Position numbers and translations under genes: made by a program. From the NCBI GenBank assembly GCA_021781495.1, contig JAJXWS010000002.1:48594-112593 (forward strand): a DNA stretch of 64,000 nt, read 5' to 3'. A model generated the notes under the pieces. The model was not told where the DNA came from. It saw only the letters and a list, made by a program, of their open reading frames with translations, and ran no database searches. Source of the DNA: Acidobacteriota bacterium (GTDB taxonomy: Bacteria > Acidobacteriota > Terriglobia > Terriglobales > Acidobacteriaceae). Positions 1 through 64,000 of the stretch are shown here, piece after piece. Within the stretch, counting starts at the first letter, position 1. Each line of letters starts with the position of its first letter.

Positions 1-1018
1 TCGCGCTCTTTCCGCCGGAGGCGTCTCGCATAGCGCCTCAGCTGGACGCGTTGTACTTCTTCATCGTCCTCGTCAGCCTGATCGGTTTGACGATCGTCAT
101 CCTGCTCGTGACCAGCTTCTCGATTCTCTACAGCAAAAAGCGGCATCCCGTCCCCGTGCAGATCGAGGGATCCACCTTGCTGGAAGCAACCTGGACGATT
201 GTTCCGCTGGGCCTCTTCCTCGTGATGTTTGTCTGGGGGGCCTTGATTTACTTCCGTGTCTTCACGCCGCCTGCAAACGCGATGAACATCTACGTCGTGG
301 GCAAGCAATGGATGTGGAAGGCAGAGCATCCCGGAGGCCAGCACGAGATCAATTCGCTGCATGTGCCGGCAGGGCGTGCCATCCAGCTCACGCTTATCTC
401 GCAGGATGTATTTCACAGTTTTTCCATCCCCGCATTTCGCGTGAAGCGTGAAGCAATTCCCGGTCGCTACACCACGGTGTGGTTTGAAGCGACAACGCCG
501 GGCACGTATCACCTGTTCTGCTCGCAATATTGCGGAACGGAGCACTCGCACATGATTGGCGATGTGGTTGTGATGTCGCCGGAAGACTACAAAACGTGGC
601 TGGCGAGTTCGACAAGTGGTGCATCCCTGGCGCAAAACGGAGAGCGGCTGTTTGCAAGCATGAGTTGCAATGCGTGCCATAATGCCAGACCCGATGCGCG
701 TGGTCCTAGCCTGGCAAATGTGTATGGGGCAAAGCTGACGCTGACCAGCGGACAGACCGTCACCGTGGACGAAGCCTATCTGCGGCAGGCGATCCTGAAT
801 CCATCGCAGAACATTACACAGGGCTATGCGCCGATTATGCCGACCTATCAGGGGCAAATTAGCGAAGAAGGCCTGATAGCCCTGATCGAATACATCAAGA
901 ACCTTAACTCCGACTACCGGGTGCAGCAGACGACAACCACAACTACGCTGCTGCCCGGAGGAGCCGGAAAGGCGGCGCCTGCAAAGCAAGAGCCAGCAGG
1001 GCAAGGGATGGTGCAGCA

Positions 1019-1022
<4 letters not shown>
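1..1022 (+). CDS. coxB: Cytochrome c oxidase subunit II with C-terminal cytochrome c domain (caa3-type); 5' end beyond the window
   Basis: Frame stays open to the left edge upstream of the tracked start at 51; CuA motif [13 protein letters not shown]-terminal CNACH heme motif; followed by coxA. Confidence 0.93.
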
Positions 1023-2672
<1,650 letters not shown>

Positions 2673-2683
<11 letters not shown>

Positions 2684-3422
2684 CACAGTGATTGCCCATG
2701 ACGGTTTGGAGGCGGGGCACCACGAGCACTCGCCGCATCTGCATCATCAGTTTGAGTCCGTAGAGCAGCAGGCAGACGCGGGCAACTTTGCGATGTGGTT
2801 GTTTCTGCTGACGGAAGTGATGTTCTTCGGCGGATTGTTTACCGTCTACATGATCTACCGCAACTGGTACTATCCGGCCTTTGTTGCGGCGTCACACCAG
2901 TTGAGCGTCAAACTGGGCGGTATTAATTCCGTCCTGCTGATTACGTCCAGCCTTACGATGACGCTGGGCGTGTGGTCTGCTCAGTTGCGGCGCAAGGGAA
3001 GCCTTATTTTTTTCCTGATGCTCACGTTCCTTCTGGGTGTTGTCTTTCTCGGCATCAAAGGGGTGGAGTACAAGGAGAAGTTCGAAAAGCATCACTTCCC
3101 CGGAGCGAACTACAGCCTGCAATCCTTCGTGAACCCGGCGAGCGATCCCGTTGCGGTTGCAGCTGGTGACAAGCCCCTGCCGCTGGATATAGCGCAGCGG
3201 ACCGAAGTGTATTTTTCGCTGTACTTTGCCATGACTGGAATGCATGCGCTGCACATGATCGTTGGCATGGGGATCCTTCTGTTCATGATCTTCAGAGCAC
3301 GATCGGATGCGTATACAACAGGACACACAGCGTTCGTCGAATATTTTGGCCTGTACTGGCACTTTGTCGACATCATCTGGATTTTCCTGTTTCCGTTGCT
3401 GTACCTGATCAACCGGCACTAA
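2673..3422 (+). CDS. coxC: Cytochrome c oxidase subunit III
   Basis: Multi-TM subunit III sequence ([46 protein letters not shown]); GTG start overlaps coxA end. Confidence 0.94.
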
Positions 3423-3433
3423 AGGACAAAGCA

Positions 3434-3742
3434 ATGAGCGAACCCCAAGAGAGCGGACACCGCATCATTAATCCGAGAGTTTCCTTCCTTGTGTATCTGG
3501 CACTGGTGGCCGGTGTTGGTCTTACGATTGTGGCCTCGTACCAGAACCTCGGCATCTTCAATCCGATTCTTGCAGTAGCGATTGCACTCGTTCAGGCATC
3601 GCTGGTCGCGCTGTTCTCCATGCACCTGAAGTACAGCCCCAGGGTCAGCAAGCTGAGCGTGGGGTCGGGCATCTTTATGCTGCTGACGCTCTTCGCCATG
3701 GTGTTGTTGGACTACATGAGTAGAGCATGGGGCAGTTGGTAG
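3434..3742 (+). CDS. Cytochrome c oxidase subunit IV family (prokaryotic CoxD type)
   Basis: 102-aa, 3-TM protein directly after coxC; MHLKYSPR motif. Confidence 0.85.
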   Translation: MSEPQESGHRIINPRVSFLVYLALVAGVGLTIVASYQNLGIFNPILAVAIALVQASLVALFSMHLKYSPRVSKLSVGSGIFMLLTLFAMVLLDYMSRAWGSW

Positions 3743-3765
3743 CTGCGTGTTGAGCGCATCCATAC

Positions 3766-3789
3766 AAAGGCCGCCCGAGGGCGGCCTTT
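3766..3789 (+). terminator. Stem-loop at end of cox operon
   Basis: AAAGGCCGCCC-ga-GGGCGGCCTTT, 11-bp perfect stem. Confidence 0.75.
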
Positions 3790-3828
3790 GCCGTTGAGCA
3801 TCGCACGAATTCGTTTAGGCTTGACTGC

Positions 3829-5241
3829 ATGGACCCATTGGCACGTACGTTGAATCTTCCGCAAGAACTGGCACTGCTTGCAGCTCAGCCGCGTGTCCTG
3901 GTCCGTCGCCCCGGCGCTCCGCGCCAGGCTGCGAAGTGCGTTGTCTACTGGATGCAACGCGCCATGCGCATTCAGGATAATCCGGCATTGGATGTCGCCA
4001 TCCAGGCAGGCAATATTCTTGGCCTGCCTGTTGTTGTGTATTTCTCCGTGATTCCCAACTATCCCAATGCGAATCTGCGCCACTATCACTTTATGGCGCA
4101 GGGACTGCGCGACGCTGCCGAGGATGCGGCTGAGCTGGGCGTGGGCTTTATCGTGCGCCGCCATCCATCCAACTCGCTGGAGGAGTTTCTCGACGAGGTG
4201 GAGGCGGCATTGCTTATAGGAGACGAAAATCCGTGCCGCGAGCCGGAACGATGGCGCAACGTGCTTGCTAAACGACTGAAGCTGCCGTTTTGGACCGTGG
4301 ATGCCGATGTGGTGGTTCCATCCGCAATGTTTGGCCGGAGCTATTTTCTTCTGCATCACTTTCGGCCGTATTTGAAAGCACTGCTCTCTCAATTCCTTGT
4401 CGCATCGCCAAAAGCTATTCCGCAGCAACGTTGGACTCCATGGAAGGATTTCAGGAGCCTTTCACTCGCAGGCGATATCACCGAAGGGTTTGACAAGCTG
4501 GACCGCACGGTTACTCCGGTAGACAGCTTTACTGGAGGAACTCATGCTGCAATGCGGCGCCTGAAAGAATTTGTCGCTCGCGAGCTGGCTTTCTATGAAG
4601 AAAAGCGGAACCAGCCTGAGGTAAAGGGAACCAGCCGTCTCTCGCCCTACCTGCACTTTGGCAATATCGGTCCGTTGACGATTGCCCTGGCCGTGGATGA
4701 CGCGGCGCGCAAGGGCAAAGTTGCGGCTTCTGCCAGAGATAAGTTCCTGGATGAGCTGATCGGGTGGCGGGAGCTGGCTGTGTTGTTCGTTCGCCACAAT
4801 CCGAACTACGACAACTGGGAGTGTGCGGAGCCCTGGGCGCGAACCACACTTCTGGAGCACGCAGGGGATCAACGTCCGCACCGCTACACGCTGGAACAAC
4901 TGGAACGTGCCGAAACCGGGGATGAGCTGTGGAATGCAGCGCAGCGAGAGATGGTCAATACCGGCTGGATGCACAACTACATGCGCATGTACTGGGCTAA
5001 GAAGATCCTGGAGTGGGCACCTGATCCGGCAAGGGCCTTCGAGTGGGCCGTTACGCTCAACGATCGATATGAGCTGGATGGTCGAGACGCAAATGGATAT
5101 GCCGGCATCGCGTGGGCCATCGTGGGCAAACATGATCGACCCTGGTTCGATCGTCCCGTCTTCGGCTTGATACGACCCATGAGTGGCAGCGCTCTTGCCA
5201 AGAAGATAGATGCTCGCGCCTATATTGAACAAAATCAATGA
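3829..5241 (+). CDS. phr: Class II deoxyribodipyrimidine photolyase
   Basis: C-terminal WGRELAVLFVRHNPNYDN-like, NTGWMHNYMRMYWAKKILEW and LDGRDANGYAGIAWAIVGKHDRPW motifs typical of class II photolyases. Confidence 0.9.
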   Translation: MDPLARTLNLPQELALLAAQPRVLVRRPGAPRQAAKCVVYWMQRAMRIQDNPALDVAIQAGNILGLPVVVYFSVIPNYPNANLRHYHFMAQGLRDAAEDAAELGVGFIVRRHPSNSLEEFLDEVEAALLIGDENPCREPERWRNVLAKRLKLPFWTVDADVVVPSAMFGRSYFLLHHFRPYLKALLSQFLVASPKAIPQQRWTPWKDFRSLSLAGDITEGFDKLDRTVTPVDSFTGGTHAAMRRLKEFVARELAFYEEKRNQPEVKGTSRLSPYLHFGNIGPLTIALAVDDAARKGKVAASARDKFLDELIGWRELAVLFVRHNPNYDNWECAEPWARTTLLEHAGDQRPHRYTLEQLERAETGDELWNAAQREMVNTGWMHNYMRMYWAKKILEWAPDPARAFEWAVTLNDRYELDGRDANGYAGIAWAIVGKHDRPWFDRPVFGLIRPMSGSALAKKIDARAYIEQNQ

Positions 5242-5279
5242 ATTGCGAGGCTGCCTGATCGCAAGATTGTTGCTGCGTC

Positions 5280-8200
5280 GTGTGGGTTTGCGTGTGCCTC
5301 GCGCCGCCCGTCCGCAGGCAAGTCTATAATGGGACACGATTTCAACCCAGGAAACTGCTTGTTTCACGTAGCGCATTCCATTGGATTCCGCTGAATTCCC
5401 CCTCGGATGATGAGAGAGGGGAGGCGGGAGCCGGATCCCGGGCGCATGTGAAGACTTGCCAATTTTTGCAGTCCTATTGTTCTGCCGCCATTCAGAGCGG
5501 TGCAGTCAGGTGGATTTCTCCAATCGGGATTCGCGCGCCGCATCGTGCCGGAAGCGGTTTCCTGATGGGACTCGTCGTCCTTTTCGTGGCCTTGTTGAAC
5601 ACGGCGGCGATGGGCCAGCTGCCAGGCCTCCCGCAATTCACACCGGCTGCGCCAAGCGTGCCTCCGCAGGTCCGCCGGGCGCAGCGTTTCCTCCAGCGGC
5701 GAAGCTGGAGAGGCCAAACCCGTTCCGCACGATTGCCGTCGCGACCCGGTCGAGCTGCTGTTTCTCTGGCGCAGCCGCAGAGCACGACAAGCACCGTGCC
5801 TGCCTGGCAGCCACTGGGGCCCAATGCGGTGACGACACCCAGCTACGGACTGGTGACGGGCCGTGTAACTTCCATCGCCTTTGATCCTGCAGACTCCACG
5901 GGGAACCGCGTCTTTCTGGGAACGACAGGCGGTGGCTTGTGGCTTGCCCAGAACGCAGACACTACAAACCCGGCCGATGTTGTCTTCTCGCCCCTGACCG
6001 ACAATCTCTCCGCGATGAGTACTGCCGTCGATGCATCCATCAGCATTGGAGCCGTAAGCGTACAGCCGGGCGGAACAGGCGTTGTGCTGGCAGGGACAGG
6101 GGATCCGAATGACGCGCTGGATTCCTATTACGGCGCGGGCGTTCTTCGCTCCACAGACGGTGGCAAGACATGGAGCCTGATCCAGACCACGACGGATGTG
6201 GAGCAGGGGCTGGGTATCCAGGACTACAGCTTCGTGGGTGAAGGATTCGCTGGCTTCGCGTGGAGCACGGCTAGTCCGCAACTGGTCGTTGCGGCTGTGT
6301 CGCAGGCGTATGAGGGCACGCTCGTGGATGCGGAACGGCCGAACATCAGCTATGAGGGGCTGTATTACTCGACCGACTCGGGAGCGAGCTGGCACCTGGC
6401 GCGGATTACCGATCCAGGCGGGGCCGATGTGCAGGGGCCGCTGGATGCCTATGCGTACCCACACGGCAATGCCGCGACCGCGATTGTGTGGAATCCGGCG
6501 CGGCAGATTTTTGTGGCAGCAGTCCGCTACCACGGCTACTACCAATCCACGGATGGCGCGAACTGGACGCGCATGACAGTCCAACCCGGCACGGGGTTGA
6601 CGACGCAGATGTGCCCAACCAATCCCGGCTCGACAGGCTCCACCGCGTGTCCAATCTTTCGCGGAACACTGGCTGTGAATCCGGTGACTGGCGATACCTT
6701 TGCGTGGACGGTGGACGCCAACAATCAGGATCAGGGGATATGGCAGGATGTCTGCTCCATCAGCGCAGGGACCTGCACCAATCAAACGGCTGCCTTTACC
6801 AGCCGTTGGAGCACGTCTGCACTGGAGATGAACACGGCCCAGGGCGCGACGACGATTCAGAATGGCGACTACAATCTGGCCCTCGCAGCCGTCCCTTCCG
6901 GGCAGGATACGCTGCTGCTGGCCGGGGCCAATGATCTGTGGAAGTGCAGCCTTGCCATGGGCTGTGTCTGGCGGAACTCCACCAATGCGTTTACCTGCAT
7001 GAGCGCTCAAGTGGGGCCGTACCAGCATGCGCTTGCATGGAACCCGGCGAATCCGCAGGAAGTGTTTGCCGGCAATGACAGCGGATTGTGGCGATCCCTG
7101 GACGATATTGGGGAAACAGGGCAGACATGCAGCGCCACGGACGCGACACATTTCCAAAATCTGAACGGTGCAATCGGCTCGCTCGCGGAGGTGGAAAGCA
7201 TGTCGCAGGTGGTGACATCGCCTTACACGATGATGACCGGGCTGGGCGTGAACGGCACGGCCGGCGTGAAGAGCACCTCAGGCCCGACGACGGATTGGCC
7301 GCAGATACTGGGAGGCGAAGGCGGGCCGGTCGCGATTGATCCTTCCAACAGCACCAATTGGTACGTAAACAATGGCGCGGGCGTTTCCATCCACCTCTGC
7401 TCGCAAACAGGCGATTGCACCGCATCTGCTTTTGGAACCACACCGATTGTGAACAATGCGGATGTGGGCGGAGATGGCGATACGATGACCGAGCCCGCGC
7501 CGTTTCTGGTGGATCCGCTTGACCCATCGCAGTTGCTGGTTGGCACTTGCCGGGTTTGGCGCGGACCTGCAAACGGCAGCGCATGGACCGGCTCGAACGC
7601 GATCAGCCCAATGCTGGATGGGATTTCGGGCTCCACCTATTGCAGCGGCAATGCCCTCATTCGCACCATGGCAGCGCTGCGGCTTTCCAATGGGAGCGAA
7701 GTGATTTTTGTGGGCATGTATGGCGCGACGGATGGCGGGGCCAATCTAGCGGGACATGTGCTGAGCGCGACATTCGAGCCATCCAGCGGTGCGGTACCGG
7801 TCTGGAAGGACGTAACGCTCAACCCGGTCACGAATGACACGCAGGGGCTGAATGCCTACGCTTTGGATATTTCAAGCATCTACATTGATCCGCATGACGC
7901 GACCGGGAATACGGTCTATGTAACCGTCGAAGGGATTCCCAGCCCGACGCAGGCGGTGCGTGCGTTGTATCGTTCCACGGATGGGGGAGCGCACTGGGCC
8001 TACATTGCGTCCAATCTGCCTGCCTCCGCTGCGAACAGCATCGTTGTGGATCCGCAGGATGCGAACACGGCGTACGTTGCGATGGATTCGGGTGTCTATT
8101 CCACGCACCAGGTTTCCAATTGCGCCACGGCCGGTTCCAATTGCTGGTCGGCCTACGGCGCCGGATTGCCGGAAGCGCCGGTGGTCGGCTTGAGCGCGGC

Positions 8201-10676
8201 TCCCGCCGGCTCACAATGGAGCGTGCTTGCGGCGTCGACGTATGGGCGCGGCGTGTGGCAAATCCCTCTGTGGACGGCTGCAACGCAGCTGACGACCGCA
8301 TCGGCTACGCCGTCCTCGTTGACATTCGGAACGCAGGCCGACGGCACGACGAGCAGCCCGCAAACCGTAACGCTGACGAATACCGGCGGGATTGCCCTGA
8401 TCCCTACGGCAGTATCTGCGACCGGCGACTTCAGTGAGACGGATAACTGCATTGGGGCTAGCGTGAATGCAGGCGGCAGCTGCACCATCCAGGTGACATT
8501 TACGCCCACGCAGTCCGGCAGCAGAACGGGCACGCTCACCATCAGCGCAAACGTGGCGGGAGGGCAGCTGACGGTAGCCTTGAGTGGAACCGGAGAGAGC
8601 CCCACTGCGGTCAGCGCGACTCCGGCAATGGTGGACTTTGGCCAGGTGGAAGTGGGAACATCCTCGACCGCGATGCAGGTGACTTTGTCGAACACCAATG
8701 CCACGGCGATTGCGATCTCAGGGGTTGTTGTTCCCGCGCCGTTTGTCCTCGCCAGCAATGCCTGCGGAAGTTCGCTGGCAGCCAACAGTTCCTGCCAGTT
8801 GAATGTGGAGTTCGCGCCGACACAGACAGGCTCGGCTGCGGCAACGATGACGATTACCGATGATGCCGGTACGCAGGCGGTTGCCCTGAGCGGAACCGGC
8901 GCAGCGGTGCCGACGGACACACTTTCGCCGAGCTCTCTGGTCTTTTCGGGGACTGTTGTCGGGCAGCTCTCCCCGGCTCAGGCGGTAACGCTGACGAATA
9001 GCGGAGGCGTGGCGCTGTCTTCGATTGCGATCACCGTTGCCGGACCATTTCAAGCGTCGAGCAACTGCGGTACGCAGCTGGCTGCTGGATCGAGCTGTGC
9101 CATCAGCGTTGTGTTTGCTCCCACTGCGACAGGGGCAGCAACGGGCTCGCTCACGGTTGCTGACGCGCTGCGGTCGCAGACGGTGGCTCTCTCCGGGACG
9201 GGCCTGCAACCTCCGGCGTTCAGTGTAAGCCCATCGAGTCTGGCTTTCGCCGCGCAGCAGGTTGCCACGGCCAGCGCTCCGGCTACGCTCACGATCAGCA
9301 ACAGTGGCGGCGCGTCCATGGCGAATGTGGGCTTCCAGATGACGGGACAGAACGCCGCGAGCTTTGCAACCGGCACGACAACCTGCGGAGCTACTCTGAG
9401 CAGCGGTAGCAGCTGCACTGTGCAGGTTCTCTTCCAACCAACGGTGGCAGGAAGCAACACAGCGACCCTGACGATTTCATCTTCGACATTAGGAGTCTCG
9501 CCGGCTGCGGTTCCGCTCAGTGGCACGGGATCCGTCTCCGCGGGGCTTTCGGTGAGTCCGGCCCAGATGACATTTGCCGAGGCTGTTCTTGGGCAGGCCA
9601 GTGCCGCGCAAACAGCGACGATCACAAATACCAGCTCAGTCAGCGCGTCCGGGCTTACGGTTGGGACGACGGCGCCGTTCAGCCTGACGCAGAATACCTG
9701 CGGCACGACGATTGCTGCCGGGGCAAGTTGCTCGGTTTCCGTTGTCTTTACTCCCACCAGCACAGGAACCGTCACCGGTGCCCTGACGGTCAGCTCGTCC
9801 ACGTTAAGCCAGGTATCCACGATCTTGATGGGAACCGCGGGACTGATCGGGCAAGTACAGGCGCTGCCCTCTCTGTTGAGTTTTCCAACGACGGGTGTCG
9901 GCACAACGAGCCCAGCGCAAACGGTGACCCTGAGCAATACGAGTGCTGTCACGCTGACGGCTCTATCGCTCAGCGCTTCCAGCGGATTCCAGATTGCGAC
10001 GAATTCCTGCCCCGCATCTCTGGACCCCGGCGCCAGCTGTACCGCCGCCGTGGTGTTTGCGCCGACGAGCGCCGGTCAGCAGACAGGGAATGTAACGGTT
10101 GCCAGCAGCGCGATGGCATCCAGCATGCAGATACCGCTTTCGGGCATGGGGTTTGACTACAGCACAGGCCTCGCCGGCTCTTCCAGCGAAACTGTTGCCA
10201 GTGGACAGACGGCCAGCTTTACGGTGGTGCTTACACCGCTCCAGGGGTCCACGGGCACATTTACTTATCAATGCGGTTCGTTGCCTGCCCGCGCATCGTG
10301 CGTCTTCAATCCCGCTTCGTTAACAGTGCCGGCGAACGCGGCCGGGAATATGACACTGCAGATCGTGACTGGCCAGTCTGCAAGTGCTTCGGTAAGGCCT
10401 GCGACTCCGTGGAGAGTGTTCCCGGTTTCCCTGGCAATGGCCCTGCTGCCTTTGGCTTTCCGGCGCCGCCGCAAGAACCTGTTTCTGGCGCTGATCTTCC
10501 TGGGCATGACGGTTGGCTTATCCAGTTGTTCCGGAGCCGGCGGGATTGTCGCCTCTTCGACTCCGCCGGGAAACCCGGGTAGCAGCGTTACCCCGGCGGG
10601 AACCTACTCGATACCTGTTACGGTTTCGGCGGATGGTGTCTCGCATCAGGTATCGGTATCGCTTACGGTGGATTAA
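5280..10676 (+). CDS. Very large secreted protein: N-terminal sortilin/BNR-like beta-propeller, about six choice-of-anchor D (ASPM-SPD-2-Hydin-like) repeats, C-terminal TM/Arg segment embedded in an Ig-like domain
   Basis: STDGGKTWS/STDSGASWH/STDGGAHWAY BNR motifs; repeated SxSPSSLxF...GTSSPAQTVTLTNTG...CGxxLxAGxSCxxxVxFxPTxxGxxTGxLTV...LSGTG. True start uncertain (GTG about 5448 or later, before GFLMGLVVLFVALLNTAAMG). Confidence 0.8.
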   Translation: MWVCVCLAPPVRRQVYNGTRFQPRKLLVSRSAFHWIPLNSPSDDERGEAGAGSRAHVKTCQFLQSYCSAAIQSGAVRWISPIGIRAPHRAGSGFLMGLVVLFVALLNTAAMGQLPGLPQFTPAAPSVPPQVRRAQRFLQRRSWRGQTRSARLPSRPGRAAVSLAQPQSTTSTVPAWQPLGPNAVTTPSYGLVTGRVTSIAFDPADSTGNRVFLGTTGGGLWLAQNADTTNPADVVFSPLTDNLSAMSTAVDASISIGAVSVQPGGTGVVLAGTGDPNDALDSYYGAGVLRSTDGGKTWSLIQTTTDVEQGLGIQDYSFVGEGFAGFAWSTASPQLVVAAVSQAYEGTLVDAERPNISYEGLYYSTDSGASWHLARITDPGGADVQGPLDAYAYPHGNAATAIVWNPARQIFVAAVRYHGYYQSTDGANWTRMTVQPGTGLTTQMCPTNPGSTGSTACPIFRGTLAVNPVTGDTFAWTVDANNQDQGIWQDVCSISAGTCTNQTAAFTSRWSTSALEMNTAQGATTIQNGDYNLALAAVPSGQDTLLLAGANDLWKCSLAMGCVWRNSTNAFTCMSAQVGPYQHALAWNPANPQEVFAGNDSGLWRSLDDIGETGQTCSATDATHFQNLNGAIGSLAEVESMSQVVTSPYTMMTGLGVNGTAGVKSTSGPTTDWPQILGGEGGPVAIDPSNSTNWYVNNGAGVSIHLCSQTGDCTASAFGTTPIVNNADVGGDGDTMTEPAPFLVDPLDPSQLLVGTCRVWRGPANGSAWTGSNAISPMLDGISGSTYCSGNALIRTMAALRLSNGSEVIFVGMYGATDGGANLAGHVLSATFEPSSGAVPVWKDVTLNPVTNDTQGLNAYALDISSIYIDPHDATGNTVYVTVEGIPSPTQAVRALYRSTDGGAHWAYIASNLPASAANSIVVDPQDANTAYVAMDSGVYSTHQVSNCATAGSNCWSAYGAGLPEAPVVGLSAAPAGSQWSVLAASTYGRGVWQIPLWTAATQLTTASATPSSLTFGTQADGTTSSPQTVTLTNTGGIALIPTAVSATGDFSETDNCIGASVNAGGSCTIQVTFTPTQSGSRTGTLTISANVAGGQLTVALSGTGESPTAVSATPAMVDFGQVEVGTSSTAMQVTLSNTNATAIAISGVVVPAPFVLASNACGSSLAANSSCQLNVEFAPTQTGSAAATMTITDDAGTQAVALSGTGAAVPTDTLSPSSLVFSGTVVGQLSPAQAVTLTNSGGVALSSIAITVAGPFQASSNCGTQLAAGSSCAISVVFAPTATGAATGSLTVADALRSQTVALSGTGLQPPAFSVSPSSLAFAAQQVATASAPATLTISNSGGASMANVGFQMTGQNAASFATGTTTCGATLSSGSSCTVQVLFQPTVAGSNTATLTISSSTLGVSPAAVPLSGTGSVSAGLSVSPAQMTFAEAVLGQASAAQTATITNTSSVSASGLTVGTTAPFSLTQNTCGTTIAAGASCSVSVVFTPTSTGTVTGALTVSSSTLSQVSTILMGTAGLIGQVQALPSLLSFPTTGVGTTSPAQTVTLSNTSAVTLTALSLSASSGFQIATNSCPASLDPGASCTAAVVFAPTSAGQQTGNVTVASSAMASSMQIPLSGMGFDYSTGLAGSSSETVASGQTASFTVVLTPLQGSTGTFTYQCGSLPARASCVFNPASLTVPANAAGNMTLQIVTGQSASASVRPATPWRVFPVSLAMALLPLAFRRRRKNLFLALIFLGMTVGLSSCSGAGGIVASSTPPGNPGSSVTPAGTYSIPVTVSADGVSHQVSVSLTVD

Positions 10677-10801
10677 GACGCATGGGATGAGTCAGCAGTG
10701 ACCGGATATACTTGAACTTCGAGACGCCCGCTCGTGAGCATGTTCCTTGACTCCGGGGAGCGTTGGATGGACTCGATGTCCGCAAAGGGAAGGCACTCGG
10801 C

Positions 10802-11113
10802 ATGACTGCCAAAGTAACTGTAGAAGACGTGGGGCGCGTGGCAGAGCTGGCGCAACTGGAACTGGGGCCCGACGAGGCCGCGCGCATGCTGCATGACCTG
10901 AACGCCATTCTCGACTACGTGGCCCAATTGAATGAGCTGGATACGGCCGGAGTTGCTCCCTTGGCGCAGGTAAGCGAGCTGCCGGGCTACGGTGGCAGCG
11001 GCGTATTGCGAGCGGATTTGGCCGAGCCGTCAACAGACCGGGCTGCGGTGATGTCACAGGCCCCGGAAACAGACCAGGTCTTTTTCAAGGTTCCGAAGGT
11101 GATTGAGCGCTAG
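10802..11113 (+). CDS. gatC: Asp-tRNA(Asn)/Glu-tRNA(Gln) amidotransferase subunit C
   Basis: VTVEDVGRVAELAQLELGPDEAARMLHDLNAILDYVAQLNELDTAGV; followed by gatA; ATG at 10802 preferred over tracked 10763. Confidence 0.92.
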   Translation: MTAKVTVEDVGRVAELAQLELGPDEAARMLHDLNAILDYVAQLNELDTAGVAPLAQVSELPGYGGSGVLRADLAEPSTDRAAVMSQAPETDQVFFKVPKVIER

Positions 11114-11209
11114 GCGCGCCTGGAGCAAGCCGGCGGCACGAGCCACTGACACCAGCAAGAGAACACGTTGCAAGGGGCTTTTGCAGAGGCTCCAGGAAGG
11201 AATTGCGGA

Positions 11210-12676
11210 TTGTCCAGCGAAACCAAGCCCACGCAAACATATGTTGAGAAGCCGAAGTCGCTCGTTGAGTTGCGGGCAGGGATCACCTCCGGCGCTGTGA
11301 AGGCGGCCGATCTGGCGGCGGGCTACTACGATCGCATCGCGGCCGTGAATCCCCACCTCAACGTCTACCTGAGCCTGACGAAAGAGCGCGCGATGGAGCA
11401 GGCGGCGCATGTGGATGCGGCCGCAGCCAAGGGCGATCCGCTTGGTCCGCTGGCGGGTATCCCAGTGGGCATCAAGGATGTTCTGGTGATGAAGGATGCT
11501 CCGTCGACCGCCGGATCAAAGATTCTGGAGGGATACCGTCCCCCTTACGACGCAACGTCTGTTGCCCGGCTGGAGGCTGCCGGAGCCGTCCTGCTGGGTA
11601 AGGTGAACTGCGATGAGTTCGCCATGGGGTCCTCCAACGAGAACTCCGCCTATGGGGCGGTGCGCAATCCCGTCGATACGGAGCGCGTTCCCGGCGGATC
11701 GAGCGGCGGCTCGGCGGCGGCGGTGGCTGCCAACCTGGCGGTTGCCACGCTGGGAACGGATACAGGCGGCTCCATTCGCCAGCCAGCCAGCTTTTGCGGA
11801 GTAGTGGGGGTTCTGCCGACGTATGGCCGCGTCTCCCGTTACGGGTTGATTGCCTTTGCCTCATCCCTGGATCGTGTCGGGCCCTTTGCCGCGAATGTGC
11901 GCGATGCTGCCACGCTGCTGGGAATCGTTGCAGGTCATGACCCCAAGGATGCCACCAGCTCTCCGGCGCCTGTCCCGGACTACGCGGCAGAGAGTGACAA
12001 GCCGGTTGAGGGGCTCAGAATTGGCATCCCCGCGGAGTATTTTGGCGAGGGGCTGGATCCGGAGGTGCGCGCCGCGGTGGAGCGGGGCATTGAGGATCTG
12101 AAGAGCGCGGGCTGCAGCGTGAAGCCTGTTTCGCTGCCCCATACGCGCTACGCCATCCCCACGTATTACCTGGTGGCTACGGCCGAGGCCAGCGCGAATC
12201 TGGCCCGATTTGACGGGGTGCGCTATGGCTACCGGTCTCCCGCGTCGGAAAGCCTGGCGGCGATGTACCGGCACTCCCGCGACGAGGCCTTCGGGGCAGA
12301 GGTGAAGCGGCGCATTCTGCTGGGTACGTATGCGCTTTCCGCTGGGTATTACGACGCCTACTATCTGAAGGCGCAGCAGGTGCGTCGCCTGCTGGCGGAG
12401 GAATTCCTGCGCGCTTTTGCTGACGTGGATGCCATTGTGACGCCCACGGCGCCCATGCCGGCATTCAAGCTGGACGAGAAGACCGGCGACCCATTGGCCA
12501 TGTATCTGGCGGACATTTATACGGTGACGGCAAGCCTGGCGGGCATCTGCGGGGTGAATGTTCCCTGCGGCACAACGGCGGCGGGGCTTCCGGTGGGCAT
12601 GCAGGTATTGGCTGCGCACCTGAACGAGGGCACAGCCTTCCGTGTGGCGCGGGCCGTGGAAGCCGCGCAGGGTTGA
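11210..12676 (+). CDS. gatA: Asp-tRNA(Asn)/Glu-tRNA(Gln) amidotransferase subunit A
   Basis: Amidase signature GGSSGGSAAAVAANLAVATLGTDTGGSIRQPASFCG; TTG start at 11210 with AGGAAGG upstream (tracked ORF opens at 11168). Confidence 0.95.
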   Translation: MSSETKPTQTYVEKPKSLVELRAGITSGAVKAADLAAGYYDRIAAVNPHLNVYLSLTKERAMEQAAHVDAAAAKGDPLGPLAGIPVGIKDVLVMKDAPSTAGSKILEGYRPPYDATSVARLEAAGAVLLGKVNCDEFAMGSSNENSAYGAVRNPVDTERVPGGSSGGSAAAVAANLAVATLGTDTGGSIRQPASFCGVVGVLPTYGRVSRYGLIAFASSLDRVGPFAANVRDAATLLGIVAGHDPKDATSSPAPVPDYAAESDKPVEGLRIGIPAEYFGEGLDPEVRAAVERGIEDLKSAGCSVKPVSLPHTRYAIPTYYLVATAEASANLARFDGVRYGYRSPASESLAAMYRHSRDEAFGAEVKRRILLGTYALSAGYYDAYYLKAQQVRRLLAEEFLRAFADVDAIVTPTAPMPAFKLDEKTGDPLAMYLADIYTVTASLAGICGVNVPCGTTAAGLPVGMQVLAAHLNEGTAFRVARAVEAAQG

Positions 12677-12683
12677 GCCGGCC

Positions 12684-13421
12684 ATGCGAGCGCGCCGGGT
12701 ATTCGGTTCTTGCACGATTGTTGCAGCAGCATTGTTGTTAACGCTGCCCGCCTGTGCTGTGCGCAAATCGCACGCCGTCTTTCTGGGTGCGGTGAAGAAG
12801 GTGCCGTACTCCAGGGCCGGCGATCCTGCGGGGGCGGCTGCGGGCGAAACAGAGTTGAGGATACGTGCGCTGGTCGTCGACGGACAGCTGAAGGAATGGA
12901 CAACCGGCAATGCGCATGACGTGACGGACCGGAGTTTTGTGGTGCGTCGCGCCTTGCGATTGAATGACGCCCTGCCTGCAGAGGGAGAGAGCGCGGCGGC
13001 TGCTCAGAAATCGGGGCAGTGGGTATGGCAGCGCGGGCCCTGGCTGCTGGTGGATCGCATGACCGGGCATATTACAGCGCTGAAGCTGCCGGATTATGAT
13101 CCCGGTGTAAGCCAGCTAAGCTGGTTTCGCGACTACGCGGCGTACTGCGGCGTGACCGCGAGCGGAAAGAGCCTGTACGCCGTGGTGGCGCAGCTGGCCG
13201 TGCGCAAGCCGGTGCTGGCCAAAAAGCTGGCGCCGTTTGACGTGGCCAATCACCCGGTGCCGGAGTGCGACCTGCCGCAGTGGCAGCGCGAGCCTCTGCG
13301 GATTACCTTCCATCCCGCTGGCCGGGACGCGGTAAGCTACGACATTGTTCCCGGCTCGGCCGTGCTGGTGGAAGACGCCGGCGATGACTCGGATGCCGCG
13401 CCGGCGGCAAAATCCAATTGA
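12684..13421 (+). CDS. Predicted lipoprotein of unknown function
   Basis: ATG start; signal peptide with LPAC lipobox; ORF opens at 12642. Confidence 0.65.
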   Translation: MRARRVFGSCTIVAAALLLTLPACAVRKSHAVFLGAVKKVPYSRAGDPAGAAAGETELRIRALVVDGQLKEWTTGNAHDVTDRSFVVRRALRLNDALPAEGESAAAAQKSGQWVWQRGPWLLVDRMTGHITALKLPDYDPGVSQLSWFRDYAAYCGVTASGKSLYAVVAQLAVRKPVLAKKLAPFDVANHPVPECDLPQWQREPLRITFHPAGRDAVSYDIVPGSAVLVEDAGDDSDAAPAAKSN

Positions 13422-13439
13422 TTCAGGACGGGGGCTTGC

Positions 13440-14027
13440 GTGGAATCGCTGGAGGAGCTGCTGACGAAGGCTGAGACGGCGCACGGACACCTGTGTGCTG
13501 GTCAGATTCTGGGCGTGCGAATGGCGATGCTGGCTCTTGCACGGCTTGGAATCGAGGACCCGTGCGGCGCGGATCGCAAGCGACTGGTGACCTTTGTGGA
13601 GATTGATCGCTGCGCTACAGATGCGATTGCGCTGGTGACGGGCTGCCGGCTGGGAAAACGTACGCTCAAATTTCGCGACTGGGGCAAAATGGCCGCCACC
13701 TTTGTGGATCTGACGACGGGCCGCGCGCTGCGCGTGGTGGCGCTGGAGAGTTCCCGGGAGCTGGCGCAGGCGTTGTATCCCCACGTTGAGGGCAAGGGGA
13801 AACAGCAAATGCTGGCCTACCGCGAGCTTGCGGACGAGCAGCTGTTCCGGGAGCAGTGGGTGAAGGTTTCTGTGGACCCGGGTGAGCTGCCGGGGCAGCG
13901 CGGCGACCGCCAGATTTGTCCGCGTTGCGGCGAGGGCGTGAATTTTGGCAGGTTTGAGGAGGTGGCGGGGGAGAAGCTCTGCCTGAGCTGTGCTCGCCCA
14001 GGGGTGCGCTACTGGCAGCCGGAATAG
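13440..14027 (+). CDS. FmdE-like protein with C-terminal zinc-ribbon
   Basis: HGHLCAGQILGVRMAMLAL and VEIDRCATDAIALVTGCRLGKRTLKFRDWGKMAATFVD typical of FmdE; CPRCGEG..CLSC zinc knuckle. Confidence 0.82.
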   Translation: MESLEELLTKAETAHGHLCAGQILGVRMAMLALARLGIEDPCGADRKRLVTFVEIDRCATDAIALVTGCRLGKRTLKFRDWGKMAATFVDLTTGRALRVVALESSRELAQALYPHVEGKGKQQMLAYRELADEQLFREQWVKVSVDPGELPGQRGDRQICPRCGEGVNFGRFEEVAGEKLCLSCARPGVRYWQPE

Positions 14028-14081
14028 GCTGGAATTGCGACTGCGGATGCGGGCGAGGCTGAGCGAGCAATGCGCATCAAC

Positions 14082-14106
14082 TTTTAACAAATGGTTTTAA
14101 CAAATG
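14082..14106 (+). repeat. Tandem direct repeat TTTTAACAAATG x2 (period 13 bp)
   Basis: 14082-14093 and 14095-14106 identical. Confidence 0.9.
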
Positions 14107-14223
14107 CTCCGAATCCAGCAGGCGGCAGGGAAAAAGGGGCCAGAAATCGCGTCGGGAGCGGGCGATTCCGGTCATTCGCAGGGAGCAGGGCATTGCCGAG
14201 GGCTGCGCGGCTGGCGGAGCTCC

Positions 14224-14256
14224 TTGACACACGGCAGTCTGCACGTTTCTTATCTT
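14224..14256 (+). promoter_or_regulatory. Candidate sigma-70 promoter upstream of yajC
   Basis: Perfect TTGACA at 14224-14229; weak AT-rich -10 candidates (TCTTAT/TATCTT) 18-21 nt downstream. Confidence 0.35.
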
Positions 14257-14555
14257 GCTAGGCCTTCTTTCGGACTCCGGTGGAGATGTGCGCAGTGCAG
14301 ACTGCGTGGCGTATCCGGTCGGTTTCCGGGTAAGGCTGTGTCGAACAGGAAGCAGACGGTAGCTGGGTTCTTGGTTCAAAGCGGGCGCGGGGCTGAGCTC
14401 CAGTTGCCGGCGCGCGGCAACCGGGCCCTCCTCCAGAGCCTGACCGGACTCATCCGGCTATCAGGTACATTCCCGGAGACAAATCTCTTCTCAGGCGCCC
14501 GGCCTCAGGCCGTGTACGCCTGTACCTCAGGCGGCAGCATTCACTGTGGCCGGGG
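14234..14555 (+). ncRNA. Candidate structured leader or ncRNA upstream of yajC (unassigned)
   Basis: Noncoding gap with 11-bp perfect inverted repeat (14234-14244/14295-14305), hairpins at 14404-14420 and 14439-14465, and 7-bp stem 14498-14504/14548-14554 just before the yajC RBS. Confidence 0.4.
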
Positions 14556-14571
14556 TGAGTAAAGGACGATT

Positions 14572-14898
14572 GTGGCAACGAGTTTTGCATTGTTGGCGGG
14601 AGGGCCCGTCGGGGGGAGCGGAAGCTCGATACCGATGCTTCTGCCCTTGCTGTTGATTCCGGTTCTGTATCTGGTGATGATTCGCCCTCAGCAGAAAAGG
14701 CAAAAGCAGTGGCAGCAGATGCTGGCCGGCATCAAGGCGGGCGATCGCGTGACCACTGCCGGCGGTATTCGCGGTACGATTCTTTCCATCAAGGACGACG
14801 TCATCATCATCCGTGTGGCGCCGGACAATCTGAAGCTGGAAGTGGCCAAGAATGCGATTGCATCCGTGACTACCCAGGAAAGCTCTTCAGACTCCTGA
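14572..14898 (+). CDS. yajC: Preprotein translocase subunit YajC
   Basis: YLVMIRPQQKRQKQWQQMLAGIKAGDRVTTAGGIRGTI; upstream of secD. Confidence 0.94.
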   Translation: MATSFALLAGGPVGGSGSSIPMLLPLLLIPVLYLVMIRPQQKRQKQWQQMLAGIKAGDRVTTAGGIRGTILSIKDDVIIIRVAPDNLKLEVAKNAIASVTTQESSSDS

Positions 14899-14944
14899 AT
14901 TCCGGGTTGGATTTTAGCGCTTTGAAACATAGAGAAACGGGACA

Positions 14945-16561
14945 ATGAAGAAGAATCTCAACGGCAAGATTGCAGCAATCATTGCGATCCTGGTGTTTTT
15001 CGTTTACGGCATTTTTGGCATTCCTTCCGGCCTTTCCGGCAAGGCGCTGATGGCAGGGATGACCAAGCGAATTCACCTCGGTCTTGATCTTCGTGGCGGG
15101 GCGCACCTGATTTTGCAGGTGGTGGTGTCTGAGGCAGTCAGCGCAGAGACGGATAACACGGTAGCTCGTCTTCAGCAGGATCTGAAGACGGCCCACCTGG
15201 GCTTTTCGCAGGTGTACAAGCCCGATCCTAAGTCGCCCCAGGTAATTCGTATTGAAGGAACCGACCCGACGCAGTCTGGCACGGTGCGGTCCACGCTGGA
15301 TTCCAAGTACTCGAATGAGTACGACCTGGCGGGCGGCGGTGGCGAGAACACCTGGATGCTGACCATGAAGCCGAGCGTTGAGTCGGCGCTGGAAAAGAAG
15401 ACCGTCGAGCAGGCGATTGAGACGATTCGGGATCGCGTGGATACGCTGGGCGTGAGCGAGCCGGTCATCCAGGAGTACGGTCTGGGCGCCAACCAGATTC
15501 TGGTCGAGCTGCCCGGCATCGATGATCTGGACCGCGTGAAGAGCATTATCCAGTCCACGGCGCGCCTTGAGATTCATGCCGTGGTGGGTGGCCCCTATCC
15601 CGACGAGCAGGCCGCGCTGGCGAGCGTTGGCGGCACCCTGCCTCCGGATGAAGAGCTGGTGCATGGCTCCGGGGCATTGGCGACTGGATCGGATGCGGAC
15701 AGTGTCTATGTTCTGCAGCGGGTTTCGATTGTGGCGGGCAGTGATTTTCGCTCGGCTGACCCCGGGACGGACCAGAATGGCCTGCGCAACGTGCGCTTTA
15801 CGCTGACCAATGAGGCGGGCGACCGCTTCTATGCGTATACGAGCCAGAACGTGGGCCGCAGCATGGCGGTGGTTCTGGGCGGCCGGGTGCGTGAGGTCGC
15901 CAACATCAAGAGCGCCATCCGCGATTCGGGCGAGATTTCAGGCAGCTTCAGCGCGGATGAAGTTGAGATTCTGTCCAAGATGCTGCGCACGGGCGCGCTG
16001 CCGGCCTCGCTGAACTACCTTGAGGATCGCACGGTAGGTGCTTCGCTGGGTGCCGACTCCATTCGCGAAGGCGTGACGGCGGCGGTGGTGGGCGTGCTGC
16101 TGGTGATGGTCTTCATGCTGGTGTACTATCGCGGCGCCGGCATCAACGCCGATCTGGCTCTTCTGCTGAACCTGATTATTCTGCTGGGCTTCATGGGCTT
16201 CTCAACGGCAACGCTTACGCTGCCGGGAATCGCAGGCGTCATCCTGACCATTGGTATGGGCGTGGACTCGAATGTGCTGATCTTTGAGCGCATCCGGGAA
16301 GAGGTCCGCGCAGGCAAGGCTGCAGCAGCCGCCGTGGACCAGGGATTCGCTCACGCATGGGTGACGATTATTGATACTCACGTAACCACGATTGTTTCGG
16401 CCGCGATCCTGTTCCTGTTCGGCACAGGGCCGGTAAAGGGTTTTGCGACGACGCTGACCTTTGGTCTGCTGGCAAACCTGTTTACGGCAGTCTATGTTTC
16501 GCGGGTCATCTTCGACGCTCATCTGAACAAGATGAAGCCGGGAGAGATGGTTTCAATCTAG
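14945..16561 (+). CDS. secD: Protein translocase subunit SecD
   Basis: RIHLGLDLRGGAHLILQV; DTLGVSEPVIQEYG; IGMGVDSNVLIFERIREE. Confidence 0.96.
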   Translation: MKKNLNGKIAAIIAILVFFVYGIFGIPSGLSGKALMAGMTKRIHLGLDLRGGAHLILQVVVSEAVSAETDNTVARLQQDLKTAHLGFSQVYKPDPKSPQVIRIEGTDPTQSGTVRSTLDSKYSNEYDLAGGGGENTWMLTMKPSVESALEKKTVEQAIETIRDRVDTLGVSEPVIQEYGLGANQILVELPGIDDLDRVKSIIQSTARLEIHAVVGGPYPDEQAALASVGGTLPPDEELVHGSGALATGSDADSVYVLQRVSIVAGSDFRSADPGTDQNGLRNVRFTLTNEAGDRFYAYTSQNVGRSMAVVLGGRVREVANIKSAIRDSGEISGSFSADEVEILSKMLRTGALPASLNYLEDRTVGASLGADSIREGVTAAVVGVLLVMVFMLVYYRGAGINADLALLLNLIILLGFMGFSTATLTLPGIAGVILTIGMGVDSNVLIFERIREEVRAGKAAAAAVDQGFAHAWVTIIDTHVTTIVSAAILFLFGTGPVKGFATTLTFGLLANLFTAVYVSRVIFDAHLNKMKPGEMVSI

Positions 16562-16650
16562 GATTCGGAACGATAACTGTCCGCATGGCTGTGCGGAACA
16601 CATGACATGCTGAGGCCGATGGCCTCAGCCCTCAGGAAGGCAGAAAACCA

Positions 16651-17613
16651 GTGGAACTGTTTCACGGCGCAAATGTCGATTGGCTGGGGAAGAAGTGGTA
16701 CTTCCTCGGCTTTTCCTTGATTTTCAGCATTGCCGGTGTCGTTTCGATGGGTTGGCACTGGGCCCACATTGGCAGTCCTGTCCCGCTGGGCGTGGACTTT
16801 AAGGGCGGAACGCAGGTCCAGGTGCAGTTTACGCAGTCGCCGGACATCAACAAGATCCGCTCTGCCATGGATGCTGCAGGCATACGGGATGCGCGCATTC
16901 AGGCTTTTGGCCAAGCCACAAATAACGAGGTGCTCCTCAGCCTGCCGGAGCAGACCAACGAGACGACTCTGGACACGGGACGGGAGCGAATCGTCAATGC
17001 GCTGCACGCGCAGTATGACAACCCCTTTACGGTACGAAATGTTCAGGTGGTAGGTCCCACCGTAGGCCAGCAACTGGAGCGGCAGGCCGGCCTTGCCACG
17101 TTGTATTCGCTGCTGGGAATGCTGGTATATCTGTGGTTCCGCTTCCAACTCATCTACGGCGTTGCCGCGGTGGTGGCCGTGTTCCATGACACGCTGATCA
17201 CGATCGGCGCATTTGCACTCACCAATCAGGAGATCAGCCTAACGGTGATTGCTGCGATTCTGACGCTCGTCGGCTACTCGATGAATGACACGATCGTTGT
17301 GTTTGACCGCATCCGCGAGAACCTTCGACTGACGCGGCGCGAGCCTTTGCCGGACCTGGTGAACAGAAGCATCAACCAGACGCTGAGCCGAACTGTCCTC
17401 ACATCCGGCTTGACATTTCTTACCGTGCTCTCGTTGTATATCTTCGGCGGTCAAGTGCTGCGCGGATTTTCCTTTGCGCTCGTCATCGGCATTTTGATTG
17501 GGACCTATTCGTCCATCGCAGTAGCAGCACCGATGCTGGTGGCATGGCAGGAATGGCGGGCAAAGGGGGGCAAGGTAACTGCCCTGCCGGCCGCAAAAAG
17601 GGCAAGAGTTTAG
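16651..17613 (+). CDS. secF: Protein translocase subunit SecF
   Basis: GVDFKGGTQVQVQF; LVGYSMNDTIVVFDRIRENLR; SINQTLSRTVLTS. Confidence 0.96.
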   Translation: MELFHGANVDWLGKKWYFLGFSLIFSIAGVVSMGWHWAHIGSPVPLGVDFKGGTQVQVQFTQSPDINKIRSAMDAAGIRDARIQAFGQATNNEVLLSLPEQTNETTLDTGRERIVNALHAQYDNPFTVRNVQVVGPTVGQQLERQAGLATLYSLLGMLVYLWFRFQLIYGVAAVVAVFHDTLITIGAFALTNQEISLTVIAAILTLVGYSMNDTIVVFDRIRENLRLTRREPLPDLVNRSINQTLSRTVLTSGLTFLTVLSLYIFGGQVLRGFSFALVIGILIGTYSSIAVAAPMLVAWQEWRAKGGKVTALPAAKRARV

Positions 17614-17650
17614 GGATTTTCGGCGTTTTATGGCGTGTTCGCAAAGTCCT

Positions 17651-17680
17651 TTGCAAGTCCGACGGTTGTTCTGATATAGA
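17651..17680 (+). promoter_or_regulatory. Candidate sigma-70 promoter with extended -10 upstream of tonB
   Basis: TTGCAA-N18-TATAGA with TGa extended -10; within an 8-bp inverted repeat GCGTGTTC (17633-17640)/GAACACGC (17683-17690). Confidence 0.4.
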
Positions 17681-17777
17681 AGGAACACGCTTTGTGGTAG
17701 CGTTTTGATGCCCGGGAACATTTCAAGTTCTGGCGGTGTCTAAGTAGAGGTAACCAACACCCGATTCGAGGCTGGCC

Positions 17778-18497
17778 ATGTTTGAAGATTCCACGTTTGA
17801 ATCCGGAAATAGGATCAAGAGCAAGAGCAAGTATTGGATGATGGTCACATTCATCACCAATGGTTCCATCTTGCTGCTTCTGATCCTGATTCCGCTGATC
17901 TATCCCGAGGCGCTGCCGAAGGCTGCCATGCAGACCCTCCTGGTGGCTCCGCCGCCGCCACCGCCGCCACCGCCACCGCCGCCGCCGCCAGAGGTGCACG
18001 TGGTGCATGTGCAGTCGGAGATGATGAACAACCAGCTGACGGCCCCGACACGCATTCCGCACGACATCAAGATGGTCGCTGAGAAGGAAGCGCCGCCGTC
18101 CAGCTTTGGTGTGGCCGGCATGGAAGGCTTGGGTGGTTCAGGTGGTGGTGTTCTCGGCAGCGTTTTTGGCAATGAGAACAGGCCGAAGGTTCAGGCTGCT
18201 GCGCCCAAGAAAGTCGCTATCTCGGCCGGTGTTGCTCAGGGCATGTTGATCCAGAGGACCATGCCGGTCTATCCGCCGATCGCCAAGGCCGCTCGCGTCT
18301 CCGGTACTGTGATTCTGCAGGCCACGATTTCGAAGGCGGGCACGATTACCAATTTGCGTGTCATCAGCGGGCCGGCCATGCTGCAGCAGGCGGCAATGGA
18401 TGCAGTACGGTCCTGGCGTTATCGGCCTTATCTGCTCAATAACGAGCCTGTTGAGGTGGAGACCACCATCAACGTGATCTTCACCCTCGGTGGATGA
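17778..18497 (+). CDS. tonB: Energy transducer TonB family protein
   Basis: N-terminal TM, Pro14 run, C-terminal TonB domain (YPPIAKAARVSGTVILQATISKAGTITNLRVISGP..W RYRPYLLNNEPVEVETTINVIF). Confidence 0.9.
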   Translation: MFEDSTFESGNRIKSKSKYWMMVTFITNGSILLLLILIPLIYPEALPKAAMQTLLVAPPPPPPPPPPPPPPEVHVVHVQSEMMNNQLTAPTRIPHDIKMVAEKEAPPSSFGVAGMEGLGGSGGGVLGSVFGNENRPKVQAAAPKKVAISAGVAQGMLIQRTMPVYPPIAKAARVSGTVILQATISKAGTITNLRVISGPAMLQQAAMDAVRSWRYRPYLLNNEPVEVETTINVIFTLGG

Positions 18498-18633
18498 GGC
18501 TTTCCTGAACCTTCTTTACGCGCATAAGGAAGGGGCATGCTTTTGATCGGAATGCGAATCCGGAAAGAGCCGCATTCTCAGTAACCGCAACACGGTTGTA
18601 TTTCACAAGAAACTCCTTAGGAGGAAAGATTCA

Positions 18634-19374
18634 GTGATTCTCGCTCAGCTTGCACACTTCGCTTCGCACACGGTCAGCAGCCTGGCACTCTTTCAGGAAG
18701 AGCAGACAGTTAGCTTCAGCCCCATGGGGTTGTGGCAGCACATGGGATGGCTGGCTCGCGCCGTTGCCATCATTCTCTTCATCGAATCGATCTGGTCGCT
18801 GGCCGTGATGATCGATCGTTACCTGTACTTCTCTGCAGCCCGCAAGCAGTCGCGTGAGTTCGCTCCCAAGGTTGCCGGCGCACTGAAGGACAGCAAGCTG
18901 GAAGAGGCCATCAAGATTGCCGACCGTAACAAGAAGTCCCACCTCGCCGAGGTTGTGACTGCCGGTCTGCAGGAGTTCCGCGCCTCTGCCGGTACCGCCA
19001 CGGAGAGCACCATAGAGAGTTCGCAGCGCGCCCTGGAGCGTGCCGAGGCTATCGTTCACGCCAAGCTGAAGAGGGGCCTCAGCGTTCTAGCCACCATCGG
19101 CTCGACTGCTCCCTTCGTCGGACTGTTCGGAACGGTCGTCGGCATTCTGAACGCCTTCCAGCAGATCGCCACCCAGAAGACCTCCGGTATCGGCGCCGTC
19201 GCGGGCGGTATCTCTGAGGCCCTGGTTACCACGGCATTCGGCCTGCTCGTAGCCATCCCGGCCGTTATGGCGTTCAATTACTTCACCGGACGTGTCGAAG
19301 CCTTCGACGTGGAGATGGACAACTCCTCCAGCGAGCTTATCGACTACTTCATCAAGCAGAGCAGCAAGCGCTAA
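18634..19374 (+). CDS. exbB: MotA/TolQ/ExbB proton channel family protein
   Basis: LSVLATIGSTAPFVGLFGTVVGILNAFQ; AVAGGISEALVTTAFGLLVAIPAVMAFNYF; AGGAGG RBS. Confidence 0.93.
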   Translation: MILAQLAHFASHTVSSLALFQEEQTVSFSPMGLWQHMGWLARAVAIILFIESIWSLAVMIDRYLYFSAARKQSREFAPKVAGALKDSKLEEAIKIADRNKKSHLAEVVTAGLQEFRASAGTATESTIESSQRALERAEAIVHAKLKRGLSVLATIGSTAPFVGLFGTVVGILNAFQQIATQKTSGIGAVAGGISEALVTTAFGLLVAIPAVMAFNYFTGRVEAFDVEMDNSSSELIDYFIKQSSKR

Positions 19375-19530
19375 AACAGCGTAGCAAACGGCTTGAGCGG
19401 GAAGCTGTGAGGCCAGGAGAGGGCCCAAATCTCTCTCCTGACCTCGGTTTCTAACTCGTGCCAGCTCCACTACACAAGAGCAGAACCGGAAGCCATCCGG
19501 AAGAAAATTCAAAGGCATGGAGCCTAATCA

Positions 19531-19971
19531 ATGGCAATCTCAGTTCGTAACGAAGGAAGCAAGATCAACTCCAACATCAACGTGACACCCATGGTGGACG
19601 TGATGCTGGTGCTTTTGATCATCTTCATGGTCATTACCCCCATGCTCCAGAACAAGGTGGCAGTCGATATGGCCAAGGTGGAAAACGCCGTTGCCATGCC
19701 GGACGCCGACAAGGAAGATGCCATCGTTGTTGCCGTCACGCGGGACGGAGGCGTATTCCTGGGGCAGGACAAGATCGCAACCAGCGAACTTGGCAACCGG
19801 GTTCGCGACAAACTGGCCGATACGCCAGGAAAGACAATCTACGTCCGCGCAGATGCACGCGCGCAGTTCCGCGCGGTTGAAGATGCCATCGATGCAGTTC
19901 GTACGGCCGGCGTGGATGAAGTGGGCTTGTTGACGCAGAAGAAGGAAGGAAACCTCGCGGGCGGCGAGTAA
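19531..19971 (+). CDS. exbD: ExbD/TolR biopolymer transport protein
   Basis: SNINVTPMVDVMLVLLIIFMVITPML. Confidence 0.93.
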   Translation: MAISVRNEGSKINSNINVTPMVDVMLVLLIIFMVITPMLQNKVAVDMAKVENAVAMPDADKEDAIVVAVTRDGGVFLGQDKIATSELGNRVRDKLADTPGKTIYVRADARAQFRAVEDAIDAVRTAGVDEVGLLTQKKEGNLAGGE

Positions 19972-20027
19972 TCCACTTTTTTGCGCTGTCTCTTTAACGA
20001 TTTGCAGGAAACGAGGAGTTTTAAGCC

Positions 20028-20465
20028 ATGGCAATGACAACTGGAGGCGGGGGAGGTTACTCGTCCGACATCAATGTTACGCCCATGATCGACATCTTGC
20101 TGGTGCTGCTGATCATTTTCATGGTCATCGTGCCGGTGACGCCGAAGGGGTTGGAAGCACTGGTTCCGCAGCCGCCAAAGAACCCGCAGCAGCAGCAGCA
20201 GCCGAACGATCGTACGATCGTGGTGCAGGTTATGTACCGCGCGGGCCAGGCGCCCACGTACAAGATCAATGAGACGGATGTTGCCAAGTCTGAATTGCTG
20301 GCGAAGCTGACCGAAATCTATGCAAATCGCGCAGAGCGTGTCATGTTTGTTCGCGGCGACGACGATCTCGACTTCCGCTATGTGGCGGATGTAATCGACA
20401 TCGCGAAATCAGCCAACGTGGATCACATAGGACTGATGACGCCGAAGATTCAGGCTGGCCAGTAA
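20028..20465 (+). CDS. exbD: ExbD/TolR biopolymer transport protein (second copy)
   Basis: SDINVTPMIDILLVLLIIFMVIVPV. Confidence 0.93.
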   Translation: MAMTTGGGGGYSSDINVTPMIDILLVLLIIFMVIVPVTPKGLEALVPQPPKNPQQQQQPNDRTIVVQVMYRAGQAPTYKINETDVAKSELLAKLTEIYANRAERVMFVRGDDDLDFRYVADVIDIAKSANVDHIGLMTPKIQAGQ

Positions 20466-20729
20466 TCGTGCCTCTTTGATGCGGTTCCTGTGCGGGAACC
20501 GCAGCGAATGCCTTGAGGGGGCACGCGGAGTAAACGCAGCGCAGCGAGCTGGATCCTACCTGGAGCGGTTTGCAGCAGACAGGAACCCTTCCACGGCAGG
20601 CAGCTATGCTGGCGCGATAACAAGAGTACAATTCTGCCATCCTGGTTTCGGTATCACCTGCCCGCGGCCAGATGCTTTAGATTCCAGGCGCGCAACCGAT
20701 AGGCACGACCTGAAGGAGAAGAAACGAAC

Positions 20730-21566
20730 ATGAATCGACCCGCAAGAATTATGGCGCTCGCGGTTGCCTTGGCAGGCATGGTGCTTTCCATGAGCGGGTG
20801 TGACCGCCTTGCAGCCCGAGACCAGCTGAATAAGGGCGTGGAAGCCTACAAGGGTGGCAAGTACGAAGAGGCCATCGGGCACTTCCAGAAGGCCACGCAA
20901 CTGGATCCCACCCTTCCGATGGCGAAGACCTATCTGGCTACAGCGCTGTCCCAGAACATTGTTCCCGGGCTGGATACACCGGAAAATATGAAGACCGCGC
21001 AGCAGGCCATCAGCATCTTTCAGGACGTTCTGGCGAAGGACCCGAACGATGTGAACAGCCTGAAGCAGATTGCGGGAATCTATTTCAATATCAAGAAGCT
21101 GGATGACGCCAAGACCTGGCAGAAGAAGGTTCTCGCAGTGGATCCCAAGGATCCAGAGGCGGCATATACGATCGGCGTGATCGATTGGACCCAGGCCCAC
21201 GAAAACGTGCTTAAGGCGCTGGTGCCCGCTGGCATCAATGACGACGGCGCGGGCAATACAAAGGCTCCGAAGAAGATCATGGACGGCATCAAGGAGCAGA
21301 ATGCTCCCCTGGTCGAAGAGGCGCTTCAGTATCTCAATCAGGCGATTGCCAACCGCCCGAACTACGACGATGCCATGGCCTATCTGAACCTGGTCTATCG
21401 CCGCAAGGCCGATATCGACTTTGGAAACGTGGATGCCGTAAAGGAAGATCTGGCGCAGGCAGAGGATTGGCGTACGAAGGCAATGGGTACCCGCAAGGCC
21501 AACGAAGAGAAGAAGGACAAGGGCCCCGGCGGTATCACCATGGATTCAAGCGGCAACCTGAAGTAA
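20730..21566 (+). CDS. Tetratricopeptide-repeat lipoprotein
   Basis: Lipobox LSMSGC; TPR-like repeats (YKGGKYEEAIGHFQKATQLDPTLPMAKTYLATAL). Confidence 0.82.
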   Translation: MNRPARIMALAVALAGMVLSMSGCDRLAARDQLNKGVEAYKGGKYEEAIGHFQKATQLDPTLPMAKTYLATALSQNIVPGLDTPENMKTAQQAISIFQDVLAKDPNDVNSLKQIAGIYFNIKKLDDAKTWQKKVLAVDPKDPEAAYTIGVIDWTQAHENVLKALVPAGINDDGAGNTKAPKKIMDGIKEQNAPLVEEALQYLNQAIANRPNYDDAMAYLNLVYRRKADIDFGNVDAVKEDLAQAEDWRTKAMGTRKANEEKKDKGPGGITMDSSGNLK

Positions 21567-21592
21567 CTGTCGCAGATTCAGCATTCTTCGTG

Positions 21593-21622
21593 GAACGGCC
21601 TCCGATGTATCGGAGGCCGTTC
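21593..21622 (+). terminator. Stem-loop after TPR gene
   Basis: GAACGGCCTCCGAT-gt-ATCGGAGGCCGTTC, 14-bp perfect stem followed by tactttct. Confidence 0.8.
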
Positions 21623-21851
21623 TACTTTCTGCAGGTCTAGCGGCGGGTGTCCTCCAGCCTGAGACCGCTGGGCAGGCGAGTTGACAGGCAGGCAGCGCAA
21701 GATTACCCCGGCTTTGTGCATGACGGAAGCCTGTGCACGGGATTATGCACGATGATCCGGAGGCTGGATCCAGTGGCTTATGGTGAGCCGAAAGGGAAGC
21801 TGGCCTGAGATGCAGGCCGGGCGCACATTGGATTGTGGGGGAAGAACCAAA

Positions 21852-21876
21852 GGGGCTGGATGGGATATCCAGCCCC
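21852..21876 (-). terminator. Stem-loop downstream of minus-strand PPIase gene
   Basis: GGGGCTGGAT-n5-ATCCAGCCCC; on the minus strand followed by tttggttc. Confidence 0.55.
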
Positions 21877-21942
21877 GAGAAACTCACTCGCTATACAGGC
21901 ACCTGGCTCAAACCGAAGGGGAAACCGATGGGAAGAACGGCG

Positions 21943-23028
21943 CTACTGTGCGCCGTTCTTCAAGATCTGCTCTGCGTAGTAGTTTCGAACTTTGGCCTGA
22001 TCGTGAAGCATTTCAAAGTAGGCGTTCTTGAGCAATTGTGCGTGGCTTTCGCGCAGGAACTGGCGAATAGTCTGCTGCACACGAGGATCATTCAAGGCGC
22101 GCTGGCCGGCAGGCTCGCGCGCAATCACCTTGTAGATTGCATAGCCAACCACCCGGCGGGTCGGGCCGGAAGCGTCATAGATCGGCAGCACATCCGAGAT
22201 ATCGCCGGGCTTCAGCTTGCTGATGGCGTTATAGGCATCCGGGTCGCTGTGGAGAGCGGATTCCGCAACAAAGCCCATGTCGCCGCCGTTTGAGGCGTTG
22301 CTGGGATTCTCAGAGAAGCTCATGGCCACGGCGCCGAAGTCCTCGCCGCTCTCAAGCCGGTTGTGGAGGGCCTGGATCTTCTTGCGCGCATCGGCATCGC
22401 CTGAGGCCTTGTTGTTCTGCAGGTTGCCGGTCTGCTGCGCGGGCGCTGTGGTAACAACAATCTGGGCCAGATGGTACATCGGCTCAATCAGGTTGAACTC
22501 AGCCTTGTGTGCCGAATAGTAGCTGGCGATATCGGCATCCGTGATGTTGATCTTGGATTCGATTTCCTTGTTCAGCAGCTTTTCCTTGGTGAGCGAACGG
22601 CGAAGATCGCGCTTGAGATCGTCCAGAGTGATATTGCGCTGCTTCAGCTGGCGATCGAACTCCTCCTCGGTGAAGGGCGCCTTCATTTCCGTGAGCTTGG
22701 CGTTCACGTCCTCATCGCTTGCTGCCAGATTGAGCTTGGCTGCGCGCTGTTGCAGGATCTCGTCTTCAATCATCTGGTGAAGGATGTTGAGGCGAACGAT
22801 GTCAGCCTGCTCGGCAGACGGTGCCTGCGGGCTCTGCCCCATGCTGGTCAAATAGTCCTGGTAGGACTTTTCCATCTCGGAGCGCATGATCTCCTTGCCG
22901 TTGACCGTTGCCATCACATCTGGCGAAGAGCCACGATGGCAGCCGGCCACAGCGGCCAGGAGCAAGCCACAAGAACATGCAAATACAGCAAAACGGCGGC
23001 GCGGGTGGAATAAAGCTTGAACTTGCAA
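21943..23028 (-). CDS. SurA/PpiC-type peptidylprolyl isomerase lipoprotein
   Basis: Lipobox AAVAGC; SurA_N-like helices (QADIVRLNILHQMIEDEILQQRAAKL); parvulin domain. Confidence 0.85.
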   Translation of the reverse strand: MQVQALFHPRRRFAVFACSCGLLLAAVAGCHRGSSPDVMATVNGKEIMRSEMEKSYQDYLTSMGQSPQAPSAEQADIVRLNILHQMIEDEILQQRAAKLNLAASDEDVNAKLTEMKAPFTEEEFDRQLKQRNITLDDLKRDLRRSLTKEKLLNKEIESKINITDADIASYYSAHKAEFNLIEPMYHLAQIVVTTAPAQQTGNLQNNKASGDADARKKIQALHNRLESGEDFGAVAMSFSENPSNASNGGDMGFVAESALHSDPDAYNAISKLKPGDISDVLPIYDASGPTRRVVGYAIYKVIAREPAGQRALNDPRVQQTIRQFLRESHAQLLKNAYFEMLHDQAKVRNYYAEQILKNGAQ

Positions 23029-23169
23029 CCTGTTATCTCCTGAGGAGCCGGGGCCCCGGCATCTCAGGATAAATCCTCAGGCCGGGGCGGCGATACGGCA
23101 TCCGGGCGTTCCGAAACATTCCTGCGTTGCCGGCTTCCAAAAGGAAACTTGTACAGCGAGTTGCGGGCT

Positions 23170-24108
23170 CTAGCGGCCCGCTCCCTCGGCTTGCGCGGGG
23201 GGCTGTGGCGCAGCGGGAGGCTCCTCGCCCGCAGCCCGCAAGGCACGGTCGATCACCATCCAAACCTGCGGCTCGGGAATGGCGCCATTGATGCGCTCGC
23301 CGTTGACAAAGAGCGCCGGGGTTCCATCGATACCAAGGGCATCTGCCTCCCGGGCAGAGGCCTGCACCTGCGTCTCGTCCTGCTTGGCAATGCAGGCATC
23401 CAGCTTGGCGCCGTCGACCTTCGCGGTGGCTCCGTGCTCCTTCGCAATGCGGTCCAGGGCGGCAAAGCTCTTGGCGAGGTTGCGATCGGGGCCGTTAATC
23501 TCCTGGCCATGCGCGTGGAGGTAGTCCACGTACGCCCAATAGGCATCCGGGCTTTGCGCAGCCAGGCAGTTGGCGTCCACGGCCGCGTGCATGGCCCACG
23601 GATGGATGGCGGTCAGCGGGTCGTCCTTGTAGATGAAGCGGACCTTGTCCTTATAGCGCTCCATCGTGGAGGGAAAGAGCGTCTCATGCATCCGCGCGCA
23701 GAAGGGGCACTCCAGGTCATCGAAGTTGATGATGGTGACCTTGGCGGCCGGGTTGCCGCGAATGGGGCGGCCGGCGACGTCGATGTTGAAGGCAGGGTCC
23801 TTGGTCAGGTCAAAGGTATCCAGGCGCGCCAATGTCTTGCCGTCAGTCGAGAGGAGAAAATCCACCTGAGTGGAGTGCGAGCCGCGAGAGATCGTGATGG
23901 GCAGGGTTTCATAGCCGGGAATCTGGCTGGGCTTCCGCACGCCGACGGCTACGTTGTAGTCCTGCGGTACGTTGAACCGGGAGCGAACCATGACCTCAAT
24001 GCGCCGATTCTGCGCCAGGTCCTGGGAACTTTGCGATGCGGGCTGAGCTTTGCACCCAACGGTAAGGCTGAGCGCCAGCAGTCCTGCCAAAAAATGGAGA
24101 CGTGACAA
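23170..24108 (-). CDS. DsbA-family thioredoxin-fold lipoprotein
   Basis: Lipobox LTVGC; NFDDLECPFCARMHETLFP (CPFC active site); IDGTPALFVNGERINGA. Confidence 0.87.
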   Translation of the reverse strand: MSRLHFLAGLLALSLTVGCKAQPASQSSQDLAQNRRIEVMVRSRFNVPQDYNVAVGVRKPSQIPGYETLPITISRGSHSTQVDFLLSTDGKTLARLDTFDLTKDPAFNIDVAGRPIRGNPAAKVTIINFDDLECPFCARMHETLFPSTMERYKDKVRFIYKDDPLTAIHPWAMHAAVDANCLAAQSPDAYWAYVDYLHAHGQEINGPDRNLAKSFAALDRIAKEHGATAKVDGAKLDACIAKQDETQVQASAREADALGIDGTPALFVNGERINGAIPEPQVWMVIDRALRAAGEEPPAAPQPPAQAEGAGR

Positions 24109-24219
24109 GTAAAAACCCTCTTAGGAAAAGGATACCGCAATGCGCAGCGGAATTTGCCCGGCCCGGAGCCGCCTGCAAGTCTGTTGAGTGGACGCGGCAG
24201 GACCGGAAAGGCAATCCGG

Positions 24220-26703
24220 CTAGTAGGCGGGAGGCAGCGAGGGGTCGCGGAACACGGTGTTCGAGCGGCGAATATCGCCGACCGATCCGAAGTTGGCCAG
24301 GGTAAAGCTATAGAGGTACTGGGTTTCGTCGCGAACTGAGCCGAGGGCGAATCGCCGGTAGCCGACTGTCAGGCCGCAGCAGTCCCAGTTGTAGATGGCC
24401 TGAACGCCGGCGTACTGCAGAGCGCCGTGCACAAAGTCGTATCCGCTGTTGACGGCCAGGTTGAAGCCGGTACCGTTGGGCTTGCCGATCTGCAGAAACG
24501 GCTCCAACTGCTGGCTCTGGATGGTGGAGGCCGAGCTGCCCTTCTCGTCCACGGCGTTGAGCAGGGCATGGCCGACGCCAATGGTGGTGGGTCCCCAGCT
24601 GTATCCGGCGTAGAGGTTGTTGGCTCCCAGGCGACCGCCGCGGGGGTCGTAGTCCATATCCCACTCAAGGCGCAGGTTGTCGATGGCCTCAAAGCGCAGG
24701 CGGGAGACGATGGGAGTCAGGTTGCGCGGGCCGGTGAGGAAGGCGACGCCGCTGAGGTCGAGCGTGGGATCAAAGACGTTACGACGGTTGGAGATGACGG
24801 CGCCGCCAAGAGTGGGATCGAGGAAGTACTTCTGCTCGATCTGCCAGCTGGCCCACTCGCGGGGCGCGGCAGAGCAGTTTGCCGACTGGCCATCGCTGGC
24901 TGGCGGGCAGGGGCGTTCCTTGATCGGCCGCAAGTAGAAGCGCTGGGTGAGCGAGAATCCGACTTCGTTGGTATCGGTGGCAATGTCGGACGTGTCGATG
25001 AGGAGCACGTTGCGCGCTTTGTCTCCGATGCCGCCGACAAAGCGGTAGGTAAATTCCGGCTCGATGATGTGCCGGAGGCGGCGATTGAAGCGCGTGAGCG
25101 TGAAGTCGCGCACGAGGGCCGGCGGGCGCAGATCGACAGATGCCTCGACGTCGGTGCGGCTCAAGGGGTCGTGGCTCAGGGTCGGGATGCCGTCACGGAC
25201 GCCGGTCAGGTCGGGAATCTGGCTGCCGGTGTAGAGCGTGCCGCGCAGCGCGAACTCGGGGGTCAGGCTCCAGTCATGCCCGACGAGCGGAAGAGAGAGA
25301 TGCGGGTAAAGGTCGAATCGGCCCACGTTGCGCGCATGAAATCGCGATTCCGAGCGGCTGAGGTGGCCGATGGAGGAGCCCATGCCCCAGTAGAGCGGAC
25401 CGGAGCCCAGCGGACGATCGAGCACATCGTAGCGGAGGTCCGGGAGATGCAGGATGCGGACTTCGTCGCCGGGAGTGGAGCTGGCAAAGGCCTGTACGCG
25501 TCCCAGGTAGGCGGAAGGCATAAGACCGTTGCGGTGATGCGTGGCGGAGATGGTGCTTTGCACCTCAGAGGAGACCGCCAGAGCGTAGTTGTCGTTAAAG
25601 ACGAGCTTGTAGACGTAGCTGGAGAGGTATTCGGCATCGACGGCGACGCGCGTCTCGGGCGAGAGATCGAGCCTGCCCTGCGCGACCATGTCGAGGCCGC
25701 CCTGGTTCACGGTGCCAGTCGCGGGCGGGTCGGCTGGAGCGCCACGGTCGAGCAGCGCGTTCCAGCGGACGTTCAGGTAGTCCCTGCCCGGCCCTTTGTA
25801 ACGGAAGTCGCCGTTGGGGGCAAAGCCGCGCTTGGAGTAGAACTCGGTGCCGATGACCATGTCCATGCTGCGGTTGAGCACCAGATAGACCTGCTCGCCC
25901 AGGATGAGCCCCTTGATGGTGGAGTTGCTGACGACGGGAATGAGCAGGCCGCTTTCGCGCCCGGTTGCGTCGACGGGGTGCCGCAGATAGGGCAGGTAGA
26001 AGATGGGAATGCCGAGGAGCTTGAAGTAGGTGTTCGACGTGGAGGCTCGCCCGTTGGCAACGTTGATGGCGTGGGAGATCAGCTGCCAGTCGGGATGAGG
26101 CAGGCGGCAGTTGGTCATGCTGCCGTCGATAACGCGATAGCTGCCTTCGCCGGTCTGCAGGACGACACGACCGGAGAAGAGAAATGGGTTGGGCGTGGAG
26201 TAAACCAGGTTGCGGCCGGCGCGACGCACGCCAAGAGAGCCATTCACGTTGAAGAAGCGCGCGGTGTGCATGTTCAGGCGCATCTCGCCGCGGGAGGCCT
26301 CGATATTGGCATCCTCGGGGCCGCCGGAGACCTGCAGATTGCCGGTGGCCTCCAGTTCGGATGTGGACTGGTGGTAGACGACCTTATCGGCGCGGAGGGT
26401 GTAGTTGCGATAGTGGACGACCACGCCGCCGCTGAGGGTCCACGTGTCTCCAACGCGGGATTGTTGCGCGGCCTCCCAGCGAACTGGGACGCCGGTGGAG
26501 GGTTCGGGCTCAGGCTGCGCGACGGGCAGAACTTCCTGGCCGGGATCTTCGGGGAGCTGCGTGTTGGAATTGTCGACAACGACGACTGCCGCGGCAGAGA
26601 CAGGCTTTGCCGCGGGGGGTAGCGCATTGGTTAACACCTGAGCTGCAAGTTGCAGCTGACAGAGGACCAACACCGTGATAAACACGAAATTACGAGGACG
26701 CAT
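24220..26703 (-). CDS. lptD: LPS-assembly protein LptD (OstA)
   Basis: OstA-like N-terminal domain, long beta-barrel, conserved TNCRLPHPDW and WDCCG cysteines; ATG at 26703 with signal peptide (tracked ORF extends to 26823). Confidence 0.88.
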   Translation of the reverse strand: MRPRNFVFITVLVLCQLQLAAQVLTNALPPAAKPVSAAAVVVVDNSNTQLPEDPGQEVLPVAQPEPEPSTGVPVRWEAAQQSRVGDTWTLSGGVVVHYRNYTLRADKVVYHQSTSELEATGNLQVSGGPEDANIEASRGEMRLNMHTARFFNVNGSLGVRRAGRNLVYSTPNPFLFSGRVVLQTGEGSYRVIDGSMTNCRLPHPDWQLISHAINVANGRASTSNTYFKLLGIPIFYLPYLRHPVDATGRESGLLIPVVSNSTIKGLILGEQVYLVLNRSMDMVIGTEFYSKRGFAPNGDFRYKGPGRDYLNVRWNALLDRGAPADPPATGTVNQGGLDMVAQGRLDLSPETRVAVDAEYLSSYVYKLVFNDNYALAVSSEVQSTISATHHRNGLMPSAYLGRVQAFASSTPGDEVRILHLPDLRYDVLDRPLGSGPLYWGMGSSIGHLSRSESRFHARNVGRFDLYPHLSLPLVGHDWSLTPEFALRGTLYTGSQIPDLTGVRDGIPTLSHDPLSRTDVEASVDLRPPALVRDFTLTRFNRRLRHIIEPEFTYRFVGGIGDKARNVLLIDTSDIATDTNEVGFSLTQRFYLRPIKERPCPPASDGQSANCSAAPREWASWQIEQKYFLDPTLGGAVISNRRNVFDPTLDLSGVAFLTGPRNLTPIVSRLRFEAIDNLRLEWDMDYDPRGGRLGANNLYAGYSWGPTTIGVGHALLNAVDEKGSSASTIQSQQLEPFLQIGKPNGTGFNLAVNSGYDFVHGALQYAGVQAIYNWDCCGLTVGYRRFALGSVRDETQYLYSFTLANFGSVGDIRRSNTVFRDPSLPPAY

Positions 26704-26966
26704 CCCAGGACCAAGGCCAGCATAGCAAACGCGGGCCATGTTGCATGGGACGTGTACCACGCGGCTCTGGCAGCAGGAAAATCCGGACACGCCCGGCGGT
26801 AAGAGCAGTTGGCTACCGGACAAACCTGCATGTTCTCGCGCAACCTCCTGGCTCTTCTTGTTGAGAGCTTTGTCTGTAACGGCCGGGTGAGGGCGTTGCG
26901 GACCTGAACAGCAGTTCCGGGTTTGCCGAAGAATCCAGGAACGGCGTCAGAAGGGAAAGTGGAGAT

Positions 26967-28283
26967 TTGAGCACACTGGTAAGCCAGCCCGTATCCGAAC
27001 CGTCGTGGAAACAGGAAGTGAATCGTCGTCTTGCGGCGCACAAGAACCGCAAGGGGCTGTCTGTTGTGGATCAGACCTCGCGAGATGCGACGCAGGGCGC
27101 GGTGAACAGCCGAGCCGCGGCGGCGGCTGCGCGGGTGGCGGCGCGTTACGCCAAGGCGCCGAGCTATAGCGAGATGCAGGCCGCGGAGGCCATGGCTGCT
27201 CTGCGCGCGGCAGAGGCGGCAACCCGAGTTGCGCTGGAAGCACAGGCTACCGCGCAGATGATGCTTGCGAATCTGGAAGTCGCCGAAGCCTCGATGGCGG
27301 AAGTGCGGATGCCTGCGCAGGAAGAAGCCGTTGCGGCCAGTCCGGCGGCGGAGAGCCCGGCCGTCCGCGCGTGGGAGGCGGATGTAGCCACAGTGCCGGT
27401 TGTTTCCGTTGCGGGGCAGCCGCTGGAGATTCGCTGGGAGCCGGACATGCCGGCGCTGCCGTCCGGTCCGCCGCAGACGACGAGCGAGCATACGGCAGAG
27501 AATTTTGAGGAATCGGAAGAGACCTTCTGGGGTTCGGGGACTTTGAGCGCCGCCGAGCAGGCCGAGCATGCGATTGAGCCGGTGGAGCCGGCCCAGCCCA
27601 TCCATGCCAACCTGATTGAGTTTCCGCGCGAGCTGGTGGCCACGCGGCGGGTGCGTCCGCGGGTGAGCGGGCACCAGCAGGAAGCGGGCGATCTGTTTGG
27701 GCAGTTGAGCATCTTTGAGGTGGATCCCAGCACGATCTCCACCGAGCCCGCGGCCGTGACTGTGGAGACGGCGGCTCCGGCAGAGCCGTGGAGCGCGCCG
27801 GAGTGGTCGAGCATCGAGCTGGGGGAAGAGCCGGAGACGGCGGCACAGGCGGAGCCGGTTGCCGTGGCACGCGCGCTGAACCCGGCGTCGTACTCGCGGC
27901 GGCTTTTGGCCGGCGTGGTGGACGGAGCGCTGATTCTGGGCACAGTGTGCGTGGCGGCGGCGGTGTATGCGCACCAGATGCAGAGCGCGCCCTCAATGAA
28001 GAGCGCGGAGCTGGGCGCGGCGGTGGCGCTGCTGGTGATGGGCAGCCTGTACCAGGCGCTGTTTCTGACGCTGGCGAAGGCAACGCCGGGCATGATGTAT
28101 GCCGAGATTTCGCTGTGCACGTTTGAGGATGAGATGCCGACGGCCGCGCAGTTGCGCGGGCGCCTGTTTGCGCTGCTGCTTTCGCTGCTGCCGGTGGGTC
28201 TGGGCGTGGTGTGGGCGGTGTTTGACGACGACAATCTGAGCTGGCATGACCGGCTCTCGCAGACGTATCAGCGGCACGAATAA
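26967..28283 (+). CDS. RDD-family membrane protein with long Ala/Glu-rich N-terminal region
   Basis: RRLLAGVVDGALILG ... KATPGMMYAEI ... GRLFALLLSLLPVGLGVVWAVFDDDNLSWHDRLSQT. Confidence 0.85.
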   Translation: MSTLVSQPVSEPSWKQEVNRRLAAHKNRKGLSVVDQTSRDATQGAVNSRAAAAAARVAARYAKAPSYSEMQAAEAMAALRAAEAATRVALEAQATAQMMLANLEVAEASMAEVRMPAQEEAVAASPAAESPAVRAWEADVATVPVVSVAGQPLEIRWEPDMPALPSGPPQTTSEHTAENFEESEETFWGSGTLSAAEQAEHAIEPVEPAQPIHANLIEFPRELVATRRVRPRVSGHQQEAGDLFGQLSIFEVDPSTISTEPAAVTVETAAPAEPWSAPEWSSIELGEEPETAAQAEPVAVARALNPASYSRRLLAGVVDGALILGTVCVAAAVYAHQMQSAPSMKSAELGAAVALLVMGSLYQALFLTLAKATPGMMYAEISLCTFEDEMPTAAQLRGRLFALLLSLLPVGLGVVWAVFDDDNLSWHDRLSQTYQRHE

Positions 28284-28321
28284 AGAAGTTTGCGCGGAAC
28301 GATAGACGTTGATTTAAAGGG

Positions 28322-28354
28322 AAAAGCCCCGGGGCGAATGGCTCCGGGGCTTTT
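28322..28354. terminator. Bidirectional terminator between convergent genes
   Basis: AAAAGCCCCGG-n11-CCGGGGCTTTT, 11-bp perfect stem with T tails on both strands. Confidence 0.85.
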
Positions 28355-28371
28355 GCTTTGCGCGGAACGAA

Positions 28372-29271
28372 TTACCAGGTGAGAGCGCGGAGAGCGCTGA
28401 CGCCGGCTCCGAGGAGAGCGGTTTCGTCGTTGGGCGGCAGGACCTCAAGCGAGTAGCTGAGGAGCGGGCTCATCTTGACCATGGTTTCAAGGTGGGCGCG
28501 CAGGACGGGGAGATCGAGGAAGCCGACGTTGTGGCCGGTGAAGTAGAAGCGTCCCGGGCCGGCGAGGTGGATGAAGGATGCTGTGCCGGCGGCCAGGGCG
28601 CGGTGCCAGAGATCGACGAACTCGCGGCAGCGCTCGTCGCCTTTTTTGGCGAGGGCGAAGACCTCTTCCGGTTCGAGATCGAGGAAGCGCAGGCGCATGG
28701 CGCGGTAGCCCATGATGCCCTCCAGGTGGCCGACCCCGCCGCAACCGCAGTAGCGCTCTTTGGGGTCGAGCGTGACGGTGATGTGGCCGCCCTCCCAGAC
28801 GCCTTCGACGTAGGGCCAGCGGCCGTAGCCGATGCCGTTGCCGATGGTCCAGACGCGGGTGAGGCGGTCGAGCTGTCCGCGGGTGGCGGCGACGCCGGCG
28901 GCGATTGCGTCGGCGTCATTGGAGATGTGGACGGGGGACTTGATGCCTTTTTCTGCAAGCACGCGGGTGAGTTCCTCGGCCATGCGCATGCCCTTGATCT
29001 GCGCCAGATTGGGCGAGTCCTCGACGACGCCGTGGCGGATGATGCCGGGGACGGCGACACCGATGGCGTCGACGGGAGTCTGGGATTGCGCGATCAGCTC
29101 TGCGATTTGCTCGGCCAGCTTTTCGACGATTTCGCCGCCGGGAATGGCGACGAGTGCGTCGAGCTCGTCGGAGTCTGCGGGATAGCGCAGCTGGGGGCCG
29201 ACCAGTTTTTGATCTTCGAGCCTGCCGGCCACAATGTGCTCGGTCATCACAACGCCGATGGCGGTGGTCAT
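28372..29271 (-). CDS. ROK-family sugar kinase-like protein
   Basis: GVAVPGIIRHGVVEDSPNL; ISNDADAIAAGVAATRG; CGCGGVGHLEG at zinc-motif position. Confidence 0.82.
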   Translation of the reverse strand: MTTAIGVVMTEHIVAGRLEDQKLVGPQLRYPADSDELDALVAIPGGEIVEKLAEQIAELIAQSQTPVDAIGVAVPGIIRHGVVEDSPNLAQIKGMRMAEELTRVLAEKGIKSPVHISNDADAIAAGVAATRGQLDRLTRVWTIGNGIGYGRWPYVEGVWEGGHITVTLDPKERYCGCGGVGHLEGIMGYRAMRLRFLDLEPEEVFALAKKGDERCREFVDLWHRALAAGTASFIHLAGPGRFYFTGHNVGFLDLPVLRAHLETMVKMSPLLSYSLEVLPPNDETALLGAGVSALRALTW

Positions 29272-29401
29272 TGCTTGCTCCTGTGTGGAACCGGAGCAGA
29301 AGGCTCAGCAGCTGCCGGAGTCGTTCCGCTCCCTGCTTTGCGGCGGCGGCCGGTGCGGATCGAATGGTGGCGATGCCGCTTGCCGGACCGCGTGCCGCGG
29401 G

Positions 29402-30808
29402 TTACTCCGCCTGGTAACGATGCAGGCGGCCCAGGCCGTTGAATGCGGCGACCTTGTAGCACTCGGCCAGGGTGGGATAGTTGAAGACGGTATCGATGAA
29501 GTAGTCGATGGTGCCGCCGAGGGTCATGACGACCTGGCCGATGTGGACCAGTTCGGCTGCGCCTTCGCCGATGATGTGCACGCCGAGCACCTTGCGGGTG
29601 TCGCGGTGAAAGATGAGTTTGAGGCGGCCGGTGGTGTCGCCACGAATCTGGCCGCGCGCGGTTTCGCGGTAGTAGGCCATGCCGACTTCATAGGGCACGT
29701 CCTCGTCGGTGAGCTGCTCCTCGGTTTTGCCGATGAAGCTGATCTCAGGAATGGTGTAGATGCCGTAGGGGTAGAAGCTGGGGTTGGACGTGGTGGCGCG
29801 GTCGTCAAAGGCGCGGGCGGAGGCGATGCGGCCCTGCTCCATGGAGACCGAGGCGAGCGAGGGAAAGCCGACGATGTCTCCGACGGCGAAGATATGCGGC
29901 ACCTGGGTCTGGTAGTGCTCGTCGACGGGGATGCGGCCGCGGTTGTCGGCCTGCAGGCCGGCGGCGGGCAGGTTGAGGTCGTCCACGTTGCCCTGGCGGC
30001 CGACGGCGTAGAGCAGGGCATCGCCGGAGACGCGTTTTTTGCTTTCAAGGTTGGCAACGACGCCGCCGTCGGGGAGCTCTTCGACGCTCTCCACCTCTTC
30101 GCCGAGGCGGAGGGTGACGCGGCTGTCGCGGAGGTGATAGCTGAGCGCTTCGACAATCTCCTGGTCAGCAAACTCGAGGAGCTTGGCGCGCTTTTCAATG
30201 AGGGTGACGCGGACGCCGAGGATGGCGAACATGCAGGTGTATTCGACGCCGATGACGCCGCCGCCGACGACGATGAGGGAGCGCGGGAGCGTGGGCAGGT
30301 CGAGGATCTGATCGCTGTTGACGATGGTGCGGCCGTTGATGGGGACCTTTGGCGAGGAGGCGGGCCGGGTGCCGACGGCGATGATGATGCGATCGGAGGC
30401 GAGAGTGGTGTCGGCCTGCGGCCCCTCGACGCGGATCTGGTTGGGGCTCTCAAAGCGCGCGATGCCATGGATCACGTCGATGCCGTTGCGCGAGAGCTGC
30501 GCCTCGGTGACGTCCACCTCGGTTTTGACCACGCCCTGCACGCGGAAGGCGAGGTCGGCCATGGTGATCTTTTCCTTGACCCGGTAATTCATTCCGTAGA
30601 TGGAGCGGTAGTTGTAGCCGGAGAGATGCATGACGGCTTCGCGCATGGTTTTGGACGGAATGGTGCCGGTGTTGATGCAGACGCCGCCGACGACGGTGCG
30701 GGCTTCGACCACGGCAACGCGTTTTTTCATTTTGGCGGCGGCAACCGCGGCACGTTGTCCGGAGGGTCCGGAACCAATGACGATGAGATCGTACTGAACG
30801 GCGCTCAT
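29402..30808 (-). CDS. sthA: Si-specific NAD(P)+ transhydrogenase (soluble pyridine nucleotide transhydrogenase)
   Basis: YDLIVIGSGPSGQRAAVAAAKMKKRVAVVE; GGVCINTGTIPSKTMREAV (disulfide Cys replaced as in SthA); ATG at 30808. Confidence 0.9.
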   Translation of the reverse strand: MSAVQYDLIVIGSGPSGQRAAVAAAKMKKRVAVVEARTVVGGVCINTGTIPSKTMREAVMHLSGYNYRSIYGMNYRVKEKITMADLAFRVQGVVKTEVDVTEAQLSRNGIDVIHGIARFESPNQIRVEGPQADTTLASDRIIIAVGTRPASSPKVPINGRTIVNSDQILDLPTLPRSLIVVGGGVIGVEYTCMFAILGVRVTLIEKRAKLLEFADQEIVEALSYHLRDSRVTLRLGEEVESVEELPDGGVVANLESKKRVSGDALLYAVGRQGNVDDLNLPAAGLQADNRGRIPVDEHYQTQVPHIFAVGDIVGFPSLASVSMEQGRIASARAFDDRATTSNPSFYPYGIYTIPEISFIGKTEEQLTDEDVPYEVGMAYYRETARGQIRGDTTGRLKLIFHRDTRKVLGVHIIGEGAAELVHIGQVVMTLGGTIDYFIDTVFNYPTLAECYKVAAFNGLGRLHRYQAE

Positions 30809-31204
30809 GCGCGTGTCTCCCAGAGGTTGGATGCAATGGTTGACTGCAATGACAGCCGCGGCAGTGGCAGTTGTGTTGAGCGGCAAGCCCCTTATCGGGA
30901 GGCTACCACAGCGGCATACGGCGCAAACCGGCGAAGCGTGCGGGCGCGACGGGAGCGAGGGAGCGACGAAATGCGAGGTTGTACCGGGACGATCGAGGGT
31001 GTTTCACAAACTGGCATAATTTTTCGCACGCTTTCTGTGGAAAACAAAAATATTCAGGGGGGGGGTGGGGGGATACACCCTTGCTGCCAGCTTTCAGATG
31101 CTGGCTTTTGGCATCTCCTCTTGCTTTGCGGGTGGCTGAAGCCCCTTTTCTGCTGCGGCGCGGAGGTGCGGACTGAGGTTGGGGTGTGCGTTCCCACCCA
31201 TTCC

Positions 31205-31284
31205 GTCCGCTGGGGCGGACGTCATGAATGGGGCACCCGGGGTTCCCTATCCCAGGTCTCAAAAGCGAGACCTGGGGCACCCGG
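31205..31284. repeat. REP/BIME-like palindromic intergenic repeat
   Basis: GTCCGC-tggg-GCGGAC (31205-31220), CCCAGGTCTC-aaaagc-GAGACCTGGG (31251-31276), GGGCACCCGG direct repeats (31231-31240, 31275-31284). Confidence 0.6.
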
Positions 31285-31494
31285 CAGGACAGGGTAATGG
31301 CAACGGGTTCGGGTGCGTGGCTTGTCATAGTTCAAGGTTAGTGGAATGGCGGAAAATACTTCGCACATTGGCTGGCAGGATTTTTTCTTTGTTTTCATCG
31401 GTTTGCGGGAGTTGGGCGGGCGGGATGGGTTGACAGGCGCGGCGGCCGTGGACCGGCAGATTGCCATGGGCTAAGATTCCTTGTGAGAACCCCC

Positions 31495-32925
31495 ATGAAT
31501 CGACGAACGTTTGTAGCCTCAGCCGGCGCGCTGCTGGCGGAGCCGTACCTGAACGCGATGCTTCCGGCACAGGTGAAGGCCGCCGCTGCCGCTGCCAAGG
31601 CGCACGGCAAGACGCATGCCGGAGCTTCGCGGGCCGACTACACGCTGAAGATTGAGCCGTGCACGCTGGAGATTTCTCCGGGAGTGAACATCAAGACCGT
31701 TGCTTATAACGGGCAGGTTCCGGGGCCGCTGCTGCGGCTGCGGGAGGGCAGGCCGGTGACGATTGATGTTCTGAATGCGACGGAGAATGCCGATATTGTC
31801 CACTGGCATGGCCTGGAGATTGACTCGCGGAACGACGGAGCCATGGAGGAGGGTTCCCCGATGATTCCCGCGGGCGGACGGCTGCGCTACAGCTTTACGC
31901 CCCGCCCGGCGGGGATGCGGTGGTATCACACGCATGCGGGCGCGGGAGCGAACCTGTCGCTGGGCACGTATACGGGGCAGTTCGGTTTTTTGATGGTGGA
32001 GGGAAGGCAGAATCCGGGGCACTTTGACCAGGAGGTCTTTCTTGCCATTCATCACTGGTCTCCGTCGTTTGTGCCTATGGCAGAGACGATGCAGGCCGAG
32101 TCCGCGAATATGCCGGCGACCTCGGGCTCGGACGTGGGGTACCAGTACGCGACGATCAATCAGCACAGGCTGGGTGCAGGGGAGCCGGTGCGGGTGAAGG
32201 CCGGGCAGAGGGTGCTGTTTCATTTTCTGAACGCAAGCGCCACGGAGAACGTGGTGCTGGCGCTGCCGGGGCACACGTTCAAGGTGATTGCGATGGACGG
32301 AAACCCGGTGCCGAATCCGGCCAAGGTGGAGGCGCTTTCGATTGCCGTGGCGGAGCGGGTGGATGCGATTGTGGAGATGAACTCGCCCGGGGTGTGGGTA
32401 CTTGGCTCCACGCTGGAGAAGAGCCGGGCAAAGGGGCTGGGCGTGGTGGTGGAGTACGCAGGGCGGACGGGGGCTCCAGTGTGGAAGGACCCGGCGCCGG
32501 CGGACTGGGACTACACGCAGTTTGCCAGCAGCGCGGCGGCACCGGCTGCGGATGAGACGATCACGTTGAACTTTACGGATGAGGGGACCAAGGGCGACTC
32601 GAAGTTTGACACGTGGGCGATCAACGGCAAGTCGTGGCCGGATATTGAGCCGATCCGCGTGAAGCAGGGGAAGCGCTACCGGCTGGTGATGAACAACTCC
32701 AGCGCGGACCAGCACCCGATGCATCTGCACCGGCACACGTTTGAGGTGGTGCAGATTGGCGACAAGAAGCTGAGCGGGCTGAAGAAGGATGTGGTCAACG
32801 TGATGCCGCTGGATACGGTGGCAGTGGACTTTGTGGCGGATAATCCCGGCGACTCGCTGTTTCACTGCCATATGCAACTGCATATGGACTTTGGCTTTAT
32901 GCAACTGATTCAATACGCCGGTTGA
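31495..32925 (+). CDS. Multicopper oxidase family protein (laccase-like), Tat-type signal
   Basis: MNRRTFVA twin-arginine; HWHG, WYHTHAG, HPMHLHRHTFEV, HCHMQLHMDFGF copper motifs. Confidence 0.93.
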   Translation: MNRRTFVASAGALLAEPYLNAMLPAQVKAAAAAAKAHGKTHAGASRADYTLKIEPCTLEISPGVNIKTVAYNGQVPGPLLRLREGRPVTIDVLNATENADIVHWHGLEIDSRNDGAMEEGSPMIPAGGRLRYSFTPRPAGMRWYHTHAGAGANLSLGTYTGQFGFLMVEGRQNPGHFDQEVFLAIHHWSPSFVPMAETMQAESANMPATSGSDVGYQYATINQHRLGAGEPVRVKAGQRVLFHFLNASATENVVLALPGHTFKVIAMDGNPVPNPAKVEALSIAVAERVDAIVEMNSPGVWVLGSTLEKSRAKGLGVVVEYAGRTGAPVWKDPAPADWDYTQFASSAAAPAADETITLNFTDEGTKGDSKFDTWAINGKSWPDIEPIRVKQGKRYRLVMNNSSADQHPMHLHRHTFEVVQIGDKKLSGLKKDVVNVMPLDTVAVDFVADNPGDSLFHCHMQLHMDFGFMQLIQYAG

Positions 32926-32937
32926 GGGGACGCGGCT

Positions 32938-33297
32938 GTGTGCAGGATGAAATCTATGGGGAGCAAGGAGCAGATGGTGACACGGAATTGTATGGTTCTG
33001 GCCATGATTTTGGGGATGGTATGCAGCACGCAGGCGGCGCTGGCGCAGAGTGCGGGCGCGGATACGTTCAAGGCGAAGTGCCAGATGTGCCATGGCGTGG
33101 ATGGGCTGGGGCAGACGCCGGCAGGCCGGGTGGCGAAGATTGTTTCGCTGAAGGACCCGGCGGTGGTGAATGCAAAGGATGCGGACCTGATGGAAGTGGT
33201 AAAGAAGGGCAAGAACAAGATGCCGTCGTTTGCGGGCAAGCTGACGGATGAGCAGATTCAGGCGGCGATTGCGTATATCCGCACGTTGGAGAAGTAG
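32938..33297 (+). CDS. Class I monoheme cytochrome c
   Basis: Signal peptide (MVTRNCMVLAMILGMVCSTQAALAQ; likely start 32974); KCQMCHGVDGLG; MPSFAGKL..YIRTLEK. Confidence 0.88.
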   Translation: MCRMKSMGSKEQMVTRNCMVLAMILGMVCSTQAALAQSAGADTFKAKCQMCHGVDGLGQTPAGRVAKIVSLKDPAVVNAKDADLMEVVKKGKNKMPSFAGKLTDEQIQAAIAYIRTLEK

Positions 33298-33394
33298 CCC
33301 AGGGGCAAGGGCGGGGAAGGCTGTCTGAACTCCTGGGGCTGGTTTGGGTGGGAGCGGATTGACGCCGGGGAGGGGTAGCCGTAGGCTCGTAGCT

Positions 33395-33946
33395 ATGGAA
33401 TTCAAGGTAAGCGAGCTGGAGAAGGAACCGGTCGATTTTGACCTGCAGGTTGGGGTGGGGTCGATCGACTTTGGCGAGGAGGCTATGCAGGATGGGCCTC
33501 TGGCGGCGAGTGGCCGGGCCGAGGTGATCCACGAGCACCGCGGGCCGAAGGATGTGGTGGCCGATATCCGGCTGCGGGGGCAGTACCGGGGGAACTTTGA
33601 GGTGCCGTGCGCGCGGTGCGTGGAGCCGGTGAAGATTCCGCTGACGGCGGAGTATGACCTGATTTTCCGGCCGGTGGGTGCGGATTCGGGGTCGGCGGAG
33701 CGGTCGATTTCAGCGCAAGAGACGGAAATCGGGTATTATCAAGGAGACAGTCTTTTGCTTGAGGATGTGCTGCGCGAGCAGGTACTTTTGTCCCTGCCGG
33801 TCAGGACGCTGTGCAAGCCTGACTGCAAAGGACTTTGCCCGCGCTGCGGCCAGAACCGCAACCTGCAGGCGTGCTCCTGCGAAGAGGGTCCGACGGACCC
33901 CCGCTGGGAGGCGTTGGCAGGGCTCCGTGGCCGGATGAAGTCCTGA
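33395..33946 (+). CDS. yceD: YceD/DUF177 family protein
   Basis: PCARCVEPVKIPLTAEYDLIF; CKPDCKGLCPRCGQN; located before rpmF. Confidence 0.9.
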   Translation: MEFKVSELEKEPVDFDLQVGVGSIDFGEEAMQDGPLAASGRAEVIHEHRGPKDVVADIRLRGQYRGNFEVPCARCVEPVKIPLTAEYDLIFRPVGADSGSAERSISAQETEIGYYQGDSLLLEDVLREQVLLSLPVRTLCKPDCKGLCPRCGQNRNLQACSCEEGPTDPRWEALAGLRGRMKS

Positions 33947-34057
33947 AGAAACGACTCCAAGAATTTTAGGGTGTCCTGAAACGCGCCGGACGGCAGTGAC
34001 GATGGCTTTTGGTCGGAAGCCGGAGAGTTGGAGCGGGGACACGAAAGGAATTGCACC

Positions 34058-34246
34058 ATGCCGAATCCGAAAAGGCGCCACTCGACGCGCCGGACTGCCA
34101 ATCGCCGCGCCCATGACTTTTTGACGGCCCAGGGCCTCTCAGAGTGTCCGAACTGCCACGAGAAGAAGCTGCCGCATCGCGCCTGCGCGAAGTGCGGAGC
34201 GTACAAGGGCCGTGCCGTGCTGGAGACCAAGGAAAGCGCCAGCTAG
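34058..34246 (+). CDS. rpmF: 50S ribosomal protein L32
   Basis: MPNPKRRHSTRRTANRRAHDFL..CPNCHEKKLPHRACAKCGAYKGR. Confidence 0.97.
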   Translation: MPNPKRRHSTRRTANRRAHDFLTAQGLSECPNCHEKKLPHRACAKCGAYKGRAVLETKESAS

Positions 34247-34326
34247 GCTGAGCGATGGCGGCCTTTGCACAAAGGCCGCATTACCCTGGAAGCAGCAACG
34301 GGACAGCAGATCCCTGGTAGTGCTCT

Positions 34327-35382
34327 ATGCTCATCGACATTGCGCTGGATGCAGTAGGCTCCGATAAAGCTCCAGAACCAGAGATCCGGGGGGCAATTCT
34401 TGCCTGCCGGGCTTTGCCTGTTCGTGTGCACCTGGTGGGCCCGGAGCCGGAGCTGCGCGACCTGCTGGATGAGCACCTGGAAAATGAAGACCTGCCAATC
34501 GTCATCCACCACGCTTCAGAGCGTATCGGGATGGAGGAGAAGGCGGCGCACGCGGTGCGGACCAAGCGCGACAGCTCGATGCGCGTGGGGCTGAAGCTGG
34601 TGCGCGAGCGCAAGTGCGCGGGGTTTGTGACCGCGGGCAACACGGGCGCGGCAATGGCGACGGCCAAGATGGTGCTGGGCGCGATGCCGGGTGTGGACCG
34701 GCCCGCGCTGGCGACGCCGATGCCTACGTCGAAGGGGAATCCGTGCGTGCTGCTGGATGTGGGCGCGAACGTGGACTGCAAGGCGCATAACCTGGAGCAG
34801 TTTGCGGTGATGGGCGAGATGTATGCCCGGAGCGTGCTGAAGATCAGCAGACCGCGCGTGGGGCTGCTCTCCATTGGCGAAGAAGAGACCAAGGGCAACG
34901 ACCTGACGCGGGAGGCGTTTCCGCTGCTGAAGGCGTTGCCGATCCACTTTATCGGCAATGTGGAAGGGCGCGACATCTTCAACGGCCACGCGGACGTGAT
35001 TGTGTGCGACGGCTTTGTGGGCAATGTGGCGCTGAAGACGAGCGAAGGCATTGGCCGGTTTGTGCGGGATGCCCTGCGCGAGTCGCTGACGCGGACGGTA
35101 ACGGCCCAGGTGGGCGCGCTGCTGTCACGGCGGGCGTTTAACGACTTTCGGCGGCGGCTGGATTACACCGAGTATGGCGGCGCCCCGCTGCTGGGCGTGC
35201 GCGGGGTGTGCATTATCGGCCATGGCTCGTCGAATGACGTGGCCATTTATAACGGCGTGCGCGTGGCGTATGAGTTTGCCAAGGCCGGCACGAACGAGCA
35301 GATTGAAGCGGAGTTTGCGAAGCGTCCGCCGCGCAAGCCGAGCCAGGCCGCGGGCGAAGAGCCGGACGCGACGATTCAATAG
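34327..35382 (+). CDS. plsX: Phosphate acyltransferase PlsX
   Basis: [65 protein letters not shown]-like C-terminus. Confidence 0.95.
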
Positions 35383-35403
35383 CGCAGACAGCGCCGAGGC
35401 GGA

Positions 35404-35625
35404 ATGGCTGCCAATCCTGAAAATGTATCGACTGTGGAGGCATGGGCGGAGCTGTTAGCCTGCCCGGCATGCCACGAGGCTGTGCGCGCGGAGGGCGAGC
35501 GTGTGGTGTGCGCCGCGTGCGGACGGGCGTATCCCGTGGTGGACGGGATTCCGGTGCTGATTGTGGAGCGGGCGGAGCTAACGCCGGTGATAGAAGGGCA
35601 GCACGATCAGCGCGGCGAAGCCTAA
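35404..35625 (+). CDS. Trm112 family protein
   Basis: ELLACPACHEAVRAEGERVVCAACGRAYPVVDGIPVLIVE. Confidence 0.9.
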   Translation: MAANPENVSTVEAWAELLACPACHEAVRAEGERVVCAACGRAYPVVDGIPVLIVERAELTPVIEGQHDQRGEA

Positions 35626-35673
35626 GGCGAGCGCAAGCGCAAAAGCAATCAGGCTGTACAAGAGAACAAGACT

Positions 35674-35700
35674 GGGGCCCCGAGGGGCCTCTTCGTTTTG
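35674..35700 (+). terminator. Stem-loop after Trm112-like gene
   Basis: GGCCCC-ga-GGGGCC followed by tcttcgtttt. Confidence 0.65.
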
Positions 35701-35737
35701 CTCGTCTTTTTGTTCGCTTGGCGGGATGGGCTGAAGG

Positions 35738-37012
35738 CTACTCATACTTGAGGGATTCCACGGGGTCGAGTTGGGCGGCGCGAGTGGCGGGCACGGTGCC
35801 GAAGACGATGCCGACGACGGTGGCCGCGGCGAGCGCGATGAGGACCGACCAGCCGGAAACGGGCAGAGCGTAGTCCGTGAAGAAGTGGACGGAGAGCGGC
35901 ACGGTGAGGCCGACGAGGGTTCCGACGACGCCGCCGGTGAGCGAGATGATGATGGCCTCGGCGAGGAACTGGAGCTTGATTTCGCGATAGGTAGCGCCGA
36001 GGGCCTTGCGGATGCCGATTTCGCGGATACGCGAGCGCACGGTGGCGAGCATGATGTTCATGATGCCGACTCCGCCGACGGCGAGCGTAACGGCTGCGAC
36101 GAGGACGAGCACGGCGGTGAGCGCGTTGGCGATGGTGGCGGCGGTGGTGAGCAGCGCCTTGAGATCCTGCGCCTTGTAGACCGAGTTGGGCTTGTGGCGC
36201 GAACTGATGATGCGGAGGATTTCGCGCTCGGCGTCGGGCACCTCCTCCATGCTGCGGATGGAGAAGTAGATCTGCTTTACGTTGTCAGTGCCGGTGAAGT
36301 AGCGGGCGACGGAGTAGGGGATGAGGACGGTCTGATCGGCGATCTCGGTTTGGCCGAAGGTATCGACGCTCTCCTTGAAGGTGCCGACGATGGTGAACGG
36401 GATGCCGCTGATGGAGAAGGTCTGGCCGATGGCGGCGTAGGCGCTGCCGAACATTTGCTGCGCAAAGGGGACGGTGACGACGGCGCACTTGATGTGGGCG
36501 CTCTCATCCTCTTCGTCGAGGAAGCGGCCGGCGAGCACGATGAGGTTGCGGACGTTGCGGTACTGGGGGCTGACGCCGAGGACCAGGGTATCTTTGACGA
36601 CTCCGCCGCCGAAGCTGATGCGGTCGTGGGTTTCGAGGACGGGCGAGGAGTAGATGACGCTGGGCACCTGGGCGAGCACGGCCTTTTCGTCTTCGCGGGT
36701 GAGGTAGTCGTTGTACATGATGCGCTCAGCGCCGGTGGTGCCGCCGCCGTGGTACTCGACCTCGACCTGGTTGGTGCCGATCTTCTGAATTTCGTTGAGG
36801 ATGAAGCGCTTGCCGGTGAGTCCGATGGTGACGACGAGGATGACGGACGCGGTGCCGATGACCATGCCGAGCGCGGTGAGCGCAAAGCGGAGCTTGCTGG
36901 CGCGGAAGCTGTCAATGGCCAGCCGGAGAATCTCACTCAGCATCATGGTGCGGCGCGCGCTGAGCAAGGTCTGCTGAAAAGCGAGTTGTCGGGTCTGCTC
37001 GACCTGGTTCAT
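35738..37012 (-). CDS. MacB-like ABC transporter permease
   Basis: FtsX-type C-terminus (GIMNIMLATVRSRIREIGIRKALGATYREIKLQFLAEAIIIS); N-terminal MacB_PCD. Confidence 0.9.
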   Translation of the reverse strand: MNQVEQTRQLAFQQTLLSARRTMMLSEILRLAIDSFRASKLRFALTALGMVIGTASVILVVTIGLTGKRFILNEIQKIGTNQVEVEYHGGGTTGAERIMYNDYLTREDEKAVLAQVPSVIYSSPVLETHDRISFGGGVVKDTLVLGVSPQYRNVRNLIVLAGRFLDEEDESAHIKCAVVTVPFAQQMFGSAYAAIGQTFSISGIPFTIVGTFKESVDTFGQTEIADQTVLIPYSVARYFTGTDNVKQIYFSIRSMEEVPDAEREILRIISSRHKPNSVYKAQDLKALLTTAATIANALTAVLVLVAAVTLAVGGVGIMNIMLATVRSRIREIGIRKALGATYREIKLQFLAEAIIISLTGGVVGTLVGLTVPLSVHFFTDYALPVSGWSVLIALAAATVVGIVFGTVPATRAAQLDPVESLKYE

Positions 37013-37102
37013 CGGTTCCTACTGAGTGCAAGATGCGCCACGGAGCCTGGGAGCTTCAGCGAAACAGGCATGGCGCAGCGGGATGCGCCGGAGCGCAACC
37101 CG

Positions 37103-39232
37103 CTACTTCTTATCATATTCGTCCAGCCACTTGAGCTCCTCGCGGACCTTGATGTAGCCGTGCCAGGGGTTCTTGCCGAGGCCGTGGCCCTCGCCGGGGA
37201 AGACGAGGAAGGTGTGCGGGATGCCGAGCGACTGGAGGGCCCGCTCCATGGTGACGCCTTCGAGGTAGCTGACGCGGATGTCTGCGCCGCCCTGCACGAG
37301 GTGGGTGGGGGTCTTGACCTTGTCGAACTGGAAGAGGGCGGCTTCGCTTTGATAGAGGCCGGGATTCTCCCAGGGGCGGCCGCCGAGATACCAGGCGTCG
37401 TCGAAGGTTTCGTCGTCGTTGCCCCAGTTCGCGGCGTGCTCGACGGCCCCGGCTCCGGTGACCGCGGACTTGAAGCGCGTGGTCTGGGTGATGAGCCAGT
37501 TGGTCATGTAGCCGCCGTAGCTATAGCCGCCGATGGCAAGGTGGCCGGGGTCGGCGTACCCGTCCTTGACGAGGGCATCGACGCCGGCGAGGATGTCGCG
37601 GCCGGGCTTGGAGACGAGGTGGGGCTCGATCTGGAGCATGAAGTCGTCGCCGTAGCCTGCGGAGCCGCGGTAGTTGGGACGGAAGACGAGCCAGCCGTTG
37701 TCGGCCGCGAGGGTGGCCCAGTCATACCAGTCGGCGCCGAAGCGGTTGCCGTCGGCATCGGCCGGCCCGCCGTGGATGAGGGTGAACATGCGGAGGTGGC
37801 GGGCGTTCTTTTTGCCGGGCGGGAAGATGAGGACGCCTTCCACGGTGCGTCCGTCGTCGGACTTCCAGGTGTAGGGCTGCCACTCCGGCTGGGCGCGCTG
37901 GGCAAAGATGGGATTGAAGCGGGTGAGCGGCTTGAGCTGGTCGGGATGGAGGGGGTTGGACGCGAGGTAGACCTGCGTGGGCTGGTTGATGGTGGAGTAC
38001 TGCAGCAGGATGGTGCTAGCGCCCGGAGCGGAGTCGATGCCGGCGTAGGATCCGGGGAGGCCGGGGAGCGGCGTGGCCTGGCTGCCCTGGACGAGGTAGA
38101 TCTGGGTTTGGGTGCCCTTGAGGCCGAGGGCCAGCTCGCGGCCATCGGGCAGGAGAGTGAAGAGGCGGTCGAAGGAGCCGCCAAAGGAGGCTCCGAGGCG
38201 CTCGAGGTTGCCGGTGGCGGTGTTCAGGCGATAGAGGCGGCCCTGCACGTCGCGGTATGGCCCTTCGAGCGAGCCGGCGGCTGCGGGAACGACGAAGTGG
38301 AGCCAACGGCTGTCGGGTGCCCAGCGGAGGGTGGTTTCGAGCGCGTTGTTGTGGGTGAGCTGACGGGCGTCGCCGCCGGCGGAGGGCACGAGGAAGATCT
38401 CGTAGTCGGCGGGATTCTCAGTGCGCCGATGCACAGGGCCGGTGAGGAAGGCGACGGAGTTGCCGTTGGGCGAGGGTGCGATCTCCGTGATGGAGAGGGC
38501 GCTGCTGGTGATGGTTTGCGCGCCGGGAGGCAGCGTGGCGGGCTGAGCCTGGGGTGTGCCTGCGGATGCATCGGCGTTGGCGGCGGAGGGCGGCGGGACG
38601 GCGACGGCAAGGGCCAGCGCCGGGGCGACGGCCTGGCGGATGAGGAGATCGCCGCGGTCCTGCTCGCGCCAGCGGATGACGTCCTTCCACTCGGTTTTGC
38701 GGGCCTGTTCCTGCTCCTTTGAAAGCGGCTGGGTGGCGGAGTAGTAGATGGAGGTGCTGTCTGGCGCCCAGGCGAAGGCGTGGACGTCGAGCTTTTCGCG
38801 GAAGAGGGGAAGCGCTTCGCCGCCGGAGACGGGGATGATCCAGAGACGGCTGGCCTTGTCGGCTTCGTTTTCCGGCGTGCCGTCGGAGGCAGCCTTCTCG
38901 CCGGAGAGGGCGCGGTCGCTGAGGAAGGCGATCCACTTGCCGTCGGGGCTCCAGCGGGGGGAGTCTTCGCTGCCGGAGTGGGTGAGCGGCTGCAGGCCGC
39001 GCGTGGCCGTCCAGAGCCAGAGGTCATGGCGGAAGGTGCTGCTGGCCCAGTCCGGGTCTTCGGTGGCGATGACGGCCGCGGAGCCGTCAGGCGAGAGGCG
39101 CGCGTCCGTGATGGCCGTGGTGTTGAAGTACTCGTCGAGCGAGATGGTGGGCTGGGAAGACTGGGCGAGGACAGCGGTGGAGGCTGCGCAGAGCGCGAGA
39201 TGGAATGCGAAGCGGACCAGCGATGAATTCAT
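37103..39232 (-). CDS. S9-family (prolyl oligopeptidase-like) peptidase, secreted
   Basis: Signal peptide MNSSLVRFAFHLALCAASTAVLA; GGYSYGGYMTNWLITQ nucleophile elbow; VFPGEGHGL; tracked ORF opens at 39565. Confidence 0.92.
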   Translation of the reverse strand: MNSSLVRFAFHLALCAASTAVLAQSSQPTISLDEYFNTTAITDARLSPDGSAAVIATEDPDWASSTFRHDLWLWTATRGLQPLTHSGSEDSPRWSPDGKWIAFLSDRALSGEKAASDGTPENEADKASRLWIIPVSGGEALPLFREKLDVHAFAWAPDSTSIYYSATQPLSKEQEQARKTEWKDVIRWREQDRGDLLIRQAVAPALALAVAVPPPSAANADASAGTPQAQPATLPPGAQTITSSALSITEIAPSPNGNSVAFLTGPVHRRTENPADYEIFLVPSAGGDARQLTHNNALETTLRWAPDSRWLHFVVPAAAGSLEGPYRDVQGRLYRLNTATGNLERLGASFGGSFDRLFTLLPDGRELALGLKGTQTQIYLVQGSQATPLPGLPGSYAGIDSAPGASTILLQYSTINQPTQVYLASNPLHPDQLKPLTRFNPIFAQRAQPEWQPYTWKSDDGRTVEGVLIFPPGKKNARHLRMFTLIHGGPADADGNRFGADWYDWATLAADNGWLVFRPNYRGSAGYGDDFMLQIEPHLVSKPGRDILAGVDALVKDGYADPGHLAIGGYSYGGYMTNWLITQTTRFKSAVTGAGAVEHAANWGNDDETFDDAWYLGGRPWENPGLYQSEAALFQFDKVKTPTHLVQGGADIRVSYLEGVTMERALQSLGIPHTFLVFPGEGHGLGKNPWHGYIKVREELKWLDEYDKK

Positions 39233-39329
39233 ACGAGCAATATACTCGGGAAGTTGTAAGGGCCGAATATGTTGACGGAGGAAGATTTCTGGCGGGATGC
39301 GTGGCGAGGAGCGGGGGCAGACTGCGAGA

Positions 39330-40184
39330 ATGATGGGCACGATGATGCGACTGGATGCACACCAGCACTTTTGGAGATATAACCCGGCCGAGCACGTTTG
39401 GATGACGGACGCGATGGCAGGGCTGAAACGGGATTTTCTGCCCGCGAACCTGGAGCCGCTGCTCGACGAGAGCGGCTTTGACGGCTCGGTGGTGGTGCAG
39501 GCGCGGCAGAGCCTGGAGGAGACGCGCTGGCTGCTGGAGCTTGCCGACAGCCATGCGCGGATCAAGGGCGTGGTTGGCTGGGTGGATCTGTGCTCGGAGG
39601 AGCTGCCGGAGCAACTGGAGCGCTTTGCGAAGCACTCGCGGCTGGTGGGCGTGCGCCACGTTGTGCAGGATGAGCCGGACGATGCGTTTGTGCTACGGCC
39701 GGAGTTTCAGCGGGGCATTGCGCGGCTGGCGGAGTATGGGCTGGCGTATGACCTGCTGGTGTATCCGCGGCAGCTGCCAGCGGCTATCCGGCTGGTGGAG
39801 AGGTTTGGCGAGCAACGGTTTGTGCTGGACCATATTGCCAAGCCGGCGATTGCCGATGGGCGGATGGAGCCGTGGGCTCGGGATGTGCGGGAGCTGGCGC
39901 AACACGGGAATGTGCTGTGCAAACTGTCAGGCATGGTGACGGAGGCCCGGTGGAGAGGCTGGACGGCGAGCGACTTCAGGCCCTATCTGGATGTGGTGCT
40001 GGAGGCCTTTGGAGCAGAGCGGCTGATGATTGGATCGGACTGGCCGGTGTGCACCTTGTCCGGCGACTACGCGGAGACGGTGGGCCTGGTGAAGGCGTAT
40101 ATCGCACAGCTTGGCGAGGCGGAGCGCGAGGGGATTCTAGGCGGCAACTGCGCGCGCTTTTACGGGATTGAGCAGCACGGGTGA
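39330..40184 (+). CDS. Amidohydrolase-2 family lactonase (fuconolactonase/rhamnonolactonase-like)
   Basis: LDAHQHFWRYNP; VGVRHVVQDEPDD; VLDHIAKP; MIGSDWPVC. Confidence 0.88.
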   Translation: MMGTMMRLDAHQHFWRYNPAEHVWMTDAMAGLKRDFLPANLEPLLDESGFDGSVVVQARQSLEETRWLLELADSHARIKGVVGWVDLCSEELPEQLERFAKHSRLVGVRHVVQDEPDDAFVLRPEFQRGIARLAEYGLAYDLLVYPRQLPAAIRLVERFGEQRFVLDHIAKPAIADGRMEPWARDVRELAQHGNVLCKLSGMVTEARWRGWTASDFRPYLDVVLEAFGAERLMIGSDWPVCTLSGDYAETVGLVKAYIAQLGEAEREGILGGNCARFYGIEQHG

Positions 40185-40207
40185 TGAAGCGATGGCGCGA
40201 GCGCGGG

Positions 40208-40540
40208 CTATTTTCTGGGCGAGGGGCCGGGACTGCATCGCAACGTGGATTTATGCGCCCAGGAGAGGACGTTGACTGGGGTGCCCTGCATGCATGCGCC
40301 CTGGGCTGAGGCGGGCTCGGCGACTGCCTCGATGCCGTAGCCGGCGGCGGGCTGCATGTCTTTGAAGAGCAGGTTGTAGAGCCTGCCGGTCCTGAGGTCT
40401 TTCATAACCAGGCAATGCGGCTGGATGCCGCGCTCGACGCAGCCCTGCAGATGGATCTGAGCGGGATTGGGCAACTGGGCTGCGATGAGCGGCTGGCCGG
40501 TGAGCGAGAGGACAATGCCGAGTATGGCAAGGTACTGCAT
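40208..40540 (-). CDS. Small secreted conserved-type hypothetical (DUF5818-like)
   Basis: Signal peptide; IHLQGCVERGIQPHCLVMKDLRTGRLYNLLF pattern. Confidence 0.5.
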   Translation of the reverse strand: MQYLAILGIVLSLTGQPLIAAQLPNPAQIHLQGCVERGIQPHCLVMKDLRTGRLYNLLFKDMQPAAGYGIEAVAEPASAQGACMQGTPVNVLSWAHKSTLRCSPGPSPRK

Positions 40541-40785
40541 GGCCGGCTCCCTTCCACGACAGGGAATAGCGTCCTTATCTTAGTGCAAAACGGGATGGCG
40601 CGCGGGGGGAATGTCCGGGGTGGAAAGGGCGCCGGGCCAATGGAGCCGGCCTGACATCGTGCGAGCGTCCGGCTGGCTTTGGGCGATGGAGGCGGCGCCG
40701 GACGAAGTGAGATTCGAGGGCAATTTATTGCGGGCGGCGCAGACAGGCGAGCCAAGGCAGAAGCCGACCCACTACACTTAAGCCT

Positions 40786-41862
40786 ATGGAAGAGGAACAG
40801 GACCAGCGGACGGATCCCCCGGCGGGGAGCCTGATGACACGGCTTGTGCCGTGGGTGGGCGGGGTGTGGGTTCTGCCGCTGCTGGTGGTGGCGCTGTGGC
40901 TGCATGCCACGTCGGAGGTGGACTTTGCGCTGGCGGTGATTGTCGCCACGCTGCTGGCACCTATTCCCATGGTGCTGCTGGCGCGCCGGTTGCAGAGGCA
41001 CTGGGAGGCGCGCGCGGAGAAGGCCGAGGAGAGCGCTGCACAACTGCGGCTGCAACTGGACACGGTGCGCTATCGCACGACGCGGCTGCGCGAGGAGTTG
41101 CAGGCGGCGGACCGGCAGGCGAGGCTGTCGCACCAGTTGACGCTGCTGGGGCAGTTCACGGCGGGATTCATGCATGAGTTCAACAATCCGCTGGCGATTG
41201 TGGCGGGGCGGATTGAGGTGCTGCTGGACGAGCGGAAAGACGATGCGGAGCTGTGCGGCGACTTGCAGCAGATGCTGAAGGAGACGCGGTACATGGGCAG
41301 CATTGCACGCACGCTGCTGCAGGCTCTGCGTCGCGAGCGCGGCGGCGAGGTGTTTGAGGCGTCGATGCCGCAGAAGGCGCTGGAGGAGGCTCTGGAGGCG
41401 TTTCGGCCGGGGGCCCGCGCGCAGGGAGTGAAGCTGCTGGAGGAGTTTGGCGAAGCGCCCAGGGTGGATGTGCCGGAGCACGTGGTGGGCGAGGTGGTGC
41501 GGGGACTTATCAGCAATGCGCTGGAGGCCCTGAAAGACACGGAAGATGCGGCGATCTGGGTGCGGCTGGAGCCCTACCGGACGGCGGGCGCGAAGGTGGT
41601 GGCGCGGGTGGAAGACAACGGGCCGGGAGTGCCGGAGACGATTCGCGAGCATCTGTTTGAGCCGTTTATCACGCAGAGCAGCGGACGGGAGCGGCTGGGG
41701 CTGGGATTGTTTCTGGCGGCGAGCCTGCTGGATATGTACGATGGCCGGATTCGTTATGAAGCGCGGGAGGAAGGCGGCGCCAGCTTTGTGATTGAGCTGC
41801 CGCCGGCGCGGTTTACGCGTGGCCAGCCTTACCATTGGTTTGCCGGAGGAGCGACGGAGTGA
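40786..41862 (+). CDS. Membrane sensor histidine kinase
   Basis: Two TM helices; H-box GFMHEFNNPLAIVAG; VEDNGPGVPETIREHLFEPF; GLGLFLAASLLDMY. Confidence 0.92.
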   Translation: MEEEQDQRTDPPAGSLMTRLVPWVGGVWVLPLLVVALWLHATSEVDFALAVIVATLLAPIPMVLLARRLQRHWEARAEKAEESAAQLRLQLDTVRYRTTRLREELQAADRQARLSHQLTLLGQFTAGFMHEFNNPLAIVAGRIEVLLDERKDDAELCGDLQQMLKETRYMGSIARTLLQALRRERGGEVFEASMPQKALEEALEAFRPGARAQGVKLLEEFGEAPRVDVPEHVVGEVVRGLISNALEALKDTEDAAIWVRLEPYRTAGAKVVARVEDNGPGVPETIREHLFEPFITQSSGRERLGLGLFLAASLLDMYDGRIRYEAREEGGASFVIELPPARFTRGQPYHWFAGGATE

Positions 41863-43259
41863 GCCGCATAGTGGTGATTGACGATGAGCCAGCGCTGGGC
41901 GAGAACATCCAGCGCATGCTGCGCCTTCCGGGGGCCACGGTACAGACGTTTACGGATCCGGCGAAGGGGCTGGCGTGCGCGCTGGCGCATCCTCCGGACC
42001 TGGTGCTGCTGGATGTGCGGATGCCGGGGATGTCGGGCGAGGAGGTATTTGCCCGGCTGCACGAGGAGCATCCGGCGCTGCCGATTGTGTTTTTGACGGC
42101 GTATGGGTCAGTGGAGAGCGCGGTGCTGGCGATGCGCAACGGCGCATTTGACTACCTGCAGAAGCCTTTCAAGCGCGAAGACCTGATGCTGGTGGCGAAG
42201 CGGGCGCTTTCGCACTCTTCGCTGGAGCACGAGGTGGCAAGGCTGAAGGGGCGTCTGGAGTCGCTGGGCGACACGGACGCGGCGCAGAGCCACAGTCCGG
42301 CGATGCTGGAGCAGATGGAGAAATGCCGCCGTGCCGCAGCCACGGATGCCACGGTGATGATCCTGGGCGAGAGCGGAACGGGCAAGGAAGTGATGGCGCG
42401 GTTTTTGCACTCGATGAGCCGCCGCAAGGATGGCCCGTATGTGCCGGTGGAGTGCAGCGCGATGCCGGGGGCGCTGATTGAGAGCGAGCTTTTTGGCTAC
42501 GAGAAGGGCGCCTTTACCGGGGCGGAGCGGATGAAGAAGGGGCTGATCGAGTCGGCCGACGGCGGAACGCTGTTCCTGGACGAGATTGGCGACCTGGGAG
42601 TGGAGTCGCAGACGCGGCTGTTCCGGTTTGTGGAAGAGCGGGCGCTGCGCCGGCTGGGCGGACTGACGCAAGTGAAGGTGGATTGCCGCATCCTGTGCGC
42701 GACCAACCAGGACCTGATGGCCAAGATCAAGGCGGGATCGTTTCGCGAGGAGCTCTTCTACCGGTTGAGCGTGGTGACGGTGAAGCTGCCGCCGCTGCGG
42801 GAGCGGCCGGAGGATATTCCGCATCTGGCGCGGTTCTTTCTGGAGCGGTTTTCGCGGCGATATGGGAAGAGCGTTTCCGGCTCTCCGCAGTTCTATGAGG
42901 CACTGCTGAGACGGCGCTGGCAGGGGAATGTGCGGGAGCTGAAGAACGTGATGGAACGGCTGCTGGCGCTGCATCCGGGCGGCATTCTGCGGCCGGAGGA
43001 TCTGGAAGAGGAGATTCAGCAGCAGGAAGGCATTGGGCACCTGGCCGTTTTGCCGTGGAAGGATGCGCGAGACCGGTACCTGGCGGGCTTTGAGAAGTCC
43101 TATGCGCAGGCGGTGCTGGCGCGTTGCGGGGGGAACGTGAGCGCAGCGGCGCGCGAGGCCGGGGTGGACCGGAAGACCTTCTATCTGTTGCTGAAAAAGG
43201 ACAGGGAACCGCAGGGTGGGGAATTCATTCCTCAACTTGAGCCGGGGATCGGGGAGTAG
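41859..43259 (+). CDS. Sigma-54-dependent response regulator (NtrC family)
   Basis: Receiver LVLLDVRMPGMSGEE; GESGTGKE Walker A; GAFTGAERMKKGLIE; Fis-type HTH; GTG start overlaps kinase stop. Confidence 0.95.
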   Translation: MSRIVVIDDEPALGENIQRMLRLPGATVQTFTDPAKGLACALAHPPDLVLLDVRMPGMSGEEVFARLHEEHPALPIVFLTAYGSVESAVLAMRNGAFDYLQKPFKREDLMLVAKRALSHSSLEHEVARLKGRLESLGDTDAAQSHSPAMLEQMEKCRRAAATDATVMILGESGTGKEVMARFLHSMSRRKDGPYVPVECSAMPGALIESELFGYEKGAFTGAERMKKGLIESADGGTLFLDEIGDLGVESQTRLFRFVEERALRRLGGLTQVKVDCRILCATNQDLMAKIKAGSFREELFYRLSVVTVKLPPLRERPEDIPHLARFFLERFSRRYGKSVSGSPQFYEALLRRRWQGNVRELKNVMERLLALHPGGILRPEDLEEEIQQQEGIGHLAVLPWKDARDRYLAGFEKSYAQAVLARCGGNVSAAAREAGVDRKTFYLLLKKDREPQGGEFIPQLEPGIGE

Positions 43260-43318
43260 ACTCCCCACGCGGCAGTAGGAATGGGCGTTAAGTTACTGAA
43301 ACGATTAGAGCGTGGGTT

Positions 43319-43334
43319 TGGTCTGTGACTTGCT
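43319..43334 (+). promoter_or_regulatory. Candidate sigma-54 (-24/-12) promoter
   Basis: TGGtctgtgacTTGCT (GG-N10-GC) 26 bp upstream of the ATG at 43361, directly downstream of a sigma-54 activator gene. Confidence 0.55.
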
Positions 43335-43360
43335 AAGGGAATGGCAGGGAGCAGCCAAAG

Positions 43361-44692
43361 ATGAAATTCTGGAAATCAGGCTTCAAGACATTCCTTTTTC
43401 TCTCAGTTCTATTTCTATTGATGCCTCAGCCGGGGCATGCGATTCCGGCATTTGCTCGGAAGTTTGGCGTAAAGTGCTACACCTGTCACACCATTCCACC
43501 CGCGTTGAACAAGAACGGCTACATGTTCAAGCGGTTGGGATATCGTATGCCTCCGGACGAGATGGACGGAAGCAAGCCGGCACCGAAGGTGAGCGAGCTG
43601 GACAAGGACATCAAGTTCAGCCTCACGAATTCGTTTGCCGTGATTCTGCAGGGCAGCGTTACCGAGGATAAGACAGTATCGGATTCAGGAACGACGACGT
43701 CGGTTTCTCCGTCGACCTCCTGCGGCAGCGATACGTCCTCCTCGTCCACATGCTCGAGCTTCAACCTGGACGAAGCGGCGATGTTCTTTGCCGGCGCGGT
43801 TCCGGACTCGGGCTTCTCCTACTTTGGGCACTATGAACTGTACCAGGACGGCGGCAGCGGTCTGGAGCAGGGTTTTGGCGTTTACACGGGCGGCCGCGCC
43901 AACAGCAGCTACTTTGTGAAGGGCGGCGAAATTCACATGCAGGAAGGTGAGGGAACGCGCGCAGCGATGTTCTACAACCTTTTCCCTGACCCGTCTTACA
44001 CGCTGACGAATGTTGATCCGATCGGCTTCACGCTGGATCAGCATCCGACGGGTGTGGACTTCGGCTACACGTGGGCGTCTCCGTACTTCGGCAAGATCTT
44101 TGCGGTATCGGCAAAGGTGACCAATGGTCTGGCCGCGGACGGCAGCGAAATTCTGAACGGCTCAACGAAGAACTCGAAGGATGTGTGGGCGGACGCGGAC
44201 TACTGGTTTGGACCGGATGGCGGCGTGACGGTGATGATGTATCGCGGCTCGAAGGATCAGAACCAGACGGATGCCAACGGCAATCCATTCACCTTCAGGC
44301 CGACCTTCTATCGCGTAGGCGCATTCGGCAACTACCTGTTCTTTGACAAGCTGGATCTGTTGGGCGGCTACATCCACAGCAATGATGACTGGCTGTGGAA
44401 CCAGGGCGGAACGATGTCGCACTACACGGCCAACAGCTACCGCGGAGAGGCTGATTACTACATCAAGACCGGAACGGCGCTGATGGCGCGGTTCGATCGC
44501 TCGAACCAGAAGATCGATCCCAATCCGCTGATGCACACGCGGGCATGGGGTGTTGGCGCCGAGCATGCGATGACGGACCTGGGCAATGTGGTGGTTCGTG
44601 CGACGTACAATCAGGAGCACGATGGCGACCCCGTTGCGCTGGTAGGCAGCACCGACAAGAAGTTCATGCTGGACTTCCGGTTCATGTGGTAA
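43361..44692 (+). CDS. Predicted outer-membrane porin-cytochrome fusion with single N-terminal heme (Cyc2-like layout)
   Basis: Signal peptide, AIPAFARKFGVKCYTCHTIPPALNKNGYMFKRLGY, then aromatic-rich alternating strands ending ...KKFMLDFRFMW (terminal aromatic as in OMPs). Confidence 0.7.
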   Translation: MKFWKSGFKTFLFLSVLFLLMPQPGHAIPAFARKFGVKCYTCHTIPPALNKNGYMFKRLGYRMPPDEMDGSKPAPKVSELDKDIKFSLTNSFAVILQGSVTEDKTVSDSGTTTSVSPSTSCGSDTSSSSTCSSFNLDEAAMFFAGAVPDSGFSYFGHYELYQDGGSGLEQGFGVYTGGRANSSYFVKGGEIHMQEGEGTRAAMFYNLFPDPSYTLTNVDPIGFTLDQHPTGVDFGYTWASPYFGKIFAVSAKVTNGLAADGSEILNGSTKNSKDVWADADYWFGPDGGVTVMMYRGSKDQNQTDANGNPFTFRPTFYRVGAFGNYLFFDKLDLLGGYIHSNDDWLWNQGGTMSHYTANSYRGEADYYIKTGTALMARFDRSNQKIDPNPLMHTRAWGVGAEHAMTDLGNVVVRATYNQEHDGDPVALVGSTDKKFMLDFRFMW

Positions 44693-44704
44693 GGGGAGAG
44701 GACA

Positions 44705-45112
44705 ATGCACAAAGCAATTCAATGGATGGCAATTGCCTGTATGAGCGCGCCGCTGTTTGTGGTTGCGCAGAGCAGCAACGTAACGCTTCCGCAGGATAAG
44801 GGGCCGAGCTCTATCAATGTCTCTTCGTATCCGCCGGAGCAGCAGAAGGCCTACAAGGTGTTTGTGGACAAGTGCGCGAAGTGCCACACGATTGCTCGCC
44901 CGATCAACACGTCGATGAGCAAGCCGGAGTGGGAGCGCTATGTGAAGCGCATGATGCACAAGCCGAACTCGGGCATCAGCGACAAGCAGGCGAAGGACAT
45001 CTTCGAGTTCCTGGCGTATGACCAGCAGGTTCGCAAGGACAAGAATCCCTCCGCCTTCTACAAGTCGCTTTCCGATGCAGAGATCGAGAAGCTGAAGGCG
45101 CAACAGCACTAA
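44705..45112 (+). CDS. Periplasmic monoheme cytochrome c
   Basis: Signal peptide; KCAKCHTIARPIN; MSKPEWERYVKRMMHKPNSGISDKQAKDIFEFL. Confidence 0.85.
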   Translation: MHKAIQWMAIACMSAPLFVVAQSSNVTLPQDKGPSSINVSSYPPEQQKAYKVFVDKCAKCHTIARPINTSMSKPEWERYVKRMMHKPNSGISDKQAKDIFEFLAYDQQVRKDKNPSAFYKSLSDAEIEKLKAQQH

Positions 45113-45166
45113 GACGTGCGCAGGGATTGTTCCTTGCCACATAACCGCAAGTTGCTTTACCTGGAC

Positions 45167-45205
45167 CCCGGCGAGCATCTGGCCCGCTCGCCGGGAGTAT
45201 TTTCA
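45167..45205 (+). terminator. Intrinsic terminator inside the electron-transfer cluster
   Basis: CCCGGCGAGC-n9-GCTCGCCGGG (10-bp perfect stem) followed by agtatttt. Confidence 0.75.
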
Positions 45206-45276
45206 AAAGAAGTCAGGGAAGCGCGGGCCATGGCTGTTGAGTGTAGTTGCTGAGAATTTTTGGAGGTTGGGACCGC

Positions 45277-47121
45277 ATGAGCTATTCCATCAAGATCCCG
45301 GACAGGGAGTACTTTGACAAAAATATTCCCTGCCAGTCGGCCTGCCCGATTCATACCGAGTGCGGACGCTATGTGCAGGCGATTGGGATCTCGCAGGACG
45401 AAGAAGCCTATCTGCTGGCACGCGCGCCAAATCCGTTTGCGTATGTGCTGGGAAGGATCTGCGCGCATCCATGCGAGGATAACTGCCGCCGCGGGAAGAT
45501 TGACGAGCCGATTGCCATTTGTGCGCTGAAGCGCTACGCGACAGACAGGCACAACCTGGGCATGGGGCATGATCCGGCAAGGAAGGCCCTGCCGAAGGTC
45601 GCAAAGCGAGACAAGAAGATTGCAGTAGTGGGAGCGGGTGTGTGCGGACTGACGTGCGCGCACGACCTGGCGCTGCTGGGTTACACGGTGGAGGTGTTCG
45701 AGTCCGCGCCGGTGCCGGGAGGCATGCTGTACCTGGGGATTCCGCATTTTCGCCTTCCGCGGGAAATCATCAAGATGGAGGTCGACCACATCCTGAGCAT
45801 GGGTGTGACGCTGCATACGCGGGTGACGGTGGGGCGCGACATCTCCTTTGCCGAACTGCGTTCGAAGTTTGATGCAGTGCTGCTGTCGACCGGTTTGAAC
45901 AAGGGGCGCGAACTGAATATTCCGGGCGCGCACCTGGCGGGCGTTTATAACGGCATCGATTTTCTGATCAACGTGAATCTCGGCTTTGAGATTGAGCTGG
46001 GGAAGCGCGTTGTGGTGGTGGGCGGCGGCAATGTGGCGATTGATGTGGCGCGCGCTGCCGTTCGACTGGTGCAGGAAGCCGAGGATGTTGCAAGGCCCGC
46101 CACGAATGGGGATGAAAAGAACATTCAGCCTGCGCTGGATGCGGCTCGTCTGGCTCTGCGCTCCGGCGCCGAGCAGGTGAACATGGTCAGCCTGGAGTCG
46201 CGCGCACAGATGCCTGCATGGAAGGGCGAGGTGGACGAGGCCGAGCATGAAGGCATTGTGGTGGACAACGGCTGGGGCCCGAAGGAGATTGTGGGCGAGA
46301 ACGGCGTGGTGACCGGACTGCGTGTTCGCCGCTGCCTGACGGTGTTTGACGAGAACGGGCGCTTTAATCCCGCGTTCAGCGATGAGGAGAAGGTAATTCC
46401 GTGCGACAGCGTTGTCCTGGCAATCGGACAGCAGGCGGATCTCTCGTATCTGAACACGGATGACGGCGTGCAGGTAACGCCGCGCGGCATTCTGAAGATC
46501 AATGAGGATTTGAGTACGACGTCTGCGGGCGTGTTTGCGGGCGGCGATGTGGCGTTCGGGCCGCGCATCCTGGTGGAGGCGGTGGCGAATGGTCACAAGG
46601 CAGCGCGATCCATTCACCTCTACCTGAACGGCAAGACGGAAAAGACGCAGCGCAGCCGGTTCCGCATCATGCCGAACTGGAAGATGCCGAGCGGGTTCCT
46701 GACCACGCCGCGGCAGAAGATGCCCATGCTGGCGAACAATCGCCGCATCGGCATTGCCGAGGTGGAGCTGGGCTTTGATGAAGAGCAGGGCCGGGCAGAG
46801 GGAAGCCGCTGCCTGAAGTGCCAGGTGAACACCATTTTTGACGGGTCCAAGTGCATTCTGTGCGCGGGCTGCGTGGACATTTGCCCCGAGCGGTGCCTGC
46901 GGCTTGTGGACCTGGTGCAGGTTAAGGGCGATGAGCGCTATGACGCGCTGATCCGGCAGCGCTACGGAGTGTCCGCTGCCGAGCTGCCGGCAGGACAGGC
47001 AGGCGCGATTATCAAGAACGAAGAAAAGTGCATCCGGTGCGGGCTGTGCGCGGACCGGTGTCCAACCCAGGCCATCACGATGGAGGCACTGGAACGGCAG
47101 GAACGGGAAGTCTTTGAATAG
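45277..47121 (+). CDS. GltD-like NAD(P)-binding flavoprotein with N-terminal Fe-S motifs and C-terminal 2x[4Fe-4S] ferredoxin domain
   Basis: CQSACPIHTECGRYVQAI; VVGAGVCGLTCAHDLALLGYTVEVFES; VVVGGGNVAIDVARAA; CILCAGCVDICPERC and CIRCGLCADRCPTQA. Confidence 0.9.
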   Translation: MSYSIKIPDREYFDKNIPCQSACPIHTECGRYVQAIGISQDEEAYLLARAPNPFAYVLGRICAHPCEDNCRRGKIDEPIAICALKRYATDRHNLGMGHDPARKALPKVAKRDKKIAVVGAGVCGLTCAHDLALLGYTVEVFESAPVPGGMLYLGIPHFRLPREIIKMEVDHILSMGVTLHTRVTVGRDISFAELRSKFDAVLLSTGLNKGRELNIPGAHLAGVYNGIDFLINVNLGFEIELGKRVVVVGGGNVAIDVARAAVRLVQEAEDVARPATNGDEKNIQPALDAARLALRSGAEQVNMVSLESRAQMPAWKGEVDEAEHEGIVVDNGWGPKEIVGENGVVTGLRVRRCLTVFDENGRFNPAFSDEEKVIPCDSVVLAIGQQADLSYLNTDDGVQVTPRGILKINEDLSTTSAGVFAGGDVAFGPRILVEAVANGHKAARSIHLYLNGKTEKTQRSRFRIMPNWKMPSGFLTTPRQKMPMLANNRRIGIAEVELGFDEEQGRAEGSRCLKCQVNTIFDGSKCILCAGCVDICPERCLRLVDLVQVKGDERYDALIRQRYGVSAAELPAGQAGAIIKNEEKCIRCGLCADRCPTQAITMEALERQEREVFE

Positions 47122-47132
47122 GGGAGCAGGGA

Positions 47133-47588
47133 ATGAATCGTCGAGCTTTTCTAAGTTGGGGCACGGCAGGAATGGTATCGCTCAGTTCCGCAGTTGCAGT
47201 GAGCATGGGCGCTGTGGCCCGGTTCCTGATGCCAAGTGTGTTTTATGAGCCGCCGCAAACGTTCAAGATAGGCAAACCGGGCGACTACGCATTCGGCGTG
47301 CCGACGTTTCTGGTGGACGAGAAGATATTTGTGTTTCATGACCGCGACAGGGGCTTTTCTGTTGCGAGCGCAGTTTGCACGCACCTGGGATGCACAGTTG
47401 CGCACTTCCAGAGCGATCAGAAGTTCCACTGCCCGTGCCACGGCAGCGTGTTTGCCGCGGACGGATCAGTGGTGCATGGTCCCGCGCCCAAGCCGCTGAA
47501 CTGGTTTGAGGTGATCCTGGCCCGTGACGGGCAGCTGCAGGTGGACAAAGACAAGATTGTGCCGGCGACTTACCGGTTGATGGTGTAG
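47133..47588 (+). CDS. Rieske [2Fe-2S] protein
   Basis: [10 protein letters not shown] Tat-like start; [11 protein letters not shown] and CPCHGSVF cluster ligands. Confidence 0.94.
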
Positions 47589-47590
47589 CG

Positions 47591-48876
<1,286 letters not shown>

Positions 48877-48877
<1 letters not shown>

Positions 48878-50268
48878 TGGGACGCAGATTACCACAGGCT
48901 TTTTTTGCACTGAGTTTGCTTGCACTGGCGTTGATTGTGGCTGCCGTATGGCAGGCCTCAACACCGTCGTGGAAGACGTATCAGCGCCAGTTCCTGCAGC
49001 TTGAAGCACAAGGCGAGCCGAATGCGGCCGCCAAGGCTGCGGTACTGGCGACGCCCCTGGAGATTCACCAGGTGCTGTTGCCGGGCCTGCAGCGGGTGGA
49101 CCGCTGCACGACCTGCCACCTTGGAGTGGATGATCCGACGATGAAGAATGCGCCGGAGCCGTTCCGCTATCACGTTGGACTGGGAACGAACGTGCCTTCG
49201 AAGTTCGGGTGCACGATCTGCCACGGTGGGCAGGGACTGGCTACGGACCAGAAGAATGCACACGGGAATGTCGACTTCTGGCAGACCCCGCTGCTTGCCA
49301 AGGACTATATTCGGGCCTCGTGCGGACGCTGCCACAAGGAAGGCGATATTCCGGGCGTTCCGGAGCTGGCGGAAGGACGGCACCTGTTTGAGACGCAGGG
49401 CTGCCGCGGATGCCACAAGCTGGATGGCGTGGGCGGAAGCATTGGCCCGGACCTCTCAGAAGAGGGAGCGAGCCAGCGGTCGCCGGAGTGGCTGGAGAAG
49501 CACTTCCTTACGCCGTCGGTGGTTTCGCCGGGCTCGGCGATGCCGAACTTTCACTTTACGCGGGAACAGGCGCGCGCTCTGACGTACTACATGCTCTCTC
49601 TGACGAACCAGGATATGGGCACGTATTACTCCAGCCTGCGCACGATTCCGAGCTCGAGCTACGGGCGTGAACTGTTCGTGGAGAAGAACTGCATTGTCTG
49701 CCATGCAATTGGCGGCGTGGGCGCGAAGGTCGGGCCGGATCTGATGGGCGTGACACAGCGTCACTCGCGCGAGTGGCTGGATGAGCAGCTGGTGAATCCG
49801 CAGCTGGTGTATCCGGGCAGCGCCATGCCGGAGTACGACCTGGATACGAACTCGCGCAAGGCATTGGTGGCATACCTGGCAACGGCTACATCCGAGGATG
49901 CGCAATTGATCCTGTCTGGCAAGAAGAGTACGCTGACGCCGGAGGATGCTGCGATTGAAGCGGGCAAGAGCAACTTTGCACGCTTTGGTTGCGCGGGTTG
50001 CCACGGAACCGAGTTGCAGGGCGGCGTGCCGAATCCGAATGCGCAGGGCGGACAGGTTCCCTCGCTGCTGCATCTGTCGGATGACTACACGAAGGACGAG
50101 GTGATTGAAGTGATCCGGAACGGGCGCATGCCTCCGCTGGACAACGCTTCAGGCCCGACTCCGCCGCTGTATATGCCGTCGTGGAAGCATCTGCTGAGCG
50201 AAGAGGACATTCACGAGATTGTGGAGTTCCTCTGGTCGAAGCAGCAGAAGGCGAAGGATTCCTGGTAG
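48877..50268 (+). CDS. Membrane-anchored hexaheme cytochrome c
   Basis: N-terminal TM; six CxxCH motifs (CTTCH, CTICH, CGRCH, CRGCH, CIVCH, CAGCH); TAATG overlap with cytochrome b stop (tracked ORF opens at 48847). Confidence 0.93.
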
Positions 50269-50299
50269 AGCGGAATTCATCGACTGCGAAGGCATGAAA

Positions 50300-50340
50300 G
50301 GATTCCTCCGTTTGATTGCAGGCGGAGGAATCCTTGTTTG
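50300..50340 (+). terminator. Stem-loop after hexaheme cytochrome gene
   Basis: GGATTCCTCCG-n12-CGGAGGAATCC (11-bp perfect) followed by ttgtttg. Confidence 0.7.
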
Positions 50341-50392
50341 TAGTTGGCAACAGAGATTGCAGGCAACGAAGTTGAACAGGGATTGCGGAAAA

Positions 50393-50905
50393 GTGAAGCG
50401 AAGAATCAGGCATCGATGGGTGGCAGCCGTGGCGCTGGTGACGGTGGCGGCTTTCGGCGTCTCGCGGGCGGCACAGGGGCCCGCCACCGCGGATGTGAAG
50501 GTTGCGCAGCCGGGGAAGATCTATCCGGCGCCGACGAACTTGAAGGTGCTGCCGAAGAACTCGACGGGGCAGCAGGTGCACGACACGATGAAGGAGTGGT
50601 CTGACTCCATGAGCGTGGAGTGCTCCGCCTGCCACGCGGAGGTTCCGGGGAAGAAGGGGCCGGATGGGAAGCCGCTGCTGAACTTTGCGGACGACTCAAA
50701 GCCGATGAAGGATGTGGCGCGGATGATGTACACCATGACCGATGAGATCAACAGCAGCTACATTGCCAAGGTGGAGGGATCGGGGTTGCCGGTGACCTGC
50801 GGGACTTGCCACCAGGGCAAGATAAGCCCCGAGCCTTACGAGAAGAAGAAACCGCAGCCGAAGAATCTGGGACCTGCGCCGGGCGAAGGCCCGATACCGG
50901 AGTAG
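50393..50905 (+). CDS. Diheme cytochrome with photosynthetic-reaction-centre cytochrome c-like fold
   Basis: Signal peptide; CSACH and CGTCH; KPMKDVARMMYTMTDEIN preceding the second motif, as in the RC cytochrome family; probable GTG start, tracked ORF opens at 50219. Confidence 0.78.
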   Translation: MKRRIRHRWVAAVALVTVAAFGVSRAAQGPATADVKVAQPGKIYPAPTNLKVLPKNSTGQQVHDTMKEWSDSMSVECSACHAEVPGKKGPDGKPLLNFADDSKPMKDVARMMYTMTDEINSSYIAKVEGSGLPVTCGTCHQGKISPEPYEKKKPQPKNLGPAPGEGPIPE

Positions 50906-51079
50906 GAGCAGCAGACTCTGGGCTAAGAGCGCGTTGCGCGCAGGACGAGGTTTGGGCCGAGCGCGCTCAGCGGCTGTCGCAATCGGGAACCGTACACAGT
51001 ACAATCCAAGGAGAGAGAGCCGTGGCTACGGGCCGCTGGCGCTCTCTGTAGCGGCGATGCGTAGAGCATCTGCCGACGG

Positions 51080-51164
51080 GCGAAAGTGGCGGAATTGGCA
51101 GACGCACCAGACTTAGGATCTGGCGGGGAAACCCATGAGGGTTCGAGTCCCTCCTTTCGCACCA
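51080..51164 (+). tRNA. tRNA-Leu (anticodon TAG), CCA encoded
   Basis: Acceptor GCGAAAG/CTTTCGC; anticodon arm CCAGA-CTTAGGA-TCTGG; variable arm; GGTTCGAGTCC T-loop; ACCA end. Confidence 0.96.
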
Positions 51165-51254
51165 GGAATCTGCCCAGGGCTGGTGGCAGCGCGGCAGCGC
51201 GATGCCGAAGTTCGCGGGCGAGCCGGCGGGGTAATGCACTAAGCTGGTGGAATC

Positions 51255-51560
51255 ATGAGTACAACACCAGCACAGCCCCAAGTAAAGCTCACTCAGACTG
51301 CGGACTACCGCGAATCTTATGCCAACAGCGTGCATGTGCGCGTGAGCGTATGGGATTTTCAGCTTGTATTCGGACTGGCGTCGAGCGAGAGCCCGGAAGA
51401 GGTGACGATTCGCAATCACCAGGCGATCTACCTGAGCCCGCAGCAGGCCAAGGCTCTGTGGAATGTACTGGGGCAGAACCTGGCCCAGTATGAGCAGGCC
51501 TTCGGCACGCTGAATCTGGAGCCGCAGAGCCATGGATTTCCGCAGGGACCGGTGAATTAG
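51255..51560 (+). CDS. DUF3467 domain protein
   Basis: YRESYANSVHVRVSVWDFQLVFGL..HQAIYLSPQQAKALWNVLGQNLAQYE. Confidence 0.85.
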   Translation: MSTTPAQPQVKLTQTADYRESYANSVHVRVSVWDFQLVFGLASSESPEEVTIRNHQAIYLSPQQAKALWNVLGQNLAQYEQAFGTLNLEPQSHGFPQGPVN

Positions 51561-51576
51561 GCAAGAGCCGGAAGCC

Positions 51577-53196
51577 ATGATGCGACGCTTGCGCCTGATA
51601 CAAAGCTTTGAGCTGCGGAGGGATAGGCCGCTCCCTGTCTGGATGATCTTCCCGGCGATCTTCGTGGCGCTGTATGCGAGCCACTATACGCTGATGCGGC
51701 TGCCCTACTACTGGGATGAGGCGGGCTACTATATTCCGGCGGCGTGGGATTTTTTCCGGACGGGCTCGCTGATTCCGATGACGACGCTGAGCAACGCGCA
51801 TCCGCCGTTGCCCAGCATCTATCTTGCGTTGTGGTGGAAGCTGGCGGGCTTTGAGCCGGAGGTGACGCGCGAAGCGGTGCTGATGGTGGCGTCGCTGGGG
51901 CTGGTGGGCGTGTGGCGATTGGCCCTGCGCGTGGCAGGATCCGCCGCGGTTGCGTTCTGGACCGTGCTGCTGACAGCGTTGTATCCGGTTTGGTTTGTGC
52001 AAAGCACGCTGGCCCATGCGGACATGTTTGCCGCCGCGTGCACGGTGTGGGGATTGGTCTATGCGCTGCCGGACCGGCATCGCAAGTCGTGGGTGGCGGC
52101 GCTGTGTTTTACGGCGGCTGCGCTGTGCAAGGAGACATCCATTGCCGTTCCGCTGACGCTGGCGGCGGTAAATGCGGTGGCGAGCATTCGCGCGCAGTGG
52201 CCGGTGCGCGTGCGGCTGTGGCGGGAGGCGGCCTGGTTTGCGGCTGCGCCGGCGCCGCTGGCGGGCTGGTATGCGTGGCACTACGCCAAGACGGGATTTG
52301 TGTTCGGCAATCCGGAGTTTTTGCGCTACAACGCCGAGGCGACGCTGACGCCGGTACGGATTGTTGCGGCGTTTGGCTACCGGCTGCTGCATCTGACGGC
52401 GCACATGAACCTGTTTGTGCCGGTGCTGATGATGATGGCGGCCCTGATGCTGGAGCCGCGGCGGGATGTCCGCGGGCGGGAGAGGGCCGCGATCAGCGTG
52501 CAGACGCTGTGGCGGATCTTCTTTGTGCTGCTTGCGAACGCGATTGCATTCAGCGTGCTGGGCGGCGCGTTGCTCACGCGGTATCTGCTGCCGATGTATC
52601 CGCTGGTGCTCGTGGTGGCGGTGTCGACGTTTTATCGCCGCGTGCCGTACTGGCAGGGGCTGGCGGCGTTTTCCGCGGCTGCGTTTGGGATTGCGCTGTT
52701 TATCAATCCGCCGTACCGGTTTGCGCCGGAGGACAACCTGCAATATGCGCATGTGATTCGCATGCACATGGCGGGAATTGCGCAACTGAACCAGCGATAT
52801 CCAGACTCGACGGTGCTGAGCGCCTGGCCGGTGACGGACGAGCTGACACGGCCTGAGCTGGGGTACCTGAAGCGTCCATATGCGGTTTACCGGCTGGAGG
52901 ATTTTACGTCGGCGCAGATTGACCGTGCGGCCGCGGAGCCGGGCGGGTACTCCACTGCGCTGGTGTTTTCCACGAAGTACGATCCGCCTTCGCTGCCCTT
53001 CAGCCTGGGAACGAGGGGAGAGGCGCTGGATGAGCGCTATTTTGATTTGCACCACGACATGGCGCCGGAGGCGATTGCGAGGCGGCTGGGAGGAGACCTG
53101 GTGTGGACGCGGGAAGACCGGGGGATGTGGATTGCGCTGATTCGCTTTAACCGGCAGTTTGAGGCCATGGCGGAGATGCCGCGGCCGGGCCAGTGA
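51577..53196 (+). CDS. ArnT/GT39-like membrane glycosyltransferase
   Basis: PYYWDEAGYYIPAAWDF near N-terminus, many TM helices, SNAHPPLPSIYLALWW. Confidence 0.82.
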   Translation: MMRRLRLIQSFELRRDRPLPVWMIFPAIFVALYASHYTLMRLPYYWDEAGYYIPAAWDFFRTGSLIPMTTLSNAHPPLPSIYLALWWKLAGFEPEVTREAVLMVASLGLVGVWRLALRVAGSAAVAFWTVLLTALYPVWFVQSTLAHADMFAAACTVWGLVYALPDRHRKSWVAALCFTAAALCKETSIAVPLTLAAVNAVASIRAQWPVRVRLWREAAWFAAAPAPLAGWYAWHYAKTGFVFGNPEFLRYNAEATLTPVRIVAAFGYRLLHLTAHMNLFVPVLMMMAALMLEPRRDVRGRERAAISVQTLWRIFFVLLANAIAFSVLGGALLTRYLLPMYPLVLVVAVSTFYRRVPYWQGLAAFSAAAFGIALFINPPYRFAPEDNLQYAHVIRMHMAGIAQLNQRYPDSTVLSAWPVTDELTRPELGYLKRPYAVYRLEDFTSAQIDRAAAEPGGYSTALVFSTKYDPPSLPFSLGTRGEALDERYFDLHHDMAPEAIARRLGGDLVWTREDRGMWIALIRFNRQFEAMAEMPRPGQ

Positions 53197-53260
53197 GGGG
53201 AACGGACTCTGCGGGAGGAAGACGTTGCCTGCGAGGGTTACAACCTATAATCAGTTTGTC

Positions 53261-54907
53261 GTGCAATTCTTTTCTTTATCGCGCAAATACAGGTCATGGT
53301 GGCATGCCATGGCGGTGGTTCTGGCCGCAGGAATGTGGCTGGGGCCGACCCTGCAGGCAAGCGGCCAGGGGCCTGCGTCAAAGGCCCAGGAGGGTTCGGG
53401 TGCGGACCGCGGGCGGATTTTGCTGGTGCTGCCGTTTGACAACGGTACGGCACAGCCGAGCCTGGAATGGATTCGGGAGGCGGCGGCGGAACTGCTGAGC
53501 AGCCGGTTTGCCTCAGCGGGTTTCTCGCCGATGAACCGGCAGGACCGGCTGTATGCGCTGGACCACCTGGGGCTGCCGGAAGGATTTCAGCCGTCGCGAG
53601 CCAGCTCGCTGAAGCTGGCGCAGACGCTGGATGCCGATTCAATTATTGTGGGCGCCTACCGCATGGAGGGCACGGACCTGGTGGCCGAGGCGCGTGTGGT
53701 GGACGTTCCGCACCTGCGGATGAGCCAGATGGTGACTGCGCGGGGCGACCTGCGGAACCTGATTGCGGTGTTCGACTCGCTGGCATGGAAGCTGACGCGG
53801 GTGCTGGACCCGGGATTCAGCGTGGCGGAAGAGACCTTTGTAGCCACGGGCAAGACGATTCGCGTGGACGCGTTTGAGCAGTACATTCGCGGCATTACGG
53901 AACCGGACCAGGCGGAGAGGCAGCGGCACCTGGAACAGGCGGTGAAGCTGAGCTCGGACTTTGCGCCGGCGTGGATGGCGCTGGGCCGGGAGGACTACGC
54001 CGAGCAGCAGTATGAGCAGGCCGCGGCGGCGTTTGCGCGGGTGGGACAGAACAGTCCGGATGCGCTGGAGGCGGGGTTTTATCGCGGGCTTTCCCTGCTG
54101 TTTTTTGGGGAGTATACGAAGGCGGAGGCGGCGTTCAAGGGCGTTGCACAGGTGTTGCCGCTGCCGGAAGTGCTGAACAATGAGGGCGTTGCTGTAAGTC
54201 GCCAGGGACACGACGGCGGTGCGCTGTTTCGGCAGGCGATAGCGGCTGACCCGAGCGTGGCGGACTACCACTTTAACCTGGCGGTGAGCCTGAAGCGGCG
54301 TGGCTCCGATGCCGAGGCGCTGACGGAGCTGAACCAGTCCCTGAAGCTGCGTCCGAATGACAGCGAGGCGCAGGGATTGCTGGCGGCGTGGAAGACGCCC
54401 GCGAAGACAGCGACGGACGCAGACGCGAAGGCCGACCCGCTGGAGCGCATTGTTCGCACGTTTGATGCGGCGGCGTTTCGGCAGGCGGCGGTGATGATGG
54501 ACCAGATGGAGGCAACGCGGCTGGCTGCGCTGTCGCCGCGGGAACGCTCACTGCGGCTGGCGGCGCAGGCAAAGGATTATCTGCATCGCGGGTTGCTGCT
54601 GGAGTCGGAACGGCTTTACCAGTCTGCCGTGGCCGCGGATGGATCGGTGGCGGAGGCGCATGCGGGGTTGGCCGAGGTGCGGGAACGCACGGGCGACGTG
54701 GCAGCGGCGCGGAAGGAGGCGGAGGCGGCCTTGGCGCTGACTCCGCTGGCGGAGGCGCACCTGGTGCTGGCGCGGCTGGACCTTGCCGCCGGTCACCTGG
54801 ACGATGCGGGCAAAGAGGCCGGCGCAGCTCTGAAACTTGACCCCGGAAGCAGGTCGGCGCAGGATTTAAGCCGACAGATTGCAGCGAAAGCTGCCGCGAA
54901 GCAGTAG
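53261..54907 (+). CDS. TPR protein with N-terminal TolB/CsgG-like domain
   Basis: ILLVLPFDNGTAQPSLEWIREAAAELLSSRF; TPR repeats; start uncertain (GTG 53261 or ATG 53309). Confidence 0.78.
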   Translation: MQFFSLSRKYRSWWHAMAVVLAAGMWLGPTLQASGQGPASKAQEGSGADRGRILLVLPFDNGTAQPSLEWIREAAAELLSSRFASAGFSPMNRQDRLYALDHLGLPEGFQPSRASSLKLAQTLDADSIIVGAYRMEGTDLVAEARVVDVPHLRMSQMVTARGDLRNLIAVFDSLAWKLTRVLDPGFSVAEETFVATGKTIRVDAFEQYIRGITEPDQAERQRHLEQAVKLSSDFAPAWMALGREDYAEQQYEQAAAAFARVGQNSPDALEAGFYRGLSLLFFGEYTKAEAAFKGVAQVLPLPEVLNNEGVAVSRQGHDGGALFRQAIAADPSVADYHFNLAVSLKRRGSDAEALTELNQSLKLRPNDSEAQGLLAAWKTPAKTATDADAKADPLERIVRTFDAAAFRQAAVMMDQMEATRLAALSPRERSLRLAAQAKDYLHRGLLLESERLYQSAVAADGSVAEAHAGLAEVRERTGDVAAARKEAEAALALTPLAEAHLVLARLDLAAGHLDDAGKEAGAALKLDPGSRSAQDLSRQIAAKAAAKQ

Positions 54908-54940
54908 GTTGTTTGGGTGCAGGCAGTGTAGGAGCAGACC

Positions 54941-56281
54941 ATGCTTCAGGTCGAAGGCGGGTTTGGGAGCGGCAGGCTGGCCAGCATGGCAGTTCTGATT
55001 GGGCTGGTGCTCGGTCTTGCGGTTGCGGCGCGGGCACAGCAGCCCCTGGTGGAAAAGCTGGTTCTGGATGACACGATCCAGCCGGTGAGCGCCGGAATGC
55101 TGGAGAGAGCGATTGCGCGCGCCAACTCAGAGGGCGCGGCGGCTCTGCTGGTGGAGCTGGACACGCCGGGCGGGATGCTGGAGTCGACGCGGGCCATGGC
55201 CGGCGCGATTTTGAGCTCGCGGGTGCCGGTGATTGTGTATGTGGCTCCGGCGGGTGCGCGGGCAGGGTCGGCGGGATTTTTTCTGCTGGAGTCAGCGGAC
55301 GTGGCGGCCATGGCTCCGGGAACCAACGCGGGAGCGGCGCATCCGGTGCTGGAGTTTGGCAAGCCGGATGAGACGATGAACCAGAAGATCCTGAACGATG
55401 CGCAGGCGTTCTTGCGCTCATTTGTCACCAAGCGGAATCGCAACGCCGAGGCAGCGCAGGCCGCCGTGCAATCGTCCCACTCGTATACGGCCGAGGAAGC
55501 GCTGGCGCAGAACCTGATTGATCTGACGGCCGCCAACGAAGCGGAGCTGCTGGCCAAGCTGGACGGCCGCGAGATTACCCGCCTGGATGGGACGAAGATG
55601 ACGCTGCATCTGGCGGGCGCCCGGGTGGAGACGATGAAGCCCACGCTGCGCGAGACGCTGCTGGGATGGCTGGTGAATCCGAATATAGCCATGCTGCTGC
55701 TGGTGGGCGGCGGGCTGCTTATCTACCTGGAATTTAATACGCCCGGCACGATTGTTCCCGGCACGCTGGGGACGCTGATGGTGCTGCTGGCGGTCTTTGG
55801 GCTGAATCTGCTGCCGATTCGTTACACGGCGGTGCTGCTGCTGGTGGCGGCGGTGGTGCTGATGGTGCTGGAGGCGAAGTTTGGCGGCCACGGCGCGCTG
55901 GCGATTGCCGGGATTGCGTGCCTGCTGTTTGGAACCCTGACGCTGATTGCCGCGCCGGTGCCGGAGATGGCCATCCACCCATGGGTGGCGATTGCGGTGA
56001 GCGTGGGGTTTGGCGGCATCACGGTGCTGCTGGTGCGGCTGGCGGTACGCGCGCGACGCCTGAAGGCGAGGCTGGGCGCGGATGCGCTGATTGGGAGCAC
56101 GGCAACCGCTATGGAGCCGCTGGAGCCCGAGGGGCACGTTGTGGTGGAGGGAGAGATTTGGCGGGCTGTGGCCAGCGCGCCGGTGCCTGCGGGAGCACGT
56201 TTGCGCGTGGTGGGGCATGAGGAGTATCTGCTGCGCGTGACGCCGGAACAGGAGCAGCAATCACACGCGCCAGTGGTGTGA
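54941..56281 (+). CDS. NfeD-family ClpP-class membrane serine protease
   Basis: [67 protein letters not shown]-terminal OB domain. Confidence 0.92.
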
Positions 56282-56334
56282 GATATGGCGAAGGTCAACG
56301 TGGAGTACAATCCCTGCTGAGTGAGGAAGGCCCA

Positions 56335-57138
56335 ATGTCTGAACTGCCGATTCCGTTTGCGATTCTGATTGCCATTGTGGTGCTGTACCTGGTGAACTCC
56401 ATCAAGATTTTGCGGGAGTATGAGCGCGGGGTCATCTTCCGGCTGGGACGCGCGCTGCCGACGCCGAAGGGACCGGGAATCATTCTGGTCTTCCGGCCGA
56501 TTGATCAGATCATCCGCATCTCCCTGCGCCAGGAGGTTCTGGAGGTTCCGGCGCAGGATGTAATTACGCGGGACAATGTGACCATCAAGGTGAATGCCGT
56601 GGTCACGCTGTACGTGGTGGATCCGAACAACGCGGCGATCAAGGTATCCAACTATGTTTACCAGACATCGCAGCTGGCGCAGACGACGCTGCGCACGGTG
56701 TTGGGCGAGGTGGAACTGGATGAACTGCTGAGCCATCGCGACAAGCTGAATTTGCGCATCCAATCCATCATGGATCAGCGTACGGAGCCGTTCGGCGTAA
56801 AGGTCATCTCAGTGGAAGTGAAGCAGGTGGACCTGCCCGAGCAGATGCAGCGCGCGATGGCCAAGCAGGCGGAGGCGGAGCGCGAAAAGCGGTCGAAGAT
56901 CATCCACGCCGAGGGCGAGTTCAACGCCGCGCAGAGACTGGTGGATGCGGCGCAACTGCTGGCAGAGCAGCCGATTACGCTGCAACTGCGCTATCTGCAG
57001 ACTCTGACGGAGATTGGCGTGGAAAAGAATACGACGATTGTGTTTCCGCTGCCGGTGGAGTTGCTGTCGCTGCTGCAGAAGACGGGTCTGCAAGGAAAGA
57101 TGGAAACAGAGAAGCCGCAGGCAGGCGCGCAGAGCTGA
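56335..57138 (+). CDS. Slipin (SPFH/stomatin family)
   Basis: [65 protein letters not shown]. Confidence 0.94.
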
Positions 57139-57224
57139 GCGATATAAGAATTTGCGAAGAAGACGCGGAGCGAGAGCGCGGCTGTGCCAGGTCTGTGTGG
57201 ATGCACTGAACCCAAGGACGGGAT

Positions 57225-57935
57225 ATGCAACGAGGAATTGGCGGAGGCGAGTTAGAGCCCGCGGAAGAACAGCACGACACAGAACTGACGCTGGGTCCGA
57301 TGATGGTGGCGGGGCTAGTTCTGGGTCTGCTGGTGCTGTGTGGGCTGTGTTTTGGACTGGGCTATGCCGCGGGACGGCGAGGCGCAGCGCAGCAGGCTGC
57401 CAAAGGCGCCCAGATGCCGGCTAGCGTTGCGATGCCAGCGGCCGCGGCAGCATCCGGCGCGAAGCCTGCTGCCACAACGCCGAATCCGTATCAGGCACCG
57501 CCAGCGGCTGTTGCGGGTGAACCGGACGAGACTCCGGCGGCGGATGGAGGCGCGCTGGCCGAACTGCAGGGGGCGGTTCCGGCTGCGCCGAGCAATCCCT
57601 CGACGATGCAACAGCAGGTAAGGCCTGCCTTGCCGCAAGCGCAGTCTGGAGCTTTGCCTGGAGCTGCGGCTGTGGGCAGCGCGGCTGCGACCAGGGCGGC
57701 GACACAACCGCAGGGGCCACTGCTGATGGTGCAGGTTGCAGCGGTGTCGCACGCGGAGGACGCAGGCGTGCTGGTGAATGCGCTGCGCAAGCGCGGCTAC
57801 GCGGCGATGGCGCGGCACGATGCGGCGGATGGGCTGATCCACGTGCAGGTGGGCCCGTTTACCAATCGAAGCGATGCCGTTGCCATGAGCCAAAGATTGC
57901 TTGGCGATGGCTATAACGCGATGGTTGTGCCCTAG
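57225..57935 (+). CDS. SPOR-domain membrane protein
   Basis: One TM helix; low-complexity linker; C-terminal LMVQVAAVSHAEDAGVLVNALRKRGYAAMARHDAADGLIHVQVGPFTNRSDAVAMSQRLLGDGYNAMV. Confidence 0.87.
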   Translation: MQRGIGGGELEPAEEQHDTELTLGPMMVAGLVLGLLVLCGLCFGLGYAAGRRGAAQQAAKGAQMPASVAMPAAAAASGAKPAATTPNPYQAPPAAVAGEPDETPAADGGALAELQGAVPAAPSNPSTMQQQVRPALPQAQSGALPGAAAVGSAAATRAATQPQGPLLMVQVAAVSHAEDAGVLVNALRKRGYAAMARHDAADGLIHVQVGPFTNRSDAVAMSQRLLGDGYNAMVVP

Positions 57936-57964
57936 CGACGGGCACATGGCTTTGCGCTATCGCA

Positions 57965-58675
57965 TCAGCGCCGCATCCACTCGGGCAGACCGGATGCGAT
58001 GGATGTCCGCACGGCTTGCATGAGTTCTTCGCGGCTTGCGAAATCGCGAGGATAGAGCGGCGGATGAAAGGTGATGTGCGCTGTGCTGGGACGGATGCGC
58101 AGACTGCCCTTGGCCATCATCGTCTCAGTGCCGTGGATGGAGACGGGGATGCAGGGAGCGCCGGTTTCCATGGCCAGGTAGAAGGGCCCTTTTTTGAAGG
58201 GCAGCATGCGGCCGTCGCGGGAGCGCGTGCCCTCAACGAACGTGGTGATGTGCAGGCCCTTTTCCAGAACGCGTTGCGCGGCGCGAACACTCTCAATGGC
58301 GCTGTCGATGCGACCGTCGCGATCGACGGGTACGAACTCTCCCAGCTTCATGCCATAGCCCAGCACGGGAATCTTCATCAGCGAGCGCTTGAGGAAGACG
58401 GAGGTGCGTCCGGGGATGTTGGGAATGAGCGCGGGCGGATCGAGGTTGGAGACATGGTTGGCCATGAAGATGCAGGCGGTGTGAGGCGGGACATTCTCGG
58501 TCCCCGCGGTTCTTACGCGGATGCGTCCGAGGCGGAAACTGGCGCGCACGATCCATTGTGCGGCGTTGTAGAGCGGCGTGGCGTTGCCGGTGACGAGCGT
58601 GAGCGGAATGAAGACGAGCGCAGCGGGAGCGCCGAGGCCGATGATGGTGAACAGCATTACCAGGGAAGAGATCAT
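57965..58675 (-). CDS. plsC: 1-acyl-sn-glycerol-3-phosphate acyltransferase
   Basis: MANHVSNLDPPAL (HX4D variant region), FVEGTRSRDGRMLPFKKGPF, PVSIHGTE. Confidence 0.9.
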   Translation of the reverse strand: MISSLVMLFTIIGLGAPAALVFIPLTLVTGNATPLYNAAQWIVRASFRLGRIRVRTAGTENVPPHTACIFMANHVSNLDPPALIPNIPGRTSVFLKRSLMKIPVLGYGMKLGEFVPVDRDGRIDSAIESVRAAQRVLEKGLHITTFVEGTRSRDGRMLPFKKGPFYLAMETGAPCIPVSIHGTETMMAKGSLRIRPSTAHITFHPPLYPRDFASREELMQAVRTSIASGLPEWMRR

Positions 58676-60120
58676 GCGCCTTGTCCCTGCGCTTCCGTGT
58701 ATTCGCTGAGGCGGGCTGGAAGCTTCTCGTAGATGCCGTCAAAGCCGCCATTGGAAAGGATGGCGACAACATCGCCGGCGTTGAGTTGAGGGACGAGGCT
58801 GCTGACGATGGCGTCTGCGTCGGGATGAAGCTCGGCCGGAGTACCTGCGGCGTTGAGGGCCTGCACAATCTCTTCGGGATGCAGACGCTCCGGCTCCGGG
58901 ATGCGCTGCTGCTGGTAGACGGCGGCGAGCATGACGCGGTCGGCGATGCGGAGGCTCTCGACGAGGTCGGCGGCGAGCACCTTGCGGCGCAGCGTATTGG
59001 AGCGCGGCTCAAGCACGGCCCACAGGCGGGACTGCGGATAGACGGAGCGAAGGGCGCGGAGGGTTTCGCGAATGGCCGTGGGGTGATGCGCGAAGTCGTC
59101 GATGATGGTGATGCCGGCGATGTGCGCGCGCACCTGCAGACGCCGCTTGACGCTCTTGAAGGAGGCCAGCGCGGATTGAATGGCGCGCGCGCTGATGCCC
59201 TGCGAGGCTGCGAGCGCAGCTGCCGCGGTTGCGTTGAGCGCGTTGTGCTCGCCGGCGAGCTGCATCTGCAACTGGGCCCACTGCTTGCCGTTGTGCCAGA
59301 CCTCCCAGAGGATGCTTCCGCCTTCATGCCGCAGGTTGCGGAGTTGCCACTGGGCCTGCGCGGTGAAGCCGTAGCGCTCGACGCGGCAAAGCGCGTGGCT
59401 TACACACTCGGTGACATTGGGACTGCCGTCGTAGGCGAGGACGATGCCGCGACGCGGGACGAGGTTGACGAGGCGCTTGAATGCGATTTTTACGGCCTCA
59501 AGATCGGCGTAGATGTCTGCATGATCGAACTCAACATGAGTGAGGATGAGCGCGTCTGGGAAGTAGTGCAGGAACTTGGGGCCTTTATCGAAGAAGGCTG
59601 TATCGTACTCATCGCCTTCCAGGATGAAGGTGCGCGTGGGGCGCAGTTGAAAGCTGCTGCCAAAGTTTTCTGCAACGCCGCCGATGAGGAAGGATGGCTC
59701 AAGCGCGGGATTTTCCTGGGCGGCCACCTGGTAGATCCATGCGAGCATGCTGGTGGTTGTGGTCTTTCCGTGGGTGCCGGCGACGACCAGCGACTCGCGG
59801 CCAGCGAGGAACTCGTCATGCAGCAGAGCGGCCATGGAGGTGAAGGGAATGCGGTCGTCGAGGACGCGCTCCACCTCAGGGTTGCCGCGTGAGAGCGCAT
59901 TGCCAATGACAACGAGGTCCGGCACGGGATCGAGGTTTGACTCTGCGTAAGGCTCAAGGACAGGAATGCCGAGCGTGTGCAGGAGGTCGCTCATGGGCGG
60001 ATAGGCGGCCTTGTCAGAGCCGGTGATGCGGTGGCCCTGCAACTGGAGAAGCCCGGCGAGCGAAGCCATGGCTGTTCCGCAGATGCCGCTGAGATGGATG
60101 TGACGCTGGGATGATGTCAT
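58672..60120 (-). CDS. mpl: UDP-N-acetylmuramate:tripeptide ligase (Mpl, Mur ligase family)
   Basis: IHLSGICGTAMASLAGLLQLQGHRITGSD; VVAGTHGKTTTTSMLAWI; DDFAHHPTAIRETL; ATG at 60120 (tracked ORF extends to 61092). Confidence 0.92.
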   Translation of the reverse strand: MTSSQRHIHLSGICGTAMASLAGLLQLQGHRITGSDKAAYPPMSDLLHTLGIPVLEPYAESNLDPVPDLVVIGNALSRGNPEVERVLDDRIPFTSMAALLHDEFLAGRESLVVAGTHGKTTTTSMLAWIYQVAAQENPALEPSFLIGGVAENFGSSFQLRPTRTFILEGDEYDTAFFDKGPKFLHYFPDALILTHVEFDHADIYADLEAVKIAFKRLVNLVPRRGIVLAYDGSPNVTECVSHALCRVERYGFTAQAQWQLRNLRHEGGSILWEVWHNGKQWAQLQMQLAGEHNALNATAAAALAASQGISARAIQSALASFKSVKRRLQVRAHIAGITIIDDFAHHPTAIRETLRALRSVYPQSRLWAVLEPRSNTLRRKVLAADLVESLRIADRVMLAAVYQQQRIPEPERLHPEEIVQALNAAGTPAELHPDADAIVSSLVPQLNAGDVVAILSNGGFDGIYEKLPARLSEYTEAQGQGA

Positions 60121-61067
60121 CGTGTTATCGCCGGTTCGAGCAGGCGCAGATGAGCCTCTTGCGCGACGTCGAGTTCGGCTTCTACTCCAAAGGTGAGGGT
60201 TACATTTTGCCGCGAGACATGGCCGCTGCGCAGGCCGGTGGCGATGGGGCCATCGAAGTCGCGGAGAACATGGAGGAGCACTTCTTCCAGCAACTGAGGC
60301 GGCGCGCCGGGAGATGCGCAGTCGAGCATCTCTCCAAAGATGAGCCCGCGAACCCCTTGCAGCTTGCCGGCCTGACGCAACTGCCAGAGCATGCGATCGA
60401 CCTGGTAGGGCTTGGCGCCGGTGTCTTCCAGAAAGAGCAGCTTGCCTTCCGTGGTCGGTTCCCACGGCGTGCCCAGCAGCGAGACGAGGATGCTGAGGCA
60501 GCCGCCGTAAAGCGTTCCGCACAGCTTGCCGGGCTTGAGCGGGCGTAGGCCCTCGCTTGGACCGAGGCTGTATGGCTCGCCGGCAAGGGCGGCCCGCAGG
60601 CTGGGCAGGTGCACGCCATCTTCCAGCGCGAAGTCGGCGGCCACCATGGGCGCATGGAAGACGGGAAGGCCGAGTTGATCGAGCAGGTGAAGTTGCAGGC
60701 CGGTGAGGTCGCTGTAGGCAAAGAACGGCTTGGGATGCCTGCGCAGCAGATCGAGATCGAGCCCGTTGAGCAGGTAGTTGGAGCCGTAGCCGCCGCGCAT
60801 GCAGGCCACGATGCTGCTGTGCGGATCGGCGAAGGCGGAGTGCAGATCTGCTAGGCGCTGCTCGGGCGATCCGGCGAAGAAAAGCGGGCCGCGCGTCTGG
60901 ATGTTGGCGCCAGGGCGCGGAGAAAAGCCGAGGCTGCGCAGTCGCGCGATGCCGTGCTCGGCACGCTCCTGCGCGGCGAAGGACGCGGGAGAGATGACGC
61001 TGATGCCCGCGTCCGGGGCGGGGCAGGGAGGCCTGAGGAGCGGCTTGGGCTGCGGCTGCGCGGACAT
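60117..61067 (-). CDS. ldcA: LD-carboxypeptidase (peptidase S66)
   Basis: ACMRGGYGSNYLLNGLDLDLLRRHPKPFFAYSDLTGLQ; FLEDTGAKPYQVDRMLWQL. Confidence 0.92.
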   Translation of the reverse strand: MSAQPQPKPLLRPPCPAPDAGISVISPASFAAQERAEHGIARLRSLGFSPRPGANIQTRGPLFFAGSPEQRLADLHSAFADPHSSIVACMRGGYGSNYLLNGLDLDLLRRHPKPFFAYSDLTGLQLHLLDQLGLPVFHAPMVAADFALEDGVHLPSLRAALAGEPYSLGPSEGLRPLKPGKLCGTLYGGCLSILVSLLGTPWEPTTEGKLLFLEDTGAKPYQVDRMLWQLRQAGKLQGVRGLIFGEMLDCASPGAPPQLLEEVLLHVLRDFDGPIATGLRSGHVSRQNVTLTFGVEAELDVAQEAHLRLLEPAITR

Positions 61068-61069
61068 AG

Positions 61070-61888
61070 CTACCAGGCCTCGCCGCGCGCAATGAGAGAT
61101 GCGGGTCCGGTCAACTCAAGCTCGGTTCCTGGTCCGCTCCAGCTTACGGTTTGCGGGCCGCCGGGAGCCAAGACGGTCAACGGGGATTGGACCAAGCCGA
61201 GAGAAATCGCGGCGGTGGCGGATGCGGAGCTGCCGGTGCCGGAGGATGTTGTGGGACCGACGCCCCGCTCGTAGATGCGGATTTCGATTTCGGTGGGGCT
61301 GAGAACGCGAAGAAACTCCACGTTGGTCTGATTGGGAAAGTCAGGGTGCACGCAGATCTCGGCGCCGATGGTCTGCCAGGATCGACCGGCAACCGTGAAC
61401 TCGGGATTGTCCACGACGATGACGAAGTGCGGATTGCCGGTGGATATTGAGGAGCCGGTGATGGCGGTGCCGTCGGCAAGGGTGACGGTCTTTGCGGCGA
61501 AGGTGGGGATTCCCATGCCCGTGGTGATCTGCACGGAATACTCGCCGGCGGTGCTGACTGCATTGACGCGGCAGATGCGCAGGCCTGCGTCGGTTTCGAT
61601 GGTGAGGCTGTCGCCGGGCTGGGAGTGGAGGGAGGCAGCCATCCAGGCAGCCACGCAGCGCGTGCCGTTGCCGCTTATCTCGGCGATGGAGCCGTCGGCA
61701 TTGTGCAGGCGGATTCGGCCGGATGCGGGGCCGGTCCACGCGAAAAATTCGATGCCGTCGGCTCCGACGCCGGTGTTGCGCGCACAGAGACGGCGAGTGA
61801 GAGTGGCCCAGTCGTGGCTGCCGGCAGCATCTTCGGTGACGATGAGAAAGTCGTTGCCGCAGGCGTGGGCTTTGGTGAAGGGAATCAA
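61070..61888 (-). CDS. dapF: Diaminopimelate epimerase
   Basis: FTKAHACGNDFLIV; EISGNGTRCVAAW; YERGVGPTTSSGTGSSA. Confidence 0.94.
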   Translation of the reverse strand: MIPFTKAHACGNDFLIVTEDAAGSHDWATLTRRLCARNTGVGADGIEFFAWTGPASGRIRLHNADGSIAEISGNGTRCVAAWMAASLHSQPGDSLTIETDAGLRICRVNAVSTAGEYSVQITTGMGIPTFAAKTVTLADGTAITGSSISTGNPHFVIVVDNPEFTVAGRSWQTIGAEICVHPDFPNQTNVEFLRVLSPTEIEIRIYERGVGPTTSSGTGSSASATAAISLGLVQSPLTVLAPGGPQTVSWSGPGTELELTGPASLIARGEAW

Positions 61889-62604
61889 TCTTCCTCCGGA
61901 TCGCGAAAGTTGAACAGCGCCTCGATGGCCGGTTCGGCTATCAATTGCGTGTGGAGTCGCGCGTGCTGCTTTTTGGTTGCGGTGAGCGTGAAGCTGACGC
62001 GCTGGAGTTCGCCGACGGTGTCGCTGTCGATGTTGGCGAGTCGCTCGCCGGCCTTGTCCATGGCGTCAAGGATGGACTGGAGCATGGCGGTATGATCGTG
62101 TCCGCGAGCTTCATAGACGAGCGGGTAAATCTTGATGCTGGCGCGGCGCTCCAGGATGCCGACGATCTCCAGCGCGACGACGACGATGGCGGTGGCGAGC
62201 ACGGCAGTGGCATAGAGCCCCGCGCCGCAGGCCATGCCGATGGAGGCGACGACCCAGACGCTGGCGGCGCTGGTGAGGCCGCTGATGCGGCTGCGATTGT
62301 GCAGGATGAGTCCGGCGCCGAGGAAGCCGATGCCCTGCACGATGTTGGAGGCAACCTGGCCCTTGTTTGGGTTGCCGTCGCCGGCCAGCACGGCGGAGAG
62401 CAGAGTGAAGAATGCGCTGCCCATGCTGATAAGCAGGTTGGTGCGCACGCCGGCAGCCTTGCGCTTGGCCTCGCGCTCAAGGCCGATGAGGCCGCCGAGC
62501 AGGCATGCCACCAGCAGGCGGCTGAATGCGCCGCTGAACACGACGACTTGCTGAATCCAGCTGAAATCGAAGGGTTGCGCAAACCAGGCAAGTGCCGTGC
62601 TCAT
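61885..62604 (-). CDS. MgtC/SapB family membrane protein
   Basis: LLGGLIGLEREAKRKAAGVRTNLLISMGSAFFTLLS; QGIGFLGAGLIL; GLTSAASVWVVASIGMACG. Confidence 0.92.
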   Translation of the reverse strand: MSTALAWFAQPFDFSWIQQVVVFSGAFSRLLVACLLGGLIGLEREAKRKAAGVRTNLLISMGSAFFTLLSAVLAGDGNPNKGQVASNIVQGIGFLGAGLILHNRSRISGLTSAASVWVVASIGMACGAGLYATAVLATAIVVVALEIVGILERRASIKIYPLVYEARGHDHTAMLQSILDAMDKAGERLANIDSDTVGELQRVSFTLTATKKQHARLHTQLIAEPAIEALFNFRDPEED

Positions 62605-62740
62605 GGGATGTCCTCATTCCATCTTCCAATGGCCCGGGGCGAGTGGAAGCCTGACGCATGAGCATTGCCTGAATCGAAGGCGACGCAGGCAGAGCGGCCC
62701 AGGGCAGCATCGATTGGAAGCGTTCTACTGCCCGATGCTA

Positions 62741-64000
62741 TCACCGCCCGGTTCCTTTGTTGAGGGGTAGGACGACGTAAACCGTGCCGGAGGGCTGGCC
62801 GGGCGCGTAGAAGCGGCGAACGGGTATGAGTCCGCCGGGATGCGCGTGCACGGCCTGGTCGATCTCATCGCCGTCGAAGGCGAGGACGATGGCGGCGTGG
62901 GCGGCCGGGTCAGCAAGCGCAGCCTGGTAATACTGCTTGTCGCTTTCATTGATGGTCTGGCGGAGGGGAATTCCGGTGAGAGCGACGAGCTGCGGATAAA
63001 CGGAGGTTTCCATGAGCACGATGCCGCCGGGCCGGGTGGCGAGGAGCGCACGCAGGACGGGCGGGATCTGCTGCTCGAAGGGACGGCGCGAGTCGATGTT
63101 CTTGATGCTCTCGACATAGGTGAGCGGCCGCTCGTGGAGGACGCGCACTGCATTGAGAAGGATGAGCAGGCCGAGCAGGGCCGCGGTATAGCGCGGCCAA
63201 CTGGGCCTGAGCTTGCGGGCGATGGCCAGCGAGAACTCCGCGAGAAAGCTGAGACCGAGAGCGAAGGCGGGCAGCAGCTCCATGCCGTAGCGGGTGTTGT
63301 ACCAGGAGTGCGGCCACCAGACAGGAACGAAGATGGGCACGGAGCCGAACGCGATGGAGTACGCGTAGAAGGGAACGGGAAGCCACAGCAACAGCGCCCA
63401 CCGGAAGGCCCTGCGGCGGGCGGCGATGCAGCCCAGGCCGGTCCCCAGCAGGCTTAGCAGCAGGAGGGGTCTGCCCCATGCCACGGCGGCCGCATCCATC
63501 TCCGCGGCTTTGAGAAAGAAGAAGAGCGAGACCCAGGGATTGTGCCAGCCGGGATGCGGCGGGCCTGATCCGATGGCTGTGCGCAGTTCGATGGCCTTGG
63601 CGGAGTAGGGGCCGCGGGCAAAGTCGAGCCAATCGCCGAAGGCCACGGCGTTATAGACAAACCAGACGACGGGCGCGGCAACCACGATAATGCTTGCCAG
63701 CCAGAAGGTGCGGGAGCGCAGTGTGTTGTGACGCAGGAGCACCAGGCCGATGGCGACCCATGCGAGGAATGCCAGAATCCATCCGTCGTAGCGCGTGTAA
63801 ATGGCCGCGATGAGAACGCCTGCAATGGGCCAGAGCAGGCGCGAGGCGCGATGGGGTTCGCGCAGAAGGGACTGGTGCCACTCCACGAGCCAAACGACGG
63901 TCCAGATCATCTCGCACAGGAAGAGCGGCTCTGTCATGGCCGTGGTTTGCAGATAAAGCAGGTTGGGATTGAGTGCGAAGAAGGCCAGCGCCATGGCCGC
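62741..64000 (-). CDS. Multi-TM glycosyltransferase-family (GT39/ArnT-like) protein; 5' end beyond the window
   Basis: Many TM helices; NLLYLQTTAMTEPLFLCEMIWTVV; frame open to right edge. Confidence 0.75.
   Translation of the reverse strand, partial: AAMALAFFALNPNLLYLQTTAMTEPLFLCEMIWTVVWLVEWHQSLLREPHRASRLLWPIAGVLIAAIYTRYDGWILAFLAWVAIGLVLLRHNTLRSRTFWLASIIVVAAPVVWFVYNAVAFGDWLDFARGPYSAKAIELRTAIGSGPPHPGWHNPWVSLFFFLKAAEMDAAAVAWGRPLLLLSLLGTGLGCIAARRRAFRWALLLWLPVPFYAYSIAFGSVPIFVPVWWPHSWYNTRYGMELLPAFALGLSFLAEFSLAIARKLRPSWPRYTAALLGLLILLNAVRVLHERPLTYVESIKNIDSRRPFEQQIPPVLRALLATRPGGIVLMETSVYPQLVALTGIPLRQTINESDKQYYQAALADPAAHAAIVLAFDGDEIDQAVHAHPGGLIPVRRFYAPGQPSGTVYVVLPLNKGTGR

Follow-up and report, generated by a model that had tools for sequence, protein, structure and literature searches.

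A fused one-heme porin of Acidobacteriota encoded in a conserved NAD(P)-linked Rieske/cytochrome b operon: a candidate outer-membrane redox port

Genes for fused one-heme porins serve as markers of iron oxidation by microbes, and the role of these porins outside the known iron oxidisers is unsettled. What, then, might such a porin do in an acidobacterial genome that an initial annotation, made from the DNA letters alone, took to be that of a putative heterotroph, and with which partners would it work? In the current study, we examine this gene within its window (i.e., the whole analysed stretch of 64,000 nucleotides, to which all coordinates without a locus prefix refer). The source genome is a draft of 197 contigs (95.75% complete, 4.68% contamination), and the locus recurs in many independent assemblies.

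Heme module, barrel and family of the porin

The translated reading frame of the porin gives 443 residues and one stop, and the N-terminus, the FMLDFRFMW end and the Ser/Thr/Cys-rich stretch quoted in the initial annotation were all found in it as written. Judged by eye, the protein opens with a hydrophobic signal peptide whose last residues are GHA and which is directly followed by IPAFARKFGVKCYTCHTIPPALNKNGYMFKRLGY, with a single CxxCH heme site immediately after the signal peptide. The heme module reads AIPAFARKF-GVK-CYTCH-TIP-PAL, and its residues A27, P29, A32, R33, C39, C42, H43, P47, L49, N50, G53, F56 and G60 are invariant in 50 aligned sequences. Proteins of the Cyc2/Cyt572 type are recognised by AXPXFAR[Q/K][T/Y] before CxxCH, PXL four residues after it, a length of at least 365 aa, and a 16-strand barrel (PMC8406198). 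The porin agrees with these features in length and in its 16 predicted strands, and matches the motif except in its final residue, which is F (ARKF) in place of T/Y, the published Y (ARKY) being present in most orthologs. By the published sequence criteria, with this last motif residue excepted, it is a Cyc2/Cyt572-type fused cytochrome-porin. Searches of Pfam and NCBIfam returned no match for the porin, nor did a sequence search of the PDB. Seventeen genomes (same genus) have orthologs of 72–82% identity, a further ortholog, of 68%, was found in another family, and a scan of GTDB genomes yielded 56 porin loci, all of them Acidobacteriota by title, named Acidobacteriota MAGs included, and many of them from bog, fen and palsa MAGs. 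Because orthologs recur in the same genus, in another family and in named MAGs, the reading frame can be regarded as a real gene.

An AlphaFold2 model built with 50 sequences contains 16 beta strands (counted from DSSP elements; mean pLDDT 77.5, pTM 0.77), the heme module at residues 27–63 falling below a pLDDT of 50, so that its position is of low confidence. Foldseek matches in the PDB were mostly 16-strand porins (BpsOmp38, PorB, OmpT, OmpF, DcaP, and OprO/OprP), and OprO/OprP are the structures that were used as templates to model Cyc2 (PMC8406198). The fused one-heme cytochrome-porin claimed in the initial annotation is thus borne out by a CxxCH module after the signal peptide and a predicted barrel; the 16 strands that it had looked for in a structure prediction appear in the model, with 16-strand porins as the best fold matches, and the lack of a closed barrel, which it had named as a counter-sign, is not what the strand count gives. 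The protein is predicted to be a 16-strand outer-membrane barrel with one c-type heme at its periplasmic N-terminus. The Ser/Thr/Cys-rich insert had been described as an exposed loop, which its place in the model, between strands 1 and 2, and its varying length (14 to 41 residues in the 50 sequences) support; it carries either no cysteine or two, never one, and is probably exposed with its Cys pair disulphide-bonded. Highly conserved charges on the lumen side are mostly acidic (D274, D278, D280, E363, D365, D423, and D438 versus K298 and R413), the lumen faces having been assigned from strand alternation and hydrophobicity rather than from coordinates, with several strands ambiguous. This excess of acidic charges suggests a lumen suited to a cation.

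The place of the porin among its relatives was assessed with a midpoint-rooted tree of 54 heme porins, for which the program warned of long branches. In this tree, 13 ARQT-motif porins (homologs from acidobacterial genomes and named plasmids, standing in for characterised Cyc2) are united in a single clade (100/100) that excludes the window family; the latter groups with close relatives of its own and with porins of 486 aa (L027) and 418 aa (L140). Barrel-only profile comparison gave a probability of 97.8% (E 1e-12) to the FGEAF-type (bc-linked) porins and no match, at 0.9%, to the ARQT-type porins; as reversed-profile controls reached 0.1–0.2%, the former value is above background and the latter not clearly so. 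On these sequence relationships, the porin is a member of a distinct Acidobacteriota family that lies outside the ARQT clade. The divergent relative of Cyc2 that had been suggested is recovered in this form, with a Cyc2-type heme module yet a position outside the clade that has the full published Cyc2 motif, and, instead of grouping with a characterised non-redox porin family, which the initial annotation had said would count against its reading, the porin is put by profile comparison with other heme-bearing porins. The dominance of ordinary 16-strand porins among the Foldseek matches would suit an ordinary nutrient porin with a non-functional heme-binding motif, but this explanation is very improbable given that CxxCH and its surrounding residues are invariant in 50 sequences, that the profile groups the porin with heme-bearing porins, and that the operon is one of redox proteins.

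Gene neighbourhood and its conservation

The genes around the porin are collected in Table 1. Their order is retained in most loci with enough flank, across Acidobacteriaceae and Bryobacterales, and the mono-heme cytochrome c gene is conserved immediately 3′ of the porin in orthologous loci. The GltD-like flavoprotein matches NCBIfam PRK12771 and related models below cut-off, and the cytochrome b matches ExtP at residues 29–230 and ExtQ at residues 295–419, both also below cut-off. A tRNA-Leu gene lies just 3′ of the locus (51080–51164).

Table 1. Features of the porin locus in the window.
Feature	Coordinates	Strand	Details
Sensor histidine kinase, first gene of conserved locus	40786..41862	+	Pfam HisKA, HATPase_c; kept upstream in orthologous loci
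NtrC-type response regulator, sigma-54 activator domain	41835..43259	+	Pfam Response_reg, Sigma54_activat, HTH_8; conserved
Sigma-54-type -24/-12 promoter-like site TGGTCTGTGACTTGC	43319..43333	+	[TC]GG-N9-TGC upstream of porin
Single-heme porin (fused cytochrome-porin)	43361..44692	+	Signal peptide ~1-27, heme module 27-63, barrel 92-442
Variable Ser/Thr/Cys-rich loop, residues 103-134	43667..43762	+	Between strands 1 and 2; Cys pair
Periplasmic mono-heme cytochrome c	44705..45112	+	CxxCH; Pfam Cytochrom_C / CBB3 weak, below cut-off
GltD-like FAD/NAD(P) oxidoreductase with 4Fe-4S domains	45277..47121	+	Pfam Pyr_redox_2, Fer4_20, Fer4
Rieske iron-sulphur protein	47133..47588	+	Pfam Rieske; NCBIfam cytochrome b6f Rieske models
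Cytochrome b, b6 and subunit IV parts fused	47591..48877	+	Pfam Cytochrome_B, Cytochrom_B_C
Membrane-anchored hexaheme cytochrome c	48874..50268	+	6 CxxCH (by eye); Pfam Cytochrom_C, CBB3, FixO; conserved
Di-heme cytochrome c, CytoC_RC-like	50291..50905	+	Pfam CytoC_RC; patchy among loci, not core

The link between the porin and the complex is close. An ortholog of the cytochrome b was found in 20 of 150 relatives, and in all 20 a window-type porin lies 4.1–4.8 kb away on the same strand; five of the remaining 130 genomes have a window-type porin without the cytochrome b ortholog (Fisher p = 1.5e-20, with genomes treated as independent though related). Two further cytochrome b genes in the porin’s own genome (C62 and C140) score lower and show no porin match, and since they stand in other settings, the Rieske/cytochrome b complex of this locus is an extra one. 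Upstream of the porin, [TC]GG-N9-TGC occurs 24–60 nt before the start codon in 35 of 36 loci, as against 1.7% of shuffled upstream regions, and most often at a distance of exactly 42 nt. The sigma-54 consensus, searched with three mismatches over the whole window, was no commoner than chance, and the informative signal is the position-specific conservation upstream of the porin only; together with the adjoining sigma-54 activator, the site points to regulated expression. As for function, the initial annotation had proposed a possible conduit for extracellular iron or another small redox partner. The conduit role is supported, whereas the account was incomplete in that the conserved NAD(P)-linked Rieske/cytochrome b operon under a sigma-54 activator had been missed, and this conserved operon is the main clue to the function of the porin. 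A search of the open-licence literature found no description of this gene cluster.

Heme porins of other types show a related pattern. Among the more distant types, a heme-porin match lies at most 9 kb from a b6-type cytochrome b in 23 of the 30 listed genes, in blocks that comprise a flavoprotein, a Rieske protein, a b6-type cytochrome b, subunit IV, an octaheme cytochrome c and often a cupredoxin-domain protein; the bc-linked blocks include both FGEAF-type and ARQT-type porins (L097–L102, L108, and L109). Some related cytochrome b matches (L106:6698-8005, L107:6990-8288, and others) contain or overrun one in-frame TGA, probably where the match runs through the gene’s own stop. Stand-alone paralogs of the window family have a di-heme cytochrome c directly 3′ in 11 of 12 loci, and a c-type cytochrome mostly adjoins the heme porin in named Pseudomonadota homologs. 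The basic unit looks like a heme porin with a soluble cytochrome c, joined to different respiratory complexes. At L103:4239-11935, the first gene of an operon encodes a heme porin of another type, and a di-heme cytochrome c and COX2/COX1-type oxidase subunits follow, a layout reminiscent of the rus operon. The same heme porin and cytochrome c, with matching surroundings, are present on plasmids of Acidiphilium cryptum and Acidithiobacillus ferrooxidans (L113:4971-6338 and L116:4971-6338), which suggests that the pair has spread on plasmids.

One stand-alone paralog, of approximately 40% identity, sits amid genes that by eye resemble metal-resistance genes, namely those for a P-type ATPase with YHS-like motifs, a Met/His-rich CopB-like protein, and a multicopper-oxidase-like protein (L061:3979-6573, 16841-21111). 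A lipoprotein-like gene, VNMGDSPSDWMLAFSMNI, perhaps of DUF4382, recurs near stand-alone paralogs (L060, L061, L062, L069, and L074; e.g., L062:7331-8827). The metal-resistance-like neighbours would agree with a porin heme that is sensing or detoxifying (e.g., surface copper or oxyanion redox) rather than respiratory, and that shares the operon for co-regulation. We consider this quite improbable, as the linkage of porin, cytochrome c and bc complex is tight in 20 of 20 genomes and recurs with more distant porin types, and the stand-alone paralogs also retain a cytochrome c directly 3′.

A candidate route for electrons and its direction

We place about even confidence in a reading of the porin as an outer-membrane redox port, most likely for a dissolved donor such as Fe(II), that is coupled via c-type cytochromes to an anammox-like complex. 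The parts, their order, their conservation, their co-occurrence and the promoter-like site are read from the sequence, and to these we add heme loading, partner contacts, substrate and direction by inference. A small dissolved redox partner, most likely a donor such as the Fe(II) of acid, iron-rich soil water, would enter the barrel from outside. The porin heme would take its electron and pass it on to the product of the neighbouring gene, the mono-heme cytochrome c, which would link via the hexaheme cytochrome c to the quinone-linked Rieske/cytochrome b complex with its cytoplasmic NAD(P)-type flavoprotein. From the complex, the incoming electrons could either be driven uphill, towards quinone or NAD(P)H, or flow off to a terminal oxidase, and the adjacent two-component system would switch the operon on from the sigma-54 promoter.

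A port for a dissolved donor is supported by the Cyc2-type module with its published spacing, the conserved locus, the co-occurrence with cytochrome b and the bog, fen and palsa origins of the loci, by the 16-strand barrel with OprO/OprP among its fold matches, by the pairing of porin and cytochrome c in stand-alone paralogs and Pseudomonadota homologs, and by the b6-type cytochrome b or COX1/COX2 genes near heme porins of other types. Three points make uptake the favoured direction: Fe(II) is oxidised by those members of the heme-porin superfamily that have been tested, a single heme at the mouth on the periplasmic side requires a partner in solution, and the charges in the lumen are of a kind that suits a cation. 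Against uptake, the cluster contains no terminal oxidase, and the barrel has no profile match to ARQT porin barrels (0.9% probability). At the start of the window (51–3419) are reading frames that by eye resemble aa3-type cytochrome oxidase subunits II, I and III.

Electrons might also travel in the opposite direction, with the complex oxidising quinol, passing one electron to NAD(P)+ via the flavoprotein and sending the other out via the c-type cytochromes and the porin heme to acceptors such as dissolved Fe(III) complexes, humics or oxyanions. The NAD(P)-linked Rieske/cytochrome b complexes of anammox bacteria have been proposed to oxidise quinol and reduce NAD(P)+, making NAD(P)H by electron bifurcation, while the other electron leaves via a multiheme cytochrome c (PMC12954380). 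The complex described here has their make-up, and such a scheme would fit electron export as well. Among NCBIfam models, moreover, the cytochrome b matches best ExtP and ExtQ of the Geobacter ext cluster, in which the porin ExtI serves selenite and tellurite reduction (PMC5877670). Against export, ExtI itself lacks a heme motif, the window porin has a heme module of the Cyc2 type, in which the members tested so far oxidise Fe(II), and the locus has no recognised multiheme cytochrome of the outer membrane. We judge export to be somewhat unlikely.

If uptake is taken as the direction, the one transcription unit might even encode all that leads electrons straight from an outside dissolved donor to NAD(P)H, namely the heme porin, two cytochromes c and the NAD(P)-coupled complex. 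We regard this further step as doubtful and clearly unlikely; were it true, otherwise heterotrophic Acidobacteriota of soil and mine drainage would draw reducing power from Fe(II) or some comparable donor. The putative heterotrophy of the host, as initially annotated, fits what was found as regards RuBisCO: the only RuBisCO-large match of the genome (L147:1051-2352) has a LacI-type regulator and a DUF1537-like kinase as neighbours (by eye), and is probably a catabolic RuBisCO-like protein not engaged in CO2 fixation. Autotrophy on the strength of this match was rejected in view of the catabolic-looking setting.

In Acidobacteriota that come from peat as well as from other sites, gene order ties the porin to one particular quinone/NAD(P) complex and to a sigma-54 switch of its own. 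Should this coupling prove real, the bacteria trade electrons with compounds dissolved in their surroundings. Acidobacteriota have at least three types of heme porin whose partners differ, so heme-porin matches need gene context before they are read as signs of iron oxidation.

Comparison with Cyc2, Ext and anammox systems

Cyc2 of Mariprofundus oxidises Fe(II) (PMC8406198), and the window porin resembles Cyc2/Cyt572 in its single CxxCH after the signal peptide, its AxPxFARK motif and PxL spacing, its predicted 16-strand barrel, and its adjoining cytochrome c gene. It differs in having ARKF/ARKY rather than ARQT and a barrel profile nearer to the bc-linked acidobacterial porins, and its operon encodes an NAD(P)-linked Rieske/cytochrome b complex, with no oxidase subunit recognised in it. 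Heme porins in Acidobacteriota are not new as such, since acidobacterial homologs of Leptospirillum Cyt572 were noted earlier (PMC10654088).

Geobacter reaches its full selenite and tellurite reduction only with the porin ExtI of its ext cluster (extHIJKLMNOPQS), a protein that has no heme motif (PMC5877670). The present locus is similar in that a porin, a Rieske protein, an ExtP/ExtQ-like cytochrome b and a cytochrome c with a partial ExtS match are clustered. In contrast to ExtI, however, the window porin has a heme motif; the rhodanese (ExtH) is absent among the scanned neighbours, and the Ext models score under their curated cut-offs (ExtP, 275.9 versus 290; ExtQ, 65.1 versus 150; ExtS, 67.4 versus 100). 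Judged by these scores, by the heme-free porin and by the rhodanese, the locus would fall outside the Geobacter Ext clusters.

The likeness to the anammox complexes (Kuste4569-4574 and Kustd1480-1485) is one of gene make-up as described in PMC12954380: a Rieske protein, a cytochrome b of the b6/subunit IV type, a multiheme cytochrome c and an NAD(P) oxidoreductase are encoded together. Here, in distinction to those complexes, the b6 and subunit IV parts are fused, the multiheme protein is a hexaheme cytochrome, and a heme porin and a two-component system are added.
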